Below are positions 1-64,000 of a stretch of DNA of 64,000 bases, in pieces; within the stretch, counting starts at the first letter, position 1; each line of letters opens with the position of its first letter. The stretch covers positions 1-64,000 of the forward strand of contig PUHN01000002.1 of the NCBI GenBank assembly GCA_002967695.1, given 5' to 3'. A program made the translations under genes and the position numbers. The notes under the pieces were generated by a model. The model ran no database searches. It saw only the letters and a program-made list of their open reading frames with translations, and had not been told where the DNA came from. The stretch comes from Rhodobacteraceae bacterium WD3A24. Its GTDB lineage: Bacteria; Pseudomonadota; Alphaproteobacteria; Rhodobacterales; Rhodobacteraceae.

Positions 1-682
1 GATAGAGATGGGTGAAGCTCGCCGCCCCCAGCACGGGCACAAGCAGGTTGACCACCGGCAGCGTCAGCGGCGCGGCCATCAGCGTTCCGGCCAGCCACAC
101 CTGCCCCCAGTGGCGGGCATAGAGCGCCCGCGCGCCCGTGCGCCCGAGCCGGCGCATCGCCGCGATCTGGAAATACTCCCGCCCCAGCAGATAGCCGTTG
201 ACCGCCCAGAACACCACCGGCACCAGCGGGCCGGCAAGGGGATAGATCAACAGCGCCAGGATGTTGACGCCGACCAGCAGGAAAAAGAAGTTCACGCTGT
301 CGATCATCGCCTGCCAGGGCGAAAGGCGCGGCGGCTCGGGCAGATGGGAATAATGGCGCGCCTCCACCGCCGCCGCGACGTCCTCGAGAAACAGCCCCGT
401 GAAGGCCGAGGCGACCGGGATCATCAGAAAGACCGAAAGCGCGGTCATGAACAGGATGGAGCCCAGCGAGATCAGCGCGCCGAGCCCCTCGACCTCGCCC
501 AGGAAGGGCAGGGTGAGGGTGTCGGGCGAAACCATGCTGATCAGCCCCAGAACCACCGCGTAAATCGCCACAAGGAGCGCGAGCGTCAGCCCCAGCCCCA
601 GCCAGAGCACCCGCCGGAACCGGGCGTCGCCCAGCTGGCCCAGAGCGCGCAGGAAATCGCCGATAATGCGCAGCAGGATCAC
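1..682 (-). CDS. EI24-domain (CysZ-like) integral membrane protein, 3' end outside window
   Basis: The minus strand reads as one open frame from a GTG codon at 682 to the window edge, giving about 227 residues. It is strongly hydrophobic, with four or more membrane segments and intervening charged stretches. The layout and motifs (an early LGDARFRRVL stretch, later GYLLGREYF) fit the EI24/CysZ-like family of inner-membrane proteins, whose best-known member takes up sulfate. The GTG start overlaps the TGA of the upstream nitroreductase gene by four bases (GTGA), so the two genes are probably translationally coupled. The substrate cannot be told from sequence, and the C-terminus is missing. A plus-strand frame covering the same bases is only a shadow of this gene. 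Confidence 0.8.
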   Translation of the reverse strand, partial: MILLRIIGDFLRALGQLGDARFRRVLWLGLGLTLALLVAIYAVVLGLISMVSPDTLTLPFLGEVEGLGALISLGSILFMTALSVFLMIPVASAFTGLFLEDVAAAVEARHYSHLPEPPRLSPWQAMIDSVNFFFLLVGVNILALLIYPLAGPLVPVVFWAVNGYLLGREYFQIAAMRRLGRTGARALYARHWGQVWLAGTLMAAPLTLPVVNLLVPVLGAASFTHLY

Positions 683-1305
683 GCCTCGACCCAGGTCGTG
701 ATCGTGTCGATGTCGGGGCGCGGACGCTCCGGCGGCGTGCGGGTCGGGGTTCCGATATGGATCATGCCGGCGACGAATTCCTCGGGCGCCAGCCCCAGCC
801 CGTCCTCGGCAAAGGGGCGGTCCTGTGCGGCCCAGCCGGTCAGCCAGTTCGCGCCCCAGCCGGCGGCCTGGGCGGCGTTGAGCAGGCTCAGACACGCGGC
901 GCCTGCCGACAGCACCTGTTCGATCGGCGGGATCGACTCGGAGGCCTTCGGCGCGCAGATGACGGCGACCACCAGCTTGGCATCGGCGTATTGCGCAACG
1001 CCCTTCGCAATGGTCTCGGGCTCGAGTTCCAGGGCCGCGCCGCGCGTCTCGGCGAGGCCGGCGAGCCGTTGCAGGGCGGGGCGTTCGAGCACGATGAAAC
1101 GCCAGGGCTCCAGCTTGCCGTGGTCGGGCACGCGGGCGGCGGCCCTGAGTAGCAGGCGCAGACTCTCGCGGTCGGGCGGCGGCCCCGTCAGCGTCCGCGC
1201 CGGGCGCGAGCGCCGCGAAAGCAGAAAGGTCAGCACCGGATCGTCCTGCGGCGGGCGGGCCGCGGCGCCTCCGGTATCGGCCATGTCGGAGCCGTTGTTT
1301 GTCAT
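679..1305 (-). CDS. Nitroreductase family protein (YdjA-like)
   Basis: This 208-residue protein has the small nitroreductase fold signatures. An early RRSRPARTL stretch is followed by an AARVPDHGKLEPWRF block around residues 56-70 that is typical of YdjA-type FMN-dependent NAD(P)H oxidoreductases. The C-terminal region holds the family-typical GxIHIGTP segment. Such enzymes are cytoplasmic homodimers that reduce nitro or quinone groups; the physiological substrate is unknown. An AGGGA element lies about 8 bases before the ATG. The stop codon overlaps the start of the EI24 membrane-protein gene, which suggests a two-gene operon. The first 20 residues are polar and low in complexity, so a slightly later start is possible. 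Confidence 0.85.
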   Translation of the reverse strand: MTNNGSDMADTGGAAARPPQDDPVLTFLLSRRSRPARTLTGPPPDRESLRLLLRAAARVPDHGKLEPWRFIVLERPALQRLAGLAETRGAALELEPETIAKGVAQYADAKLVVAVICAPKASESIPPIEQVLSAGAACLSLLNAAQAAGWGANWLTGWAAQDRPFAEDGLGLAPEEFVAGMIHIGTPTRTPPERPRPDIDTITTWVEA

Positions 1306-1344
1306 TGAATGATTCCCTGTTTATCGGGGAAGTTGACGAGGATC

Positions 1345-1635
1345 ATGACCCCACGCAAGCAAAGACCGTCCATCACAGACGCCGATCTGCGCCATCTCGC
1401 CCGACCCGGCGCCGAAATCACGGTGCGCGTGACGCCGCGCGCCCGCCGCAATGCCGTCATCGACGGCGACGATGGCCTGCGCGTGCTCGTCACCTGCGCG
1501 CCCGAGGCCGGCCGGGCCAACCGCGAGGCCGCGCGGCTCCTGGCGCGGGCGCTGGGCGTGGCCCGGTCGCGGCTGGTCCTCAAACGCGGCGCCAAGGCAC
1601 GCGACAAGGTATTCCGGATCGACACCGGGCCATGA
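1345..1635 (+). CDS. DUF167 (YggU-like) family protein
   Basis: This 96-residue basic protein matches the DUF167/YggU family. The diagnostic order is visible: a VRVTPRARRNAV segment, a VTCAPEAGRANREA segment, and a C-terminal RGAKARDKVFRI segment. The family is widespread and structurally known but its function is not settled. I chose the ATG at 1345 because a GAGG element lies about 6 bases upstream and the protein then begins where homologues usually do. An upstream in-frame ATG at 1309 would add 12 residues with no ribosome binding site. It ends 17 bases from the convergent 81-residue gene. Confidence 0.85.
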   Translation: MTPRKQRPSITDADLRHLARPGAEITVRVTPRARRNAVIDGDDGLRVLVTCAPEAGRANREAARLLARALGVARSRLVLKRGAKARDKVFRIDTGP

Positions 1636-1652
1636 GCCCCGCGCCGCCCGGT

Positions 1653-1898
1653 TCAGCCTTTGGCGCCGGTCGGGCGGAGCCGATAGACCCCCTCGGGCAG
1701 GTTGAGCGCCGCGCCAAGGTCGCGAAGCTGCGCGTTCGAAAGCGTGACCCTGACGGTGTCCTCGCGGCGCGGGTCGAACTGCTCGACGGTCACGCAGTCC
1801 TCGAAGGCATGCACGATCACATCCTCCTGCAGATGCGTGCCCGGCTCGTCGACCAGGGTGATGACAGTCGCGTCGAATTCGTGCTCGATGGTAAACAT
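1653..1898 (-). CDS. Conserved 81-residue hypothetical protein
   Basis: The protein begins MFTIEHEFDATVITLVDE and carries an HLQEDVIVHAFEDCVTVEQFDP block. I recognise this as a small conserved hypothetical of Rhodobacteraceae; no function is known to me. It is acidic, has no membrane segment or signal peptide, and has one cysteine in the conserved block. A longer frame starts at 1961, but its extra 21 residues are arginine-rich and read through the halogenase terminator hairpin, so the inner ATG at 1898 is the better start. It is convergent with the DUF167 gene. Confidence 0.8.
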   Translation of the reverse strand: MFTIEHEFDATVITLVDEPGTHLQEDVIVHAFEDCVTVEQFDPRREDTVRVTLSNAQLRDLGAALNLPEGVYRLRPTGAKG

Positions 1899-1934
1899 CC
1901 CATGCAGATAGGGATGCCGGTGCCGCGAATAAAG

Positions 1935-1957
1935 GCCGCGCCTCGCCGAGGCGCGGC
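1935..1957 (-). terminator. Rho-independent terminator of the halogenase gene
   Basis: A perfect 10-base stem GCCGCGCCTC / GAGGCGCGGC with a 3-base loop is followed, on the minus strand, by CTTTATT. It sits 125 bases downstream of the halogenase stop and just before the start of the 81-residue gene. Confidence 0.7.
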
Positions 1958-2081
1958 GCAATGCGCGCGGATGAAGGGGCGTCGCGGGCCATCATGGCGC
2001 ACTCATAGCGTGTCGCGCCGCCGGCCGTCAGACCGCGATCCGCGCGGCGCCGCACATGGCATACCGCGGCGGCGCGCAGGA

Positions 2082-3791
2082 TCACAGCAGATTGTGCCCG
2101 TCATCCGTCTTCGAATCCGCTCGGGTGGGGCGCGGAGCGGCAGCGGGCCGGATCGGCGCGGTGAGCGGGGCGCTCTGCCCGGGCAGGGGAACGGTCGGCT
2201 TGGCGCCGGCCGGGGTCTTTCGCGTCGCCGCAGCCCCGCGTGCGCGAGAGGCGCCGCGCAACTCGTCGAGCAGGGCGCGGTGATCGGCCGACTTGGCCAC
2301 GACCTCGCCGACATGGGCGCGGGCCTTGCGCAAGTAGTTGCGCCACTTGTCCGGGTCGGTGTGCACGCCGGCCCGGGTGTCGCTGCGGGCGAAGCCTTCC
2401 ATCTGGTACACCCGCTTGCCCAACAGCACGGCGATATAGGTGTCGCGCGAGAACAGCGAATAGTACCCGATGTCGTCGTGGGTCGGCAGCTTGTGGCGCC
2501 ACAGTTCGATATTCTCGGCCAGCCCGTCGGGGAGCTCGAGCGCCTCGCGCGCGTCGATCCAGTACTGGCTGTCGGTGCGGTTGCTCAGCGCGTAATGCAG
2601 GCAGATGAAGTCGCGTACCTCGTCATATAGCCGGTTGGCGACGGCGTTGTACCGCTCGCGCAGCGGCTCGGCGTAATCGCTGTCGGGGAAATAGGTCAGC
2701 AGGTTGCGCACCGCCATCTCCGTCATGTGGATGGCGGTGGATTCGAGAGGCTCGATGAACCCGGCCGAAAGCCCCACCGCGACGCAGTTCTTGACCCAGG
2801 GGTTGCGGGTGCGCCCGATCCGCATCGGGATCACGCGCGGCTCGGCGCCTTCGCCGGCGGGGCCGAGATGGGCGAGGAACTCCGCGCGCGCCTCCTCGTC
2901 GGTGCGATGGGCGCTGGAGAAGACATAGCCCGTGCCCACGCGGTTGTAGAGGGGCACGCGCCAGACCCAGCCCGCTCCCAGCGCGGTGGACCGGGTCAGG
3001 GACTCGAGCTTGTTCGGGTCGGGGTGGGGGAGCTGTACCGCCAGCGCCCGGTCATTGGCGAGATAGCGCGCATAGCTCAGGAAGGGCTCTTCGAGCACCT
3101 CGTTGATGATCATGCCGCGGAATCCGGTGCAGTCGATTACCAGCTCGACAGGGTGACGCCCGCCCTCCTTGAGGTCGAGCGCGGCGATATATCCGTGCTC
3201 GTCGCGCTCGACATCGACCACGTCATCGAGAATATGGCGCACGCCGCGCTTCGTGCAGACCTCCTGCAGCATGGCCGCGAAACGTCCGGCATCGAGGTGA
3301 TAGGCGAAGCCAACGGACTGGTCATAGGGTTTGGCGCCGAGAGGCCGCGGCCCCTTGTGCGCGCGGGCGAGATCGTCGCAATAGGAGATCACCTCGGAAT
3401 AGCTCAGCCCGCGCGCGCCATAGCGGACAAAGTATTCCGCTACGCTGACACCGTCGATCGTCACGCCCCGCGAGAACGGGTTTACATAGTCGATCGGATC
3501 GCCACGCTGGTCGACATTCCAGTTGTCGAAGCGCACGCCGAGCTTGAAGGATGCGTTACAATCGCGGAAGAACTTCGATTCCGCGATGCCGGCCAGCCGC
3601 AGGGTGCGCGGCATCGCCGGGACCGTCGCCTCGCCCACCCCGACGGTCGCGACGGTGGGGGATTCGATCAGCCGGATTGCCGGCGCCTCGCGGGCCGATT
3701 TCGGGGCGAGGTAGGTCGACAGCAACAGTGCGGTGAGCCAGCCGGCCGTCCCGCCTCCGACGATTGTCACCGAGCCGATCGGTGCGGCCAT
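2082..3791 (-). CDS. Flavin-dependent tryptophan-halogenase family protein
   Basis: This 569-residue protein belongs to the FADH2-dependent halogenase family related to PrnA and RebH. Visible signatures are the FAD-binding GGGTAGW motif at residues 12-18, a lysine in the expected catalytic position (Lys83, in SFKLGVRFDNW), the halogenase WxWxxP signature WVWRVP at 275-280, and the SAGFIEPLEST block at 342-352 containing the conserved glutamates. Family members use HOCl generated at the flavin to chlorinate or brominate an aromatic substrate, and need a separate flavin reductase. None is encoded next to it. The last 55 residues are a proline/alanine-rich tail unusual for the family. No biosynthetic cluster surrounds it, so the substrate is unknown and free tryptophan is not assured. 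Confidence 0.88.
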   Translation of the reverse strand: MAAPIGSVTIVGGGTAGWLTALLLSTYLAPKSAREAPAIRLIESPTVATVGVGEATVPAMPRTLRLAGIAESKFFRDCNASFKLGVRFDNWNVDQRGDPIDYVNPFSRGVTIDGVSVAEYFVRYGARGLSYSEVISYCDDLARAHKGPRPLGAKPYDQSVGFAYHLDAGRFAAMLQEVCTKRGVRHILDDVVDVERDEHGYIAALDLKEGGRHPVELVIDCTGFRGMIINEVLEEPFLSYARYLANDRALAVQLPHPDPNKLESLTRSTALGAGWVWRVPLYNRVGTGYVFSSAHRTDEEARAEFLAHLGPAGEGAEPRVIPMRIGRTRNPWVKNCVAVGLSAGFIEPLESTAIHMTEMAVRNLLTYFPDSDYAEPLRERYNAVANRLYDEVRDFICLHYALSNRTDSQYWIDAREALELPDGLAENIELWRHKLPTHDDIGYYSLFSRDTYIAVLLGKRVYQMEGFARSDTRAGVHTDPDKWRNYLRKARAHVGEVVAKSADHRALLDELRGASRARGAAATRKTPAGAKPTVPLPGQSAPLTAPIRPAAAPRPTRADSKTDDGHNLL

Positions 3792-3873
3792 GCCCGCTCA
3801 CCCCCGTGTCTGACGCAGAGGAAGGCTAGCACGTCATGCGCGTGTCGCCAATAATCTCGTGGATGCGGCGGGC

Positions 3874-5592
3874 TCAGCCGCGCCCGCCGGCGAAGCGCGC
3901 GCGCCACGCCTCGCGCTCGTCGTCGGTAATCTTGCGAAACAGCACCTCGGGCACCTCGAAGGCATGCCCCGCCGGCAGAACGGTCAGCGCCCGGTTCACG
4001 TCGTCGGGCCAGGTCCAGTCCTCGCAGCGCAGCGCCGCCATGAGCCGGGCGCTTGCATCGGGGATGAAGGGGCGCGAGATCACGGCATAGAACCGGATCA
4101 GGTTGAACGCCAGCCGGATCGTGGCCGCCGCGCGCGCGGGATCTTCCTTGAACGCGGCCCAAGGCGCGGCCTCCTGCAGGAACTCGTTGCCCTCCGCCCA
4201 CAGCGCGCGCAGCTCGGCCGCGGCCTTGCGGATCTCCATGGCCTCCATGTGGTCTTCATAGGCGCGCACGCGTTTGTCGAGCCGCGCAATCAGGGCGGCC
4301 TCGAACGCGCCGGTCGTCCCGCCCTCGGGCACCGCCTCGCCAAAGCGCGAGCGGCAGAATTTCGTCACCCGACTGGCGAGGTTGCCCAGAACATCAGCGA
4401 GATCCTTGTTCACGGTGGCCTGGAAGTGCTCCCAGGTGAATTCGGCATCGGCGTTTTCGGGCACGTTGCGCAGCAGCCACCAGCGCCAGTAATCGGCCGG
4501 CAGAAGGTCGAGCGCGTCGTCCATGAACACGCCGCGGCCCTGGCTGGTGGAGAACTGACCCCCGTCATAATTGAGGTAGTTGAACGACTTGATGTAGTCG
4601 ACAAGCTTCCATGGCTCGCCCGAGCCCATGATCGTGGCCGGAAAGGACAGCGTGTGGAACGGCACGTTGTCCTTTCCCATGAACTGGACATAGCGCACGT
4701 CGTCGGCGCCCTCGTCGGTGCGCCACCAGCGCCGCCAGGCAGGCTCGCCCAGCCCGTGCGCGTCGGCCCATTCGGCCGTGGCGGCGATGTATTCGATGGG
4801 GGCGTCGAACCACACATAGAACACCTTGCCTTCCATGCCGGGCCAGGGCTCTCCGCCGCGCCTGACCGGCACGCCCCAGTCGAGGTCGCGCGTGATTCCG
4901 CGGTCGCGCAGGCCGTCGCCGTCATGCAGCCATTTCCTGGCGATCGAGGTGGTCAGCACCGGCCAGTCGGTCTTGGAATCGATCCAGGCCTCAAGGCGGT
5001 CCTTGAGCAGCGACTGGCGCAGATAGAGATGCTTGGTCTCGCGCACTTCCAGATCGGTCGAGCCCGAAATCGCGCTGCGCGGGTTGATCAGGTCCGTCGG
5101 GTCGAGCTGCTTGGTGCAGTTCTCACACTGGTCGCCGCGGGCCTTTTCGTAGCCGCAGTTGGGGCAGGTGCCCTCGATGTAGCGGTCGGGCAGGAAACGC
5201 CCGTCGGCCTGCGAATAGACCTGCCGTTCGGTGACTTCCTCGATATAGCCGTTTTCCCACAGCTTGCCGGCGAAATGCTGGGTAAGCTCGTGGTTGCGCT
5301 CGCTCGATGAGCGGCCAAAATGGTCGAAGGACAGGCCGAACCCGTCCGACAGCCCCTTTTGCACCGCATGCATCTCGGCGCAGTACTCGGCCACGGGCTT
5401 GCCGGCCTTGGCCGCGGCCAGTTCGGCCGGGGTGCCGTGCTCATCGGTGGCGCAGATGAACATCACCTCGTGGCCCCGCGCGCGCATGTAGCGGGCAAAG
5501 AGATCGGCCGGCAGCTGCGAGCCGACGAGATTGCCCAGATGCTTGATACCGTTGATGTAGGGGATCGCCGATGTGATCAGAATCCGTGCCAT
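3874..5592 (-). CDS. metG: Methionyl-tRNA synthetase
   Basis: The 572-residue protein charges initiator and elongator tRNA-Met in the cytoplasm. The class I HIGH-type motif is HLGN at residues 18-21, after PYINGIK. A zinc-binding knuckle pair, Cys143-x2-Cys146 and Cys156-x2-Cys159, follows. The KMSKS loop is replaced by FSTSQ at 347-351, a variation known in part of the family. There is no C-terminal tRNA-binding (Trbp111-like) extension, consistent with the short alphaproteobacterial form. The coding region is isolated between the halogenase and the divergent secreted repeat protein. Confidence 0.96.
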
Positions 5593-5774
5593 GGGGTGCC
5601 TTTCGTCCTGCGCCCGGCCCCTTTAACGCAGCCGGCGCGCGCGCGCCAGCAGCTCGGCCCAACGGGCCGGTCTGTCGTTGACGCGGCGGCGGTTAGCGGC
5701 GATCATCCCTTCCGATCGCGCGGGCGCCCGTGCCACCGGACGGGCGCGCGTTTTCTTCTCAGGAGGTTGCAGGA

Positions 5775-7109
5775 ATGATGGTACTTAAAAGGTTCGGCGT
5801 CGCGGGGGCCGTCATGGGGGCCATGCTTGCCGCCTCGAACGCCGGGGCGCAGACCGAAATCGAGGTCGAAATCGGCGGCGAGAGCGGCTCCGCCGCGCTC
5901 AACATAACCAGTCAGACCCTGGAGGCGGCGAGCAGCTATGTCCGCGGCTGTCAGGGCTATCTGCCCGCCGAGAGTGACGGCGTGCCCGTGCGGCTGGTGG
6001 AGGGGGCCGACGAAATCGGCCTGACCATTGAGGGCGACCAGACCGTCGCCATGGTGGTGCGCGCGCCCAATGGAACCTATCACTGCGCGCTGCCGCGCGC
6101 TGGCGGGGCAATCGAGCTGGCCTTTGCCCGCCCGGAGGACGGCCGGTACGTGATCCTGCCTGCCGGGCGCGAGGCGGGGACGCGCATCGAGAGCCGTCTG
6201 CTCGCCGACAGTGGCGCGGCGACGCCGCCGCCCCCGCCCGTGCAGTCGGGCCAGCCCGCCGGCATCAACATCTCCCGGCTGGGCGAGCCGCGCGCGGGCC
6301 GCGCGACGATCGACCCTGCCGCGGCGCAGGAGCGCCAGCTCCTGGCCACTGCCCCGATCGTCGCGCAGACCGAGGCGAATCAGGTGATTCCGGCAAGATG
6401 CGCGGGCTTCATCGGGGCCGATGCGGCCGATTTCGTCCTTGACGTCAACGAGAGCCGGCCGGCGCTGAGCCTCTATGCGCTCAGCGAGACCGATCTGACC
6501 ATGGCCGTTCACGGCCCCGACGGGCGTTGGCACTGCAATGATGACAGTTTCCAGCTCAATCCCGGTGTGACGCTCAACAACGCCCCGGCGGGCGAGTATC
6601 ATATCTGGGTCGGTGCCTATTGGCAGGGAGACGGCGGTCAATACGATCTCTTCACCACGCTCGGCGCCCCGGTGTGGAGCGACGCCGAGCTGGAGCACTC
6701 CGCCGCTCCCGCCAGCGGCTATCTCAGCGTCGGGCCCAACACCGCGCGATCGCTGCGCACCGCCGTGACGATGACCAGCGACGGCGAGGATGCCGGGCTG
6801 TTCCATGGCGATTGCTGGGGCTATATCGACCCCTCGCAGCCCAGCGTGACGGTGACGGTCGAGCCGGGTCTGGAGCAGGTGACGATCTACAGCGTCTCCG
6901 AGGCCGACGGTGTCATGCTGGTACGCACCCCCTCGGGGCGCATCCTTTGCAATGACGACTATCAGGGGCTTGACCCCGCGCTGGAGCTGATGGCCCCCGA
7001 GCCGGGCGACTACGCCGTCTTCGTGGGCACCTATGGTGGCACTGGCGGGCAGGGCCAGCTGGGCGTGACGCTCGACGAGCCCAACTGGACGCTGGAAAAC
7101 GACATCTGA
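5775..7109 (+). CDS. Secreted protein with three repeated pre-peptidase-like modules
   Basis: The 444-residue product starts at the ATG at 5775, after an AGGAGG ribosome binding site. An upstream in-frame ATG at 5730 lacks one. A signal peptide ends near ASNAGA-QT. Three homologous modules of about 100 residues can be aligned by eye. Each has an early conserved cysteine (CQGY, CAGF, CWGY), a segment like SETDLTMAVHGPDGRWHCNDD, and an ending like GEYHIWVGAY or GDYAVFVGTY. A proline-rich linker (about residues 145-160) separates modules 1 and 2. The paired cysteines per module suggest disulfides. The modules resemble periplasmic beta-sandwich accessory domains found with secreted peptidases, but there is no catalytic triad here. 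The gene directly downstream is a secreted serine protease, and a terminator separates the two. Confidence 0.8.
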   Translation: MMVLKRFGVAGAVMGAMLAASNAGAQTEIEVEIGGESGSAALNITSQTLEAASSYVRGCQGYLPAESDGVPVRLVEGADEIGLTIEGDQTVAMVVRAPNGTYHCALPRAGGAIELAFARPEDGRYVILPAGREAGTRIESRLLADSGAATPPPPPVQSGQPAGINISRLGEPRAGRATIDPAAAQERQLLATAPIVAQTEANQVIPARCAGFIGADAADFVLDVNESRPALSLYALSETDLTMAVHGPDGRWHCNDDSFQLNPGVTLNNAPAGEYHIWVGAYWQGDGGQYDLFTTLGAPVWSDAELEHSAAPASGYLSVGPNTARSLRTAVTMTSDGEDAGLFHGDCWGYIDPSQPSVTVTVEPGLEQVTIYSVSEADGVMLVRTPSGRILCNDDYQGLDPALELMAPEPGDYAVFVGTYGGTGGQGQLGVTLDEPNWTLENDI

Positions 7110-7141
7110 TCGCCGGCATCGCCGGGACGACAGCGCCAAGA

Positions 7142-7165
7142 GGGCCGCCCGCGGGGCGGCCCTTT
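7142..7165 (+). terminator. Rho-independent terminator after the repeat-protein gene
   Basis: A perfect 9-base stem GGGCCGCCC / GGGCGGCCC with a 3-base loop is followed by TTT. It lies 33 bases after the stop codon. Confidence 0.7.
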
Positions 7166-7265
7166 CGCGTTTGCGCGGCGGGGCGGGCCGGGACGGCGAA
7201 TATGTTTGCGCGGCACCGGGCGCGAGGCTAGCCTCTCGGGGCCAGTCGCCGCCGGAGCAAGGCCG

Positions 7266-8540
7266 ATGCCCGCCAGATTTTCCGCCTACGCCCTGTCGAT
7301 CCTGCTCGCCGCGCTGGCCGGCCTCGCCGGCGCGCCGGGCGGGGCGCAGAGCGCCGGCGGGCTGTGCGATACGGCCGCCGCCGGGGCGGCCTGCGGGGCG
7401 GAAGGGCCTTCGGCCGAAAGCCTGCGCGCCCGCCTGCAACGGGTCCAGGGCATGGCCGGGGCGGGGACCGGCCAGCTGGGCACCGACAGTTGCCGCTGGG
7501 CCAATGACGGCGAGTGCGACGATCCGCGCTTCTACGGCACGGGGGCCTGCGCGCCGGGCACCGACGCCAGCGACTGCCGGCTGATCGCCGCGGGCGGCAA
7601 TGACAGTTGCCAGTGGGCCGCCGACGGCGAGTGCGACGAGCCCGGCATCGGCACCGGCCTGTGCGGCGAGGCGACCGACGCCACCGATTGCCGCGCGGCC
7701 TGGCCGCTGCGGCACCGCGACAACACCTGCGACACGGCGTTCAACGGCATCTGCGAGGAGCAGGGCATGGGCACCGGCGCCTGCCGGCCGAATTCCGACA
7801 CCGCCGATTGCCTGGGCCGGGCGCGCCCGGCGACAATGCGCGATCACTATTTCGGACACGACGATCGCAGTCTGGTGGATGTCTCGCGGATGCCTTGGCG
7901 GGCCGTGGGGCTCCTGCTGTTCACCGATGGCGCCTGCACGGCGACGCTGGTGGGGCCGCGCACCGTCATCACGGCCGCGCATTGCCTGCGCGACGAGGCG
8001 GGCGAATTGCTCAAGCCGCTCTTTTTCCGGGCCGGTGCGCGCGGCGAGACGGAACTCGGCCGCGCCGGGGCCGGGGCGTTGCGCGTGGCGCCCGACTATA
8101 CCGACGCCGCCGCGCCGCCGGGCAAGGGCAATGGCAACGACTGGGCGATCGTCACGCTCGACCGCGATCTGGGCCGCGAGGTCGGCCATGTGGGCCTGCA
8201 TGTCCTCGACGACGACGATCTGGCCGAGATCGCCGGCGGCGGGCTCGAGGTCTCGCAGGCGGGTTACAGCTGGGATACGGGCGCGAACCCGTCGGGCCAT
8301 ATCGGCTGCCGGATCGTGGCAGCCTATCCTGACGGCTCGGTGCTGCACACCTGCGACACCACGCAGGGCGACAGCGGCTCGCCCCTGATGCGGCGCACCG
8401 ATGCGGGCTGGGAACTCGTCGCGGTCGACAGCCAGTTTTTCCGGGCCCAGCCGGAGACGGGCGATTTCGCCAGCTCCCATCTGGCGGTGGACATGCGCGC
8501 CCTCGACGATGTGCTGCGCGAGATGGAGCTGCTGGAGTGA
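7266..8540 (+). CDS. Secreted trypsin-like serine protease with cysteine-rich repeats
   Basis: The 424-residue protein has a signal peptide ending near residue 28. Three cysteine-rich repeats of about 40 residues follow (approximately 75-104, 114-142 and 154-182), each of the type DSCxWAxDGECD...GTGxC...DC. The chymotrypsin-fold domain occupies about 195-424, with the triad readable as His239 (ITAAHC), Asp292 (NGNDWAIV) and Ser370 (TQGDSGSPL). It should act in the periplasm or outside the cell; the repeats may bind calcium or a surface ligand. The ATG at 7266 is preferred over the frame opening at 7206 because it begins the signal peptide and follows a GGAG element 11 bases upstream. Confidence 0.88.
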   Translation: MPARFSAYALSILLAALAGLAGAPGGAQSAGGLCDTAAAGAACGAEGPSAESLRARLQRVQGMAGAGTGQLGTDSCRWANDGECDDPRFYGTGACAPGTDASDCRLIAAGGNDSCQWAADGECDEPGIGTGLCGEATDATDCRAAWPLRHRDNTCDTAFNGICEEQGMGTGACRPNSDTADCLGRARPATMRDHYFGHDDRSLVDVSRMPWRAVGLLLFTDGACTATLVGPRTVITAAHCLRDEAGELLKPLFFRAGARGETELGRAGAGALRVAPDYTDAAAPPGKGNGNDWAIVTLDRDLGREVGHVGLHVLDDDDLAEIAGGGLEVSQAGYSWDTGANPSGHIGCRIVAAYPDGSVLHTCDTTQGDSGSPLMRRTDAGWELVAVDSQFFRAQPETGDFASSHLAVDMRALDDVLREMELLE

Positions 8541-8546
8541 CGGCGG

Positions 8547-9680
8547 CTACAGCTTGAGGGCCAGGGCCAGATCCATCACGTTCGTACCGGTCGGGCCGGT
8601 GCGCAGCACCAGCCCGCGCGCGTCGAGATAGCTGCCGCTGTCGGCGGCGGCGAGCGCGGCCGCGCCCGCCTCGGGCTGCCAGCTCCGCCCGTCCACGAAA
8701 GCGCCGGCGGCGTCGGTGGGGCCGTCGGTGCCGTCGGTGCCCGCAACGAGGACTTGCAGGTCGTCGCGCCCGGCGATCTCGCGGGCGAGCATCAGGGCGA
8801 GCGCCTGGTTGCGCCCGCCCGTGCCCGGCGTCTCCGGCAGCACCACGGTCGGCTCGCCGCCGCGGATGTGCAGCCCCTTCGGCGCGCGGCGCAGGGCCGC
8901 GCCGAATTCGCCCGCGCAGACAGCGATGTCGTCATAGAGCGTCTCGCAATCGCTGCGCACCTCGATGCCCGCGCTGCGCGCCGCTTCGGCGCAGGCGGCG
9001 CGCGCGATGGCGTTGGAGGCGACGATCCGCGCCGTGTAGGCAAAAATCGGGTCCGGCGGGCAGTCTCCGATGCCCGATCCGATCACGCCGAGGGAATCGC
9101 CCTGCACGTCGGAGATGGCGAGCACCGTGGCCCGGCGGCCCGGAAAGGCCGAGAGCAGCCCGCCGCCCTTGATGCGCGAGAGCGCGCGCCGGCGGGCGTT
9201 CATCGCCGCGATGTCGAGCCCGCCGGCGAGGAGCTCGCGCCCCAGCGCGGCGATGTCGTCCAGCGTGACGCCCTCGACCGGCACTTCGGCCAGCGCCGAG
9301 GCCCCGCCCGAGACGAGCAGGAGCAGATGATCCCCCGGCGCGCAGCCGCGCACCGCGTCGAGCAGCCGCCGCCCGGCCGCGAGGCTGGTCGCGTCCGGCA
9401 CCGGATGGGCGGCCTCGATCACCTCGATACCCGCCGGGGCGCCGGCGCCGTGGCCCGTCTTGGTGACCGCGAGCGCCGGCACGCCGGGAAAGGCCGCCAC
9501 CGCCGCGCCGGCCATCGCGACCGCGGCCTTGCCCACCGCGATGATGCGATCGGGCCGCCCGGTCGCCCCGTCGCGCAGCGCACGGGCCACGCTGTCATGG
9601 CCGTCCACGGCGCGCACACCGGCCCACCAGATGCGCTCCAGCGTCTCGCGGGGGGATTTGTCGGTGGGGGCAGGGGGCAT
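8547..9680 (-). CDS. Glycerate 2-kinase (MOFRL/GckA family)
   Basis: This 377-residue protein matches the DUF4147/MOFRL glycerate kinase family. An N-terminal half has an AVGKAAVAMA segment and a LLLLVSGGASAL phosphate-binding loop. The C-terminal half carries the TGGRNQALAL motif and a VAGTDGTDGPTDAAGA segment. The enzyme phosphorylates D-glycerate to 2-phosphoglycerate, linking glyoxylate, serine or tartrate breakdown to glycolysis. The start at 9680 removes 22 arginine-rich residues that precede the usual N-terminus. It ends 6 bases from the convergent protease gene. No glyoxylate-pathway gene is adjacent. Confidence 0.87.
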   Translation of the reverse strand: MPPAPTDKSPRETLERIWWAGVRAVDGHDSVARALRDGATGRPDRIIAVGKAAVAMAGAAVAAFPGVPALAVTKTGHGAGAPAGIEVIEAAHPVPDATSLAAGRRLLDAVRGCAPGDHLLLLVSGGASALAEVPVEGVTLDDIAALGRELLAGGLDIAAMNARRRALSRIKGGGLLSAFPGRRATVLAISDVQGDSLGVIGSGIGDCPPDPIFAYTARIVASNAIARAACAEAARSAGIEVRSDCETLYDDIAVCAGEFGAALRRAPKGLHIRGGEPTVVLPETPGTGGRNQALALMLAREIAGRDDLQVLVAGTDGTDGPTDAAGAFVDGRSWQPEAGAAALAAADSGSYLDARGLVLRTGPTGTNVMDLALALKL

Positions 9681-9754
9681 GCGCGGGCTTTCTGATCGGT
9701 TCTTGCGAAGAGTGCTACGGCCCGGCGGGGCGCGGTGCAACCGCAATGAAAAGT

Positions 9755-9776
9755 GCCCCGCGCCGGGGCGCGGGGC
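9755..9776 (-). terminator. Rho-independent terminator of metF
   Basis: An 8-base perfect stem GCCCCGCG / CGCGGGGC encloses 6 bases and is followed on the minus strand by ACTTTT. It is about 40 bases past the metF stop. Confidence 0.7.
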
Positions 9777-9815
9777 AAGTGCGGTGAAAGTGGTGAGAGA
9801 GAGTGGCGGCCCGAG

Positions 9816-10682
9816 TCAGGCCACCTTTTCCAGCGACACGTCGGGCACCACGCCGAGGGCGTGGCAGACGTCGCGGGTCAGATGCGCCTTGTTGAGGGTG
9901 TAGAAGTGGATATCCTCCACCCCCTCGGCGATCAGCTTGTCGCACATCTCGGTGCAAAGCGCGGTGGCCAGCAGATCCTCGCGCCCGTCGCGCTCGGCCT
10001 TCTCGAAGGCGTCGTCGAGCCAGGCGGGGATCGTCGCGCCGCACCCCTTGGCGAATTTGCGGATGCCCTTCCAGTTCTCGATGGGCACGACGCCGGGGAT
10101 GATCGGCTTGTCGATGCCCTCGCGCGCGCAGGCGTCGCGGAAGCGCAGGAATGTATCCGTCTCGAAGAAGAACTGCGTGATGGCGGCGTCGGCGCCGGCC
10201 TCGAACTTGCGTTTGAGATAGCGCACATCGGCCATCTCGTCGGCGGCTTCCGGGTGGGGCTCGGGATAGGCGCCCACGCGCAGGGTGAACCCGCCCGTTT
10301 CGGCCAGCGCCTCGACCAGCTCTACCGAATTGGCGAAGCCGTCGGGGTGGGGGGTGAAGCCGCCCGCATCCTTGGGCGGGTCGCCACGCAGCGCGACGAT
10401 CTGGTTGACGCCCGCATCGGCGTAGCCATGGGCGATGTTGAGCGTCTCGTCGCGGGTGGCGTCAACGCAGGTCAGGTGGGCGGCGACATCGACGCCGTAA
10501 TTGTCGTTGATGGTCTTGACCGCCTCGTGGGTGAGCTGGCGCGTGGTGCCGCCCGCGCCATAGGTGACCGAGACGAACTGCGGCTTGAGCGGGGCGAGCA
10601 ACTGCACTGTGTCCCACAGCCGGAAGCTGGCTTCGAGCGACTTCGGGGGAAAGAATTCGAACGAAACGCGGGGGCGGGGCAT
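9816..10682 (-). CDS. metF: 5,10-Methylenetetrahydrofolate reductase
   Basis: The 288-residue flavoprotein begins MPRPRVSFEFFPPKS, the signature N-terminus of MetF. It continues with the folate/FAD-binding TYGAGGTT block and the VALRGDPP segment near residue 120. It makes 5-methyl-THF for methionine synthesis. The ATG at 10682 is chosen because an AGGAGA ribosome binding site lies 8 bases upstream; a longer frame opening at 10727 would run through the operator dyads. It is divergent from the LysR-type gene, the classical metF/metR arrangement, so MetR control by homocysteine is likely. A terminator hairpin follows the gene. Confidence 0.93.
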   Translation of the reverse strand: MPRPRVSFEFFPPKSLEASFRLWDTVQLLAPLKPQFVSVTYGAGGTTRQLTHEAVKTINDNYGVDVAAHLTCVDATRDETLNIAHGYADAGVNQIVALRGDPPKDAGGFTPHPDGFANSVELVEALAETGGFTLRVGAYPEPHPEAADEMADVRYLKRKFEAGADAAITQFFFETDTFLRFRDACAREGIDKPIIPGVVPIENWKGIRKFAKGCGATIPAWLDDAFEKAERDGREDLLATALCTEMCDKLIAEGVEDIHFYTLNKAHLTRDVCHALGVVPDVSLEKVA

Positions 10683-10712
10683 CTGCGACTCTCCTGAACC
10701 TGGACGGCCATC

Positions 10713-10740
10713 TTGTCGCACATACAAAAATGTGAGACAA
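10713..10740. promoter_or_regulatory. Inverted repeat in the metF-metR intergenic region (candidate operator)
   Basis: The left arm is TTGTCGCACAT and the right arm ATGTGAGACAA, with 6 bases between. Eleven-base arms carry one mismatch. It lies 31-58 bases upstream of the metF start, within the region both promoters must share. It does not match the enterobacterial MetR box TGAA-N5-TTCA, so the regulator is inferred only from position. Confidence 0.55.
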
Positions 10741-10741
10741 A

Positions 10742-10767
10742 CTCATAATCTTCAAGATCAGTATGAG
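10742..10767. promoter_or_regulatory. Nested inverted repeat next to the metR start (candidate operator)
   Basis: Outer arms CTCATA / TATGAG enclose inner arms ATCTT / AAGAT around a single C. The element ends 11 bases before the metR GTG codon and overlaps its GAGGA ribosome binding site. A regulator bound here, or an RNA hairpin, would restrict metR translation, consistent with autoregulation. Confidence 0.5.
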
Positions 10768-10778
10768 GATGACAGCAA

Positions 10779-11702
10779 GTGAACCTGGAGCTCAGGCATC
10801 TTCGCACCATCCGCGCGGTGCATCAGGCTGGCGGGCTCGCCCGCGCCGCCGAGATGCTCAACATCACGCAATCGGCCCTGAGCCATCAGGTCAAGGGGCT
10901 GGAGGATCAGATCGGCGTGGAGCTTTTCGTCCGCCGCGCGCGCCCGCTCAAGCTGTCGGCGGCGGGGATGAAGCTGCTGCGGCTGGCCGACCGGGTGCTG
11001 CCCGAGGTCGAGGCCGTGGAAGAGGATTTCCGGGGCCTGCTGTCGGGCAAGTCGGGACGGCTGCACATCGCCATCGAGTGCCATGCCTGTTTCGAGTGGC
11101 TGTTTCCGGTGCTGGAGCGGTTTCGCCACGCCTGGCCCGACGTCGATGTCGATATCCGGCCCGGGCTGGCCTTCGGGGCGATGCCCGCGCTGATGCGCGA
11201 GGAAATCGATCTGGTCATCACCTCCGACCCGGAGGCCCAGGACGGCGCCGATTTCACGCCCCTGTTCGACTACGAGCCTGTCTTCGTGGCGGCCGCGCAG
11301 CATCCGCTCGCGGCGAAGCCCCATGTCGAGGCCGAGGATTTCCGCGACCAGACGCTGATCACCTATCCGGTCGAGCGCGGCCGGCTCGACGTGTTCACCC
11401 AGCTGCTCACCCCCGCCAAGGTCGAGCCGCGCGCCATCCGGCAGGTCGAGTTGACAGCTGTCATCCTGATGCTCGTGGCATCCAATCGCGGCGTGTCGGT
11501 GCTGCCCGACTGGGTTCTGCGCGAGGTGCGGCTGCACACCGACTACATCACGCGCCCGCTCACGCGCACCGGGCTGACGCGGCGGCTGTTCGCCGCGACG
11601 CGCAGCGACGATACCGCCAAGCCCTTCATGGCCCATGTTCTCAGCCTCGCGCGCAGCATCCCGATGACGATGCAGCGCGGCGCGGACGGGTCAGAGTCGT
11701 GA
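10779..11702 (+). CDS. metR: LysR-type regulator, MetR-like
   Basis: The 307-residue protein has an N-terminal winged helix-turn-helix (residues 4-62, with LARAAEMLNITQSALSHQ). It has a LysR effector domain containing the IECHACFEWLFPVLERF segment that is distinctive for MetR among LysR proteins. MetR proteins sense homocysteine and control methionine genes. Divergence from metF supports the call. Translation starts at a GTG (10779) preceded by GAGGA. An overlapping ATG at 10770 is in another frame. It ends 13 bases from the convergent FAH-family gene. Confidence 0.85.
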   Translation: MNLELRHLRTIRAVHQAGGLARAAEMLNITQSALSHQVKGLEDQIGVELFVRRARPLKLSAAGMKLLRLADRVLPEVEAVEEDFRGLLSGKSGRLHIAIECHACFEWLFPVLERFRHAWPDVDVDIRPGLAFGAMPALMREEIDLVITSDPEAQDGADFTPLFDYEPVFVAAAQHPLAAKPHVEAEDFRDQTLITYPVERGRLDVFTQLLTPAKVEPRAIRQVELTAVILMLVASNRGVSVLPDWVLREVRLHTDYITRPLTRTGLTRRLFAATRSDDTAKPFMAHVLSLARSIPMTMQRGADGSES

Positions 11703-11715
11703 CTCGCGGGCGCGA

Positions 11716-12669
11716 TCACGCGCCGGGCGGGGTCCAGGCCTCGACCGGGTTGCGCAGAACGCCGATTCCCTCGATCTCGCTTTCGACCACGTCGCCGGGC
11801 TCGCAATAGCGAGTCGCGGCCACGAGGCCGGGCGCCGGCGTCCAGTGTCCGCCCAGCTCGGCATCGACCGACCATGCCGTGCCCGCCGGTGTCCCGGTCA
11901 GGATCATCATGCCGGGGCGCAGGGTGAAGTTGATCGAGAAGAAGTGGACCAGCTCCGCACAGGACCAGATCATGTCGGCGGTGCTGGACTGCTGGCGCAA
12001 CTCGCCGTTGATGCGCGTGCGCAGCATGGCGGCCTGAGGGTCGCCGAACTCGTCGGCGCTGACGATGACCGGCCCCATCGGCGCGCTGGAGTCGAAGGCC
12101 TTGCCGCGGCCCAGCTCGTACCAGGTGAAGCCCTCGGGGCTGCGGCGCACCTGCCGGTCGCGGGCGGTGACATCGTTGACGATGGTGTAGCCCCAGATAT
12201 GGGCGGGGGCGTCGGCCACCGCGATATGGCGGCCGGGCGCACCGATGACCACGGCCAGCTCGGTCTCGCAGTCGAGTTTGCGCGTCAGCGCCGGGTCGTG
12301 CAGGATCGCGGCGTCCGGGCCGATGACGCAGTCGGCGGTCTTGAGGAAGAACTCCGGTTCGGTGCCGCTCAGCGGCGCGTTGGCCTTCTCGGCGTTGTGG
12401 GCGCGATAGTTGCTGCCCGAACACAGGATGGTGCCGGGCAGCGCCGGCGCGAGCAACGCGGCCCCGGCCAGCGGGCGGCGCGCCGAGGCCGGTGCGGTTC
12501 GCGTCAGCCGGTCGGCCGCGGCGCGGGCCTCGTCACCGGCGGCGATGAAGGTGACGCTGTCACAGAACAGCGATGGATCGCCGCCCGCCGCGAGGGGGTC
12601 GATGATCTCGTCACCGGCCACCAGGCCCAGCCGGCGTCGGCCGTCATCGTCGAAATTGGCCAGTCGCAT
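11716..12669 (-). CDS. Fumarylacetoacetate hydrolase family protein (longer type)
   Basis: The 317-residue protein has the FAH catalytic fold in its C-terminal two thirds. An LCSGSNYRAHNAEK segment is followed by acidic metal ligands (CETELAVVIG and the PAHIWGYTIVNDVTARD block) and the late LTGTPAGTAWS motif. Family members cleave or hydrate acylpyruvate-type C-C bonds. The N-terminal 80 residues differ from the paralogue at 14331, so the two enzymes probably act on different intermediates of one pathway. A GGAGAA element precedes the ATG at 12669. It is the last gene of a GntR - TauE/SafE - FAH operon. Confidence 0.87.
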   Translation of the reverse strand: MRLANFDDDGRRRLGLVAGDEIIDPLAAGGDPSLFCDSVTFIAAGDEARAAADRLTRTAPASARRPLAGAALLAPALPGTILCSGSNYRAHNAEKANAPLSGTEPEFFLKTADCVIGPDAAILHDPALTRKLDCETELAVVIGAPGRHIAVADAPAHIWGYTIVNDVTARDRQVRRSPEGFTWYELGRGKAFDSSAPMGPVIVSADEFGDPQAAMLRTRINGELRQQSSTADMIWSCAELVHFFSINFTLRPGMMILTGTPAGTAWSVDAELGGHWTPAPGLVAATRYCEPGDVVESEIEGIGVLRNPVEAWTPPGA

Positions 12670-12695
12670 GGCAGTTCTCCTTGGGGTCTGCGGCC

Positions 12696-13448
12696 CTAGC
12701 GGCCGAACAGGAACGCAATGGTCAGCACCAGCCCGAGCCCGGCGACGACCAGCCGCATCGGCGCGTCGGGCAGCAGCCTTGCCAGATGCCCGCCAATGTA
12801 GCCGCCCGCAAGGCCGCCCACCAGAACTCCGGCCGCGGCCGGCAGATGGACCAGCCCCGAGGCCAGAAACGGCACAACCGCGGTGGTGTTGATCGCCGTG
12901 GCGGTGATGTTCTTCTCGGCGTTGGCCTCGCGGATGGAGCTCACGCCCGCCAGGGTGATCACGGCGATCAGCAGAAAGCCCATGCCCGCCCCGAAAAAGC
13001 CGCCATAGACTCCGGCGCCGAACATCAGCGCCCCCGTGGCCGCCCCGCGCCGGCGCGGCGGGATCAGCCGCGCCATCACGATGGCCGTTCGGTTGCCCAG
13101 CGCGATCGTGGTGACCGCCCCGACCAGAACGAAGGGGATGACGGCCAGAAACACAGCCTCCGAGGATATGATCAGCAATCCCGCGCCGCACAGCGTGCCG
13201 ACGACGGCGGGTGCCATTCGCCACAGCACGGCCCGCAGCCGGCCGGCAAGCCCCCGGCGGTGCATCCAGATCGCGGGCAGTTGCGCGGGCCAGAGCGCGA
13301 CGGTTCCGGTCGCGTTGGCCATGATCGGCGGCAGGCCGGTGGCCAGCAGGAGCGGAAAGACGAACAGCTTGGCCCCGCCGGCCAGCGAATTGACCGCGCC
13401 GCCAACGAGCCCCGCCGCGACGAAGAGCGCCAGATCGAGCAGTGTCAC
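12696..13448 (-). CDS. TauE/SafE family permease
   Basis: The 250-residue protein has about eight hydrophobic segments and the duplicated TauE/SafE signature near its start (GLVGGAVNSLAGGAKLFVFP) and in its second half (GAGVYGGFFGAGMGFLL). Such proteins export or import small anions such as sulfite, sulfoacetate or organic acids. Translation begins at a GTG whose last bases overlap the TGA of the upstream GntR gene (GTGA), so coupling is likely. Lying between a GntR regulator and an FAH-family enzyme, it probably handles a substrate or waste product of the same catabolic route. Confidence 0.87.
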   Translation of the reverse strand: MTLLDLALFVAAGLVGGAVNSLAGGAKLFVFPLLLATGLPPIMANATGTVALWPAQLPAIWMHRRGLAGRLRAVLWRMAPAVVGTLCGAGLLIISSEAVFLAVIPFVLVGAVTTIALGNRTAIVMARLIPPRRRGAATGALMFGAGVYGGFFGAGMGFLLIAVITLAGVSSIREANAEKNITATAINTTAVVPFLASGLVHLPAAAGVLVGGLAGGYIGGHLARLLPDAPMRLVVAGLGLVLTIAFLFGR

Positions 13449-14209
13449 TGCGCGCCCGTCCCCGTGCGCGAATCCTTGCCCGAAGATGGCGTGCGGGTTG
13501 CGAAATCCTCGGCCAGATTGCTGGCGGTGCGGGCGTAGTGCGCCTGCGTCAGCGCGCAGGCGCGCTCGGTGTCGCGGGCCAGCACCGCCTCGGCGATGGC
13601 CTTGTGCTCCGAGCGCAGGTTGCGGTCGCCGCGGCGCAGATAGACCGAAGCCCGCCGGTATCGCTCGCACTGGTCGTGGAGATTCTTGCGTATGCGAAGC
13701 AGCCAGTTCGAGCCGCAGGCGGCCACCATGGCGTGGTGAAAGGCGTCATTCGTCTCCTCCCAGCGGTCAAGGGTCTCGGAGCCGCTGGCGGCCAGTTCGG
13801 CGTCGGCCTTCTCCATCCGGTAGGCGGCCGAGACGATCCCCGCCTCCCATGCGTCGTCGCCATTGGCGATGGAAAGCCGCAGCGCCTCGGTCTCGACGGC
13901 GGTGCGGGCGATGTTGATGTCGTCGAACTCGGCGATGTCGAGCGTGACCACGGAAAACCCGCGATTGCCATTGGCCACGACCAGCCCGTCGGCGCTGAGC
14001 CGCTGCAGCGCCTCGCGCAGCGGGGTCGGCCCGACCTCGTAGAGCTGCTTGAGCCGCTCGATGCGCAGCCGCTCTCCGGGAGCGCGGGCGCCGCGGATGA
14101 TGTCGATGCGCAGCGCCTCATAGGCGGCCTCGGTCAGTGTGGCGCTGTCGCGCAAGGGCGTTGCCCGATCGGACAGGGCGTTGTTTGCGGGGGCGAAGGT
14201 GTCACTCAC
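13445..14209 (-). CDS. GntR-family regulator, FadR/FCD type
   Basis: The 254-residue protein has an N-terminal winged helix (about residues 25-90, with GERLRIERLKQLYEVGPTPL) and an all-helical FCD ligand-binding domain (about 100-230) with conserved metal-ligand positions. FCD regulators usually bind small carboxylates and derepress adjacent catabolic genes. It is divergent from the FAH-TctC-TctAB-OsmC operon and is first in the operon with TauE/SafE and the other FAH gene. It therefore probably controls both units, and the promoter at 14271-14298 is its most likely target. Confidence 0.88.
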   Translation of the reverse strand: MSDTFAPANNALSDRATPLRDSATLTEAAYEALRIDIIRGARAPGERLRIERLKQLYEVGPTPLREALQRLSADGLVVANGNRGFSVVTLDIAEFDDINIARTAVETEALRLSIANGDDAWEAGIVSAAYRMEKADAELAASGSETLDRWEETNDAFHHAMVAACGSNWLLRIRKNLHDQCERYRRASVYLRRGDRNLRSEHKAIAEAVLARDTERACALTQAHYARTASNLAEDFATRTPSSGKDSRTGTGAQ

Positions 14210-14270
14210 TGCGGCGGTCTCCGTCGGTTCGGGCGGCGGCTACCCTCAATATAGGAGTTGAAAACAGGAT

Positions 14271-14298
14271 TTGACACCGCACTTCATAGATGTATCAT
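14271..14298 (+). promoter_or_regulatory. Sigma70-type promoter of the FAH/TTT catabolic operon
   Basis: A consensus TTGACA (14271-14276) is followed, after 16 bases, by TATCAT (14293-14298). The element lies 33 bases before the ATG at 14331. The near-dyad around ATAGATGTAT in the spacer is a plausible GntR operator, but that is only positional inference. Confidence 0.7.
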
Positions 14299-14330
14299 TG
14301 TTTTATCGACAAATAAAGAAAGTCTCGATA

Positions 14331-15209
14331 ATGAAGCTGGTGACCTTCAAGCACGATGGCGGGATCGCGGCCGGATATCTGGACGGCGAAGACGAGGTTG
14401 TGATCTGCGCGTCGGGCGATGGCGCGGAAGACGCCGTGCGCGATCTCGTTGCGCGGGGGCAGGACGGGCTCGACGACTGGGCCGCGCGCCGCGGCGACGC
14501 GCCGCGCGCCGCGCTGGCGGATGTCGAACTCCTCGCACCCATCCCCGAACCGCGCCGCGATATCCTGTGCGTGGGCAAGAATTATTACGCCCATGCCGCC
14601 GAGTTCCATTCGAGCGGCTTCGATTCGACCGCCAAGGAAGAGGTGCCCAGCAACCCGGTGATCTTCACCAAGGCGACCACCGCGGTCGTCGGGCCGGAAG
14701 CGCCGGTGCGCGGCTCGCTCGACCCCACCGACACGGTGGATTACGAGGGCGAGCTGGGCGTCGTGCTGGGGCGCCGGGCGTTTCAGGTCGACAAAAGTGC
14801 GGCGATGGATCACGTGCTGGGCTATGTGATCATCAACGACGTCACCTCTCGCGAACTCCAGCAGCGTCACAATCAGTGGGTGATCGGCAAGGGGCTCGAC
14901 ACCTTCTGCCCGATGGGGCCGTGGCTGGTGACCGCCGACGAGGTGGCCGATGTGGACGCGCTCGAGCTCGAGACGCGCATCAATGGCGAGACTCGCCAGA
15001 AGGCGAGGCTTTCCGATCTGGTTTTCGACATTCCCACGCTCATCGCGACGATGAGCGCCACCATGACGCTGCTGCCCGGCGACATCATCGCCACCGGCAC
15101 ACCGGCGGGCGTGGGCATCGGCTTCAAGCCGCCGAAGTATCTCAAGAAGGGCGACCGGATGGATATCAGCATCACGGGGCTCGGGGTGCTCGGCAACGAA
15201 ATCGCCTGA
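14331..15209 (+). CDS. Fumarylacetoacetate hydrolase family protein (short type)
   Basis: The 292-residue protein is a classic short FAH-family enzyme related to HpcE/acylpyruvase. The ILCVGKNYYAHAAEF segment, the acidic YEGELGVVLG block, the IINDVTSREL block and the ATGTPAGVGIGF loop are all visible. The family uses a divalent metal held by three acidic residues. The first ATG of the open frame (14271) is the promoter TTGACA region, so the start at 14331 is taken. It heads an operon with a TctC-type binding protein, a TctA-TctB permease and an OsmC protein, which suggests uptake and cleavage of an organic acid. Confidence 0.9.
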   Translation: MKLVTFKHDGGIAAGYLDGEDEVVICASGDGAEDAVRDLVARGQDGLDDWAARRGDAPRAALADVELLAPIPEPRRDILCVGKNYYAHAAEFHSSGFDSTAKEEVPSNPVIFTKATTAVVGPEAPVRGSLDPTDTVDYEGELGVVLGRRAFQVDKSAAMDHVLGYVIINDVTSRELQQRHNQWVIGKGLDTFCPMGPWLVTADEVADVDALELETRINGETRQKARLSDLVFDIPTLIATMSATMTLLPGDIIATGTPAGVGIGFKPPKYLKKGDRMDISITGLGVLGNEIA

Positions 15210-15258
15210 CACAAGCGTCGGGCATCACTGCGCGCAGAACCAACTCTGGGAGGAGAAC

Positions 15259-16341
15259 ATGCGACATCTGACATTCACGGCCGGGCTCGCCGGCGCCGCG
15301 CTTCTGGCGGGGGCGACCACCGTCGCCGCGCAGGAGGGCTATTTCGCCGGTCAGGAGATCGACGTCATCGTGCCGTTCTCGCCGGGCGGAGCGACCTTCG
15401 TGTCGGCGAAGTTCCTCGAACCCTATTTCGAACGGCACCTGCCCGGAAACCCGGAGGTCAACGTGATCGACCGGCCCGGCGGCGGCTCCATCCTCGGCGC
15501 CAACTGGTTCGAGCAGAACGCCGACGACGACGGCACCACGATCCTGTTCACGACGTCGTCGACGGCCAACCCCTATGTGCTCGGCCAGAGCGAGGTCGAG
15601 TATGATCTCGGCTCCTACCGGGTTGCCTACAGCCACCCGTTCAGCGCCGTGGCCTATGCCTCGCCCAGCTTGGGCGTGGAGTCGCACATGGACATTCTCG
15701 ACGCCAGCCAGCCGCTGATCTATGGCGGCATCGCGGCGGCGGCCTCCGACCTTCCGGGCATCCTGTCCTTCGAGGTGCTCGGCCTCGACGTGAATTCGGT
15801 GATGGGCTTCGGCGGTCGTGGACCCGTGCGTCTGGCCTTCGAGCGCGGCGAGACCAATATCGACTACCAGTTCACGCCCGTCTATCTGACCCAGGTCCTG
15901 CCGATGATCGAGGCGGGCAATGCCGTTCCGCTGTGGACCGGCGGCTCGGTGGCCGAAGATGGCACGCTGAGCGCGCGCGACTCGCTCGCCCCCGATCTGC
16001 CCTCGGTTCACGAGGCCTACACCGATCTCTACGGCGAGGAGCCCAGCGGTATCGAGTGGGAGGCCTTCGAGGCGGTCGCGTCGGTCACCTATGCCTATGG
16101 CCTGACCGGCTACATGCACCCCGACACGCCGCAGGAGGTGCTCGACATCTTCGCCGAGACTGTCGAGGCCATCAACGCCGACCCCGAGTTCCAGGAGGAG
16201 AGCCTCGAGGTGACCAACGGGGCGCGGCTGATGGCCGGGCCGGATGTCGAGGAGGCCATCCAGGGCGCGCTCGACCCCTCCGACGAGGTGCGCGCCTATC
16301 TGCGCAACCTGCTCACCGAAAAGTTCGACGTTCAGTTCTGA
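15259..16341 (+). CDS. TTT transporter periplasmic binding protein (TctC/Bug family)
   Basis: The 360-residue protein carries a signal peptide cleaved near VAAQ and the Bug-family N-terminal strand IDVIVPFSPGGATFVSAK, with the VIDRPGGGSI loop that contacts carboxylate ligands. It is the ligand-capture component of a tripartite tricarboxylate transporter whose membrane part follows. A GGGAGGAG ribosome binding site precedes the ATG. The ligand is unknown; context suggests a carboxylate processed by FAH-type enzymes. The stem-loop at 16359 probably raises its mRNA level relative to the permease. Confidence 0.9.
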   Translation: MRHLTFTAGLAGAALLAGATTVAAQEGYFAGQEIDVIVPFSPGGATFVSAKFLEPYFERHLPGNPEVNVIDRPGGGSILGANWFEQNADDDGTTILFTTSSTANPYVLGQSEVEYDLGSYRVAYSHPFSAVAYASPSLGVESHMDILDASQPLIYGGIAAAASDLPGILSFEVLGLDVNSVMGFGGRGPVRLAFERGETNIDYQFTPVYLTQVLPMIEAGNAVPLWTGGSVAEDGTLSARDSLAPDLPSVHEAYTDLYGEEPSGIEWEAFEAVASVTYAYGLTGYMHPDTPQEVLDIFAETVEAINADPEFQEESLEVTNGARLMAGPDVEEAIQGALDPSDEVRAYLRNLLTEKFDVQF

Positions 16342-16358
16342 AACGTCGCAGACTGATG

Positions 16359-16390
16359 CCGCGGGCCCGGTCATATTGCCGGGCCCGCGG
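16359..16390 (+). terminator. Perfect GC-rich stem-loop between tctC-like and tctA-like genes
   Basis: Twelve-base arms CCGCGGGCCCGG / CCGGGCCCGCGG enclose TCATATTG. No T-run follows, so it is more likely a processing or partial attenuation hairpin than a full terminator, allowing more binding protein than permease. Confidence 0.65.
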
Positions 16391-16460
16391 GCCGTTCCCC
16401 CGATAACCCGGCGGCAGAGCCGCGCCCCAACCGACGGCGCCGTCCCTTCCGAGGCCAAGA

Positions 16461-18428
16461 ATGTTCGAACACGCCGCAAGCGCCCTGAGCGACCTGATGG
16501 AACCCATGCGCCTGCTGGCGCTTTTTTCAGGCATGTTTGTCGGGCTTGTCTTCGGGATGCTGCCGGGGCTGGGCGGGATCGCGGCGGTGTCGATCCTTCT
16601 GCCCTTCATCTATCTCTTTGACGCCTATGCGGGGCTCGCGATGCTGCTCGGCGCGGTATCGGTGGTCTATACCTCGGACACGATCACCTCGGTCCTGATC
16701 GGCGCGCCCGGCTCGCCCGCCTCCGCCCCCACCGCGATCGAGGGCCACGCCCTGGCCAAGCAGGGCCAGGCAGCGCGGGCGCTGGGCACGGGCTTCATGG
16801 CATCGATGGTCGGCGGGGTCGTCGGTGCCTTCGTGCTGTTTCTCGCGATTCCGATCGCCGGGCCGGTGGTGCTGCTGCTCAGCACGCCAGAGCTGTTCAT
16901 GTTCGCGCTCGTGGGCCTGTTCTTTGCCAGTTCGATGGTCGGCCGCAACCTGGCCAAGGGGCTGGCGGCGGCCTTTCTGGGGATCTTTCTGGGCGTGGTC
17001 GGCCCGGCCACCGCCGCGGCCGATTTCCGCTTTACCTTTGAGCAGCCATGGCTGCTCGACGGCATTTCGCTGACCATCATCGCGCTGGGCCTGTTCGGGG
17101 TGGCCGAGGTGATCTCGATGCTCTCCAGCGGCGGCGGGATCGCCGGCAACCGCATGGTGGTAGAGCGCTGGGGCGAAGGCTTTCAGGACTTCTGGAAGAA
17201 CCGGTTTCTGGTGCTGCGCTCGTCGGTCATCGGGGTGTTTGGCGGCTTCGTTCCGGCGGTGGGTGCCTCGGCCTCGACCTGGGTCGCCTACGGCCACGCC
17301 ATCCGTTCGACCAAGGACAAGAGCCGCTTCGGCAAGGGCGAGATTCGCGGCGTTGCCGCCGCCGAAGGCGCCAACAACGCCACGGTGATCTCCGACCTCG
17401 TGCCGACGCTGCTGTTCAGCGTACCCGGCGGGCCGGCGGCGGCGATTTTCCTCGGCGCGCTCTACTCCTTCGGCTACTACCCCGGCCCGCGCATGGTTCA
17501 GCAGAACCCCGACCTGATGTATCTCATCGTCTGGAGCGTGGCGCTGGCCTCGGTGGTGGGCGCGGTGATCTGCTTTGCCATCACGCCGATGGTCGCCCGG
17601 CTCACCCGCATCCCCTTCGCGATCATCGCCGCGCCCTTGATGCTGATCATGATCGTGGGCGCGCAGCAGGCGACGGGCACGATGGGCGATCTCTATCTGC
17701 TGTTCGGGCTCGGGCTGCTGGGCTGGATGATGAAACACGCCGAATGGCCCCGCGCGCCGGCGCTGGTGGGGTTCGTCCTGTCGGGGCCGATGGAGCAGTA
17801 TTTCTGGCTGAGCAACCAGCTCCACGGCTGGAGCTGGCTGGTGCGCCCCGGCGTTCTGATCATCGCCTCGATCATTCTCATTCCGCTGCTGGTTGCGGGC
17901 TGGCGCAAGCTCCGCGCGCATCGCGCCGCCCAGGCGGAGGCCAGGCGCGACGCCGCGGCCGGTTTCATCCCCGATCTGCCCCAGCAGAGCGGCCCCGAGC
18001 CGGGCCATGTGCGCATCATCTCCGCCGCGCTCGCGGTGCTGGTGACAGGAGCCTTCGCCTATGGCCTGTGGGAGATGCAGGAGTTCCGCGGAACCTCGCG
18101 GCTGATGCCCGGCCTGGCGATCTATCCCGGCATCGCCCTGTCGCTCTTTCTCGTCGTCCAGGCGTTTCGCGCGCTGCCCGGCGCCCGGCTCGAAGGGTTT
18201 TCCGAGCACCGCTTCCTGCTGATGCTGGTGCTCTACCCGGCGGCGGTCTGGGCGTTCGGCTACACCATCCCCACCGTGGGGCTGATCGGCTGGATGCTGG
18301 TCTTTTGCGCCGGTATGCGCCTGCTGGGCGCGGCCACCTATGGCGGCGTCGTCATGGCGCTGGTCTTCACCCTTTATCACCTGATGCGCACCGACGTGCC
18401 GACGGGGCGCATCCTCGATCTGATCTGA
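16461..18428 (+). CDS. TctA-TctB fusion permease of a TTT transporter
   Basis: The 655-residue protein joins two subunits. Residues 1 to about 500 are TctA: many membrane segments, with the FVGLVFGMLPGLGG motif, the VLIGAPGSPASAP motif and a repeated FSVPGGPAAAI motif. After a charged linker (about 480-515), four further hydrophobic segments form a TctB-like domain ending at 655. No separate tctB exists in this operon, which supports a genuine fusion. With the upstream binding protein it should form a secondary, ion-driven uptake system in the inner membrane. Confidence 0.9.
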   Translation: MFEHAASALSDLMEPMRLLALFSGMFVGLVFGMLPGLGGIAAVSILLPFIYLFDAYAGLAMLLGAVSVVYTSDTITSVLIGAPGSPASAPTAIEGHALAKQGQAARALGTGFMASMVGGVVGAFVLFLAIPIAGPVVLLLSTPELFMFALVGLFFASSMVGRNLAKGLAAAFLGIFLGVVGPATAAADFRFTFEQPWLLDGISLTIIALGLFGVAEVISMLSSGGGIAGNRMVVERWGEGFQDFWKNRFLVLRSSVIGVFGGFVPAVGASASTWVAYGHAIRSTKDKSRFGKGEIRGVAAAEGANNATVISDLVPTLLFSVPGGPAAAIFLGALYSFGYYPGPRMVQQNPDLMYLIVWSVALASVVGAVICFAITPMVARLTRIPFAIIAAPLMLIMIVGAQQATGTMGDLYLLFGLGLLGWMMKHAEWPRAPALVGFVLSGPMEQYFWLSNQLHGWSWLVRPGVLIIASIILIPLLVAGWRKLRAHRAAQAEARRDAAAGFIPDLPQQSGPEPGHVRIISAALAVLVTGAFAYGLWEMQEFRGTSRLMPGLAIYPGIALSLFLVVQAFRALPGARLEGFSEHRFLLMLVLYPAAVWAFGYTIPTVGLIGWMLVFCAGMRLLGAATYGGVVMALVFTLYHLMRTDVPTGRILDLI

Positions 18429-18462
18429 GGCGCGCTCGCGCGCCCAAGCAAGGAGTCCCTCA

Positions 18463-18978
18463 ATGGACATAGATCCCGACATCATCGAGCCCAGCGTCGA
18501 CCCCGCGACCCAGAAGATCGGCGTGCGCCACGTCAAGGCGGTCAATGCCGGTGGGACCCGCACCAAGGTGCAGGTGCGCGATTTCGATCCGGTCTACACC
18601 GACGAGCCCGACACGATGGGCGGCACCAATACCGCCCCCAGCCCGCTCGAGACCGTCCTCGTCGCGCTGGTGGGCTGCGACGGGGTGATCATCAACGGCG
18701 TGGCCGATGCCATGGGCTTCGACTATGCCGGCGTCGAGTTCCGTTGCGAAAGCCAGATCGACACGCGCGGCCCCAAGGGCGTGCCCGGCGTGCGCCCGTA
18801 TTTCGAGTCCGCCACGCTCGAAATCGTCGTCTACACCGACGAGTCCGACAAGCGCTTCGAACAGCTCAAGAAGAATGTCGAGTTCCGCTGCCCGGTGATG
18901 AACCTCCTGCGCGCCGCCGAGGTCGACCTGACCGCGACATGGGAACGCCGGCCCAAGGCCGACTTCAAGGGCGAGTGA
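18463..18978 (+). CDS. OsmC family protein
   Basis: The 171-residue protein has the OsmC/Ohr layout with its two reactive cysteines, Cys72 in ALVGCDGV and Cys143 in FRCPVMNLL. Members are dimeric thiol peroxidases or related redox proteins. It is the last gene of the FAH-TTT operon, 34 bases after the permease, with an AGGAG element before the ATG. Its role in that pathway is not evident; protection during catabolism of a reactive or sulfonated compound is one inference. Confidence 0.88.
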   Translation: MDIDPDIIEPSVDPATQKIGVRHVKAVNAGGTRTKVQVRDFDPVYTDEPDTMGGTNTAPSPLETVLVALVGCDGVIINGVADAMGFDYAGVEFRCESQIDTRGPKGVPGVRPYFESATLEIVVYTDESDKRFEQLKKNVEFRCPVMNLLRAAEVDLTATWERRPKADFKGE

Positions 18979-19157
18979 GCCGCGCCCGCATCCGGGCGGC
19001 TGCGCGCGGCGGGCTCGCGGCCGTAATGTCCTGACGCTGCCGGGAAAACATCGCACCACCCGGCGCCGCGGCGATCGGCGCGGGATGGCGGCAGGTGCCC
19101 CTTCACATCCCGCCAGCGCGGGCGTATAGGCTGCGCTTCAGCGTTCCGGAGGGGCCG

Positions 19158-19949
19158 ATGCAAGGCAGCGCCAATCTCAATCTGATGATCAAGGCCGCGC
19201 GCCGCGCCGGGCGCAGCCTGGTAAAGGATTTTCGCGAGGTCGAAAATCTCCAGGTCTCGACCAAGGGCGCGGGCGACTTCGTCACGCGCGCCGATACGGC
19301 CGCGGAGAAGATCATCCAGTCCGAGCTGATGGGCGGGCGGCCCAATTACGGCTGGCTTGGCGAGGAAACCGGCGAGACCGCCGGCACCGACCCCACGCGC
19401 CGCTGGATCGTCGATCCTCTGGACGGGACGACGAACTACCTGCACGGCATGCCGCACTGGGCCGTCTCGATCGCGCTCGAGCACAAGGGCGAGATCATCG
19501 CGGGCGTGGTCTTCGATGCGGCGAAGGACGAGCTCTTCGTGGCCGAAAAGGGCACGGGCGCCTTCGTCAACGATACGCGGCTGCGCGTCTCGGGGCGTCG
19601 CCACATGGAAGAGGCCGTCTTTGCCACCGGCGTGCCCTACGGGGCCAAGCGCACATTGCCCGCCACGCTCAAGGACCTGTCGCGGCTGATGCCGGTGACG
19701 GCGGGGATGCGCCGGTGGGGGGTGGCCTCGCTCGATCTGGCCTATGTGGCCGCGGGCCGTTTCGACGGCTACTGGGAACGCGAACTCAACGCCTGGGACA
19801 TCGCTGCGGGGCTGATCCTGGTGCGCGAGGCCGGCGGGATGATCGCGCCGATCCGGGAGGGCGAGGATATCCTGGGCAAGGGCGCGGTCATCGCCACCAA
19901 TGAGGCGCTGCACGACCCGTTTGTCAAACTGCTGCGCAGCGAGGGCTGA
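19158..19949 (+). CDS. suhB: Inositol-1-monophosphatase family protein
   Basis: The 263-residue protein shows the full IMPase signature: GEETG (residues 68-72), WIVDPLDGTTNY (83-94) and the C-terminal ELNAWDIAAG (209-218) that provides the remaining metal-binding aspartate. It hydrolyses inositol phosphates, and in bacteria (SuhB) may also act in ribosomal RNA antitermination. The ATG at 19158 follows GGAGGGG, while the frame opening at 19095 has no such site. It is convergent with the rhomboid gene, with only 4 bases between them. Confidence 0.93.
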   Translation: MQGSANLNLMIKAARRAGRSLVKDFREVENLQVSTKGAGDFVTRADTAAEKIIQSELMGGRPNYGWLGEETGETAGTDPTRRWIVDPLDGTTNYLHGMPHWAVSIALEHKGEIIAGVVFDAAKDELFVAEKGTGAFVNDTRLRVSGRRHMEEAVFATGVPYGAKRTLPATLKDLSRLMPVTAGMRRWGVASLDLAYVAAGRFDGYWERELNAWDIAAGLILVREAGGMIAPIREGEDILGKGAVIATNEALHDPFVKLLRSEG

Positions 19950-19953
19950 GGGC

Positions 19954-20835
19954 TCATCGCCGCCGTCGCGGCACGCGCGGGATGCGGGTGATGTCGCGGC
20001 GTTCGTCGTCGGTGTCGGCGCCGCGCCGCGCGGGCGGGCCCCACGGGCTGGATGCGCCGCCGGGCCGGTCGGGATCGCGATCAGGCGCGGTGCGCAGGGG
20101 GCCACGGCGCACGCGCGGCACGGGCGTTGCGACCAGCCGGGAGTCGGGGTTTTGGGGTCGGCCGTGGGTGCGGTGCCAATAGGCCGGGCCGCCGCGCAGG
20201 AACCACAGCGGCAGCGTCAGCGCGAGCCCTACGACAAAGCCGCCCGCATGCGCCCAGTAGGCCACGCCCGCGCCATCGGCCGGGCCGCCCAGCCCCCCGA
20301 GCAGCTGAAAGATCAGCCAGAGCCCCAGCATCACCCAGGCGGGCAACGCGATGATGCGGATGAAGAAGATGATGATGATCAGCACATCCACCCGCGCCCG
20401 TGGAAACAGCAGCAGATAACCCCCCAGAACCCCCGCAATCGCCCCCGAGGCGCCGACCATCGGCGTGCGCGAGAGCGGCGCGGCGGCAAGCTGCAGCCCC
20501 GCCGCCGCCGCGCCGCAGACGAGATAGAACAGCAGGAAGGGCAGGTGGCCCCACTCATCCTCCATGTTGTCGCCGAAGATCCACAGAAACAGCATGTTGC
20601 CGCCCAGATGCAGCCAGCCGCCATGCAGGAACTGCGAGGTCACCAGCGTTTCCCAGCCCTCGCCCATGCTCACGCGCGCGGGCACCATTCCCCAGGTCTG
20701 GAAGAACCGCATGAGTTGATAGGGCTCGCCCGTAAGTGGCTGGTAGGCCAGAAAGATCAGGATGTTCGCCGCCAGCAGGGCATAGGTGACCCAGGGCGTC
20801 GTCAGTGAGGGGTTGTGATCGCGCAGCGGGAACAT
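19954..20835 (-). CDS. Rhomboid family intramembrane serine protease
   Basis: The 293-residue membrane protein has six or more hydrophobic segments. The rhomboid dyad is readable as Ser130 in VGASGAIAG and His196 in YWAHAGGF; the HLGGNMLFLWIFGDN segment near residues 76-90 is also typical. It cleaves substrate helices within the inner membrane. The C-terminal tail of about 80 residues is arginine- and proline-rich, likely cytoplasmic and disordered, and longer than usual. Physiological substrates are unknown. Confidence 0.92.
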   Translation of the reverse strand: MFPLRDHNPSLTTPWVTYALLAANILIFLAYQPLTGEPYQLMRFFQTWGMVPARVSMGEGWETLVTSQFLHGGWLHLGGNMLFLWIFGDNMEDEWGHLPFLLFYLVCGAAAAGLQLAAAPLSRTPMVGASGAIAGVLGGYLLLFPRARVDVLIIIIFFIRIIALPAWVMLGLWLIFQLLGGLGGPADGAGVAYWAHAGGFVVGLALTLPLWFLRGGPAYWHRTHGRPQNPDSRLVATPVPRVRRGPLRTAPDRDPDRPGGASSPWGPPARRGADTDDERRDITRIPRVPRRRR

Positions 20836-21103
20836 GGCCGTGCCTTCGCGGGCGGGTGCCGGCTCAATCTAGGGTGCCGGGCCGGGAATGCATAGGGTAT
20901 GCGGCGCCCCGGGAACCGCCCGGCCCGGGCCGGCGGCCCGGGCAGCGCCCGCCCCGCCCCCAAGGGCGGGCGCTTCACGCCCACCCTCGGGCCGGGCGCT
21001 GCCCTCTCGCCCATGCGCCCGTCCGTGCGGGCATTCCATTTTCAATCCGTGTGCAACGCCGCCCAGCGCGCATTCCGCGAAGGCCGGCTTGGGGCGCTCG
21101 GGA

Positions 21104-23275
21104 CTACTTCCGCCCCTTCGCCTTCCCGCGCCCGTATTGCTTCTGCCCGCCCGCGCGCCCGGCCTTCGACCGCCCGCTTCGCGTGTTGGCGCTTTCCACG
21201 GCCTCCTGTACCTCGGACTGGCGCGCCAGCGGGTCGTCGTGGACGGCCAGATCCACCGCCTCGAGCCGCTTGACCTCGTCGCGCAGGCGCGCGGCCTCCT
21301 CGAATTCAAGGTTCTCGGCGGCCTTGCGCATCTGTTCGCGCAGCCCGTCGAGATGCGCCTCGAGGTTCGCGCCGGCCTTGGGCCCCTCCAGCGTGGCGGT
21401 CACCCGGTTCATGTCGACGTCGCCCTCGTAGAGCCCGGCGAGCACGTCCTCGACATTCTTGCGGATGGTCTCGGGGGTGATGCCGTGCTCGGTGTTGTAG
21501 GCGATCTGCTTGGTGCGGCGGCGGTCGGTCTCGTCGATGGCGCGCTGCATGGAGCCGGTGACCCGATCGGCATACATGATCACGCGGCCCTCGGAGTTGC
21601 GCGCGGCCCGGCCGATCGTCTGGATCAGCGAGGTCTCCGAGCGCAGGAAGCCCTCCTTGTCGGCGTCGAGAATGGCCACCAGCCCGCATTCGGGGATATC
21701 CAGCCCCTCGCGCAGCAGGTTGATGCCCACCAGCACGTCGAAGGCCCCCAGCCGCAGATCGCGCAGGATTTCGATGCGCTCGATCGTGTCGATGTCGGAG
21801 TGCATGTAGCGCACGCGGATGCCCTGCTCGTGGAGGTAGTCGGTCAGATCCTCGGCCATGCGCTTGGTCAGGACGGTGGCGAGCACGCGCATGTCACTGG
21901 CGGCCACACGGCGGATCTCGTCGAGCAGGTCGTCCACCTGCATTTCCACGGGACGGATCTCGACCTGCGGGTCCAGCAGGCCGGTGGGGCGGATGACCTG
22001 CTCGGTGAACACGCCGCCGGTCTGCTCCAGCTCCCACGACGCCGGCGTGGCGCTGACGAAGACCGATTGCGGGCGCATCGCGTCCCATTCCTCGAACTTC
22101 AGCGGACGGTTGTCCATGCAGGACGGCAGGCGGAAGCCGTGCTCGGCCAGCGTCGCCTTGCGCCGGAAGTCGCCGCGATACATGCCCCCGATCTGCGGCA
22201 CGCTCACATGGCTCTCATCCGCGAAGACGAGGGCGTTGTCGGGGATGAACTCGAACAGCGTGGGCGGCGGCTCGCCCGGCGCGCGGCCGGTGAGGTAGCG
22301 CGAGTAGTTCTCGATACCGTTGCACACGCCGGTGGCCTCGAGCATCTCGAGGTCGAAATTGGTGCGCTGCTCCAGCCGCTGCGCCTCCAGCAGCTTGCCT
22401 TCGGCATTGAACTGGTCAAGGCGCTGGCGCAACTCGGCCTTGATGCCCTTGATGGCTTGCTGGATCGTCGGGCGCGGCGTGACGTAGTGGCTGTTGGCAT
22501 AGATGCGCAGACGTTCGAAGCTGTCGGTCTTCTCGCCCGTCAGCGGATCGAATTCGGTGATCGTCTCCAGCTCCTCGCCGAAAAAGGAAAACCGCCAGGC
22601 GCGATCTTCCAGGTGGGCGGGCCAGAGTTCGAGAACGTCGCCGCGCACGCGGAAGCTGCCGCGCTGGAATCCCTGATCGTTGCGCTTGTATTGCTGGGTG
22701 ACCAGTTCGGCCATGATCTTGCGCTGGTCGTATTCGCCGCCGACCTCGAGATCCTGCGTCATCGCCGAGTAGGTCTCGACCGAGCCGATGCCGTAGATGC
22801 ACGAGACCGAGGCGACGATGATCACGTCGTCGCGCTCGAGCAGGGCGCGGGTGGCCGAGTGGCGCATCCGGTCGATCTGCTCGTTGATCTGGCTTTCCTT
22901 CTCGATGAAGGTGTCCGAGCGCGGCACATAGGCCTCGGGCTGGTAGTAGTCATAATAGGAGACGAAGTATTCCACCGCGTTGTCGGGGAAGAAACCCTTG
23001 AACTCGCCGTAAAGCTGGGCGGCCAGCGTCTTGTTGGGCGCGAGGATGATGGCGGGGCGCTGCGTTTCCTCGATCACCTTGGCCATGGTGTAGGTCTTGC
23101 CGGTGCCCGTCGCGCCCAGCAGCACCTGATCGTGCTCGCCCGACCGCACCCCCTCCGAGAGCTCCCTGATGGCCGAGGGCTGGTCGCCGGCGGGCTGATA
23201 CGGGGAGGCCATGCGGAAGGTGCGGTTGCCTTCGAGCTTTTCGCGGGGCTGGGGCCGGGTCTGCGTGTCGGTCAT
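21104..23275 (-). CDS. uvrB: Excinuclease ABC subunit B
   Basis: The 723-residue DNA repair helicase begins [13 protein letters not shown]. It has Walker A GATGTGKT at residues 54-61, the DNA-inserting beta-hairpin segment [13 protein letters not shown], helicase motifs including [24 protein letters not shown], and a C-terminal UVR domain that binds UvrC. It works with UvrA and UvrC in nucleotide excision repair. The start at 23275 is favoured over the frame opening at 23680, whose extra sequence is antisense to the flavoprotein gene. I saw no GTTC-N7-GTTC box directly upstream. Confidence 0.95.
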
Positions 23276-23398
23276 GGGCGGCTGCGGTATCCTCGGAACA
23301 TCATCGCTGGCGGGCTGCCTCATAAATGCGCCGCCGAGGCGCGGATGCAAGGGGCGCAGGCGTTGCGGAGCGGGCCCGTGCCGGGTATGGCCCGCCGG

Positions 23399-24574
23399 AT
23401 GGAGCGGGCCGATGTCATCATTCTGGGGGCAGGGGCGGCGGGCATGGTCTGTGCCATCGAGGCCGCCCGGCGCGGCCGCCGCGTGATCCTGATCGACCAT
23501 ACCCGCGCGCCCGGCGAGAAGATTCGCATCTCGGGCGGGGGGCGGTGCAACTTCACCAACCTGCACATCGCGCCGGAGCGGTTCATCTCGCGCAATCCGC
23601 GCTTCGCGCTGTCGGCGCTCAACCGCTATACCCAGCACGACTTCATCGCGCGGGTCGAGGCCGCCGGCATCGCCTGGCACGAAAAAACCCTGGGCCAGCT
23701 CTTCTGCGACGGCTTCTCGAAGGAGATCATCGCGATGCTGCGTGGCGAGATGGCCGAGGCGGGCGTCGATCTACGGCTGTCCACCCGGGTGAGCGGCGTC
23801 GCGCATGATGGCGATTTCCGGGTGGAGACGTGCGCCGGGATGCTCTCGGCGCCGCGTCTGGTGGTGGCGACCGGGGGCAAGTCGATCCCGAAAATGGGCG
23901 CGTCCGGCCTGGCGTACCGGATCGCCGTGCAATTCGGGCTGGACGTCGTCGAGACGCGGCCCGCGCTGGTCCCGCTGACCTTCACCGATGCCGAGCGGGA
24001 GCGAATGGCCGAACTCGCCGGAGTCGCGGTCGCAGCGCGCGTCGGCTGCAACGGTGCTGCCTTCGAGGAGGGCCTGCTCTTTACCCATCGCGGGCTGTCG
24101 GGGCCGTCGATCCTGCAGATTTCGAGCTACTGGCGCGAGGGCGACAGCCTGACGGTCGATCTCGCTTCGGGGCGCGACATCGCCCGCGACCTGCGCGAGC
24201 GCCGGCAGCGCGCCGGGCGCGTATCGGTCAAGAATGCCCTCGCCGAGCTGTTGCCCGAAAACCTCGCCCGGCAGGTGGCGCGCCGGGCCGATGCGCGCGG
24301 CAATCTCGCCGATCAGTCGAACGCCGCAATCGCGCGCATCGCCGCCGCCGCGCAGGGCTGGCGGGTCACACCGGCCGGGTCGGAAGGGTATCGGACGGCC
24401 GAGGTCACCCTGGGCGGGGTGGACACGCAGGGCCTGGACGCCCGTACCCTGGAGGCGCGCGCCGTGGCCGGGCTCCATTTCATCGGCGAGGCCGTCGATG
24501 TGACGGGCTGGCTGGGCGGCTACAACTTCCAGTGGGCATGGTCGTCGGGCTGGGCGGCCGGGCAGGCGGTCTGA
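23399..24574 (+). CDS. HI0933/YhiN-family NAD(P)/FAD-dependent oxidoreductase
   Basis: The 391-residue flavoprotein begins [16 protein letters not shown], a Rossmann FAD motif, followed by [14 protein letters not shown], the hallmark of the HI0933 (BaiN-like) family. A second conserved segment, [12 protein letters not shown], and the C-terminal [21 protein letters not shown] close the family pattern. Members are related to Old Yellow-type or bile-acid reductases, but most are uncharacterised. An in-frame ATG 12 bases upstream (23387) is a possible alternative start. It is divergent from uvrB and followed by the tRNA-Ser gene. Confidence 0.9.
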
Positions 24575-24863
24575 GACGTGACCGATCGCGGCCGCGCTCT
24601 GTCGCTCCCCTCGCGCCGCCCCGACCGCCGCGCGTCATGCATTCTCGCGGTGATCGACACGGGCTTTTGCAACGAGGCGTCCGGGGTGCGGAGGGCCAGC
24701 ATCCCGTCGGACGTCCCTTGATACGCTACCGACCGACGCGTCGGGCACGTGACGACGGCGACACCCAAAACATGGTCGAGAATCCGCATGTGATCTGCCG
24801 AACTCCGGGGAGATCGGCATTTTCGCCTTGTTTCCCGAAGCCTGCGCCATTAGACGGGTCTGC

Positions 24864-24953
24864 GGAGACGTGGCCGAGCGGTCGAAGGCGCTCCCCTGCT
24901 AAGGGAGTAGACCCGAAAGGGTCTCGTGGGTTCGAATCCCATCGTCTCCGCCA
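24864..24953 (+). tRNA. tRNA-Ser (GCU anticodon)
   Basis: The 90-base gene folds as a class II tRNA. The acceptor GGAGACG (24864-24870) pairs with CGTCTCC (24943-24949), then G and an encoded CCA. The anticodon loop CTGCTAA gives anticodon GCT. A long variable arm (AGACCCGAAAGGGTCT) marks it as serine, and TTCGAATCC forms the T loop. A tyrosine integrase gene begins 175 bases downstream, so its 3' end is the likely attachment site of the island. Confidence 0.96.
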
Positions 24954-24973
24954 CAATCTTCATGCGATATTTC

Positions 24974-25020
24974 ATTTAACCTCCTGTTAAATAAGAGCTT
25001 TCGCCCTCAGGTGAAGCTCT
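24974..25020. repeat. Two adjacent inverted repeats at the tRNA-proximal end of the island
   Basis: ATTTAAC-CTCCT-GTTAAAT (24974-24992) has perfect 7-base arms. AGAGCTT / AAGCTCT (24994-25020) has perfect arms around 13 bases. They lie 20-67 bases past the tRNA, where integrase arm-type or excisionase sites, or the tRNA terminator, are expected. The role is inferred from position. Confidence 0.5.
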
Positions 25021-25127
25021 GGCGCCTGTTCTGGCCATACATTCAGCTTTACAAAGTGCTATACACGGGCGCATGACTAGGGCGCTCTTGGTGAGCCCAT
25101 CAGCCTCAACCTTGCTGCGGTGTTCTC

Positions 25128-26399
25128 ATGTCGATCAAGCTGCGCGGCCGGCTCTATTATCTCTACCGGCGCGTTCCGAAGCGCTACGCGCCTGTGGAGA
25201 CGCGCCAGTTTGTCTGGGCCAGCCTGCACACCGATTCCCCCAGCGTCGCCGAGCGCAAGGCGGACGCGGCCTGGGCCGAGATGATCGAGGGCTGGGAAGC
25301 GCGTCTGGCCGGCGAGTCGCACGAGGCCGAGGCCCGCTTCGACGCCGCGCGGCGCCTCGCGGAAGTGCGCGGCTTTCGCTATCTCAATGCGCCGGCAGTC
25401 GCGAAGCTTCCGGTCGAGCAACTCGTCGAGCGCGTCGAGGCGGTGCCGGCAGAGGCGCGTGGCGAGCCAGATAAACTTGAAGCGCGCGCGCTTCTTGGCG
25501 GTGCTGGCGAGCCATGCATCACGGTGTCCAAGGCGCTGGAGCTCTTCTGGACGCTCGCCGCGGACCGCACGATCGGCAAGAGCCAGGATCAGCTGCGCCG
25601 TTGGCGCAACCCCCGCATCAAGGCGGTGAAGAACTTTCTGGCCGTGGTCGGCGACAAGCCCCTTGCGGAGATCACCGGCGACGACATGCTCGATTTCCGG
25701 CAATGGTGGGTTGAGCGCATCGCCGAGAGCGATCTTACCCCCAACAGCGCGAACAAGGATCTGACGCATCTCAGCGACGTGCTGAAGACCATCAACCGGA
25801 TGAAGCGGTTGAACCTCGCGCTGCCGCTCAGCGACCTCACGCTGAAGGGTGGCGAAAAGCGCCAGCGCCCGCCCTTCTCGAACGACTGGATACGCGAGAA
25901 GCTCCTTGCGCCGGGCGCGCTGGACGGGTTGAACACGCAAGCGCGCTGCATCGTCCTGGGCATGGTGAACACAGGCTATCGCCCGAGCGAAGGGCAGGCA
26001 CTGACCGCCGCGCAGATCCGGCTCGATCACAACGTGCCGCATATCTCGATCGAGCCCGACGGGCGCCAGCTCAAGAGCGAATACGCCCGGCGCGTGATCC
26101 CGTTGAGCGGCGTGAGCCTGGAGGCGTTCCGGGAATGCCCCGAAGGCTTTCCCCGATACCGTGAAAGCGCCAGCCTCTCGGCGACCGTCAACAAGTTCCT
26201 GCGCGGCAACGGCCTGCTCGAGACGCCGGAGCACAGCCTCTACAGCCTGCGGCACGCCTTCGAGGACCGCATGTTGGCGGCCGGTGTCGATGATCGTATC
26301 AGGCGGGACGTGCTCGGCCATCGGCTCGACCGGGAGCGCTACGGCAAGGGTGCATCGCTGGAACACCTCGCGAAGGTTGTTCAGACCCTCGCCTTTTGA
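25128..26399 (+). CDS. Tyrosine-type site-specific integrase of the tRNA-Ser island
   Basis: The 423-residue recombinase has an N-terminal arm-binding region, a SAM-like core-binding domain (about residues 130-225) and a catalytic domain. Visible catalytic residues are Arg285 (TGYRPSEG), Arg375 (YSLRHAFEDR), His398 (VLGHRL) and the nucleophile Tyr405 (RERYGKG). The first residue of the usual HxxR motif is tyrosine (Tyr372) rather than histidine, a tolerated variation. Its position straight after tRNA-Ser identifies this as the left end of an integrated element. The 3' end overlaps the convergent 61-residue gene by 19 bases. Confidence 0.92.
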   Translation: MSIKLRGRLYYLYRRVPKRYAPVETRQFVWASLHTDSPSVAERKADAAWAEMIEGWEARLAGESHEAEARFDAARRLAEVRGFRYLNAPAVAKLPVEQLVERVEAVPAEARGEPDKLEARALLGGAGEPCITVSKALELFWTLAADRTIGKSQDQLRRWRNPRIKAVKNFLAVVGDKPLAEITGDDMLDFRQWWVERIAESDLTPNSANKDLTHLSDVLKTINRMKRLNLALPLSDLTLKGGEKRQRPPFSNDWIREKLLAPGALDGLNTQARCIVLGMVNTGYRPSEGQALTAAQIRLDHNVPHISIEPDGRQLKSEYARRVIPLSGVSLEAFRECPEGFPRYRESASLSATVNKFLRGNGLLETPEHSLYSLRHAFEDRMLAAGVDDRIRRDVLGHRLDRERYGKGASLEHLAKVVQTLAF

Positions 26400-26566
26400 C
26401 GCATCGCGATTGCTTTGGCGCGGCTGAAGACATCGTCGCGCGCCCTCGCGATCTTCAGCTCTTCCTCGAGACGCTCGAAGACCGGCAGATAGACGGCGTC
26501 GGCCACAACGAGCTGTGCGACCTTCTCGAGAGCGGCCTCGATCCGCTTGATGTCCACAGTCGCCAT
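26381..26566 (-). CDS. Small helical protein of 61 residues, function unknown
   Basis: The product begins MATVDIKRIEAALEKVAQLVV and is rich in alanine, glutamate and lysine. It is predicted to be almost entirely helical, with a likely coiled coil in RLEEELKIARARDD. It has no cysteine, signal or membrane segment. It is convergent with the integrase and overlaps its last 19 bases, a position where small accessory or regulatory genes of integrative elements often sit. An excisionase-like role cannot be claimed because no helix-turn-helix is evident. Confidence 0.6.
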   Translation of the reverse strand: MATVDIKRIEAALEKVAQLVVADAVYLPVFERLEEELKIARARDDVFSRAKAIAMRQKARV

Positions 26567-26867
26567 AGCTCTCTCCGCCCTCTCGGCGTGCCTCTGCCGA
26601 TCGCAGCCGCACGGCGAACTGCGTCAGGGGTCTGTTTGTCTCGAAGGTCTTGTGGTCCGCCGGAGGCCCTGAGCCTCGGCGATTGGCAGCGCCTGGACTG
26701 CTATGTCGGCACGGGCCGTTTGTGCGTGGCGTGCATGAGCGCAATGCCGGCGCCGCTCATGCTCCTTGCAGTGCCGCTGGTCGACGCCAGACGGTTCCCG
26801 CGGTTGACCTCGGCAGCGACCGGCGCAGGATGTGTTGGTGGATGTATCATGGCTTGCAGCCCCTATC

Positions 26868-26898
26868 CGTGAACGTGATTACACAAATCACATTCACG
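26868..26898. promoter_or_regulatory. Operator-like dyad, copy 1
   Basis: Thirteen-base arms, CGTGAACGTGATT and AATCACATTCACG, flank 5 bases with one mismatch. Written as GTGAACGTGA-N9-TCACATTCAC, it has the same half-sites and the same spacing as the dyad at 27052-27080, so both should be bound by one dimeric regulator. Confidence 0.6.
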
Positions 26899-27044
26899 AA
26901 CGCCGCGCAAGCTCCTATTTGCGGAACCCCTAGACCTTTCCAGATGAGCGAATGCTTCCGTGAGGCTCGCCCGGTGCGCGGCACCCGACATCGGTTACCG
27001 ATGGTGCCGGGGCATGAAAACTTTCGACAGGGCGAGAAAACGTC

Positions 27045-27080
27045 TTGACGGGTGAACGTGAATTCTTATATCACGTTCAC
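27045..27080 (+). promoter_or_regulatory. Promoter with overlapping operator-like dyad, copy 2
   Basis: TTGACG (27045-27050) and TATATC (27067-27072) are separated by 16 bases. The perfect dyad GTGAACGTGA-N9-TCACGTTCAC (27052-27080) covers the spacer and -10, the expected layout for repression. The first gene downstream starts at 27104 after an AGAAAGG ribosome binding site. Confidence 0.65.
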
Positions 27081-27103
27081 ACCCAACCAAGAAAGGCACG
27101 ACA

Positions 27104-27628
27104 ATGGCACTATCAGCGAGAGACAGGAAGCGCAGGCAACTCGAGCGCGAAGCCGAGGAAAAGAAGCGCCTTCCCGACAGCACCTATCCCTACCTGGGCA
27201 CATCTTTTCACGAATATCTCTCTGACGATCCGCAGTGGAACGACGTCGAGTTCCTGATCGCCCTTACGGGCATGGAACCGCCCGTCTTCGAGGATGATCG
27301 CGGCCCCAAGGAGTTCGCGGACGAGGAATGCTTTGCGGACGAGGAATCGCTCGACGAGGCGTTCAAGGGTTCCGAGGGATCGATCGGTCGCGCCGAATGC
27401 ATGGTCGGCTTCCTCCTCGACGCCTCGATCGAGCTGGCGCGGATCATCAACACCTACAAGAAGCAGGAGCTGCAGAAGCGGCTCGACGAGATCAACGCGC
27501 GCGATCTCTCCGACCCCGAAGAGCGCCGCAGGACGCTCGACGAGGCCGTTCATATCGCCAGGCTCCAGGAGGAGCTCGACAAGAACGTGCGCCGCACGAT
27601 CCCGCAATGGAGCCTGAAGGGTGTCTAA
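27104..27628 (+). CDS. Island protein of 174 residues, function unknown
   Basis: The protein starts MALSARDRKRRQLEREAEEKK, a basic helical N-terminus. It continues into a DDPQWNDVEFLIALTGMEPP segment, an acidic middle (about residues 62-90), and two long charged helices to the end. It is soluble and has no recognised domain. It is the first gene under the dyad-controlled promoter at 27045, and probably shares a transcript with the DUF927 gene 175 bases downstream. Such genes recur next to integrase and DUF927 genes in integrative elements, but I cannot assign a function. Confidence 0.75.
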   Translation: MALSARDRKRRQLEREAEEKKRLPDSTYPYLGTSFHEYLSDDPQWNDVEFLIALTGMEPPVFEDDRGPKEFADEECFADEESLDEAFKGSEGSIGRAECMVGFLLDASIELARIINTYKKQELQKRLDEINARDLSDPEERRRTLDEAVHIARLQEELDKNVRRTIPQWSLKGV

Positions 27629-27803
27629 CGGGTCTTTGGCGGCCGCGTTCTGAGTCAGCATGAGCTCGCGCTGACCGCGGCCGCAGATCACGCAAACAGA
27701 AAGATCATCGGGAGCGTCACCGCTCCTGCACCTGCCGGCATGGGCCGGCGGCCGGATGCGGTCATGCCGCCTGGCAGCAATATCACCGAGAAAGGATGAT
27801 GAG

Positions 27804-29834
27804 ATGGGTTTTGAAGGAAGAAGTAATATGTCGCCGAGAAAGGAAAATGACGTGGCTGAGCTCGACAAAATCATAAGCGAGACCGAGCGTGAGAAGAGCG
27901 CCGAGATCGATGCCGACACGGGTCGTGCAGACGCGGATGTGCAGCACCTCGCGCCTGACGACCCGGTTGAAAAGCCTGCAGACGTGCGTCAGACGGGAAC
28001 AGACGTGCTGGCCCTCGCAGGCGATGAGACCTCCACGCTCCCTCGAGAGAACGCTGAACTGCCGGCGCTTCCAGACGGATTTGTTGCCGGGTCGCGCGGA
28101 ATCCTGCGCTCGCCCGACGCGTATCAGGTAAAGGATGGTGATCTGATCTGGCTGTGTTCTCCGATCCAGGTGCTGGGTCTGATCCGAGACGTATCCGGAT
28201 GCGGCTGGGGGCGTCTGATCGAGGTGATCGACCCTGACGGACGCAAGCATCGCAGGGTGTTCGCGGAATCCGAGCTTGCCGGCTCCCCGGGCAAGCTCCG
28301 CAGACAGCTTGCGGACCTCGGTCTACGGATCGCTTCTGGAAACGACGCCTCCAAGGCCCTAGCCAAGCTTTTGAATAGTTGGTGGCCCGAGATGCGCTAC
28401 ACGTCGACGAAGGGCCTCGGCTGGACCGATGACAAGTGTGGTGCCTTCGTTCTGGGTGACGGCCGGGTGCTTGGTGCCGATGACGTCATTCTGCAGAACG
28501 ATGCGGCGGCGGCCATGGCGAGCGAGGTGCGTTCGTCGGGGGCGCTCGAAGACTGGAAGGCGCGGGTTGGCGCGCTCTGCGAGGGCAATTCGATTCTCAT
28601 TGGCGCGGTCTCGCTGGCATTTGCCGGGCCGCTGCTGCAGCTGCTGGAGGTCGATGGCGGCGGGTTGCACCTGCGCGGCGCGTCGTCGCGCGGCAAGTCG
28701 ACCGCGCAGAAGGTCGCGGTCTCGGTATGGGGGCGCCCCTCGCTGTTGCGCAGCTGGCGCGCCACCGCGAACGGGCTCGAGGCGACGGCCGCGAGCTGCA
28801 ACGCCACGATGCTGGCTCTGGATGAGCTTGGCGAGGTGGCGCCGAATGATTTGAATGAGGCCGTCTACATGCTCGCGAACGGAACCGCAAAGATGCGTGC
28901 GAACAGCGCCGGCGGCGCGAAGTCGTCACCGGGGTGGCGCACGATGATCCTCTCGTCTGGCGAGATATCGGTCGCGGCCAAACTCGCTGATGGGGGCAAA
29001 AGCGCCAAGGCAGGCCAGAATGTGCGTCTGCTCGACATCTGCGCCGATGCGCGGCGTTTTGGTGCCTTCGATGATCTTCATGCCGCGCAAAGCCCAGCCG
29101 AATTCGCCGATCGTCTCACGGCGGCGGCCGCGGAGTGTCACGGCACTGCGGGTCCGGCCTTCGTCGAAGAGCTTCTACGGGATCGTGAACAGGCGATCGT
29201 ATTCAGCACGCGGGCCATGACGGCCTTCAACGATGGAGCGCGTGACCGGCTGGACATCCCGGCCGATGGTCAGGTGGAGCGGGGGTTGAAGCGCCTGGCG
29301 TTGATCGCCGCGGCCGGCGAGCTCGCCACGCATTTCGGCTTGACCGGCTGGCCCGAGGGTGCCGCGCATGAAGCTGCGCTCGATCTCCTGCACAGCTGGA
29401 TCGAGGGTAGCGACCACGCCGCGCAATCGGAGGTGCGCAAGAGCGTCGAGCGGACCGTGCGCTTCCTGAAGGGACACGCCGACACCCATTTCGCCTGGTA
29501 TAAGCCGGAGGACAAGGCAAGGTATAAGCCGGAGGACGAGGCAAGTGAGGCATTGGACATCGCCGGTTGGCGTGATCGCGACACATTCTTGTTCAGGGCC
29601 GAGGCATGGAAAGAGGCGCATGACGGCCATGACGCGACCGAGGCGGCGCGGCACTTGAAGGATGCCGGATATCTCATCGCCGGTGACGGGAACAATATCC
29701 GCCGCAAGGCGCCGCGACTGATCCCGGGCCGGCCGCGGGTCTACACGGTGCGGGCCTCGATCCTCGAGGCGGCCGACACCGATGGGTGTGCCGAACGTCA
29801 CACGGATGGCGAAAGCCAAGCGGATCTCCGGTAG
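27804..29834 (+). CDS. DUF927-domain ATPase of a mobile element
   Basis: The 676-residue protein has a charged, disordered N-terminus (1-80) and a DUF927 helicase-like core. Walker A reads GASSRGKST (about 292-300) after LHLR, and a Walker B-like MLALDELGEV lies near 337-346. DUF927 proteins are found in phages, satellites and integrative elements, often with primase functions, and are thought to act in element DNA replication. A C-terminal domain (about 590-670) with WRDRDTFLFRAEAW and GYLIA segments looks like a winged helix. The ATG at 27804 has AAAGGA upstream, whereas the frame opening at 27756 does not. An in-frame 24-base duplication occurs at 29497-29544. Confidence 0.85.
   Translation: MGFEGRSNMSPRKENDVAELDKIISETEREKSAEIDADTGRADADVQHLAPDDPVEKPADVRQTGTDVLALAGDETSTLPRENAELPALPDGFVAGSRGILRSPDAYQVKDGDLIWLCSPIQVLGLIRDVSGCGWGRLIEVIDPDGRKHRRVFAESELAGSPGKLRRQLADLGLRIASGNDASKALAKLLNSWWPEMRYTSTKGLGWTDDKCGAFVLGDGRVLGADDVILQNDAAAAMASEVRSSGALEDWKARVGALCEGNSILIGAVSLAFAGPLLQLLEVDGGGLHLRGASSRGKSTAQKVAVSVWGRPSLLRSWRATANGLEATAASCNATMLALDELGEVAPNDLNEAVYMLANGTAKMRANSAGGAKSSPGWRTMILSSGEISVAAKLADGGKSAKAGQNVRLLDICADARRFGAFDDLHAAQSPAEFADRLTAAAAECHGTAGPAFVEELLRDREQAIVFSTRAMTAFNDGARDRLDIPADGQVERGLKRLALIAAAGELATHFGLTGWPEGAAHEAALDLLHSWIEGSDHAAQSEVRKSVERTVRFLKGHADTHFAWYKPEDKARYKPEDEASEALDIAGWRDRDTFLFRAEAWKEAHDGHDATEAARHLKDAGYLIAGDGNNIRRKAPRLIPGRPRVYTVRASILEAADTDGCAERHTDGESQADLR
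29497..29544 (+). repeat. In-frame 24-base tandem duplication inside the DUF927 gene
   Basis: Two adjacent 24-base copies differ at one base (GACAAGG versus GACGAGG) and encode successive YKPEDKA- and YKPEDEA-type octapeptides at about residues 565-580. It looks like a recent slippage event in a linker. Confidence 0.85.
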
Positions 29835-29859
29835 GAGGAGCGAGGCTCGCCGCACTATT

Positions 29860-29963
29860 GGACCGGCCCATCGAGGCCGGTCCGACCGGTCCAACTCCCG
29901 GTCCCGCCGTTCAGAGGGAAAAATTCAGTAAAAACAGTGCGGTCCAAGCGGTCCGAGTGGTCC
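29860..29963. repeat. GGTCC repeat cluster with a perfect palindrome
   Basis: The palindrome GGACCGGCC-N6-GGCCGGTCC spans 29860-29883. GGTCC then recurs at 29879, 29888, 29900, 29941, 29950 and 29959. Within the two groups the spacing is mostly exactly 9 bases (unit CGGTCCRAN). Located between the DUF927 and XRE genes in a 294-base gap, it resembles an iteron array or multi-site operator; its function is not established. Confidence 0.55.
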
Positions 29964-30128
29964 AGCGCCTTGAGCCGATGGTGTCCGGGAGCCTGCGCTC
30001 GAGGGGCGCTAATTCTCATTAGAGAGAAGCAAGTTCCCATAGAGGCACGACGTCATCCCCGAGGCGGCATCGCTATAACACGAGATACGCAGCGCACGAC
30101 GTTGCGCAGGCTCAACAAAACAAAGGCG

Positions 30129-30542
30129 ATGATCCAGATGACGACCAGCAACAAGCCCTATGCCGACACCCGCCTCGCGAAGTTTCTGCAGAAGCGCATT
30201 CTCGAGATGCGCCCCAAGACGCAGAACGATATCGCGAGCGAGGCCGGCTTCATCCACACCAACATGCTCACCATGATCAAGCAGGGCGCAAGCAAGCTGC
30301 CGCTCGATCGTGTGCCGGCGCTTGCCGAGGCGCTGGAGTGCGACCCGCGCCTTCTCGCCAAGCTTGCGCTCGAGCAGACGGCGGGCGCGACCAGCGTGCG
30401 CGCGATCGAGGAGATCTTCGGCACGGTGGTCACGCGCAACGAACTCGCCTGGATCGAGGAGCTGCGTGACGCCTCTGATCACGCCGACCCCAGCCTGACC
30501 AGTCGCGGCCGCGCCGCTGTTCGCGGGATATTTGGCAAGTGA
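30129..30542 (+). CDS. XRE/Cro-type DNA-binding protein of the island
   Basis: The 137-residue protein has a Cro/C1-type helix-turn-helix at about residues 15-75, with the recognition region MRPKTQNDIASEAGFIHTNML followed by an MIKQGASKLPLDRVPALAEAL segment. A C-terminal stretch (85-137) ends in a RNELAWIEELRDASD helix. It is a candidate repressor for the dyads at 26868 and 27052 or the GGTCC cluster just upstream. An AGG lies 5 bases before the ATG at 30129, and the ATG at 30138 is an alternative. Its stop overlaps the next small gene. Confidence 0.82.
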   Translation: MIQMTTSNKPYADTRLAKFLQKRILEMRPKTQNDIASEAGFIHTNMLTMIKQGASKLPLDRVPALAEALECDPRLLAKLALEQTAGATSVRAIEEIFGTVVTRNELAWIEELRDASDHADPSLTSRGRAAVRGIFGK

Positions 30543-30706
30543 GCCGGCAGTATATGGAAAGGGCGGCCGATGTGCCGCCCTGCCGCCGCCCGATCACCGA
30601 GAACGAGCGCGCCTGGATCGAATTCCTTCGGCTGATCTCAAACGACGCCGATCCGCCGGTGACACTGCGCCGGGTGCAGCTCTTACGGCGTGCCATGCGT
30701 CTTTAG
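30539..30706 (+). CDS. Small island protein (55 residues) coupled to the XRE gene
   Basis: A GTG at 30539 overlaps the XRE stop codon (GTGA) and opens a frame of 55 residues. An in-frame ATG at 30554 would give 50. The core reads PITENERAWIEFLRLISND followed by a basic RRVQLLRRAMRL end. It resembles the RNELAWIEELRDASD end of the upstream protein, so the two may be related by partial duplication or share a helical interaction motif. Function unknown. Confidence 0.6.
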   Translation: MSRQYMERAADVPPCRRPITENERAWIEFLRLISNDADPPVTLRRVQLLRRAMRL

Positions 30707-31546
30707 CGGGAGTGATCGTGCGGGCTGCTGCCCGAGCGGGCCGAAGACGTGAAGTCCAAGCAGGAGCATCGCGCGCGTCGAACGCGACGCTGGCCAGATA
30801 CGCCGGCTTCTCCTCGCCGCATTCCAGCACCCGCCGCCGCAGGAGTGAGCGACATGGACGTCGATCCGGGCAGCTCTCTCGGAAGATGGGAAATGGGTCG
30901 GCCATTGCTGGTTGGAGGCCAACCGCCGGTCCAGTCATCCTCGTTCAAACAGGTGCCGAGAACCCGCAACCTGGTATCAGGAGTGGCGAGATCGGGGAAC
31001 AATGGGGACCGACGGCGCAAGCTAGGTAAGCGCCGCCGGCCCTGCCGTGATCGGTTTGGGACAACCACGACAACCTGTAACCAAGTTCCATGCCCCAGTT
31101 GGGACACGGGATGCGGGGAAAGGCGACCCGCATCACCTCGCCGATGAAAGCGACACAGGTGAACTATTCCCGACTTCCCAGGAGAGGTCAAATAGCGCTG
31201 CAGTGATGGGCAAAAGGTTGCTCAGGTGCGCGCGGAGGCGAGTAGAGAAGAGTGGGCCGGCGGCAGGGTTGGGGGAAATACCGCCGGCCCGGGCCCGTGG
31301 TGACCAGAACGCCACGCAACCATTGAAAGGTGCGCATCCCTCGCCTCAGGGTCAATCATTCGCCCGCCGGGCCAGCGGATTCATGCGTATCGGCAATCAT
31401 CGCAATGACTGCCGTTCCGCAACCACAGCGCCTGCTTCCAAACATGCCCGTCCACCGGCGGGCCTATCGCATTGCTGGAGAACGCCGTGCATCGGTTCCA
31501 TGACATGCACACCACCCGGGAGTGGCGCGCCTGGCTTCCTCACCGC
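30707..31546. other. 840-base stretch with no convincing gene
   Basis: Open frames on both strands have arginine/proline-rich shadow composition and no ribosome binding sites. Between about 30750 and 31025, coding-like fragments appear in alternating frames (for example AGQIRRLLLAAFQHPPPQE, then TWYQEWRDRGTMG). This suggests decayed coding sequence, but I cannot name the ancestor. No RNA gene was recognised. Confidence 0.5.
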
Positions 31547-32833
31547 TCACCCCGTTGCGGCGGCCAGCCCTTGGTCCAGGTCGGCAATGATGTCGTCGAC
31601 ATCTTCGATGCCGATCGAGAAGCGAACGACGTTGGGCGCCGCTCCTGCCCGTGTCTGTTGTTCGGCATCGAGCTGGCGGTGCGTTGTCGAGGCGGGGTGG
31701 ATGACCAGGCTGCGCGTGTCCCCGAGATTGGCCACGTGGCTGAAGAGCTTCAGGCTGTCCACCAGCTTCACGCAGGCGTCATAGCCTCCCTTGAGCGTCA
31801 CGGTGAAGAGCGCGCCGGCGCCTTTCGGCGTGATGGCCCTGGACCTATCGTAGTAGGGCGAACTCTCAAGGCCCGCATAGGTAACCTCCTCGACACGCGG
31901 GTCTTTCTCGAGCCATTCGGCGGTGGCGCGGGCGTTGGCCACATGCCGCTCCATCCGAAGGCCCAGTGTCTCGATCCCCATCAGGGTATAGTGCGCCCCC
32001 TGCGGGTTCATCGTCATGCCGAGGTCACGCAGGCCGACGGCCGTGGAATGGAAGGTGAAGGCCATCTCGCCCAGCGCGGCGAAGGTCAGCCCGTGATAGG
32101 CCGGCTCGGGCTGCGACAGCGAGGGGAACTTGTCGCTCGCCGCCCAGTCGAACCTGCCGGAATCGACGACGATGCCGCCGGTGACCGTGCCGTTGCCGGT
32201 CAGGTATTTCGTGGCCGAGTGCACGACCAGCGTGGCGCCATGATCGATCGGCCGGCAGAGCCATGGCGTGGCCGTGGTGTTGTCCACGATGAGTGGCAGC
32301 CCGGCCCGGTCCGCGATCCGGGCCATCGCGTCCAGATCGGTCACGTAGCCGCCCGGATTGGCGATCGTCTCGCAGAATATGGCGCGGGTGTTCTCGTCGA
32401 TGGCGGCCTCGACCGCCTCGAGATCGTCGGTGTCCACGAAGGTCGCGGACCAGCCGAAGCGGCGGATCGTCTGGCTGAACTGCGTGATCGTCCCGCCATA
32501 GAGCCGCGAGGAGGAGACGATGTTGCAGCCCGGCCCCATCAGCGGAAAGAGCGACATGATCTGCGCCGCGTGCCCCGAGGAGCAGGCGATGCCGCCGGCC
32601 GCACCTTCCAGCGCCGCAACGCGGTTGGCGAGGGCGCCCACCGTCGGGTTGGTAAGGCGCGAATAGATGTAGCCCACCTCCTCGAGGTTGAAGAGCCGCG
32701 CCGCGTGATCGGCATCGCGGAACACATAGGACGTGGTCTGGTAGATCGGCACCTGTCGCGCGCCCGTGGCCGGGTCCGGCTCCGTGCCGGCATGGACAGC
32801 GAGGGTGTCGAAACCGAATGTCTGCTCACTCAT
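31547..32833 (-). CDS. metY: O-acetylhomoserine sulfhydrylase (Cys/Met PLP family)
   Basis: The 428-residue PLP enzyme has the MetY/MetZ pattern. The N-terminus is FDTLAVHAGTEPDPATGARQVPIYQTTSYVF, written here only as its key run; the lyase body includes SSGHAAQ; and the PLP lysine is Lys209 in HSATKYLTG. Its length and the FxDxxxAxxLF segment favour O-acetylhomoserine aminocarboxypropyltransferase over cystathionine enzymes. It makes homocysteine from O-acetylhomoserine and sulfide. A strong GGGGAGG ribosome binding site lies 9 bases before the ATG. It is surrounded by gene-poor sequence. Confidence 0.92.
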   Translation of the reverse strand: MSEQTFGFDTLAVHAGTEPDPATGARQVPIYQTTSYVFRDADHAARLFNLEEVGYIYSRLTNPTVGALANRVAALEGAAGGIACSSGHAAQIMSLFPLMGPGCNIVSSSRLYGGTITQFSQTIRRFGWSATFVDTDDLEAVEAAIDENTRAIFCETIANPGGYVTDLDAMARIADRAGLPLIVDNTTATPWLCRPIDHGATLVVHSATKYLTGNGTVTGGIVVDSGRFDWAASDKFPSLSQPEPAYHGLTFAALGEMAFTFHSTAVGLRDLGMTMNPQGAHYTLMGIETLGLRMERHVANARATAEWLEKDPRVEEVTYAGLESSPYYDRSRAITPKGAGALFTVTLKGGYDACVKLVDSLKLFSHVANLGDTRSLVIHPASTTHRQLDAEQQTRAGAAPNVVRFSIGIEDVDDIIADLDQGLAAATG

Positions 32834-33192
32834 CGAATAAATCCTCCCCTTTCAAGGCGAGCCTACGAAACTGCATCGCCCTTGGGAAGACGGTCATTGA
32901 AGCTCTCGGCCAGGACACAAACCGCGGTGAGGGCGGCGCCAATGCGGGCGGGTCTGGTCGTCCCCAGGTCAGTGGCGGCACCGAGGAGAATGACCTCGAC
33001 CATCCTGGAGGAGCCGGCTGAATGTCGGGAAAAGGCTCGGCGCGACCGAGCGCTTGTGCGAAGTCGAAGGGCCGGTCGAGCGCAGCCTTTCAGCCGCCCT
33101 GCTTGCGCTGAGCGATGTGCTGAACGCCGCGATCCGGCTCGACGCCTTTCATGGCAATCATGCGAGGAATTGGCGGTGGTTGATGATCGCCC
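32834..33192. other. 359-base stretch without a supported gene
   Basis: This holds the upstream region of metY. A short plus-strand frame (from a TTG at 33054, coding-like segment SLSAALLALSDVLNAAIRL) has no proper start and runs into the antisense of the cation transporter gene, so it may be a gene remnant. No SAM-II riboswitch could be folded. Confidence 0.45.
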
Positions 33193-33837
33193 TCAGCGAA
33201 GGATCGGAACGTGGCTCGGCGGACCGTTCTTTCCGAGTTCCGCCAGAGCCTGCCGGATGACCGTCACCGCCCCCTGGAGTGCCAGCCCGGCCATCACGGC
33301 GGCCACGATGATGTCGGGCCAGCCCGTCCCCGTGCCAAAGACCCCGAGGGCCGCGGCCAGCACCGCGAGATTGGCGACGACGTCGTTGCGCGAGCAGATC
33401 CAGACCGAGCGCATATTCGCGTCGCCCGCGCGCCAGGCATAGAGAAGGGCGAGACAGGCGGCGTTGGCCGCCAGGGCGGCTGTCCCGACCACGCCCATCG
33501 TCGCCCATGCAGGGACCGTTCCGTGCAGCGCGTGCCAGATGACGCTGCCGATGACCCAGAGACCGAAGAGGCCCATGGAACCGCCCTTGACCAGGGCGGC
33601 ACCGGCTCGCCAGCGAATGCCGAGCCCCAGGACGAAGAGGCTGATGCCGTAATTTGCGGCATCAGCGAAGAAGTCGAGCGCGTCGGCTTGCAGGGCCGCA
33701 GATCCGGCGGCCACGCCTGCGACGATCTCGACGAGGAACATGACCGCGTTGATCCCCAGCACGATCCAGAGCACGGCGCGGTAGCGGCCGGTCGCGGCCA
33801 CGCCGGAGGAGCAGGTGTCGTCGGAGCAGCAGGGCAT
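33193..33837 (-). CDS. Cation diffusion facilitator (CDF)-type efflux protein
   Basis: The 214-residue membrane protein has about six hydrophobic segments. The CDF metal-site motif DALDFFADAANY lies in the second helix and a second one, NDVVANL, in the fifth. The N-terminus CCSDDTCSS is cysteine-rich and probably binds metal before transport. The usual C-terminal cytoplasmic domain is absent, making it a short CDF. It should export a divalent metal by proton antiport. It is divergent from a MerR-family regulator with a typical 19-base-spacer promoter between them, so the pair forms a metal-resistance switch. Confidence 0.88.
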   Translation of the reverse strand: MPCCSDDTCSSGVAATGRYRAVLWIVLGINAVMFLVEIVAGVAAGSAALQADALDFFADAANYGISLFVLGLGIRWRAGAALVKGGSMGLFGLWVIGSVIWHALHGTVPAWATMGVVGTAALAANAACLALLYAWRAGDANMRSVWICSRNDVVANLAVLAAALGVFGTGTGWPDIIVAAVMAGLALQGAVTVIRQALAELGKNGPPSHVPILR

Positions 33838-33862
33838 TGGCGCGTTTTGCCTTTGTCGCGGT

Positions 33863-33900
33863 TTGACCCTATCTACGGTCTATAGCTGCTATAGGGTCAA
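33863..33900 (-). promoter_or_regulatory. MerR-type promoter/operator for the cation efflux gene
   Basis: On the minus strand TTGACC and TAGATA are separated by 19 bases, the over-long spacer typical of MerR-activated promoters, with CTATAG-CAG-CTATAG inside it. The whole element is bounded by a perfect 10-base inverted repeat TTGACCCTAT / ATAGGGTCAA. It lies 26 bases before the efflux gene and 4 before the regulator gene, so it can serve both. Confidence 0.75.
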
Positions 33901-33903
33901 GGC

Positions 33904-34311
33904 ATGCACCGCGACGCCATGAAGATCGGCGATCTCGCTTGGGCGACGGGAACCAAGGTCGTCACCATCCGATACTACGAAAGGATCGGCCTGCTGCCGA
34001 CGCCGGAGCGCAGCGCCGGAAACTACCGAAGCTACGGAAGGGCCGCGCTCGATCGGCTCCGGTTCATCCGGCGCTGCCGGGATCTCGGCTTCCCGCTGGA
34101 TCAAGTGCGTGAGCTACTCGATCTCGCCTCGGATGTCGAGCGCCCCTGCGGCGAGGTCGATGCGATCGCTGCGGCGCGCCTGGCAGAAGTCGAGCGAAAG
34201 ATCATCGATCTGCAAGCGCTGGCGCAGGAACTGCGCCGTATCTCGGCGACCTGCAATGGCGGCGGCACGATCTCGAACTGCCGCATCCTGGAGGCGATCG
34301 CGCCAGACTGA
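33904..34311 (+). CDS. MerR-family metal-responsive regulator
   Basis: The 135-residue protein has the MerR winged helix (MKIGDLAWATGTKVVTIRYYERIGLLP, key run YYERIGLL) from residue 6, the long dimerisation helix, and a C-terminal metal loop with CNGGGTISNCRI. Together with the earlier cysteine in RPCGEVD, this is the cysteine set of the Cd/Pb/Zn-responsive (CadR/PbrR/ZntR) branch. It activates the divergent CDF efflux gene by untwisting the 19-base-spacer promoter. The second ATG at 33919 is an alternative start. The transcript would have almost no leader. Confidence 0.88.
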   Translation: MHRDAMKIGDLAWATGTKVVTIRYYERIGLLPTPERSAGNYRSYGRAALDRLRFIRRCRDLGFPLDQVRELLDLASDVERPCGEVDAIAAARLAEVERKIIDLQALAQELRRISATCNGGGTISNCRILEAIAPD

Positions 34312-34736
34312 AACATGGCCTTCCACTCCCCGAGGGGCTTGCGCAACCAGGGCGCGATGAGGCCTCGCCGGGAAGACCTGCGGGCAAGATCATCGCTCAC
34401 GTAGCGAGCGGCGTGGCCACCCACACTGCCAGGGTCGGCACCGACAATGGCAAGGTAGTGCCGAAGCTGATCGCGATGCAGAGGAAAGTCAGGATGGGAC
34501 TGCATTCAAGGCGCGGGTGAGCGCTCAGCCGTAATGCCTAGTGCTTGCAGTTGTCACGGTCCGGGCTCGCTCGGGTCCGGAAAGGTCGAAGGGGAAGACT
34601 GGGCGGAACATTTCGAGATGCCGCATTTTTCATCTTCGGCCGTCTTTACGTGGTCTCCCAAAGGTGGTCACATTCAACCGACGGTCGACCGACGAAAATC
34701 GAATGATCCGAGTAGCCCTGAGGAGTTCTTCCCTCG
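34312..34736. other. 425-base stretch with no gene seen
   Basis: Downstream of the MerR gene. Only short shadow frames occur and GC falls toward 34600-34700. It includes the AGGAG ribosome binding site of the OmpA-domain gene at 34721-34725. Confidence 0.5.
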
Positions 34737-35651
34737 ATGCCCCGTTCCTTCTTGCCGCCTCTTTCGATTGTGACCTTTATGGTTTTGGCGAGCCCGGGCC
34801 TCGCCCAACCCGACGAGAGCCGCGAGTATCAGGATGGCGCGCGGGGCAGCGTGACCTTGCCACAGGGGGATCGGTCCTTCTCAGACGTGGTCGTCGACTA
34901 CGAACAAGGAACAGGGACTATCGTGGATAGCGCCCGTGATCCTCAGGCTGCGCTCGGCGCCCCGGACTATTCGGGTGATGTGGACGATGGCAGCTTCCTG
35001 TCTCTGGGGTGTGACGGATCGGTCATTTTCCGGTTCACGGACAATGCCCTGATAGATGTCGCGGGTGCCGATTTGTATGTCTTCGAGGTCGGCCCGAATG
35101 TCGAAGGCATGACCCTCGCGATCTCGGAGGACGGCAACAACTGGATTGATCTGGGTGACATCAGCGGAGGCCGCTCCGAGGTGGATATCGGTGGGTCGGC
35201 GCCAGCGGATGCAAGTTTCCGCTTCGTGCGGCTGACGGATGACGGGATTGATTGCGGCTCGAGATTTGCCGGCAGCGACATCGATGCGGTTGCGGCGATC
35301 GGCTCCACGATGCGTTTCGTGCTGGACGGGGAAGTTCTGTTCGGCGTGGACAGCACGGAACTTCGAAGCACGGCGCAGGCCGCCCTTGACGCGCTCGCGC
35401 GCGACATCGCCGCCGCGGAGATCGGCAGGTTTCGCGTCGTCGGACATACCGACGCCACGGGAAGTGATGACTACAACCTTGCGCTGTCACGGGAACGGGC
35501 GATGGCGGTGCGAGACTATCTGAGCACCCGACCGGCGCTGGCAGATGTGGTCATCACCTCCGAGGGTCGCGGAGAGGCAGAGCCCGTAGCCAGCAACGCG
35601 ACCGAGGAGGGGCGTAGAATGAATCGTCGGGTCGAGATCCTCGGATATTGA
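34737..35651 (+). CDS. Secreted OmpA-domain protein
   Basis: The 304-residue protein has a signal peptide ending near GLAQ. A middle beta-rich domain (about residues 40-185) has paired cysteines (LGCDG and IDCGSR) and resembles a galactose-binding-like sandwich. A C-terminal OmpA/MotB peptidoglycan-binding domain (about 190-304) has VLFGVDSTEL, VVGHTDATGSDDYN and RRVEI segments. It likely anchors to the cell wall from the periplasm or outer membrane. AGGAG lies 11 bases before the ATG. The pairing of these two domains is not one I can name. Confidence 0.82.
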   Translation: MPRSFLPPLSIVTFMVLASPGLAQPDESREYQDGARGSVTLPQGDRSFSDVVVDYEQGTGTIVDSARDPQAALGAPDYSGDVDDGSFLSLGCDGSVIFRFTDNALIDVAGADLYVFEVGPNVEGMTLAISEDGNNWIDLGDISGGRSEVDIGGSAPADASFRFVRLTDDGIDCGSRFAGSDIDAVAAIGSTMRFVLDGEVLFGVDSTELRSTAQAALDALARDIAAAEIGRFRVVGHTDATGSDDYNLALSRERAMAVRDYLSTRPALADVVITSEGRGEAEPVASNATEEGRRMNRRVEILGY

Positions 35652-35986
35652 GACGGCTCCTGTCGCTCCCCTGACAGCGCAGCCGCACCACGTTAGCGCT
35701 GGCGCTCCCTCAAGTCGGCAACGGACCGACCGTTACCAGATAGGCCTATTCGTCGGTCGAAGGGGCGGACAGCGGAACTTCGCTGCAGGAGCGAGTCCGA
35801 GGCAATACCACCACACAGCGACTTCCTGCATGCAATCACGGGCTCATACTGTAGGATGAAACGCATCAACTCGATGGTCCATTGTCCCGTTTTGGACCTG
35901 ACCACCGATAGATTGGACCGCCGCAGACCTGCAGTTCTCGGGCACGCAATGACTGCGCGGGCAGTCGCAACCGAGAGGAGTGAATG
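35652..35986. other. 335-base stretch with no gene seen
   Basis: This is the leader region of the 35987 gene. No coding frame, RNA fold or dyad stands out beyond short arms. The composition is less GC-rich than surrounding genes. A GAGAGGAG ribosome binding site closes it. Confidence 0.5.
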
Positions 35987-36523
35987 ATGAAGACGACAGT
36001 CCTGACAACGGTGTTTCTCGCGCTATCCGGCCTTTCAGTGGCCGCACAAGATGCAGCAGGAACCGCGCCACAGTCGGGGGGCGCCGCCCAGATGAACACG
36101 GAATTCGGCGCCGCGTTGATGGCGCAGGCCCGGACCGAGGCACAGGTGACCGCTGCGCTTGAGCTCCAAGGTTACCAGATCGATGATATCCGCCGGAGTC
36201 TTCTTGGACGGGTAATCATCAAGGCACACAACGAGGTCCACGTCCGTGAGATCGTCATGAGCCGGTCGAACGGCGAGATCCTATCGGACCAGATCATCGA
36301 CACCGTGGCCACGAGTTCGGGGTCTGCCCAAGCGGACGGCGGGGCGGAAGGCTCTGAAGCCGATTCCGGTATCAATCTGAGCGTTGACACCGACACCTCG
36401 GTGAATGTCGGGGGTGACGCCGGCGGCGATGCGGATGATGATGGCGGCGATGCGGATGATGATGGCGGCGCAGGCGTTTCTGTCGGCGGTAGCGGCGGTG
36501 TCAGCGTCGGCATCGGAAACTAG
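35987..36523 (+). CDS. Secreted protein with an acidic Gly/Asp repeat tail
   Basis: The 178-residue protein has a signal peptide (cleavage near SVAAQDA). A small folded region (about 35-105) has a PepSY-like run RRSLLGRVIIKAHNEVHVREI. A low-complexity tail from about 115 is rich in Gly, Asp, Ser and Val, with GGDADDD repeated exactly twice. The acidic tail could bind cations. The second of two adjacent ATGs is chosen because it is 6 bases from GAGAGGAG; the first (35984) is only 3 bases away. A strong terminator follows. Confidence 0.75.
   Translation: MKTTVLTTVFLALSGLSVAAQDAAGTAPQSGGAAQMNTEFGAALMAQARTEAQVTAALELQGYQIDDIRRSLLGRVIIKAHNEVHVREIVMSRSNGEILSDQIIDTVATSSGSAQADGGAEGSEADSGINLSVDTDTSVNVGGDAGGDADDDGGDADDDGGAGVSVGGSGGVSVGIGN
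36422..36463 (+). repeat. 21-base tandem duplication coding GGDADDD twice
   Basis: Two perfect adjacent copies of a 21-base unit (GGCGGCGATGCGGATGATGAT is the unit split at 36443) lie in the acidic tail region. The exact identity at DNA level points to recent slippage. Confidence 0.85.
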
Positions 36524-36541
36524 TGCGCCGATGATCAAGAT

Positions 36542-36569
36542 GCCGGAGAGCGTCCGGACGCTCTCCGGC
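36542..36569 (+). terminator. Perfect 28-base palindromic terminator
   Basis: Arms GCCGGAGAGCGTCC / GGACGCTCTCCGGC meet with no mismatch and are followed by TTAA. It separates the secreted-protein gene from the LuxR-type gene 28 bases further on. Confidence 0.65.
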
Positions 36570-36597
36570 TTAACGGTCGAGTCCGGACGGCCCATAA

Positions 36598-37098
36598 ATG
36601 CATTACAGCCATCGTCTTGTCTTGCTCGCCAGCGCGATCCTCGTGTTCCAGGTCATAGGGGGTGCGGTATTCATTCTGGAGATGTTTTCCGATGTCTTGG
36701 GGATCGGCCTCTGGTCCCTGCATTGGCAGACACGAGAAATCGTTCAACTCGGCGCAGTGCTGAGCCTTGTGCTCGGAGCCATTGCAGGTGTCGCGTTTCT
36801 TGTCGGGACATTGCAGCGGGCACAAACCATTGAAAGGCAACTCCAGGCAGCTTCCGGCGCATTCAATGCGGCAATGGAGAATCAGTTCGACAAATGGAGT
36901 CTGAGCCCGGCCGAGGCGGAGGTTGCCCTGTTCGCACTTAAGGGATTTTCAAATCAGGAGATCGCGAGGCTACGTGGCAAATCGGAGGCCACGATCAAGA
37001 CGCAGATCAATGCGGTGTTTCGCAAGGCCGGTGTCCAGAACCGTGCACAGCTAATGGCACAGTTTATGGACTTACTGCTCGAGATGCCTGAACAATGA
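36598..37098 (+). CDS. Membrane-anchored LuxR-type HTH regulator
   Basis: The 166-residue protein has two membrane helices (about residues 6-30 and 48-72), a short coiled linker, and a C-terminal LuxR/GerE helix-turn-helix (about 100-160) with LSPAEAEVALFALKGFSNQEIA and the SEATIKTQINAVFRKAG recognition region. It has no receiver domain. Such one-component regulators sense the membrane or periplasm. Its neighbours upstream are two secreted envelope proteins, possible targets. No clear ribosome binding site precedes the ATG. Confidence 0.82.
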   Translation: MHYSHRLVLLASAILVFQVIGGAVFILEMFSDVLGIGLWSLHWQTREIVQLGAVLSLVLGAIAGVAFLVGTLQRAQTIERQLQAASGAFNAAMENQFDKWSLSPAEAEVALFALKGFSNQEIARLRGKSEATIKTQINAVFRKAGVQNRAQLMAQFMDLLLEMPEQ

Positions 37099-37173
37099 CA
37101 ATGGCTTCTCTTAGGAAGTTGCACCGCGGCATGAGATCGTTCGGCGGACGGCAACTATGAGCTGCTTACGAAC

Positions 37174-38751
37174 TTACTCCCGAAAGATCGATACCTTGTA
37201 GCCATATGGGCCCAACGCATCGATCCTCACCTGGTCGCCGGCGCGGGCGCCGTTTTGCTCGAAGAAGTCACCGACCCAACGTCGCTTGCGGAAGAGCTTC
37301 TTCGTTCCATCAATGTCGGTGATCGCGGGAGAACGGCCGCCCCAGTCGACTGTAACGGTCCGGGCAGCAGCCAAAGCCGCGTTCGAGCCCCCGATACAAT
37401 CATCGGGGAAGGCCGCCAAGATATCGCGCAGGTAGAAGTGGTTGTTGTTGATATTGCCCTGCGTGAGCGTGACATAACCAAGCACGATGCCGTCGGAAAA
37501 GCCTTCAGCAATCTCGTCCTTAGGCGAGCTGGACGTGACGGCGATCGATGATGCCGAAGAGGTGTGAGGAATGCCGTCGACCTTGTTGGCGCCTCCACCG
37601 GGTATCACAGAAGCTGGTGCTACGCGTGCGCTCTCTGCATGCAGGACGACCTCCGCGGCCGCGCGCGCGTCTTCGCCGGCGTCGTGGTGCTCGAATGACA
37701 GGCCGAGGTGGGTCTTCAGCGAGCCCAGCCCGTGGCCGCCATTTCCCTTCAGCTCAGGCCAGGCTCTTCGGGCGACGCTCACGCTGTCCAGCCAGTCCCA
37801 ATCCGGCTCGGGACGGTTGGAAGCAGAACATGCAGCGCGGATGGCGCTACGATCGAAGCCGGAATGCTGACATACCGTAAGTCCGCTGAGGGATTGCTCC
37901 AGCACAGGAAGCACCTGCTCGAAGGTGGGGGCACCCGAGACCATGCTGTTGGTAATCCCATGGATATGGGTAAACACCCAGCTGGACGTCTGCGGGTCGA
38001 CGTATGTCGCCCATGTCTCGATCGAGTTGTCCGGGCGCACGCAAGCTACGCCAATCTGGCAGATGCTCCCACGATCATGGTTCGCCGTTTCCACGTCGAG
38101 CGCCACGAACCGGAACGGTCCCTCGGGGAACGGTGGCGGGGAAGCCTGCCAGGGTGACCGGCTTTCGGCCATTGGCTGGAGGCCGAGGAAGCGTGCCTTC
38201 TGCCGATCGAGAGCCGCCCGCTCCGCGGCGCCGAAGCCGAGACGATGGACAACACGGTCCACGAGGTCGATCGGTTCCTCATAGGCATCCATTCCCCGGC
38301 GATTCCATGCGATCGCCTCCCTCGGCGCGAGCGCAATCACCTCCTGCGCCAGTCCGGCGATGTCGATGTCATCCGGTAGAGCCACCCAGACAGCCTTGCA
38401 GTATTCGGCGATGAACGCGTTGCGCAGCGCCTTCGCTATGTCTCCGTCCGCCCTTGTTTCCGGGTCGTTCCGTAGCCGCCACATTCGCCCCGTGTTATAC
38501 ATGCGCGAGAAGTAGTGGCTTGAGGTCTCGGAGCCGGTGCGGTGGCGCTGGTGGATACGCTTATACAGGGTCTCGTTGTTGGCGCGGGTCGAGCCGATGT
38601 AGCGGCGATCTCCCTGATGATCGACGAGGCCATAGATCCCACGGCAGTCCTTGGGGGCCATCGCAGTCGGCTGCGGCGTCGCCGCGAGAAGCTGTTCCAC
38701 GATCTCTTCGGCACGAGGAACCGCGGCCTTTCGGCGGAAGATATTCAGCAT
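37174..38751 (-). CDS. GIY-YIG nuclease / DEDDh exonuclease fusion with an extra C-terminal domain
   Basis: The 525-residue protein has three parts. Residues about 35-115 form a GIY-YIG nuclease domain (GIY at 38-40, YIG at 51-53). Residues about 212-372 form a DnaQ-type exonuclease with the DEDDh set readable as Asp219 and Glu221 (ALDVETA), Asp300 (HSGFDRS), and His356 with Asp361 (HHDAGEDA). Residues about 415-525 are a basic domain ending GDQVRIDALGPYGYKVSI that may be a pseudobarrel DNA-binding fold (weak inference). Cho/UvrC-like fusions of epsilon with GIY-YIG exist, but in the opposite order. It is a single-gene unit in an accessory region, so a repair, restriction or anti-element role is possible. 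Confidence 0.8.
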   Translation of the reverse strand: MLNIFRRKAAVPRAEEIVEQLLAATPQPTAMAPKDCRGIYGLVDHQGDRRYIGSTRANNETLYKRIHQRHRTGSETSSHYFSRMYNTGRMWRLRNDPETRADGDIAKALRNAFIAEYCKAVWVALPDDIDIAGLAQEVIALAPREAIAWNRRGMDAYEEPIDLVDRVVHRLGFGAAERAALDRQKARFLGLQPMAESRSPWQASPPPFPEGPFRFVALDVETANHDRGSICQIGVACVRPDNSIETWATYVDPQTSSWVFTHIHGITNSMVSGAPTFEQVLPVLEQSLSGLTVCQHSGFDRSAIRAACSASNRPEPDWDWLDSVSVARRAWPELKGNGGHGLGSLKTHLGLSFEHHDAGEDARAAAEVVLHAESARVAPASVIPGGGANKVDGIPHTSSASSIAVTSSSPKDEIAEGFSDGIVLGYVTLTQGNINNNHFYLRDILAAFPDDCIGGSNAALAAARTVTVDWGGRSPAITDIDGTKKLFRKRRWVGDFFEQNGARAGDQVRIDALGPYGYKVSIFRE

Positions 38752-38964
38752 GTCAGGTATCCCTGCCTACCTCTCAACGACGCCAGGTGAGGCGCCTCGA
38801 ACTTGAGTTGCAAGAGACCCCCAATGCCATAAGAATTCAACTGAGAAAGTCGGTTAGTGACCGGAGCTGACCTCCTTCGTTGGCGCCACGAAGCCCATCA
38901 AATCGACAAACCCATTAACATAGGTCTCCAGGCTCTCCCGCCGCACGCCGCGCTACGCAAGGCG

Positions 38965-39591
38965 TTAAGCCTGCTGCACCGACAACATCTCATCCGGCAA
39001 ATGCCGTTGCAACGCCGCCGCCGCGCTCCAGGGCGCGGTCAGCCACGTCTTCCAGTCCTGGGGATCGGTCAGGATGACCGGCATCGCCTTGGGATGGACC
39101 TCGGCGACCTCGGCGTTGGGCGCGCATGTCAGGAAGCCGTAGAGATCATCCGTCGTCTCACCCTCCTTGAGCTTGCGCACCGAGGTCCAGCGCGTCCAGA
39201 GGCCGGCAAAGGCGGCCGGGCGATCCTCGGGCAAGGAGAACCAGACATTGTGCCGGCCGCCGCGCGTGGCGTCGGGCTCGGCGAAGGCCGTGAACGGCAC
39301 GAGGCAGCGATGCTCGGGCCCCAGCCAGCGCCGCCAGTGCGGTGACTTCGTGTTGCGGATGTTGGTCACGCCGCGATCGGCCCGCTTGCCCTCGAGGAAC
39401 TGCGGCGGCGTCGGCATGCCCCAGCGGCCCATCACCAGCTCGCGCCCCTCTTCCCCCTGCCGGATGATCGGCGCGCGGTAGTCGGGGTAGATTCCAGGTT
39501 GCGGCGGCAGGTTGCCCAACCGGTCCACCGCGACATCGAAGAGCCGGCGCATCGCATCCTGTGCACTGGTCTGCGAATAGAGATTGCACAT
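38965..39591 (-). CDS. SOS response-associated peptidase (SRAP/YedK family)
   Basis: The 208-residue protein starts MCNLYSQT, giving the catalytic Cys2 that SRAP proteins expose after methionine removal and use to bond covalently to abasic sites in single-stranded DNA. Further signatures are MGRWGMPTPP, a TNIRNTKSPHWRRWL segment, and the late HPKAMPVIL with the conserved histidine. A GAGGAG ribosome binding site sits 7 bases before this ATG. Upstream sequence is open in the same frame without a stop (see the next entry), but translation from there would bury Cys2. A LexA box lies at 39924-39938, so SOS induction is likely. Confidence 0.92.
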   Translation of the reverse strand: MCNLYSQTSAQDAMRRLFDVAVDRLGNLPPQPGIYPDYRAPIIRQGEEGRELVMGRWGMPTPPQFLEGKRADRGVTNIRNTKSPHWRRWLGPEHRCLVPFTAFAEPDATRGGRHNVWFSLPEDRPAAFAGLWTRWTSVRKLKEGETTDDLYGFLTCAPNAEVAEVHPKAMPVILTDPQDWKTWLTAPWSAAAALQRHLPDEMLSVQQA

Positions 39592-39918
39592 CGACTTCTC
39601 CTCATCGCGGCCGAAGGGAAGGAATGGCGAGCGATAGGTTGGCCCAAGGGTCCCGTCAGCCAGGATGAGCGTCGGGAACGCCTCGAGAAAGTGGCAGGCA
39701 TCGTCGAGCGCGCGGAAATGAACCGCTACGGCGTCGCCGATCAGGTTCCTGGCCGGGTGCCAAGCATACTCCGCCGCGCCGATCTCGCGGTCAAGCCAGC
39801 GATGCGGGTCGTTCCAAGGCCCTAGCACGGCGAATCCTTCATCGGGCACCAGCACCCTGATCCTGATCGGGAAGGCGGCCTCGTCGATCTTGCTCTGCGA
39901 TGGGGATCGGTGTGACAC
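39592..39918 (-). CDS. Open frame upstream of SRAP, in phase and without its own stop
   Basis: From a GTG at 39918, about 109 codons read a coherent protein (RIRVLVPDEGFAVLGPWND, then a DREIGAAEYAWHPARN segment) and continue straight into the SRAP frame. I recognise it as like a small hypothetical often placed before SRAP genes in Rhodobacteraceae, normally a separate gene. Either its stop codon was lost, giving a fusion by read-through, or the two are translated separately from one message. The start is 6 bases from the LexA box, with no clear ribosome binding site. Confidence 0.5.
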
Positions 39919-39923
39919 GGTGA

Positions 39924-39938
39924 GAACAATAGTAGAAC
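39924..39938 (-). promoter_or_regulatory. LexA (SOS) box, alphaproteobacterial type
   Basis: On the minus strand it reads GTTC-TACTATT-GTTC, an exact match to the direct-repeat GTTC-N7-GTTC operator of alphaproteobacterial LexA. It ends 6 bases upstream of the GTG that opens the SRAP transcription unit. Confidence 0.8.
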
Positions 39939-40669
39939 ATATCGCGGGAGTGAAGGGGGAGCTCACCGACGGTCGCGATGCGCCATGGCATGGCACCGCT
40001 GGGTTGATGCGCGGTTACATCACTCGGAAATTTGGTTGCGCATCCTTAACATTTGGGGTTGCATGGCTCGGGAAATTTGGTTGACAGGGTTGAAACTGCC
40101 GCTTGTCGCGCCAAGTGTGTCAATTTTGCAACAAACGCCGAATCCTGTAAACTGTTGAATTGCAATATCTATTTTTCCGCCATCTGAGAGATGGTTGACA
40201 TAAGTTGACACATTCAAGCATCACGATGTTTTTACCTGAGAATTCGGCTCAAACTTGGCCGCAGATGCGGCCGTGAGTAGGCCTCTGAGACCGTGTTTGC
40301 GGCGTATGAGCTCAACGACGATACAGGGCTGTCAGGCCCAGGCCTGATTGGCGTCGGCCGCGCCTCAAATGTGACCAGGAGCATGTTCGCTGAAGATGCA
40401 GCAGGGGACGGGGACCACGTCACTGCACTATCATGGAGCCAAGGATGCGGAGGCTGGCGGCGCGCGCCGTCGTGCAATCATTCAGCCGCAGGTGGCCAGA
40501 GCTCCGCTCATGTGCAGGAACGACGACCAGCCAATGCGTGGCTGTCGACGCCTTGACTGCACCCTCGTCCACGCGGCAGCCTCACCAGAGGGGGCTGGTG
40601 TATAGCAGGAAACGGGCACGAACGGCACACACGGCGCCGAGCGTGCGTTCAGCTCCGGGAAAGGCGCAC
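39939..40669. other. 731-base non-coding stretch with an AT-rich core and short repeats
   Basis: No supported gene lies here. From about 40020 to 40260 the GC content drops sharply. Three imperfect 22-23-base tandem units of the type GGAAATTTGGTTGCGCAT occupy 40026-40092. The motif GTTGACA occurs twice within 15 bases near 40193. The rest (40260-40669) shows only shadow frames. Confidence 0.5.
40026..40092. repeat. Three imperfect 22-23-base tandem repeats
   Basis: Units start at 40026, 40048 and 40071. The first and third share GGAAATTTGGTTG exactly, and the middle one is diverged (AACATTTGGGGTTG). They lie at the edge of the AT-rich pocket, as iterons or operator arrays often do. Confidence 0.5.
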
Positions 40670-40885
40670 ATGAGCAGGATCATTGACTACAAGGTCATCC
40701 ACGCCGTCTATACCAAGGCTGATACCGACAGCCTTCGCGACATATTATCCAATCATGTGAAGGACTACATCGCGGCGGGGTGGCAGCCGCACGGTCAGTT
40801 CGCGGCGGAGACCTTCGGCGGCGTCCTGGTTCTGATGCAGCCGATGGTCAATTACGAGACGGACAGCGCTGCGAGCGACCCCTGA
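40670..40885 (+). CDS. DUF1737 family protein
   Basis: The 71-residue protein begins MSRIIDYKVIHAVYTKAD and contains KDYIAAGWQPHGQFA, the pattern of the small DUF1737 family, in which a short beta-alpha-beta unit folds around a conserved GWQP(xG) motif. Function is unknown. The ATG at 40670 is the natural start; the long frame extending upstream to 40433 has shadow composition. It stands alone between gene-poor stretches. Confidence 0.8.
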   Translation: MSRIIDYKVIHAVYTKADTDSLRDILSNHVKDYIAAGWQPHGQFAAETFGGVLVLMQPMVNYETDSAASDP

Positions 40886-40958
40886 GGCTCACGCAGCCCG
40901 TTCCAGGCCGCGCGGCGTGACCCGCCGCCATCACAAATGCGCCACGCGCCTCCCGCTG

Positions 40959-41498
40959 TCACTTCGTCCGGCCTGCAGCCCGCTCCGACGGTGCCGCGCC
41001 CCCCTCCATCAGGTCAGCGATCTCCGCGGCCAGGCCGATCCGTTGCGCGGGCCGGGCAGCCGCGATCATCAGCGCCGTGCACAGCGCGGTGAGCGGATGC
41101 GGATCGGGCGGCCCGGCTGGATCGCGCCGCGCGCAATCCCTCGCGATCACCGAGCCAAGCTCGACGGCAAGCTCCATCAGCGTGTGGCACCTGGCAGTGG
41201 CACCGGTGTGGAGATCGAGGACAACCGGCAGATCGAGATTGCGCAGAAAGACCGCGAGTTCCTTCTCGGGCGAGGGAAAGGCAGCTGATCCTCTTGCCTC
41301 GTAGATCGGCTGCGATGAACCGGAGCTGCAGCCATCGAGGCTGAATACCGCCCATCCTGTGCGGTCCGCCGGCAGACATGGACGACGCGTCCTTGCACTG
41401 CCCGCTGACTCGCGGATAGGCACCACGACCACCGCGCGGAGACGCGTATGACCGGACCGACGCCGCCACGCCTTTGGCAGTTGAACGATCTGGCCCAT
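40959..41498 (-). CDS. Hypothetical protein of 179 residues
   Basis: An AGGAGGTG ribosome binding site 5-6 bases before the ATG at 41498 strongly supports this start, although the frame is open further. The N-terminus MGQIVQLPKAWRRRSGH is basic. The second half (ELAVFLRNLDLPVVLDLHTG and ELAVELGSVIARD) is helical and ends GLAAEIADLMEGG. No domain is recognised. The 3' end (40967-41047) has a diverged copy at 47161-47241, so this gene or its ancestor was duplicated. It is divergent from the 41692/41805 pair. Confidence 0.6.
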   Translation of the reverse strand: MGQIVQLPKAWRRRSGHTRLRAVVVVPIRESAGSARTRRPCLPADRTGWAVFSLDGCSSGSSQPIYEARGSAAFPSPEKELAVFLRNLDLPVVLDLHTGATARCHTLMELAVELGSVIARDCARRDPAGPPDPHPLTALCTALMIAAARPAQRIGLAAEIADLMEGGAAPSERAAGRTK

Positions 41499-41691
41499 TG
41501 CGGCACCTCCTCGCCGGGCACGTCCTTGCCAATGGATGAGGCGAAGGAAAACGCGACCTACGGGATCAACCTTTGGGTGTATTGTGGCATCTTTGGCGCA
41601 GCAACGTGGCACGATTATGGCGGCCATGGGGAGAGTCCGTGGCCGGCAGCGCTTCGCTCTTGGCAGCTCCCCCGTTCGGTCGGCAAGATCA

Positions 41692-41805
41692 ATGACAGAC
41701 GAGTATCTGCCCGAGTTCCGTGGGCCAGTCCCGAAGAAATTGCGCGGTGCCCGGGCCGCGCGCGACGCATCCCGGCGATTTCCGCCCGGCGTGTTCGATC
41801 CGTAA
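41692..41805 (+). CDS. 37-residue protein coupled to the next gene
   Basis: The frame reads MTDEYLPEFRGPVPKKLRGA and ends FPPGVFDP. Its TAA overlaps the ATG of the downstream gene (TAATG), a typical translational coupling junction. Composition is unlike the arginine-rich shadows nearby. I do not know its function, and the weak ribosome binding site keeps confidence moderate. Confidence 0.55.
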   Translation: MTDEYLPEFRGPVPKKLRGARAARDASRRFPPGVFDP

Positions 41806-42428
41806 TGAGTGAGGCTGAAGTGGAGGTTTTCGATCGTCTCGGGCCGGCGCCGGGCCATTGTCGGATGCTCTTCGAACGGCGCTCGGACCAGGCCCTTTTC
41901 TGCCTCACCTACCACCATGAGCCGGGGTATGACGGCCGCCACCGCGCGCTTGCCTTCCTGGCCTGCGACAGCGCGGGATCGCCGGTCGGAGAGGCACTCG
42001 AAATCCCTGCGCGCGCGTGCCTTGCCGGATTGCCGCCCTGGCTGCGCCTGCCCGATGATGCCCGGGATGAGGAGGTCATCGCCAGTTGTCTGCCCTACGG
42101 GCGCATCCGGCGCAGCGAACTGGCCGATTACGCAGCCTTCCTCATCACGCCGGTCGGCGGCGCGCCTGAAAACGCCTGCGCACGGCTCGACCACATCCTC
42201 GCGCGCCCCGAAAATGCGACAAGCTGGCGCGTCTACGGCCAGGCATGGGCCGGAGCGGCGCAGGCCCTGCACGACTGCCCGAGCGGCGAGGAGGCGATCC
42301 GCTATCTCAAGGACGCCCTGCCGATAGCCCGGCTGTCGTGGCGCGATTTCGTCTATCTCAAGCGGGATGCCCACGCCTTTACCGGCGACTTCTATACCGT
42401 CGCGACGCGCGTGTTGTCGGACCCGTAA
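41805..42428 (+). CDS. Hypothetical protein of 207 residues
   Basis: It starts MSEAEVEVFDRLGPAPGHCRM at the TAATG junction with the 37-residue gene. Even coding composition runs through to the stop, including FLACDSAGSPVGEALEIPA, SWRVYGQAWAGAAQAL and FTGDFYTVATRVL. It is soluble with mixed alpha/beta character and no recognised motif. An upstream-extended frame to 41448 is open but lacks coding character. Island-type hypothetical. Confidence 0.65.
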   Translation: MSEAEVEVFDRLGPAPGHCRMLFERRSDQALFCLTYHHEPGYDGRHRALAFLACDSAGSPVGEALEIPARACLAGLPPWLRLPDDARDEEVIASCLPYGRIRRSELADYAAFLITPVGGAPENACARLDHILARPENATSWRVYGQAWAGAAQALHDCPSGEEAIRYLKDALPIARLSWRDFVYLKRDAHAFTGDFYTVATRVLSDP

Positions 42429-42784
42429 ACCGACCGGACGCGCAGTTGGGCGACGTCGATCAGGGTTTGAAACGGAAAGGCGACTTCGCCGCATTGGCAC
42501 AACGCCCCACCCCCAGTGTGGCCGCAATGGGCGTGCATCCGGCGTCCTGTTAGCAGCCGCCTATCTTGGCTGCTGCGACTACCGGATCGTTGACACGCCT
42601 TTGGAATCCCCGCACGGTAAGTGAACCGGACAAATTGTCGCAGGCCGCGGCACGGCAGGCGGGCGCAGACGGAGCCCGACCCCCGAACGGCACGGCAATC
42701 ATGTCTCCGGCGATTGCCTGACAACTTCGCAAAGTCGGCATCCAAACCATGCTGGCCGCATGGTCATTGGGAGGAGGAAATCCG
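42429..42784. other. 356-base leader region of the molybdenum hydroxylase operon
   Basis: No gene seen. It ends in a GGGAGGAGG ribosome binding site. TTGACA at about 42589 has no convincing -10 partner. Confidence 0.5.
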
Positions 42785-43234
42785 ATGGTAGCCTTTAGAC
42801 TGAACGGCGAGAACGTCGATGTGGACGTTCCCGAGAACACGACGCTGCTCGAAATGCTCTCGCTCGATCTCAACGAATACGGGCCGAAATTCGGCTGCGG
42901 GCTGTCGCAGTGCGGCGCCTGCACCGTCCTCGTCGATGGCGAGCCGGTCGTGAGCTGCGAAACCGACGCGACGGCGGTGACCGGCCGCTCGGTCGAGACG
43001 CTTTCGGCGCTAAACGATGGCGACACCGCCGGGCGGCTCCAGCAGGCGTTCATCGACGAACAGGCGGCCCAATGCGGCTATTGCACTTCGGGGATCATCA
43101 TGCGCGCGCAGGCGCTGCTCGACCAGAACCCGAACCCGAGCGAGTCGGAGGTGCGCACAGCCCTTAATGACAACCTGTGCAGATGCGGGTCGCAGGCCCG
43201 CGTAATCCGCGCCGTGATGCGCGCCGCCGGTTGA
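42785..43234 (+). CDS. (2Fe-2S) subunit of a xanthine-oxidase-family dehydrogenase
   Basis: The 149-residue electron-transfer subunit carries the plant-type ferredoxin cluster (Cys38, Cys43, Cys46, Cys58) and the helical second cluster (Cys97, Cys100, Cys132, Cys134; QCGYC and LCRCG). It passes electrons from the molybdenum subunit encoded next. The ATG at 42785 follows GGAGGAGG; 12 additional in-frame residues upstream lack a binding site. It forms an IorA-like two-subunit enzyme with the 43247 gene, and the cytochrome at 45581 is the likely final acceptor. Confidence 0.93.
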   Translation: MVAFRLNGENVDVDVPENTTLLEMLSLDLNEYGPKFGCGLSQCGACTVLVDGEPVVSCETDATAVTGRSVETLSALNDGDTAGRLQQAFIDEQAAQCGYCTSGIIMRAQALLDQNPNPSESEVRTALNDNLCRCGSQARVIRAVMRAAG

Positions 43235-43246
43235 GGAGGACGAGAG

Positions 43247-45475
43247 ATGCTTGATCAGTTCAGGACAACCCGCCGCGGCCTGATGAAGGCCGGCGGCTAT
43301 CTGACGGTCGCCTTCAGCCTCAGCGGCTGGATTCCAAGTGGGGCTGCGGCACAGGATGCCGAGCTTCCCGGCGATCTGGCCGACAACCCGATGCTGAATT
43401 CGTGGATCGCCATCAACGAGGATGGCACCGTCACGCTCAAGATCGGCAAGGTCGAGCTGGGCCAGGGGACCAAGACATCGGCCGCGCAGATCGCCGCCGA
43501 CGAGCTTTATATCGATATGGACCGGCTCGAGGTCATCTCGGGCGACACCTGGGTCGTGCCGAACGAGGGCACGACGGCCGGGTCGGGCTCTGCACCGAAT
43601 TGCTTCCCTGCAGTTCAGGCCGCATCGGCCGAGGTGCGCGGGATGCTGCTGGAGATGGCCGCGGAGCAGCTCGGCCAGCCGGCCGACCAGCTTACCATCG
43701 AGAACGGCACCATCACCGCCGGGGACGGGAGCGAAACCACCTACTGGGATCTCGTCAGCGGCGGCGAATTCGAGCGTGAGGCCTCCGGCAACGCGGCGCT
43801 GATGCCGATCGAGGAACAGCGCTATATCGGTCAGCCGATCCCGCGCCTCGATCTGCCCGCCAAGATCATCGGCCGGCCGGCCTATGTTCAGGACATCCGC
43901 GCGGAGAACATGGCCCACGGCAAGATCGTGCGTCCGCCGACCTATGACGCCACGCTCGAGTCGGTTGATACGTCGGTGGCCGAGGGCATGCCCGGCGTGA
44001 TCGCGGTCGTGCGCGACGGCAGCTTCCTCGGCGTGATTGCCGAGCGCGACGGGCAGGCACTGGCCGCGGCCAATGCCCTGGCGGAGAACGCGTCGTGGAA
44101 TGTGCCGGAGGGCAACCTGCCGGGCAATGACGGCATATTCGACTGGCTGCAGGCCGAGGCGACGGACTCGACCGAGTATGTCAATACCGGCTCGCCCTCG
44201 GGTGGCGGGGCCAAGACGATGGAGGCGACCTATTACCGCCCCTATCATATGCACGGCTCGATCGGCACCTCGGCAGCCGTGGCCCAAATGGGCGATGATG
44301 GCGTCATGACGATCCAGAACGCCTCGCAAAGCGTCTTCGGCACCGGCCAGTCCATCGCGGCCATGCTGGGCATGGAGCCGTCGAACGTGCACATGCAGCA
44401 CATCGACGGCTCGGGCTGCTACGGCCACAACATGGCCGACGACGCCGCCGCCGACGCCGCGCTTCTGGCGCGGGCGCTGCCCGGGCGTCCGGTGCGCCTG
44501 CAATACACCCGCGAGCAGGAGCACAAATGGGAGCCCTACGGCTCGGCGATGGTGATGAACATCCGCGCCAATGTCGACGATGAGGGCAACGTCCTCGACT
44601 GGCACTACAACAACTGGTCGACGGGGCACTCCACCCGACCCTCGGGCGGCGATCCCGGGCAGTTGTTGTCGGCGCGCTATCTCGAAGAGCCCTTCGAGCA
44701 ACCGCCGGGCCGCGACTGGGGGCCGTCTAGCTATGGCGCCGGCCGCAACGCGGAGGCGAAATACGTCTTCCCGCACCAGACGATGACGGTGAACTTCACC
44801 CCGAAGATGCCGCTGCGCGTCTCGGCGACGCGGGGTCTGGGCGCTTTTGCCAACGTCTTTGCCATCGAGTCCTTCATGGACGAGCTGGCCAGCGACGCGG
44901 GTGTCGATCCGCTGGAGTATCGCCTGCGCTTTCTCGAGGACGAGCGCGCCCGCGCGGTGCTGATGAAGACAGCTGAGGAGTTCGGCTGGGACGACTGGGA
45001 GCCCCAGCGCGGCCGTGGCCGCGGAATCGCCTTCGCCCAATACAAGAACTACGCAGCGATTACGGCGATCGCCCTGGAAGTCCAGGTCAACCAGCGCAAT
45101 GGCCGGGTCAGCGTGGTGCGCGCCACGGCGGCCAATGACAGCGGCCACATGGTCAATCCCGACAACATCGCCAACCAGATCGAGGGCGGATTGATCCAGT
45201 CGCTGAGCTGGGCCCTGAAGGAGGAGGTTCGTTTCGACGACACGCAGGTGCTGTCGAACGACTGGGCAAGCTACCCCATCCTGACCTTCAACGAGGTGCC
45301 CAACATTGACGTTCACCTCATCAACAGCCCCGGCCAGCCGTATCTCGGCACCGGCGAGACATCGCAGGGACCCACCGTGGGCGCGCTTGCCAATGCGATC
45401 ACCAACGCGACCGGCGTGCGCTACCGCAGGCTTCCGTTCCTGCCCTCGCGCATCTCGGACGGCCTGCGCGGCTGA
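43247..45475 (+). CDS. Molybdopterin-binding subunit of an IorB/aldehyde-dehydrogenase-type hydroxylase
   Basis: The 742-residue catalytic subunit begins with a Tat signal (TTRRGLMKAGG, then a hydrophobic stretch to GAAAQ), so the folded cofactor-loaded enzyme is exported to the periplasm. The body shows the xanthine dehydrogenase superfamily pattern, with KIGKVELGQGTKTSAAQIAADEL near residue 65 and the late GTGETSQGPTVGALANAI loop that carries the active-site glutamate region. The split IorAB-like layout suggests hydroxylation of an N-heterocycle or oxidation of an aldehyde. It starts 12 bases after the Fe-S gene. No FAD subunit is present, matching cytochrome-linked members. Confidence 0.92.
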   Translation: MLDQFRTTRRGLMKAGGYLTVAFSLSGWIPSGAAAQDAELPGDLADNPMLNSWIAINEDGTVTLKIGKVELGQGTKTSAAQIAADELYIDMDRLEVISGDTWVVPNEGTTAGSGSAPNCFPAVQAASAEVRGMLLEMAAEQLGQPADQLTIENGTITAGDGSETTYWDLVSGGEFEREASGNAALMPIEEQRYIGQPIPRLDLPAKIIGRPAYVQDIRAENMAHGKIVRPPTYDATLESVDTSVAEGMPGVIAVVRDGSFLGVIAERDGQALAAANALAENASWNVPEGNLPGNDGIFDWLQAEATDSTEYVNTGSPSGGGAKTMEATYYRPYHMHGSIGTSAAVAQMGDDGVMTIQNASQSVFGTGQSIAAMLGMEPSNVHMQHIDGSGCYGHNMADDAAADAALLARALPGRPVRLQYTREQEHKWEPYGSAMVMNIRANVDDEGNVLDWHYNNWSTGHSTRPSGGDPGQLLSARYLEEPFEQPPGRDWGPSSYGAGRNAEAKYVFPHQTMTVNFTPKMPLRVSATRGLGAFANVFAIESFMDELASDAGVDPLEYRLRFLEDERARAVLMKTAEEFGWDDWEPQRGRGRGIAFAQYKNYAAITAIALEVQVNQRNGRVSVVRATAANDSGHMVNPDNIANQIEGGLIQSLSWALKEEVRFDDTQVLSNDWASYPILTFNEVPNIDVHLINSPGQPYLGTGETSQGPTVGALANAITNATGVRYRRLPFLPSRISDGLRG

Positions 45476-45500
45476 ACCGATAACGAAGCCGCTCTGACCG

Positions 45501-45535
45501 AAAGGCCCCGCGCAAGTATCGCGCGGGGCCTTTTC
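45501..45535. terminator. Bidirectional Rho-independent terminator
   Basis: A perfect 10-base stem GGCCCCGCGC / GCGCGGGGCC with a 7-base loop is flanked by AAA on the left and TTTTCC on the right. It serves the molybdenum subunit gene and, from the other side, the convergent cytochrome gene. Confidence 0.85.
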
Positions 45536-45580
45536 CTATTGAGTGCCGCATCGGCAGGGCTTTACGCACGGTCGCGGTCG

Positions 45581-46879
45581 CTACCCGTCGCCGCGCACTT
45601 CGGCGATGGCGGCCTCGATATCGCTCCACGGCGCCCGCTCGGTGAACTGCGCACGCATGAAGACCAGCAGATCGGCCAGCTCCTCGTCATTGACGCTGGT
45701 GGCGAAGGCTCGCATGGACTTGTTGGGCGATCCCGCCGGCGCCTCGATCCCGTCCAGGACGATGTGGATCACGTTGCGCGGATCGGGCATGTTGACTGTC
45801 GTGGTCAACCCGAGCGGCACGGTGTCGCTCGCCGCCCGGTGACAGTTCACGCACACATCCTCGAAGACCTCGGCGCCCTGCTGCGCCTGTTCGGGCAACT
45901 GTGCGATCCGCTCCTCGCCGCCGCCGCCGAACTGGCGGGTCTCGGCGAATTCGATCGCCCTGTCCCGCGCGCCCTCTTCGGGATCGCCCTGCAGGCTCAG
46001 GAAATACTCAGCCATCGCAAAGACGTCGTCGTCGCTAAGACCGCGCAGATGGTCCACCACCGGCTGCATGGGGCCGGCGGCGATGCCGTGATCGAGATCC
46101 CAGCCGTCGAGAAGGTAATTGACCATCGCCAGATCGCCCCACGGAGCCGGGGCGGGCGAGTCCTCGTTGAGTGCGGGCGCGTGCCACCCTTCGGCGCTGC
46201 CGCCGGCGTAAAGCTCGCTCTCGACAACGGCGCCGAATCTGTTGAGCGGGGAATGGCAGACCGAGCAGTGCCCGAGCCCCTCGGACAGATACGCGCCGCG
46301 GTTCCACGCCTCGCTCCGGTCCGGGTTGGGTGTGAAGGGCTCGGCATCGTGAAACAGGAACTTCCAGCCCGCCAGCAGCGGACGGAAATTGGTGGGAAAC
46401 TGCAGATTGTTGGGCTCCGGCGTGGCCTCCACCGGCTCCTGGCTCATGAGAAAGGCGTAGATCGCGCGCAGGTCGTCGTTGGTGACGCGCGCGAAATGGG
46501 TATAGGGAAACACCGGGTAGAGATGCGCGCCCGACCGGCTGACCCCCTCGCGCATAGAGCGCCGGAATGCCTCGAACGACCAGTCGCCGATCCCCGTGTC
46601 CGGATCGGGCGTGATGTTTGAGGAGTGCACCGTGCCGAACGGCGTCTCCAGCGCGAGACCGCCGGCAAATGACGCGCTGCCCTCGGCGGTATGGCAGACG
46701 GCACATGCGCCGACGCCGGCAAGCGTCTCCCCCCGCTCAACAACCTCGGGCTCGAACCCGGCGGGGTCGGGTCGTGATACCGGGTCGATCGCCGGATACC
46801 AGCCGATGGCCGCATATCCGCCGCCCGCAATCACTACTGCGGCACCGATGATACCGCCGATCCATCCTCTCGCGCGCAT
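45581..46879 (-). CDS. Triheme c-type cytochrome subunit (dehydrogenase electron acceptor)
   Basis: The 432-residue protein has an N-terminal membrane anchor/signal helix (about 5-28) and three CxxCH heme sites: Cys59-Cys62-His63, Cys205-Cys208-His209 and Cys343-Cys346-His347. The layout matches the cytochrome subunit of periplasmic alcohol/aldehyde dehydrogenases and IorAB-type hydroxylases, which passes electrons to the respiratory chain. It is convergent with the molybdenum subunit gene and probably forms the third part of that enzyme despite the opposite strand. Confidence 0.92.
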   Translation of the reverse strand: MRARGWIGGIIGAAVVIAGGGYAAIGWYPAIDPVSRPDPAGFEPEVVERGETLAGVGACAVCHTAEGSASFAGGLALETPFGTVHSSNITPDPDTGIGDWSFEAFRRSMREGVSRSGAHLYPVFPYTHFARVTNDDLRAIYAFLMSQEPVEATPEPNNLQFPTNFRPLLAGWKFLFHDAEPFTPNPDRSEAWNRGAYLSEGLGHCSVCHSPLNRFGAVVESELYAGGSAEGWHAPALNEDSPAPAPWGDLAMVNYLLDGWDLDHGIAAGPMQPVVDHLRGLSDDDVFAMAEYFLSLQGDPEEGARDRAIEFAETRQFGGGGEERIAQLPEQAQQGAEVFEDVCVNCHRAASDTVPLGLTTTVNMPDPRNVIHIVLDGIEAPAGSPNKSMRAFATSVNDEELADLLVFMRAQFTERAPWSDIEAAIAEVRGDG

Positions 46880-46984
46880 CTCTCACTCCCCCTAATTCAC
46901 GCTAGGGTAACATCCCCGACAAACAGGGAGAAAGAGGAAGTGCAGAAGCATCCGATCGACGTGTTCGCATGTGTCGGATATCAT

Positions 46985-47079
46985 GCGGCATGGCCCGGCC
47001 CGGGGACAGGGAATGGCTGTGTCCCCATGGGAGTTGCCGTCGTCATGGGGGGCGAGACCGAGATGTTGAGCGGCAAACG
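46985..47079. repeat. Dispersed repeat, copy 1
   Basis: About 80% identical by eye to 53191-53283. Both copies keep a hairpin GGGGACA-N11-TGTCCCC and, on the minus strand, a frame reading GDTAIPCPRA with mainly synonymous changes, which suggests a once-coding segment. Confidence 0.65.
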
Positions 47080-47160
47080 GTCGGACCCGCTTTCTACGGG
47101 TGGGCGGCGGCCCGGCTGCAGCCATTTAAAGAGGGCAACACGCCGATCGATGTGAATTTG

Positions 47161-47241
47161 TCCGGCCTGCGGTCTGCTCCGGCGGCACCGGCGCCCACCT
47201 CCATCAGGTCAGCAATCTCCGCGGCCAGGCCGAGCCGTCGT
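47161..47241 (-). pseudogene. Decayed copy of the 3' end of the 40959-type gene
   Basis: Aligned with 40967-41047 from TCCGGCCTGC onward, it is about three quarters identical by eye. On the minus strand both encode GLAAEIADLME. The stop of the intact copy is missing and there is no upstream gene body. Confidence 0.6.
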
Positions 47242-47328
47242 GCATGTCGGCCTGCCTATGGCGCAGGCTCTTGACCTTCCACTTTCCGGATGCCCGATGA
47301 TCCTTGGCGACCAACGCAGGAGTGCTCC

Positions 47329-47997
47329 ATGGATCTGACGGTCTCGACGCTATCGCTCGCCTTGGGGCTGGGCTTCCTGGGCTTCATTGAGCCGTGCACC
47401 ATCGGAGCGCATATGCTGTTTCTGGACGGTCAGCGCGAACGCGCGATGCGCACGCGGCTCAGCTCTGCGGCGGTATTCGTGCTGGCCCGCCTGTTGGTGA
47501 TGGGGGGCTTTGGCGGCGCCATCGTCATGCTGGGCCAGAGGCTGATCGGGGTCCAGACCAGCGCCTGGCTGATCTTTGGCGCGATCTACCTGACAATCGG
47601 CGCGGCGTTCCTGCTGGGCGCGGGCGGCCGCTTTCGCCGTCGTATCCGGTTTGCACCCAGGACTTGGCGAACAGCCAGAAACCCATGGGTTCAGGGCGCG
47701 GCGTTCGGGCTCAACATTCCCGCCTGTGCCGCGCCGATCCTCTTCGGCTTGATGGCGAGGGCCACCGCGACAGGGTCTGCGGCGGCGGGGTTCGCCCTGA
47801 TGGCTGTCTTCGCGGTGGCGCTGTCGCTGCCGCTGGTGCCGCTGTCGGTCATCCCGCGGCTTGCCCTGCCGCTGGACCGGCTGGGCGACTGGCTGCGCCC
47901 GCGCCGCTGGCTGACGGGGCTGGTGTTTCTTGCGCTCGGCGCCTGGTCGCTGTGGTTCGGGTTCTTCGTTGATTCGGCCGACTGGCGCGGGACATGA
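47329..47997 (+). CDS. CcdA/DsbD-type transmembrane protein
   Basis: The 222-residue protein has about six membrane segments and the two conserved cysteine sites of the CcdA/DsbD-beta family (FIEPCTIGAH near residue 20 and NIPACAAPILFGL near 140). These cysteines shuttle reducing equivalents from cytoplasmic thioredoxin across the membrane, usually for cytochrome c maturation or periplasmic thiol repair. With a triheme cytochrome gene 450 bases away, a heme-ligation role is plausible. The ATG at 47329 follows AGGAG; an upstream ATG at 47290 is less likely. Confidence 0.85.
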   Translation: MDLTVSTLSLALGLGFLGFIEPCTIGAHMLFLDGQRERAMRTRLSSAAVFVLARLLVMGGFGGAIVMLGQRLIGVQTSAWLIFGAIYLTIGAAFLLGAGGRFRRRIRFAPRTWRTARNPWVQGAAFGLNIPACAAPILFGLMARATATGSAAAGFALMAVFAVALSLPLVPLSVIPRLALPLDRLGDWLRPRRWLTGLVFLALGAWSLWFGFFVDSADWRGT

Positions 47998-48085
47998 CGG
48001 TGCGTCTCCTGCGGAGCGTCTCACCCTGATGGTCGCGCCGCACAGGACTGCGAATGCGATTGTGAACCCCCCACCTGATAGCGTT

Positions 48086-48961
48086 TCAGAGAAACCCGAT
48101 CCGCTCGTTGGTCTCCTCGATGTCGCGCAGCCTCTCGCGAGCCGCGACGCCGGCGGCGAGCGTCGCTCGCTGCATGATCTGATGGCACACCGCGAAGACA
48201 GCGGCGTGGTTGAACTGCGGCCCGGCCGTTTGCGTCTGGCAGAGGAAGTGCCATGCGATGTCGTCCCGAGGCGCCATGCCCTCGTCGGTCACGAGCGCAA
48301 GCTTCGCGCCACGACGCAGGATCTCCTCGATGATCATGTCCGTCCCGGCAACGCGGCGGCGCAGGGCGAAGAAGATCACGCAGTCGTCGGGGGTCATGGC
48401 CGCCAGATGCTCCCCGAGCGTCTCGCCGCCCTTGGGGATCACCTGCACGTCCGGAGCGACCTTCAGCAATTGCCACTGCAGGTATGTCGCGAAGGACTGG
48501 CTGATGCGGTAGCCGATGAGCCAGACGCGCCGAGCCCCCAGAATTGCCTCCGCGACGGCTTCGAGCTCGTCGGCGCCGATGCGGCGGAAGGTCCAGTCAA
48601 GGTTTTCCTTGGTCTCCGCCATATCGAGATCGAGCGCCCGCGCGCCGGCCGCGTGCTCGGCGTGGCCCTGAAACAGGCGCGACCCGGAAGTCCCTTCGGC
48701 CCGCGCCTGACGCCTCGCTTCCTCGTAGCCTGCGAAACCGATGCGCCGGACGAAGCGAGATACGGTGGCCTTGGAGACGCCGGCGAGCCGGGCGAGCTCC
48801 TGGGCGTCGTAGCTCGCAATTTCGCCGGGGAAGCGAAAGAGGAACTCGCCAAGCCGGCGCTCAGCGGGGTGGAGATGCGGCAGTGCAACTCGAACCCGCT
48901 GAAGAAAGGACATGTTCGACGAGAGCCGGGAAATGACGGCTTCACGCTCCGCTTCCGCCAT
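48086..48961 (-). CDS. MurR/RpiR-family regulator with SIS domain
   Basis: The 291-residue protein has an N-terminal RpiR helix-turn-helix (about 10-85, with AQELARLAGVSKATVSRFVRRIG, key run GVSKATVSRF) and a C-terminal SIS phosphosugar-binding domain (about 125-260, with VWLIGYRISQSFA and KGGETL). Members repress genes for sugar or amino-sugar use. It is divergent from the TctC-BMP-TctB-TctA operon, and two GAAA-N6-TTTC dyads lie between them. The start at 48961 follows AAAGGAGA. Confidence 0.88.
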   Translation of the reverse strand: MAEAEREAVISRLSSNMSFLQRVRVALPHLHPAERRLGEFLFRFPGEIASYDAQELARLAGVSKATVSRFVRRIGFAGYEEARRQARAEGTSGSRLFQGHAEHAAGARALDLDMAETKENLDWTFRRIGADELEAVAEAILGARRVWLIGYRISQSFATYLQWQLLKVAPDVQVIPKGGETLGEHLAAMTPDDCVIFFALRRRVAGTDMIIEEILRRGAKLALVTDEGMAPRDDIAWHFLCQTQTAGPQFNHAAVFAVCHQIMQRATLAAGVAARERLRDIEETNERIGFL

Positions 48962-49051
48962 GTGGCATGCCTCTCCTTTGAAAATGCCAGGGCCCCGGGA
49001 GCACAACCGGGTTTGGGGCCGATTTGCACCCTAGCGAATCGCGCAATGCCT

Positions 49052-49067
49052 TGAAAGCATGATTTCT
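49052..49067. promoter_or_regulatory. RpiR-type operator candidate, site 1
   Basis: The dyad T-GAAA-GCATGA-TTTC-T lies 91 bases upstream of the RpiR gene start. It has the same GAAA-N6-TTTC form as site 2 at 49159-49176, centred 108 bases away. Confidence 0.5.
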
Positions 49068-49158
49068 TGTTCTAGGCGGCGGTGCCGCCAGAATGCCGAG
49101 TGATACGCGCGTATTGACTCAGTGCCCAGTGTGACATCAGGATGAATGCGTGGCGCCT

Positions 49159-49176
49159 ATGAAATCACCATTTCAT
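49159..49176. promoter_or_regulatory. RpiR-type operator candidate, site 2
   Basis: The perfect inverted repeat ATGAAAT-CACC-ATTTCAT contains the same GAAA-N6-TTTC core as site 1. It lies 102 bases before the binding-protein start, in the intergenic region shared with the divergent RpiR gene. Confidence 0.6.
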
Positions 49177-49277
49177 GTGTGGCGTTACAAACTTCGGCTT
49201 TGAAGCCGACGGCCCGATTGACCGCTTGCGCGGTGCGGCGAAGGCTTGGGGAGCCACGCAGGAAAGGGAAATCCACC

Positions 49278-50264
49278 ATGCCCACCAAAAGCACGACCGC
49301 GTTCCGCCTCATCAGCGGCATTTCGGCAGCAACGCTCGCGACGAGTGTCGCGATGCCGGCACTCTCCCAGGAAGACTGGCCGAGCGATCCCGTCAGCATC
49401 ATCGTGTCGTTTCCGCCGGGCGGGGCGAGTGATCTGGTCGCGCGACTGCTCGCCGCCGAACTGGGTGAGGCGCTCGACGCGCAGTTCGTCGTCGAGAATC
49501 GCCCAGGCGCGGGCGGCACGGTCGCGGCGACCGCACTGATGGAAGCCGCCCCCGACGGGCACACGCTGATGCTGTCCAACCTCACGCCCTTTGACGTCGC
49601 ACCGACGCTGTTTCCCGACACGCCCTATGATCCGATCGAGGACTTCACCCATGTCAGCTATATCGGCGGCGTCTATCTGGGGCTTTTCGCTGCACCCAGC
49701 CTGGAGGTGGAAACCTTCGAGGGCTTGATGGAGCTCGTTCGCGCGAATCCCGGCTCGGTCGATTACGGCACGTCCGGTGTGGGCTCGTGGGGTCATATCG
49801 TCAGCGAAACGTTCAAATCGCTGACCGGAACCGACATGGTCCATATCCCCTACCAGGGGTCGGGCCCGATGCGCCAGGACCTGCGCGCCGACGTCGTGGA
49901 TCTCACCTTCGACGCCGTGCCGCAGAACCTGCCGTTGGTCGAGGAAGGGGTTGCCGTTCCACTGGTTGTCATGGCGCCGGAGCGGCTGGAAACCCTGCCG
50001 GACACGCCGACAATGGTCGAGGCGGGACATGACCTGGTCGCGGAGAACTGGCTGGGGATCAGCGCGCCGGCCGGGCTCGACCCCGCAATCGCGGAGACGC
50101 TCGACGAGACCCTTGCCGATGTGATGGCCGAACCGGAAGTCAGCGCCCAGTTCGACGAGTGGGGCATCGTGCGCCGCGAGATGACCGGCGAGGAATTCTC
50201 GGCCTATGTCGCCGAGCAGTTCGATGTCTGGGCCGAGCGCATCGCGGCGAGCGGAGCACAATGA
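49278..50264 (+). CDS. tctC: TTT transporter periplasmic binding protein (TctC/Bug family)
   Basis: The 328-residue protein has a signal peptide ending near ALSQ, the Bug-type strand VSIIVSFPPGGASDLVARLL and the VENRPGAGGTVAA loop that positions carboxylate ligands. It starts an operon followed by a BMP-family protein, TctB and TctA. It is closer to canonical Bug proteins than the 15259 paralogue and probably binds a different ligand. AGGAAAGGG lies upstream of the ATG at 49278. Control by the divergent RpiR protein is likely. Confidence 0.92.
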   Translation: MPTKSTTAFRLISGISAATLATSVAMPALSQEDWPSDPVSIIVSFPPGGASDLVARLLAAELGEALDAQFVVENRPGAGGTVAATALMEAAPDGHTLMLSNLTPFDVAPTLFPDTPYDPIEDFTHVSYIGGVYLGLFAAPSLEVETFEGLMELVRANPGSVDYGTSGVGSWGHIVSETFKSLTGTDMVHIPYQGSGPMRQDLRADVVDLTFDAVPQNLPLVEEGVAVPLVVMAPERLETLPDTPTMVEAGHDLVAENWLGISAPAGLDPAIAETLDETLADVMAEPEVSAQFDEWGIVRREMTGEEFSAYVAEQFDVWAERIAASGAQ

Positions 50265-50304
50265 CGGCCGTGTGCTCTGGCCCGGGTGCCGACGGAGAGC
50301 TTGC

Positions 50305-51237
50305 ATGAAGATCGCGGTCTTCTTCGTCGGCACCGTCCAAGATGACGGCTTCAACGCCAGTGCTCTTGCCGGCGTTGAAGCCGCCCGCGCCCGTGATCTC
50401 GCCATGATCGAGGTGGTCTGCGGTGTGCCTTATGACGAGTCGGCGATCGACGTTGCCCTGGCGCGCGCGGCGAAGACGGCAGACGGTGTCGTCTTCGTCG
50501 GCGGGCAGGGCAACCGGGCGATGCCGGCGCTTGCGCGGGCGCATCCCGGCAAGCGCTTCGCCATCATCCAGGGCGACAAGCAGGCAGCGAACCTCTCGAG
50601 CTACGATGTCCGTCAAGAGGAATCTGCCTTTCTGGCCGGATGTCTCGCCGCACGGATGACCTCGACGGGCTGTGTCGGGCATCTTTCGGGCCATCGGGTC
50701 GTGCCCGGCTTGAAGGGGCGTGCCGCCTTTGCGGCGGGGGTGCGGCACGCTGCCTCCGATGTCGCGCTTCTCACCGGGTTCTGCGGCAGTCAGGACGACA
50801 GGTCGATCGCACATCAGTGGGCGGCGGCGGAGATCGCGGCCGGCGCCGACGTCATCTTCACCATGCTTAACGCGGCCCGCCCCGGGGCGACAGAGGCATG
50901 CCGCGCGGCCGGCGTCCTGCAGATCGGCAATGCTCTCGATTGGACGCGGATCGACCCGGAAGTTTTCGTCGCCTCGGCAGTTGCGCGGATAGACCGCGGT
51001 GTGGAGCGGGCCATCGAGGATATGGCCGCCGCCGCACCGCAGGGTGAGGTCCATGAACTCGGCCTGCGCGAGGGCCCGTATAGCGGTCTCGTGTTGCGCT
51101 CCGACGTGGCCGAGGAGACCCGGGCCGAGATCGAGGCAATCAGCGCAGCGATCCGCGCTGGCCGCATCGAGATTCCGACCGGTTTTGAAGGCCCCGAGTT
51201 CACGCCCGAGGAGGCGACATGCGGATCGAGCGGCTGA
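50305..51237 (+). CDS. BMP/PnrA-family substrate-binding-like protein without a signal peptide
   Basis: The 310-residue protein has the basic-membrane-protein fold: a start at KIAVFFVGTVQDDGFN, then GVVFVGGQGNRAMPALA, the RQEESAFLAGCLAA signature and a late RAGRIEIPTGFEGPEF. BMP proteins normally are periplasmic nucleoside-binding lipoproteins of ABC systems, but this one starts directly at the first strand with no signal or lipobox, so it is predicted cytoplasmic. Lying inside a TTT operon, it may be an intracellular sensor or enzyme. The ATG at 50305 follows GGAGAG. It overlaps tctB by 19 bases. Confidence 0.8.
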   Translation: MKIAVFFVGTVQDDGFNASALAGVEAARARDLAMIEVVCGVPYDESAIDVALARAAKTADGVVFVGGQGNRAMPALARAHPGKRFAIIQGDKQAANLSSYDVRQEESAFLAGCLAARMTSTGCVGHLSGHRVVPGLKGRAAFAAGVRHAASDVALLTGFCGSQDDRSIAHQWAAAEIAAGADVIFTMLNAARPGATEACRAAGVLQIGNALDWTRIDPEVFVASAVARIDRGVERAIEDMAAAAPQGEVHELGLREGPYSGLVLRSDVAEETRAEIEAISAAIRAGRIEIPTGFEGPEFTPEEATCGSSG

Positions 51238-51674
51238 CATCGACCCTTGGCACGTTGTTGATGATGGCCATCGGTGGCTGGTTCGTCGGCGGCGCGCTGA
51301 TCGACCTCGATCTGGGCACGCCGCGGCGGCTGGGCCCGGGTGCTTTCCCGGCGGCCGTTGGCGCGCTGCTTGTCGTGCTGGCCGTTGCGGCAGCATGGGG
51401 TGACCTGCGCCGGCCGGTGGCCCCCGAAAGCTTCGATCCGTGGTCGGTTCTGGCCGTGGGCGGCGGCGTCGCGGCCTTTGCCTTCATCACGCCGCGCGCC
51501 GGTGTTCTCCCGGCCGTCTTTGTCTCCGTGCTCGTCACCGGCGCCGCGCTCAGGCGCATAACCTGGCTTGCGCGCCTGCTGCTGGCACTGGTGGTGACCA
51601 CAGGGATCTGGGCGATCTTCGTCGCCGGGCTGCAGCTTCCCGTCGAAACCATCCGGGTGCCGCAATGGGACTGA
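51219..51674 (+). CDS. tctB: TTT transporter small membrane subunit
   Basis: The 151-residue protein has four hydrophobic helices, the TctB pattern, with the G-PRRLGPGAFPAAVGALLV segment after the first helix. It associates with TctA in the inner membrane. The start overlaps the BMP gene by 19 bases and its end overlaps tctA by 10, so the three are translationally linked. Confidence 0.88.
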   Translation: MRIERLTSTLGTLLMMAIGGWFVGGALIDLDLGTPRRLGPGAFPAAVGALLVVLAVAAAWGDLRRPVAPESFDPWSVLAVGGGVAAFAFITPRAGVLPAVFVSVLVTGAALRRITWLARLLLALVVTTGIWAIFVAGLQLPVETIRVPQWD

Positions 51675-53179
51675 TCGAAAATCTCCTCATCGGGTTTGAG
51701 ACGGCGGCGAGCGCGCAGAACCTCGCATACTGCTTCGTGGGCGTCTTTCTCGGCACCTTTATCGGTGTGCTGCCCGGTGTCGGCCCGCTGGCCGCGGTGG
51801 CGATGCTCTTGCCCGTCTCGTTCTATCTGCCGCCCGAGACGGCGTTGGTGATGCTTGCCGGTGTCTACTACGGCGCGGAATATGGTGGATCGATCGCAGC
51901 TATTCTGCTCAACATTCCGGGCACGCCCTCGGCTTCGGTCAGCTGCATCGACGGCTATCCGATGGCTCGGGCCGGGCGGGCCGGCGTGGCACTAACGCTC
52001 ACCGCGGTGGCATCGCTTTTCGGCGGGTTGTTTGGCGTGGTGGTCATCGTCGCACTGGCTCCCCGCCTCGCCGAGTTCGCCCTGCTGTTCGGGCCTTGGG
52101 AGTATTTCGCTGTCATGGTGTTGGGGCTGATTGCGGCGTCGATCGTGAGCAGTTCGGGCGCGCTGCGTGGGGTGATGATGGTCTGTCTCGGCATTCTGCT
52201 GGGCACGGTCGGGCTAGATATAACGTCGGGGGTCGTGCGCTACTCCGGCGGCACGCAGGAGCTACGTGATGGTGTTGGCCTCGTCGTCGTCGCCATGGGC
52301 GTGTTCGGAATAGCCGAAGTCATGGCCTCTGCGCGGACGAACCGGCCGAGTTATGCGGGTGAGAATGTCGGGCTACGCAAGTTGCTGCCAGGTCGCGCCG
52401 ACTGGGGGCGCTTTACCGGGCCCGCAGTCCGAGGTTCGCTCGTGGGCTCCTTCGTCGGCACATTGCCGGGCACCGGCCAGACGGTCGCCTCCTTCCTGGG
52501 CTACGCCCTGGAAAAGAGGGTGTCGCGGCGGCCAGAGGACTTTGGCACCGGTGTTGTCGAAGGCCTTGTCGTTCCCGAATCCGCCAACAACGCCGCGGCC
52601 CAGACGGCCTTTATCCCAACGCTCACGCTGGGGATCCCGGGTAGCACGACGATGGCCCTCATGCTCGGGGCCCTGATGGTCCACGGCATCGACCCGGGTC
52701 CGCGCATGCTAAGCCAGCATCCGGAGCTGTTCTGGGGGCTGGTGGTCAGTTTTGTCTTCGGAAATCTTTTCCTGCTGATCCTGAACATCCCGCTGATCGG
52801 GCTGTGGGTCCGCGTGCTGCGGGTGCCGCACCACTTCCTCTACCCTGCGGTCGTGTTGCTGATCTGCGTGGGCGTCTATTCCATTGCCAACTCGATGTTC
52901 GACGTCTGGCTCGCGCTCGCCTTCGGGTTCCTCGGCTACATACTGCGGCTGTGGCGCTACGAGCCGGCACCCATGCTGATCGGTTTTGTGCTCGGCCCGA
53001 TGATGGAGGAATACTTCCGCCGCGCGATGCTGCTGTCGCGTGGTGACGCAACGAGCTTCCTTGAGCGCCCGGGAAGTGCGACCCTCCTCGTCGCGGCTCT
53101 GGCATTGCTGCTGTGGTCTGCGGTTCCCCGCGGGACATGGTCGCGCCTTCTTACCCGTGGCTTCGCACCTAAACGTTGA
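51665..53179 (+). CDS. tctA: TTT transporter large membrane subunit
   Basis: The 504-residue permease has about 12 membrane segments and both TctA repeat motifs, FIGVLPGVGPLAAVAMLLP early and FVGTLPGTGQTVASFLG in the middle, plus the LLNIPGTPSASVS and LGIPGSTTMALML loops. It is the ion-coupled channel of the system with TctB and the 49278 binding protein. Unlike the fused permease at 16461, this operon keeps TctA and TctB separate. The ATG at 51665 lies inside the tctB end. Confidence 0.93.
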   Translation: MGLIENLLIGFETAASAQNLAYCFVGVFLGTFIGVLPGVGPLAAVAMLLPVSFYLPPETALVMLAGVYYGAEYGGSIAAILLNIPGTPSASVSCIDGYPMARAGRAGVALTLTAVASLFGGLFGVVVIVALAPRLAEFALLFGPWEYFAVMVLGLIAASIVSSSGALRGVMMVCLGILLGTVGLDITSGVVRYSGGTQELRDGVGLVVVAMGVFGIAEVMASARTNRPSYAGENVGLRKLLPGRADWGRFTGPAVRGSLVGSFVGTLPGTGQTVASFLGYALEKRVSRRPEDFGTGVVEGLVVPESANNAAAQTAFIPTLTLGIPGSTTMALMLGALMVHGIDPGPRMLSQHPELFWGLVVSFVFGNLFLLILNIPLIGLWVRVLRVPHHFLYPAVVLLICVGVYSIANSMFDVWLALAFGFLGYILRLWRYEPAPMLIGFVLGPMMEEYFRRAMLLSRGDATSFLERPGSATLLVAALALLLWSAVPRGTWSRLLTRGFAPKR

Positions 53180-53586
53180 TGACGGTGTCCGCGGCCTTGC
53201 GCGGCGCGGGGACAGGGAATGGCCGTGTCCCCTTGGGAGCCGCCGTCGTCACAGGGGTCGAGCCCGACATGTTGGGCGGCAACCGGGAATGGCTTGCTCT
53301 CGCCAGGTGGGCGGGCGGCCCGACCCGTGGGTCGCGACGAAGTCCTAGGAGACCCGGCTGATCGTGATGGGGATGCATTCCGCCGCCGCCAGCATCTGCG
53401 GTCCAAAGCTCCAAAAGTGGCAACATCTCAGCGTCCAACGCTACTACCCGGCCCTGGATCGGATTTGTCACTCAGGATCGGCGAGAACGAATGAAAGGGG
53501 TGCTTGCACTTACACATGTTGCGATCGTTCCAGGCCTGCCATCGTGTCCGCGTGCAGCACCAGCTCTCGCGATATTACGAAGCGCC
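53180..53586. other. 407-base stretch with the second dispersed repeat
   Basis: Besides the repeat at 53191-53283 it shows only shadow frames. The hairpin GGGGACA-N11-TGTCCCC, about 30 bases after tctA, could help end that transcript. Confidence 0.5.
53191..53283. repeat. Dispersed repeat, copy 2
   Basis: Partner of 46985-47079, in the same orientation. It begins just after the tctA stop and conserves the hairpin and the minus-strand GDTAIPCPRA reading. Confidence 0.65.
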
Positions 53587-54390
53587 TCATGGCCCTCTTG
53601 CATTTGAGCTGGCCAGCGGCACGACGATCGGACAGCCCAGAAGCGGATGATCGAAGAGCGAGCAATCGATGCCGAAGACGCGCGCGATGATCTCCTCGGT
53701 CATCACCTCGCCGGTGGCGCCGCTTGCCGCGACGCGACCGGCACGGAACATGACGATGTGGTCGGCGTAGCGAGCCGCCATGTTGAGATCGTGCAGGACG
53801 ACCACGAAACTGCGTCCCTCTTCCCGGTTGAGGCTGCGCAGGAGCTCGAGAATTTCCAGTGAATGGGCGAGGTCGAGGTGGTTGGTCGGTTCGTCGAGCA
53901 GGATCGCCGGTGCCTCCTGCGCCAACACCATAGCGATCCAGGCACGCTGAAGCTGTCCGCCGGAAAGCGCGGCGATGGGACGCTCGCCGAGGTCGCTCAT
54001 CTCGGTGCGTCGGAGGGCCTGCTCCACCGCGTCATGGTCCTGCTGTGCCGGGCCGCGAAAGGCGCGCCGATGCGGAAAGCGGCCGAGCATCACCAGATCG
54101 CGCACGCGCAACTCATCCGGCGCGTCCGGGCTCTGCGAGAGCATTGCAATCTGTCGAGCAAGATCCTTCGCTCCCCAATCGCCGAGGGGCTTGCCGACAG
54201 CCTCCACCGCCCCGGACTGTGGTGTGATGAGCCGGCGCATGACCCGCAGGGCGGTGGATTTGCCGCTGCCGTTGGGGCCGCAAAGCGCCACGACCTGCCC
54301 TGCTGGGATCGTCAGGTCGAGCCCGTCGAAGACAAGATGGCCTTCATAGCCGGCCGTGACGTCACTAAGCCGCGCAAGCGCTTCAGGCAT
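53587..54390 (-). CDS. Iron-siderophore ABC transporter ATP-binding protein (FecE-type)
   Basis: The 267-residue ATPase has Walker A GPNGSGKST (residues 38-46), the signature ALSGGQLQRA (141-150) and Walker B ILLDEPTNHLDL (163-174), with the spacing of FecE/FhuC-type ATPases. It energises the two permeases encoded just upstream, overlapping the nearer one by 8 bases. The ATG at 54390 is used rather than the frame opening at 54435. The operon reads permease - permease - ATPase, divergent from its binding protein. Confidence 0.92.
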   Translation of the reverse strand: MPEALARLSDVTAGYEGHLVFDGLDLTIPAGQVVALCGPNGSGKSTALRVMRRLITPQSGAVEAVGKPLGDWGAKDLARQIAMLSQSPDAPDELRVRDLVMLGRFPHRRAFRGPAQQDHDAVEQALRRTEMSDLGERPIAALSGGQLQRAWIAMVLAQEAPAILLDEPTNHLDLAHSLEILELLRSLNREEGRSFVVVLHDLNMAARYADHIVMFRAGRVAASGATGEVMTEEIIARVFGIDCSLFDHPLLGCPIVVPLASSNARGP

Positions 54391-55423
54391 GGATCGCGCT
54401 CCTTCGCACCAGGAGATAGAGAAACAACGGGGCACCGATCAGCGCTGTCAGGGCGCCAGCAGGCAGCTCCAGCGGCGGCGCGATGACGCGCGCGATGATG
54501 TCGGCGCCCAGAACCAGACCGGCCCCCGCCAGCGCCGTGGCGCACAGGAAAGCGCGACCTCCATCCCCTATAATCAGCCGCGCCGCGTGCGGCGCGGTCA
54601 GCCCCACAAAACCGATCGCGCCCGCATGGGCCACCGCCACGGCCGTCAATACCACCGCGAGCGCGAGGAACGCTGCCTGTGCGGCGACGAGCGAAAGCCC
54701 GGTGGCGACGGCGCTGTCGTCGTCGAGACGCATTTGCCCGAGCGCGCGCGAGGCGACCCAAAGCACGGGCACCGCCACCGCGAGCGCCATGGCGAGCGTG
54801 GCGGCATCCGACCAGTGCGCCGCGCCCACCGTGCCTGTCATCCAGGTCATTGCCTGCCCGGCACGATAGACCGGGCCCAGGATCATCAGCATCGTCACCG
54901 CCGCCTTGGCCAGCGCAGCGAGCGCGATGCCGTATAGAATGACACTCAGTGGGCCACGGCCGCGTGGATCGGCGATCGTGAGCGCGGCCACGAGCACCGC
55001 GAAAACTGTCGCACCGAGAATCGCCGCGACTGGCTGCCAGTGAATCGAAACGCGCAGCGTGTTCGACTCATTGGAGAACAGCCACAGGAAAACCACAACA
55101 CCCAGCGCCGCACCGTCGGTGATGCCGAGCACGGAGGGCGCCGCCAGCGGATTGCGCGTGACCCGCTGCAGGATCGCACCGGCCAGTGCAAGTGCCGCGC
55201 CCGCCAGCAGGGCGAGTGCGACACGCGGCATCCGCAGCGTCCAGACGATGATTTCGTCGGTCCGGGGAGCCTCGCCGAGCAGTGCCTGCAGCACGCGGTC
55301 GGGCGGCATGAAGCTCGCACCGAGGCCGATCCCGAGGATGGTCAGCGCAACGACCCCCAGCCCGAAGACAAGGAGGGCCGCGTCCGCGCGCGGCCTTCGA
55401 CTGCTCTGCGACCAAGTGCTCAT
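54383..55423 (-). CDS. Iron-siderophore ABC transporter permease (FecD-type)
   Basis: The 346-residue FecCD-family permease has nine to ten membrane segments and the family blocks RMPRVALALLAGAALALAGAILQ (key run GAALALAGAILQ), NPLAAPSVLGITDGAALG and the late FVGLTAPHAARLI. It forms the inner-membrane channel as a heterodimer with the 55420 product. Start and stop overlap the neighbouring gene by ATGA. Confidence 0.92.
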   Translation of the reverse strand: MSTWSQSSRRPRADAALLVFGLGVVALTILGIGLGASFMPPDRVLQALLGEAPRTDEIIVWTLRMPRVALALLAGAALALAGAILQRVTRNPLAAPSVLGITDGAALGVVVFLWLFSNESNTLRVSIHWQPVAAILGATVFAVLVAALTIADPRGRGPLSVILYGIALAALAKAAVTMLMILGPVYRAGQAMTWMTGTVGAAHWSDAATLAMALAVAVPVLWVASRALGQMRLDDDSAVATGLSLVAAQAAFLALAVVLTAVAVAHAGAIGFVGLTAPHAARLIIGDGGRAFLCATALAGAGLVLGADIIARVIAPPLELPAGALTALIGAPLFLYLLVRRSAIHA

Positions 55424-56451
55424 GCTCGCGCTCCCGCACCCCGGCGCAGGAGGCCGATCAGAACCGGCACACCGACCAGGGCGAGAACGGCGCTGATCGG
55501 CGCCTCCTGCGGGGCGATGATGAGCCGCGCGACGATATCCGCGGTGATCGCGAGCGTCGCGCCCACCAGTGTCGCCAGAAGCGCAAGCTGCGCGCTCCCC
55601 AACGTCTGGCCGGACTTGATGGGAAGCCGTCGCGCGAGATGCGGGGCGACGAGGCCGAGAAAGACAACCGGCCCGGCCATCGCCACAGCGCCACCTGCCA
55701 GCACGGCCGCGAGCGAAAGCGCCAGCACGCGCACACGGATTACGGCGACGCCAAGTGCGGCGGCGCTGGTATCGTCCGCGCGCAGCGCATCCAGTGCCGG
55801 CGCGAGGGCGAGAGCGACGGGCAGGCCGACCATGAGCACGGGCATGCCAATGAGCAGCAGATCAAGGCCCCTGTCCGCGAAGCCGCCGGAGAGCCAGAAC
55901 AACAGCGTCTCGAGGGCTGTCTCGTCGATCAACAGCAGAACCTGGGTGAACGCGGCGAGCATCGCCGCCGTCGTCACGCCAGCCAGCAGCACCGTGTGCG
56001 CCTGTCCGCCCGGTCCAGCGAATGCCGCGAGGGTAAAGACGAAAAAGGTGGTGGCGAGCGCGCCGATCAGCGCCGCGCCAGCGATCTCGCCAAGTCCACT
56101 GACGCCGAAGGAGACGACCCCGAGAGAAACCGCGAATGCCGCTCCCGCGTTCACGCCCAGCAGACCGGGTTCGGCCAGCGGATTGCGCGAGACTGCCTGC
56201 ATCAAAAAGCCCGACAGGGCCAGCGCCGCCCCCGCCGCGGCTGCCACCAGCGTGCGCGGCACGCGCAGGGTGGTGACGATAAGCGCATCGGTCCCCTCGG
56301 CGCCCCCGAGGGCCGCCCAGACCGTCGCTGGAGAATAGACCCGCAGACCCAGATGCAGGCTCGCCAGCATCAACAGGCCAAGCGCGAGGACGAGGCACAG
56401 AACGGTGCGGGTGACGGTCACGGGCGTCTCCTTTGCCGATCCGATTGACAT
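55420..56451 (-). CDS. Iron-siderophore ABC transporter permease (FecC-type)
   Basis: The 343-residue FecCD permease shows PRTLVAAAAGAALALSGFLMQ (key run GAALALSGFLMQ), NPLAEPGLLGVNAGAAFAV and VFLGLVAPHLARRL. It is the first gene of the uptake operon, and the 92 bases between its start and the divergent binding-protein gene must hold both promoters. No clear Fur, RirA or Irr consensus was found there. A later GTG (VTVTRTV) is an alternative start. Confidence 0.92.
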   Translation of the reverse strand: MSIGSAKETPVTVTRTVLCLVLALGLLMLASLHLGLRVYSPATVWAALGGAEGTDALIVTTLRVPRTLVAAAAGAALALSGFLMQAVSRNPLAEPGLLGVNAGAAFAVSLGVVSFGVSGLGEIAGAALIGALATTFFVFTLAAFAGPGGQAHTVLLAGVTTAAMLAAFTQVLLLIDETALETLLFWLSGGFADRGLDLLLIGMPVLMVGLPVALALAPALDALRADDTSAAALGVAVIRVRVLALSLAAVLAGGAVAMAGPVVFLGLVAPHLARRLPIKSGQTLGSAQLALLATLVGATLAITADIVARLIIAPQEAPISAVLALVGVPVLIGLLRRGAGARA

Positions 56452-56543
56452 GTCCTAGTGAAATAGTCAACAAAGCGTCAGCCAGTCTGCGATCCGTGGG
56501 CAAGCCACCTTTGACAATCGACCTATCAACGAAAGGTGCTGCA

Positions 56544-57461
56544 ATGCTCGCATTCACACGAAGGCTGACGCTCTTCATCCTCCCGCTTGTTCTGGCTCTT
56601 GCTGCCGCGCCGCTTGCCGCGCGCGAGGTTGCCCACGCCATGGGCACGACCGATGTGCCCGACGAGCCGCAGCGCGTCGTGGTGCTGACCAACGAGGGCA
56701 CCGAGGCCCTGCTCGCGCTGGGCGTCCAGCCGGTGGGGGCGGCGAACTCGTGGAACGGCAACCCGTGGTGGGATCATATCGAGGCGCAAATGGGCGACGC
56801 GGTGCCCGTGGGCACGGAGAGCGCCGTCAATCTCGAACAGGTCGCGGCGCTGCAGCCCGACCTGATCATCGGCAACATGAGCCGGCAGGAGGAGATTTAT
56901 CCGCAACTCTCGGCGATCGCGCCGACGGTCATGTCGGAACGCCTGCGCGGCGACTGGAAGGTCAATTTCCGCCTCTATGCCGAGGCCTTGGGGCGCGTCG
57001 ACCGCGGCCGCGAAGTTATCGAGAGCTATGACCAGCGCGTGGCCGATTTGCGCGAGGCGCTCGGCGATCGCATCGAGGAAGAAGTCTCAGTCATTCGCTT
57101 CCTCGCCGGACAGATCCGCATCTACCAGCTCGACAGCTTCTCGGGCGTGTTGCTCGAAGACGTGGGGTTTGAGCGGCCCGAGATCCAGAACGAGGACAAC
57201 TTCGCCATCAGGACGGGCAAGGAGAGCATCCCCGACATGGATGGCGACCGCATCTTCTACTTCACCTACGACACCGGCAACGGCGATGGGGAAGCACTTG
57301 AGGACGAAGTGCTCTCCGATCCGCTCTGGCAGTCACTCAGCGCAGTGCAGGCTGGCCGGGTCCACGAGGTCAGCGATGCGATCTGGAACACTGCAGGTGG
57401 CGTCATCGCCGCCAACCTGATGCTCGAAGACCTCGCGCGCATTTACGATGTCGACCTCTGA
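56544..57461 (+). CDS. Iron-siderophore periplasmic binding protein
   Basis: The 305-residue protein has a signal peptide ending near LAAREV. The two-lobed class III binding fold shows QRVVVLTNEGTEALLALGVQPVG (key run LTNEGTEALLALG), then LEQVAALQPDLIIG, both typical of FecB/FatB-like proteins, and a C-terminal ARIYDVDL end. It delivers ferric siderophore to the divergent permease pair. AAAGG precedes the ATG at 56544. Its stop overlaps the next gene by 14 bases. Confidence 0.9.
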   Translation: MLAFTRRLTLFILPLVLALAAAPLAAREVAHAMGTTDVPDEPQRVVVLTNEGTEALLALGVQPVGAANSWNGNPWWDHIEAQMGDAVPVGTESAVNLEQVAALQPDLIIGNMSRQEEIYPQLSAIAPTVMSERLRGDWKVNFRLYAEALGRVDRGREVIESYDQRVADLREALGDRIEEEVSVIRFLAGQIRIYQLDSFSGVLLEDVGFERPEIQNEDNFAIRTGKESIPDMDGDRIFYFTYDTGNGDGEALEDEVLSDPLWQSLSAVQAGRVHEVSDAIWNTAGGVIAANLMLEDLARIYDVDL

Positions 57462-58230
57462 ACCGGCCGCGCCCGTGCAGGTGATCGCGGTGCACGACAT
57501 CAGCCCGTCGCTGCGCCGCGTGACCCTGCGCGCGCCCGATGGCCGGGCACCGTCACCCATAAGCCCCGCCGCCCATTGCCACCTTTTCTTTCCCGAGGCG
57601 CGCGAGACCGCGGTCGATTTCGAAACACGCCTGAACACCCGATCCGGTCCGCCGGGCCGGGTGTTCACTTACAGACGCATTCACACGGACGGCAGTTTCG
57701 ACGTGGACTTCGTGCGCCACGCGGGCGAGGGACCGGCCGCGCGCTGGCTGCGCCGCGCCCGTCCCGGCACAGTGATCGGCCATCGCGGGCCGGGTCGCGG
57801 CAAGCTGGACCCGAGCGCGGTTGGCGAGGGGGGCCTGTTCATTCTGGCAGATATGACGGCGCTTCCCGCCGCCCTCAGCCTGCTTGAGAATGCGCCGAGG
57901 CGGCGCGACGTGCAGGCGATCATCTCCGTGCGGCACTCTCACGACGACGTTGCCCTGCCGGCCTCGGTGCGATCTTCTGTTTGGCTCATCGCCGAAAGGC
58001 CCGGGGCGCTCATCGGCGCCTTGCGCACCCGCACTTTGCCAGCAAAAATCACCCTTTTTGCGGCCTGCGAAGCTGCGGAGATGCGCATGCTCCGGCGCTA
58101 CGCGTTGGATGAACTCGGGCTTGACCGAAGCCAGGTTGTCACCTCGGGCTACTGGAAGCGCGGCCTGACCGCGGAGCAGGTGGACAGAGCGAAGCGAAAG
58201 CCCGATTGGCTTGGAGATCTCGTGGGGTAA
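57448..58230 (+). CDS. Siderophore-interacting protein (FAD/NAD(P)H ferric reductase)
   Basis: The 260-residue protein has an FAD-binding barrel (with GPPGRVFTYRRI, then VDFVRHAGEGPAARWLRRARPG) and a C-terminal NAD(P)-binding SIP domain (ILADMTALPAAL, FAACEAAEMRMLRRY, VTSGYWKRGL). SIP-family enzymes reduce the iron of imported ferric siderophores in the cytoplasm to free it. It is translationally linked to the binding-protein gene, completing a binding-transport-release locus. Confidence 0.92.
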   Translation: MSTSEPAAPVQVIAVHDISPSLRRVTLRAPDGRAPSPISPAAHCHLFFPEARETAVDFETRLNTRSGPPGRVFTYRRIHTDGSFDVDFVRHAGEGPAARWLRRARPGTVIGHRGPGRGKLDPSAVGEGGLFILADMTALPAALSLLENAPRRRDVQAIISVRHSHDDVALPASVRSSVWLIAERPGALIGALRTRTLPAKITLFAACEAAEMRMLRRYALDELGLDRSQVVTSGYWKRGLTAEQVDRAKRKPDWLGDLVG

Positions 58231-58276
58231 GGCATGGTAGTGATCCGTGCCCCTGACAGGAGAGCCGGATCGCTAC

Positions 58277-59107
58277 ATGGGTGAGCTACTCGAGTTCTGG
58301 AACAACCTCTCTCCCGAGGCCGTCGGGCTTGCGGCCTTCTTCGTCGCCTGCGTCTTTATCGTTGTGGTCGGAGTTCCCCTCGCACGCCGTCTCGGCGAAC
58401 GGTTGAGGCGTTCGCTTAGGCGGCGGATGTCGAAACGGCGCCAAATGACCCCGTGGCACCGGCGCCAAAAGCAACGACGGCAGCGAGCAGCGCTGATGAA
58501 AGGCCTCGCGGTAATCGCGGTGCTGCCGGTGCTCGTCATCGGCGCTCTCCTTGCCGCCTATCTGGTTCTACCAGAGAGGTTCGGCTTCGTCGGCGTCTAC
58601 ATGGACAACGCCCGTGAGGTCGCGCAGTCGTGGATCACTGATGAGCGATCTTTCTCGACGTCAGAACCTCGGGTCGACCGGCGCGGGCAGTCCAGTTCCA
58701 CCGTGACCTCCGCATCAGTGCGCGTGATCGACGGCGACACGCTGGAATTGAACGGCCAGCGCATCCGCCTTCATGCCATCGATGCCCCCGAAAGATCGCA
58801 ACGCTGTGCCAGTGCTGATGGCGGCAACTGGAACTGCGCGGCTGCCGCCGAAAGGCGGCTGAGACAGCTTGTGTCGGGCAGCAATATGAGATGCGCGCAG
58901 CGCGACACTGATCGCTACGGGCGCTTGGTGGCGGTGTGCTACGCGGATGGGGTCGATGTGAACGAGGTGCTGGTGCGCGAGGGCCTCGCCTGGGCATATC
59001 GCCAGTATGGGCGGGACTATGTTGGCGCCGAACGCCGCGCGCGCAACGAAGCACGCGGCATATGGCAGGCCGAAACCATGCCTCCATGGGAATATCGCCG
59101 GCGGTAA
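58277..59107 (+). CDS. Membrane-anchored thermonuclease-like (SNase) protein
   Basis: The 276-residue protein has two membrane helices (about residues 12-35 and 73-98) flanking a very basic loop. A staphylococcal-nuclease domain (about 140-270) follows, with RVIDGDTLELNGQRIRL, IDAPE, the RYGRLVAVCY segment and LVREGLAWAYRQY. These hold the calcium-site and arginine positions of the SNase family. It would present a nuclease domain at the membrane. The ATG at 58277 is preferred over the frame opening at 58247. Confidence 0.88.
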   Translation: MGELLEFWNNLSPEAVGLAAFFVACVFIVVVGVPLARRLGERLRRSLRRRMSKRRQMTPWHRRQKQRRQRAALMKGLAVIAVLPVLVIGALLAAYLVLPERFGFVGVYMDNAREVAQSWITDERSFSTSEPRVDRRGQSSSTVTSASVRVIDGDTLELNGQRIRLHAIDAPERSQRCASADGGNWNCAAAAERRLRQLVSGSNMRCAQRDTDRYGRLVAVCYADGVDVNEVLVREGLAWAYRQYGRDYVGAERRARNEARGIWQAETMPPWEYRRR

Positions 59108-59210
59108 CCTCGCCTTGTATCGATCAAGGGCACATGCGCGACTGTCAAACGCGCTCTTGCCCAAGCCGATGTTAATGCATAATGATGAATGTGTTATTCG
59201 AGAGGTTCAC

Positions 59211-60188
59211 ATGATACCCGGTCTCGCCAGTCGTCGCCGCTTCTCCGATCTGTCCGAGCGCGAGATCCTCGCTCTCGCGATCTCGTCGGAAGAGGACGAC
59301 GCGCGTATCTACCGCAGCTATGCCGAACGCCTGCGCGAGGACTATCCCGCTTCGGCGGCGATCTTCGACGGCATGGCCGAAGAGGAGGACGGCCACCGCC
59401 AGAGCCTCATCGAAGCGCACGAGAAGCGCTTCGGCGACGTGATCCCGCTGATCCGGCGCGAGCATGTCGCGGGCTTCTACGCGCGCCGGCCGACCTGGCT
59501 GGTCGAGAACCTCTCGCTCGAGGATATCCGCGGCGAGGCCGAAGGAATGGAGCGGCAGGCGCAGCGCTTCTACGAACACGCGGCGCAACGCGTGAGCGAT
59601 GCGGGCACGCGCAAGCTCCTGGGCGATCTGGCCGCCGCCGAGGCTGGCCACCGTGCGACGGCCGACGAACTGGTGGCCGAGCACCTCGACAGCGAGACCC
59701 GCGCCGCCGAGGATCGCACCGCTCATCGCCAGTTCGTGCTGACCTGGGTGCAGCCCGGGCTTGCCGGGCTGATGGACGGCTCCGTCTCGACGCTCGCGCC
59801 GATCTTTGCGGCGGCTTTCGCCACGCAGGACCCGTGGACGACCTTCCAAGTCGGGCTTGCGGCCTCGGTCGGAGCGGGCATCTCGATGGGATTTACCGAG
59901 GCCGCCTCCGACGACGGGGAACTCTCGGGCCGCGGCAGTCCGCTCAAGCGCGGCGTCGCCTCAGGCGTGATGACGACGCTGGGCGGGATGGGGCACGCGC
60001 TGCCCTATCTGATCCCCGACTTCTGGGTGGCGACCTACATCGCGATCGCGGTCGTGATCGTCGAGCTCTGGGCAATCGTCTGGATCCAGAACCGCTACAT
60101 GCAAACGCCCTTCATGCGCGCCACAGTCCAGGTGGTCATCGGCGGCGCTCTGGTGCTGGCCGCCGGCATCCTGATCGGTGGCGGCTGA
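59211..60188 (+). CDS. mbfA: Membrane-bound ferritin-like protein (rubrerythrin domain + VIT1 domain)
   Basis: The 325-residue protein joins an N-terminal ferritin-like diiron domain (about 15-150, with SSEEDDARIYRSYAERL, MAEEEDGHRQSLIEAH and AAAEAGHRATADEL metal-ligand helices) to a C-terminal VIT1/CCC1 membrane domain (about 165-325). This is the MbfA architecture, an iron exporter that protects against iron and peroxide stress in alphaproteobacteria, often under Irr control. GAGAGG lies 6 bases before the ATG at 59211. I could not identify an Irr box in the leader. Confidence 0.92.
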   Translation: MIPGLASRRRFSDLSEREILALAISSEEDDARIYRSYAERLREDYPASAAIFDGMAEEEDGHRQSLIEAHEKRFGDVIPLIRREHVAGFYARRPTWLVENLSLEDIRGEAEGMERQAQRFYEHAAQRVSDAGTRKLLGDLAAAEAGHRATADELVAEHLDSETRAAEDRTAHRQFVLTWVQPGLAGLMDGSVSTLAPIFAAAFATQDPWTTFQVGLAASVGAGISMGFTEAASDDGELSGRGSPLKRGVASGVMTTLGGMGHALPYLIPDFWVATYIAIAVVIVELWAIVWIQNRYMQTPFMRATVQVVIGGALVLAAGILIGGG

Positions 60189-60814
60189 TTGTGCCGGGTG
60201 ATGGTCGACTGGCCGCCACGCTCGCGATGCTCCAAACGCCTCTTGGGCCGCATCGCCTCAGAGGCTCTGAGAGCGCCACTGAGAGTCATCCTCGACTTTG
60301 ACGACAAGTTGCTCGTCAGAAGCACGATGTCGCCTCCAGAGGCGCCTCAGGGGGCCCTGAGGGCGGCCTCAGGATCTGCACCTGCCCGACAAGAGGCTGA
60401 CTGCCGCGCGGGACGTCGCTTGGCCGGGCGCGTTCTTGAAGCTGGTAATTCACTTATGCCCACCGGAATGCGGCCGCAATTTATCCAGCCTCATGCGGCG
60501 ATCTTATGCCTGCTTCTGCGGCATGGGAGGCTGCGAAGTAAGTTACAGCTTATCTTGAGCCACTCGAGCGCCGAGAGCGAGGTGCCCGCGTAATAATTTA
60601 ACACCGACAAAGTAAACCCAACCAACACACCTCCCCCACACACCCACCTCCATCTTGTCCTTCACAACATGAGACCTCTGCGTCTACTTCTCCCTTGTCT
60701 CGGAGAGCGGAGGAGCGAAGCGACGAGCGCTCTCCTCAAGTTACATCACAGCTTTCCATCTTCGCAGACGACAGCCATCTTCTTGACGGTAACCGTCTAC
60801 CAGTTCCTCCTTCA
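60189..60814. other. 626-base non-coding stretch with a cluster of palindromes
   Basis: No gene is supported. Perfect palindromes lie at 60257-60271 (CTCAGAGGCTCTGAG), 60331-60344 (CGCCTC-CA-GAGGCG) and 60345-60362 (CCTCAGGG-GG-CCCTGAGG). After 60595 the plus strand becomes pyrimidine-rich. GACGGTAACCGTC (60785-60797) lies close to the 3' end of the next gene. Confidence 0.6.
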
Positions 60815-62815
60815 TCAGCGTTTCTTCCAGGAGAACTGGCTCCAGCGGCGCGCAAGCGTATCTGTCGCGCGGCCAACAACCTTGTTGAGCTCTTCCCAGG
60901 CGCAGAGCGTGCCGGTCGTGCCTTTGGGGCGGCGCAGGTTCTTGTAGCCGGCGGCCTTGGCCTCAAGATACGCATCTTCCTCCTGCAAGCGCTCGGTCAG
61001 GTCGACGCCGTAGACGCCGCGCCAGGTGAGCTGATCTCGGACGACCTTCTCGGCTGCGCGGTCCGCCGGCGATGTGGGCAGCCAGAACGACAGGTAGCGC
61101 GTCTTGAGCTTTCTGATGCTGTTCGTCGACAGGTCCTCGATGCGCGCGAGGCCGTGTTCCTTGAGACGTTCTTCCCCGGATATCTCGACCTCGATGCGGG
61201 CGCGGCGCTCGTCATCGGGGAGCTCCTTGCGCGTCCCTGTCTCGGGGTTCACCTGGTCGGTGATCTTGTGCTGCGTGCTGATGCGTAATCCATTCGGTTG
61301 TGCGCCGCGATAGAGCGTGGCGTCGAGGTATAGTGTGTTGACGTGCTTGCCGTGGGCGATGCGATTACGAGCATGCTCGTGGCGCAATTCATGATCGGGA
61401 ACGAGGCGCGGAACCTTTCCCGGCTGAGCGAAGAGAAATTGCGCACTCGCCTTGGGCGCGGCGGTGGCTGGCTGCACGTAGACCTGCCGGGCGTCGTCAT
61501 CGACTTTCAGCTTGTTGGATCGATCGAGCCAATGATGGCGCTGTAGAAGTCCGACCATCTGTTCGCGCAGCGCGAGGCGTTCCTCCGGCGCACGGTCTCG
61601 CGCGGGGTGAAAATCGATCGAGAATTCGAGCAGGAACAGCCTGGCGTCGCCGACGATCTCCCACTCCCGGTCGATCTTCTCGAGGATCGCGGCGATCATT
61701 TTGGGCGTCGGTTCCTGGAGCAGGATCGCGAACTGATGTCCGGAGCTTGCATGTGCTGCGTGCGGAAGGCGGGCGCGCCAGCCTTCGTTTCCTGCACGGA
61801 CCGCCAGATCATGCACGAAGGAGCGGGTCCTTCCGGCGATATCGGCGGCGTCGCGAACGCGCTGGAAATGCGTGCGTGCGTTGGTGTCGACGAGCACGAT
61901 CACCCTGTCGATGAGTGCCTTGGCTTCGTAGTTCTCCTTGATCGCCACCTCCGGCATGAAGATGAGCCGGTCTTTCATGCGCGCCTGTGGCGAGTTCAGC
62001 GGGCCGACAGCGTAGCTGAGCGATGCTGCCGGGAGTGGTGTGGCCGCGCGCCGATATTCGTGCATCTTGCGCGTGGTGGAATAGCCGAGCGCAATGGAGA
62101 ATCCGTGGCCGGTTGATACAACATGTGCCGCCGGTGTGCTCGCATGCGATCGTGATGTGCTGCTGCTTCCTGATAGGACAGGGGACGCCGCGTGGGGCAC
62201 CTTGACCTTCCCGGTCATGGCATCGAGCGCCTTCCTGAGCGTCGGCGACTTGAGCCTTTTCGTGCCTTTCCCGGTCGCCACGCCAGAACGCAGATGGTCG
62301 AAATAGGCCGGCAGCACGCGTGCGACTGTCTTGATACGCCCGCGGAAATCCGACGCAGACACTTCGTCATCAAACAGCTCTTTCCAGCGCTTGCTCAGAT
62401 CGGTCGCGGTGATCTTGCCCTTGTCATGGTCCATTGGCGCCGGGAGGCCCTCTTTCTGTGGCTGATCGCGCCGAAAAATCTCTGCTGCTGCGGCGGCGAC
62501 AGTCTTCAGGATAATCGTCTTGTCGGGCGCCTTGCCTGGTGTCGCCTTCAGGCCGGAAGCACCGTCCAGCAGTAGCCACTCGCCGAACAGATAAAGTTCG
62601 GCGAAGCGCTTGATCGTGTCGTCGGATCTGATGGCATCATCGCGCGTCTTTGGCGGCCGGCTGATCGAGCCCAAGGGACAAGTAGCGGCGACCCGGCAAT
62701 TCATTCGCCGTAGAGACGCGGCCGGATCGCTGGCGGCGTCCGGATTGCCGTCTTCGAACAGCCCCGATTTCGATGAGATATGGGACTGTTTCCAGCCGAG
62801 CAAGTCGCTCATCAT
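60815..62815 (-). CDS. Large protein of unknown function (666 residues)
   Basis: Coding composition is even throughout, and the ATGATG at 62815/62812 follows a GAGGGAG element. The N-terminal 200 residues are charged (MSDLLGWKQSH early, DLSKRWKELFDDEVSASDFRGRI later) and a serine-rich linker follows. The C-terminal half contains FLLEFSIDFHP, a block HVNTLYLDATLYRG and RARIEVEISGEERLKEHGL, and the protein ends SQFSWKKR. The strand order with RIEVEISGEERL vaguely recalls phage/plasmid replication initiators, but no catalytic motif could be assigned. It is flanked by palindromes and an IS630 remnant, so a mobile-element protein is likely. Confidence 0.65.
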   Translation of the reverse strand: MMSDLLGWKQSHISSKSGLFEDGNPDAASDPAASLRRMNCRVAATCPLGSISRPPKTRDDAIRSDDTIKRFAELYLFGEWLLLDGASGLKATPGKAPDKTIILKTVAAAAAEIFRRDQPQKEGLPAPMDHDKGKITATDLSKRWKELFDDEVSASDFRGRIKTVARVLPAYFDHLRSGVATGKGTKRLKSPTLRKALDAMTGKVKVPHAASPVLSGSSSTSRSHASTPAAHVVSTGHGFSIALGYSTTRKMHEYRRAATPLPAASLSYAVGPLNSPQARMKDRLIFMPEVAIKENYEAKALIDRVIVLVDTNARTHFQRVRDAADIAGRTRSFVHDLAVRAGNEGWRARLPHAAHASSGHQFAILLQEPTPKMIAAILEKIDREWEIVGDARLFLLEFSIDFHPARDRAPEERLALREQMVGLLQRHHWLDRSNKLKVDDDARQVYVQPATAAPKASAQFLFAQPGKVPRLVPDHELRHEHARNRIAHGKHVNTLYLDATLYRGAQPNGLRISTQHKITDQVNPETGTRKELPDDERRARIEVEISGEERLKEHGLARIEDLSTNSIRKLKTRYLSFWLPTSPADRAAEKVVRDQLTWRGVYGVDLTERLQEEDAYLEAKAAGYKNLRRPKGTTGTLCAWEELNKVVGRATDTLARRWSQFSWKKR

Positions 62816-62982
62816 GTCTCCCTCGCTCCAGGCCTGCTCCCGCTGACAGATGATCGTCTTGTGCAATCGGCTGGCGACGAGATTGCGCCTACATCGCTGG
62901 CCGTGCCGATCTGCGCAAGGCTAGGTGAGGGTTATCATTCACATATTTCCCGCGATCACCTCTGCCTGCTTGATCACCGTCG

Positions 62983-63226
62983 TCACGGCTTCCGCTTAAG
63001 CCCGTCCACGCCCTGGTCGAGATAACGCGCCTGCCGGCGCCAGACGGTGCGCTTCGACGTGTTCGCGCGCCGCATGATCTCAAAGGCGCCATGGCCGTCC
63101 GCCGTCGCCAGCACGATCTCGGCCCGCCAGACAAGCTTGCGCGGCGTGTTGCCGGTCGGTGATCAGGCCGCGAAGCCCAGCACGATCAACAGGGGGCAGA
63201 TACAGGCAGATGTCATCGCGTCTCAT
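62983..63226 (-). pseudogene. IS630-family transposase, frameshifted N-terminal fragment
   Basis: On the minus strand, MRRDDICLYLPPVDRAGLRG from the ATG at 63226 matches the usual IS630 start. A one-base shift then moves the coding to another frame, which reads NTPRKLVWRAEIVLATADGHG and then TVWRRQARYLDQGVDGL, the helix-turn-helix of the same transposase. A stop follows at 62983 and the DDE catalytic part is absent. The element is therefore inactive and truncated. Confidence 0.8.
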
Positions 63227-63282
63227 GCCCCGATACTGACATGCCCGCCTACCAATGGGAATCCTGCGTCAGGTGCCGAACA

Positions 63283-63957
63283 CTAGCGTATCCGAAGAGA
63301 CTCTGGGCTAAAGGTAAGTTCGTATTCACCTGAAGGAACGCCAAGCCCATCAGCGCCGCAACGCAAGAGCGCGCGGCGCGCTGCCTCAAAGGATTGGCTT
63401 ATCGCTTCATCTGAGCCGCCGATGCGGGGCTCGCGAATCTCAATCGATCCGGCATCAACCGTGCCGTCGGCTTGCACTTGGAAGAATGCAGTCACGGTCG
63501 CATTCATCGCTTCGTCAGAAAGTGCGCCAACATTCCAACAACGTAATACCGCCGCGCGAAGAGCATCGCGCTCACCGGAGGTTAACAGCGGCGTCCCAAA
63601 CTCATCAGTTCGTGCAGTTTCGTCGGCTTCGAAGCCGCTCTGTTCCAGAAGATAGAGCAGACCGAATTGCTCCAGTCGTGAGTTAGGTCCTCGCCGGCAA
63701 AGCGGCTCCAAATTGCGCGCGATTTCATGAAGCGGGTCAGCTCCTTCAGGATCGGGTGCGCGCCTCAGCAGGTCATCAACTGCCACAAAGCACTTTCTCA
63801 CCATTTCAGCTGGAAGCGGACGTGCAATGGGCACGCTTGCCATTCGTTGGGCTATTTGCAACGCTTCGGAGAGTCGGTCATCGTGTTCGTTACCAAAGGC
63901 TGCCAACGGTTGGCCGACAACCGCAATGCAGGCCAATAGCACCAAATGAATCTTCAT
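63283..63957 (-). CDS. Secreted protein with a TonB/TolA-like C-terminal domain
   Basis: The 224-residue protein has a signal peptide (MKIHLVLLACIAVVGQPLAAFG). A helical middle part (about 30-130) carries paired cysteines (RKCFVAVDD and EPLCRRG). The C-terminal segment (about 145-224), with RCWNVG, VTAFFQVQADGTVDAGSI and AARRALLRCGADG, resembles the TonB/TolA C-terminal domain common in Rhodobacterales periplasmic proteins. There is no membrane anchor beyond the signal peptide. An in-frame ATG at 63969 would add 4 residues. It lies just after an IS630 fragment. Confidence 0.7.
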   Translation of the reverse strand: MKIHLVLLACIAVVGQPLAAFGNEHDDRLSEALQIAQRMASVPIARPLPAEMVRKCFVAVDDLLRRAPDPEGADPLHEIARNLEPLCRRGPNSRLEQFGLLYLLEQSGFEADETARTDEFGTPLLTSGERDALRAAVLRCWNVGALSDEAMNATVTAFFQVQADGTVDAGSIEIREPRIGGSDEAISQSFEAARRALLRCGADGLGVPSGEYELTFSPESLRIR

Positions 63958-64000
63958 CGTCCGCAACATACGCCAATGCTGCCCGCTCGGCTATGCTGAA

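Follow-up and report, generated by a model that had tools for sequence, protein, structure and literature searches.

The gene at positions 37174 to 38751 (reverse strand) of the 64,000-nucleotide stretch of DNA that we analysed, hereafter the window, encodes a GIY-YIG nuclease domain, a DEDDh exonuclease domain and a predicted B3-type DNA-recognition domain in one chain. Proteins of this layout form a real, recurrent and mobile family of multi-domain nucleases that is restriction-like by its anatomy. On balance, we lean toward the view that these are restriction-like endo/exonucleases that are DNA-targeted and move among alphaproteobacteria as passengers on integrative elements and plasmids.

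A three-domain protein encoded by one gene

The features discussed below all lie on the reverse strand; the basis of each is given in brackets.

37174..38751, reverse strand: coding sequence of the GIY-YIG / DEDDh exonuclease / B3-like fusion, 525 aa (open reading frame, homologues of the same layout)
38176..38721, reverse strand: GIY-YIG nuclease domain, residues about 11-192, with GIY at 38-40, YIG at 51-53, R65 and N150 (sub-threshold Pfam match, hhalign, model)
38347..38349, reverse strand: codon GCG for Ala135, at the position of the GIY-YIG catalytic Glu (Glu in 35 of 35 aligned relatives)
37624..38118, reverse strand: DEDDh 3'-5' exonuclease domain, residues 212-376, with D219, E221, D300, H356 and D361 (Pfam RNase_T, fold, residues)
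37498..37620, reverse strand: disordered linker, residues 378-418 (pLDDT under 50)
37177..37494, reverse strand: predicted B3 / EcoRII-N-like DNA-recognition pseudobarrel, residues 420-525 (model, Foldseek and VIA matches)

The reading frame starts with an ATG at 38751 and its stop codon ends at 37174. The preliminary description of this DNA had proposed the order GIY-YIG, DEDDh exonuclease, third folded domain. The Pfam RNase_T match and an AlphaFold2 model of the whole protein (pLDDT 84), made up of three ordered domains with residues 378-418 as a disordered linker, bear this order out. The layout is not due to chance because it was found again in many species. When the window copy was compared to the copy at locus L040, identity was 75-84% across the domains versus 25% in the linker, and dN/dS was 0.13, 0.09 and 0.16 for the three domains versus 0.54 for the linker. 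The fusion protein has no second match in its own genome at E<=0.001; three other GIY-YIG matches are present there, two of them above the Pfam cut-off. We found no description of the combination in the literature searched, as judged from titles and the openings of abstracts.

The exonuclease domain retains its catalytic residues

Pfam RNase_T spans residues 216-368 of the window protein (E 4e-14, over the cut-off), and the profile matched all 36 family members. The catalytic residues D219, E221, D300, H356 and D361 are all intact in the window copy, and they are invariant across the 36 aligned proteins except for one D300E substitution. The closest fold match was S. aureus DinG (Z 19.0, rmsd 2.7, 163 aligned residues). 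Pol III epsilon (Z 18.2), the DnaQ domain of S. thermophilus DGCC 7710 (Z 17.0), a structure that we take to be a Cas2 fusion, and Cap18 (Z 15.8) were also matched. Cap18 and Cas2-DnaQ are accessory exonucleases that share the DEDDh fold with the window protein; presumably both belong to defence settings, have neither a GIY-YIG nor a B3 domain, and are joined to partners other than those of the fusion. The PADLOC candidate PDC-S48 has its exonuclease in common with the fusion, and no description of it was found in the literature searched.

The GIY-YIG domain of the window copy lacks the conserved glutamate

The N-terminal domain falls short in a plain Pfam search: GIY-YIG (PF01541) matched the window protein at E 2.3 with 9 bits, below the cut-off of 22.6. 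Of the 36 members, 14 matched at E<=1 (best 0.041), and a standalone GIY-YIG relative reached 6.4e-4 and 20.4 bits, still under that cut-off. We then compared profiles. An hhalign comparison of a family profile, built from the 36 members and four standalone relatives, with a profile of 27 alphaproteobacterial GIY-YIG stretches gave P 88% and an E-value of 3e-6 that is valid for this one comparison only, versus 0.3% for the reversed control. Subsets of the target gave weaker matches (UvrC-only P 65%, non-UvrC P 70%). A sequence-only search of this region against solved structures gave no link, the best UvrC match having an E of 1.5, and the displayed matches of the whole-protein fold search were taken up by the exonuclease domain. 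In the model, the region has strands at 37-43, 49-54 and 119-125 and helices at 62-72, 97-117 and 131-141. Y40, Y51, G53, R65 and N150 are invariant in all 36 aligned proteins.

Position 135 is Ala in the window copy and Glu in all 35 aligned relatives. In a forced, low-confidence profile alignment, residue 135 lies opposite the conserved Glu of the UvrC stretch 'LLLE.NLIKKLKPRYN'. In the GIY-YIG superfamily, it is this Glu that binds the catalytic metal. The preliminary description had called every key residue of the two nuclease folds readable, which is incorrect: Y40, Y51, G53, R65, N150 and the exonuclease residues are present, and Glu135 is replaced by Ala. The residue pattern, with Glu kept by every one of the 35 relatives, qualifies the family as GIY-YIG and marks the window copy as an apparently derived member, whose GIY-YIG is probably impaired given Ala135. 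The domain is otherwise still constrained, as its dN/dS of 0.13 shows, so the loss of Glu135 may be recent or the fold may have kept a DNA-binding role. The Ala135 copy would be a natural separation-of-function case.

The C-terminal domain has a predicted B3 fold

The C-terminal domain had been described as a possible DNA-binding pseudobarrel. We modelled it alone from 24 sequences (pLDDT 89, pTM 0.80) and searched the model with Foldseek and VIA. The top VIA matches were B3 domains and restriction-enzyme recognition domains, aligned over nearly the whole domain. The best were NGA1 (Z 9.8, rmsd 3.1, 101 aligned), VAL1 (9.7) and FUS3 (9.7); the restriction enzymes were LlaJI.R1 (Z 9.0, rmsd 2.6, 95 aligned), BfiI (7.5), NgoAVII (6.9) and EcoRII (5.5). 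Scores dropped to 4.5 at rank 25 and other folds began at 4.5 or lower; a family missing from the VIA lists was not taken as excluded. The best Foldseek E-value was a modest 2.5e-3, and the first 23 matches were all B3 domains or B3-containing chains. The B3-type matches support the earlier reading: the region is, by its model, a pseudobarrel of the DNA-binding type (B3/EcoRII-N fold). A UvrC-like C-terminus was considered and rejected: Pfam and NCBIfam gave no UvrC match there, and the fold searches returned B3 domains.

The recognition domains of LlaJI.R1 and EcoRII are B3-like pseudobarrels as well. They are presumably fused to effectors unlike those of the window protein, McrB-type in LlaJI and PD-(D/E)XK in EcoRII. 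BfiI, NgoAVII and CglI have a comparable layout, in which one or more nuclease domains are likewise followed by a C-terminal B3-type recognition domain, with a fold match over about the whole domain. According to the sections of PMC4267653 consulted, the nuclease of these enzymes is of the PLD type, and the B3 domains of CglI and NgoAVII are proposed to bind the recognition sequence. The fusion differs from BfiI/NgoAVII-type enzymes in having GIY-YIG and RNase_T (Pfam) domains instead of a PLD nuclease.

The family is scattered, and its tails vary

The GIY-YIG and exonuclease pair was found in 4 of 198 genomes of the family Rhodobacteraceae, including the window's own. A scan of one genome per species gave 49 loci with the GIY-YIG domain. 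The record titles are alphaproteobacterial save one, an Exiguobacterium profundum MAG (L068, CP059262.1); its copy is of the alphaproteobacterial type, and the record looks mislabelled. A B3 stretch follows the core in 35 of the 49 loci, in five of them in another frame or as a separate ORF; the gene is interrupted in one of the 35 (L047). Ten untruncated loci have no B3 stretch: six have other tails, L044 has no tail, and three are standalone GIY-YIG genes. The remaining four are broken or ended by a contig edge. One alternative tail ends in 'WRRPN..GNWGIV' (L050, L052, L059 and the plasmid copy L031), and a third kind is found in L078, L080 and L082. Tail-less forms were considered as an architecture of their own and mostly rejected: in L042, L057, L061, L076 and L087 a B3 stretch lies directly after the core in another frame or ORF, leaving L044 as the sole form with neither a tail nor B3.

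On a core tree of 37 proteins, in which several forks are weak, the distribution of tails requires 5 changes if frame-shifted B3 is taken as B3, or 9 if it is counted apart, versus a minimum of 3. This excess indicates that tails have apparently been exchanged or lost more than once. Copies from Acetobacter, Pannonibacter and Oricola are interspersed among Rhodobacterales copies on the tree, and fusion copies also occur on plasmids. The fusion gene is scattered in its distribution and has moved horizontally. Standalone GIY-YIG relatives occur in Sphingomonadales; one of them (L086) is the last gene in a run that starts with a DrmD-type helicase, and L034 and L088 look similar. An empty-site comparison with four genus mates aligned no flanks, and one of these genomes (G582) was matched by the exonuclease part only.

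Without the fusion, the B3 module lies in Hma-like and restriction-modification loci

We wondered where the B3 module occurs outside the fusion. It is rare, being present in 3 of 385 genomes of the class, including the window's own. All seven loci that were opened and have B3 without the fusion are either Hma-like operons (three) or restriction-modification settings (four, two of them assigned by eye). In the first Hma-like operon, B3 is fused to an ASCH-like domain (L035:4281-5135) between HmaA and HmaB (E 0 for both). In the second (L094:7674-8444), B3 stands alone behind an ASCH-like gene, among relatives of the HmaA (58%), HmaB (52%) and ATPase (40%) of L035. The third lies on one of two Bradyrhizobium plasmids (L096:5453-6333), again with B3 behind an ASCH-like gene; its HmaA and HmaB are 77% and 67% identical to those of L035, and its ATPase matches PADLOC TmtA, not an Hma model. 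The restriction-modification settings comprise an island with HsdR and HsdM (L095); a 246-aa B3-like protein (L158:7698-8438, in the genome shared with L043) behind HsdM/HsdS-like genes, assigned by eye, with an HsdR-like gene (tblastn 1.8e-32); a B3/ASCH-like fusion between a type III-like modification gene and its helicase-looking pair (L036:8070-8900, by eye); and a shortened B3 stretch near recombinase, methylase and restriction-like genes (L157, by eye). In L158, the gene for the B3-like protein directly follows the HsdS-like gene of the type I restriction operon, which would suit an additional recognition component.

In the parts consulted, PMC8565338 proposes Hma as a defence system, and PMC12839542 classes Hma with the BREX-related systems and mentions that another protein of these systems is found fused to an ASCH 'reader'. 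In the operons described here, the B3 module is accompanied by an ASCH-like domain or by a separate ASCH-like gene and lies among HmaA and HmaB or their near relatives in this DUF499-centred, BREX-related system (same parts of PMC8565338 and PMC12839542). Whether fused or encoded separately, the small proteins of ASCH-like and B3-like type that recur in these operons and at one restriction-modification-looking locus are candidate target-recognition subunits of Hma. In the fusion, B3 is joined to nucleases instead, and no Hma gene was recognised beside the window copy: HmaA, HmaB and the partial ATPase of L035 had no match in the 64-kb window (tblastn, E<=1e-5), and none was seen in ten Pfam-scanned neighbours.

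We also looked for defence genes beside the fusion itself. PADLOC matched a CBASS-type patatin (L043), a DUF262-like gene (L049), Vsr and a cytosine methylase directly behind the fusion (L075), and PDC-S37 (L046); the ten neighbour proteins scanned were partly chosen by eye as suspicious, and not all of them enter the following count. Among nearest downstream genes of at least 200 aa, sampled at 18 of the 49 loci by contig extent, 6 of 18 had a defence hit (PADLOC, E<=1e-8) versus 2 of the 16 controls scanned out of 18, which is not significant (one-sided hypergeometric p about 0.15, calculated by hand). Two of the six hits, TniQ (L053) and an HNH-type gene (L040), are weak markers, and the models hit in the two controls are generic ones (HTH and ABC-ATPase). 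The excess of defence genes is suggestive only, and we therefore claim no enrichment. In the neighbourhoods inspected, no companion methyltransferase was seen to recur next to the fusion. The preliminary description had raised a defence or anti-plasmid nuclease. The homes of the B3 module speak for this idea, whereas the direct neighbours of the fusion give it no significant support.

A proposed restriction-like mode of action

Because its B3 reader domain lies otherwise among anti-phage and restriction genes, the fusion family probably finds and destroys foreign DNA. The further B3 loci raised our confidence in the restriction-like reading from evenly balanced to slightly favorable. We infer the following order of events. 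The B3 domain at the C-terminus would bind its target, either a given DNA sequence or a modification mark. Close to this site, the GIY-YIG domain at the N-terminus would nick or cut the bound DNA, and the DEDDh domain would then degrade it from the 3' ends laid bare, which would prevent resealing of the break. A helix-turn-helix-like partner, encoded upstream in about half of the loci, is a probable regulator or control protein. With Ala in place of the GIY-YIG Glu, the cutting activity of the window copy is probably poor or absent, and its main action may be that of a DNA-targeted exonuclease. Several points speak against the restriction-like reading. The window copy has neither the GIY-YIG Glu nor the partner gene, and no defence island was recognised among its scanned neighbours; the GIY-YIG assignment is under the Pfam cut-off and weaker against the subsets. 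The ten untruncated loci that have no B3 stretch, the lack of a recurring companion methyltransferase and the non-significant count of downstream defence hits also count against it.

The wH-GIY-YIG type IV restriction enzymes Ahi29725I and Apa233I likewise fuse GIY-YIG to a DNA reader; their reader is a winged helix for N6-methyladenine, in an architecture without an exonuclease or B3 (PMC11037411, sections consulted). None of the CglI/NgoAVII or wH-GIY-YIG enzymes is described with an exonuclease domain of its own in the sections of PMC4267653 and PMC11037411 that were covered. A tentative extension, which we consider possible and rather doubtful, is that the family is a new restriction class. 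A single mobile polypeptide would combine target recognition by an exchangeable C-terminal reader (B3 or one of the two unnamed tail domains), endonucleolytic cutting by GIY-YIG and destruction of the product by DEDDh. A small DNA-binding control protein would be encoded ahead of it, and its B3 reader would be common to Hma and restriction-modification operons. Such a class would need no methyltransferase, perhaps because the enzyme reads a foreign modification. If our reading is right, the fusion would be a compact 'find, cut and degrade' enzyme with a naturally exchangeable reader domain. A single shared recognition module would then link Hma/BREX-related operons, type I restriction loci and the classic B3 restriction enzymes, and the B3 domain of Hma loci would be a candidate target-recognition part.

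Genomic setting and alternative explanations

The fusion had been placed in an accessory, gene-poor setting and likened to a single-gene system. The setting is indeed accessory: the homologues are accessory and mobile genes, not housekeeping repair genes. 'Gene-poor' is loose, as ordinary genes flank the fusion on both sides: a SRAP gene upstream and LuxR-type, OmpA-type, MerR and cation-efflux genes downstream. Among the ten neighbours scanned, there is no recognised defence island, helicase or methylase.

The strongest alternative, which we judge to be unlikely and yet the best of those considered, is that the fusion serves the mobile element itself, as a weapon or maintenance function in competitor exclusion, element mobility or homing-like spread, and not the host in phage defence. 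Signs of mobility are consistent with this. A tRNA-Ser lies 0.4 kb upstream of the fusion in three of the 39 loci scanned (L063, L071, L072), a possible attachment-site hotspot. Ten of the 49 loci have a tyrosine integrase of one cluster (assigned by eye) no more than 10 kb away; this count leaves out L089, a second copy of the contig of L064. The copies on plasmids point the same way, as do a standalone GIY-YIG relative between structural-looking genes of a phage contig (L090:9998-10564, IMG/VR) and the broken copies L047, L073, L083 and L084. However, the B3 module is otherwise at home in Hma-like and restriction-modification loci, and no single integrase family is tied to most of the loci. 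A tRNA-Ser(gct) is present in the window at 24864-24953, 12 kb from the fusion. A tRNA-Gly site at L073, read from a spurious ORF, proved wrong; ARAGORN gives tRNA-Asn at this place.

The restriction-like reading was also weighed against a role in DNA repair or recombination, in which GIY-YIG would incise and the exonuclease resect damaged or branched DNA. UvrC and Cho share the GIY-YIG fold and a similar motif spacing with the fusion, the spacing being UvrC-like in the forced alignment, and epsilon-Cho fusions have an exonuclease and GIY-YIG in one chain, in the opposite domain order according to the preliminary description. The exonuclease fold is nearest to DinG and Pol III epsilon, a SRAP gene lies directly upstream in the window, and in L085 a standalone relative comes after a gene that by eye resembles RmuC. 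On the other hand, the fusion has no UvrC C-terminal half (Pfam, NCBIfam) and ends in a predicted B3 recognition fold instead. It is also a patchy, mobile gene present in 4 of 198 family genomes, and no tblastn match to the window SRAP was found in any of the 49 loci. A housekeeping repair operon was not seen; by eye, the immediate context varies among the loci viewed. We consider a repair role improbable. The SRAP gene (HMCES/YedK-type, 38965-39996, reverse strand, Pfam 8.5e-25) has a second copy in the genome (G000:C108:66174-66774) with 95% DNA identity over 0.6 kb, and would be a recent duplication or a mobile copy.

The upstream partner, of about 320 aa, brings in a third alternative: a toxin-antitoxin or abortive-infection system in which it restrains the nuclease until infection, when the DNA of the cell itself is attacked. 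The partner was called helix-turn-helix-like by eye, with no Pfam match over the cut-off in the three copies scanned. It is full length or nearly so in 24 of the 49 loci, and in nearly all of these the gap between its end and the start of the nuclease gene is about 30 nt at most, or the two genes overlap by a few nt; L087 is the exception (about 0.4 kb). The fusion is thus often not a single-gene system, although it fits that description in the window and in the 20 loci where the partner is absent; a further five have a partial partner. Its absence from so many loci argues against a toxin-antitoxin system, since a toxin without its antitoxin should not persist, and we regard this explanation as quite improbable.

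Least probable is that the fusion is an accessory of CRISPR adaptation whose DEDDh domain trims prespacers. In favour of this, the PADLOC CRISPR-associated DEDDh model matches at 1.7e-25, the DGCC 7710 DnaQ domain is among the fold matches, and two of the 49 loci (L080 and L082, near-identical copies) have a cas1-like gene no more than 10 kb away. Against it, the fusion has no Cas2 domain (Pfam), and a tblastn search with that cas1-like protein, the one cas1 type sought, gave no match in the window or the remaining 47 loci. By eye, a set of genes resembling a type I-E cas operon (L039:297-5981) is found upstream of the copy from Jhaorihella, and the cas1-like gene of this set is also present upstream of the copy in L082.

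Two further genes recur downstream of the fusion. One, with the sequence 'MAERNDIS.LLAFI...', is conserved behind several Paracoccus/Rhodobacter-type copies (L054:11704-12522, L064:11672-13012, L065:7871-9217); a Pfam scan of the L054 copy gave no match over the cut-off. The other, a gene of about 1960 aa, lies directly downstream of two closely related copies (L046:11825-17716 and L048:8564-14452) and matches PADLOC PDC-S37, with E 0 for L046.
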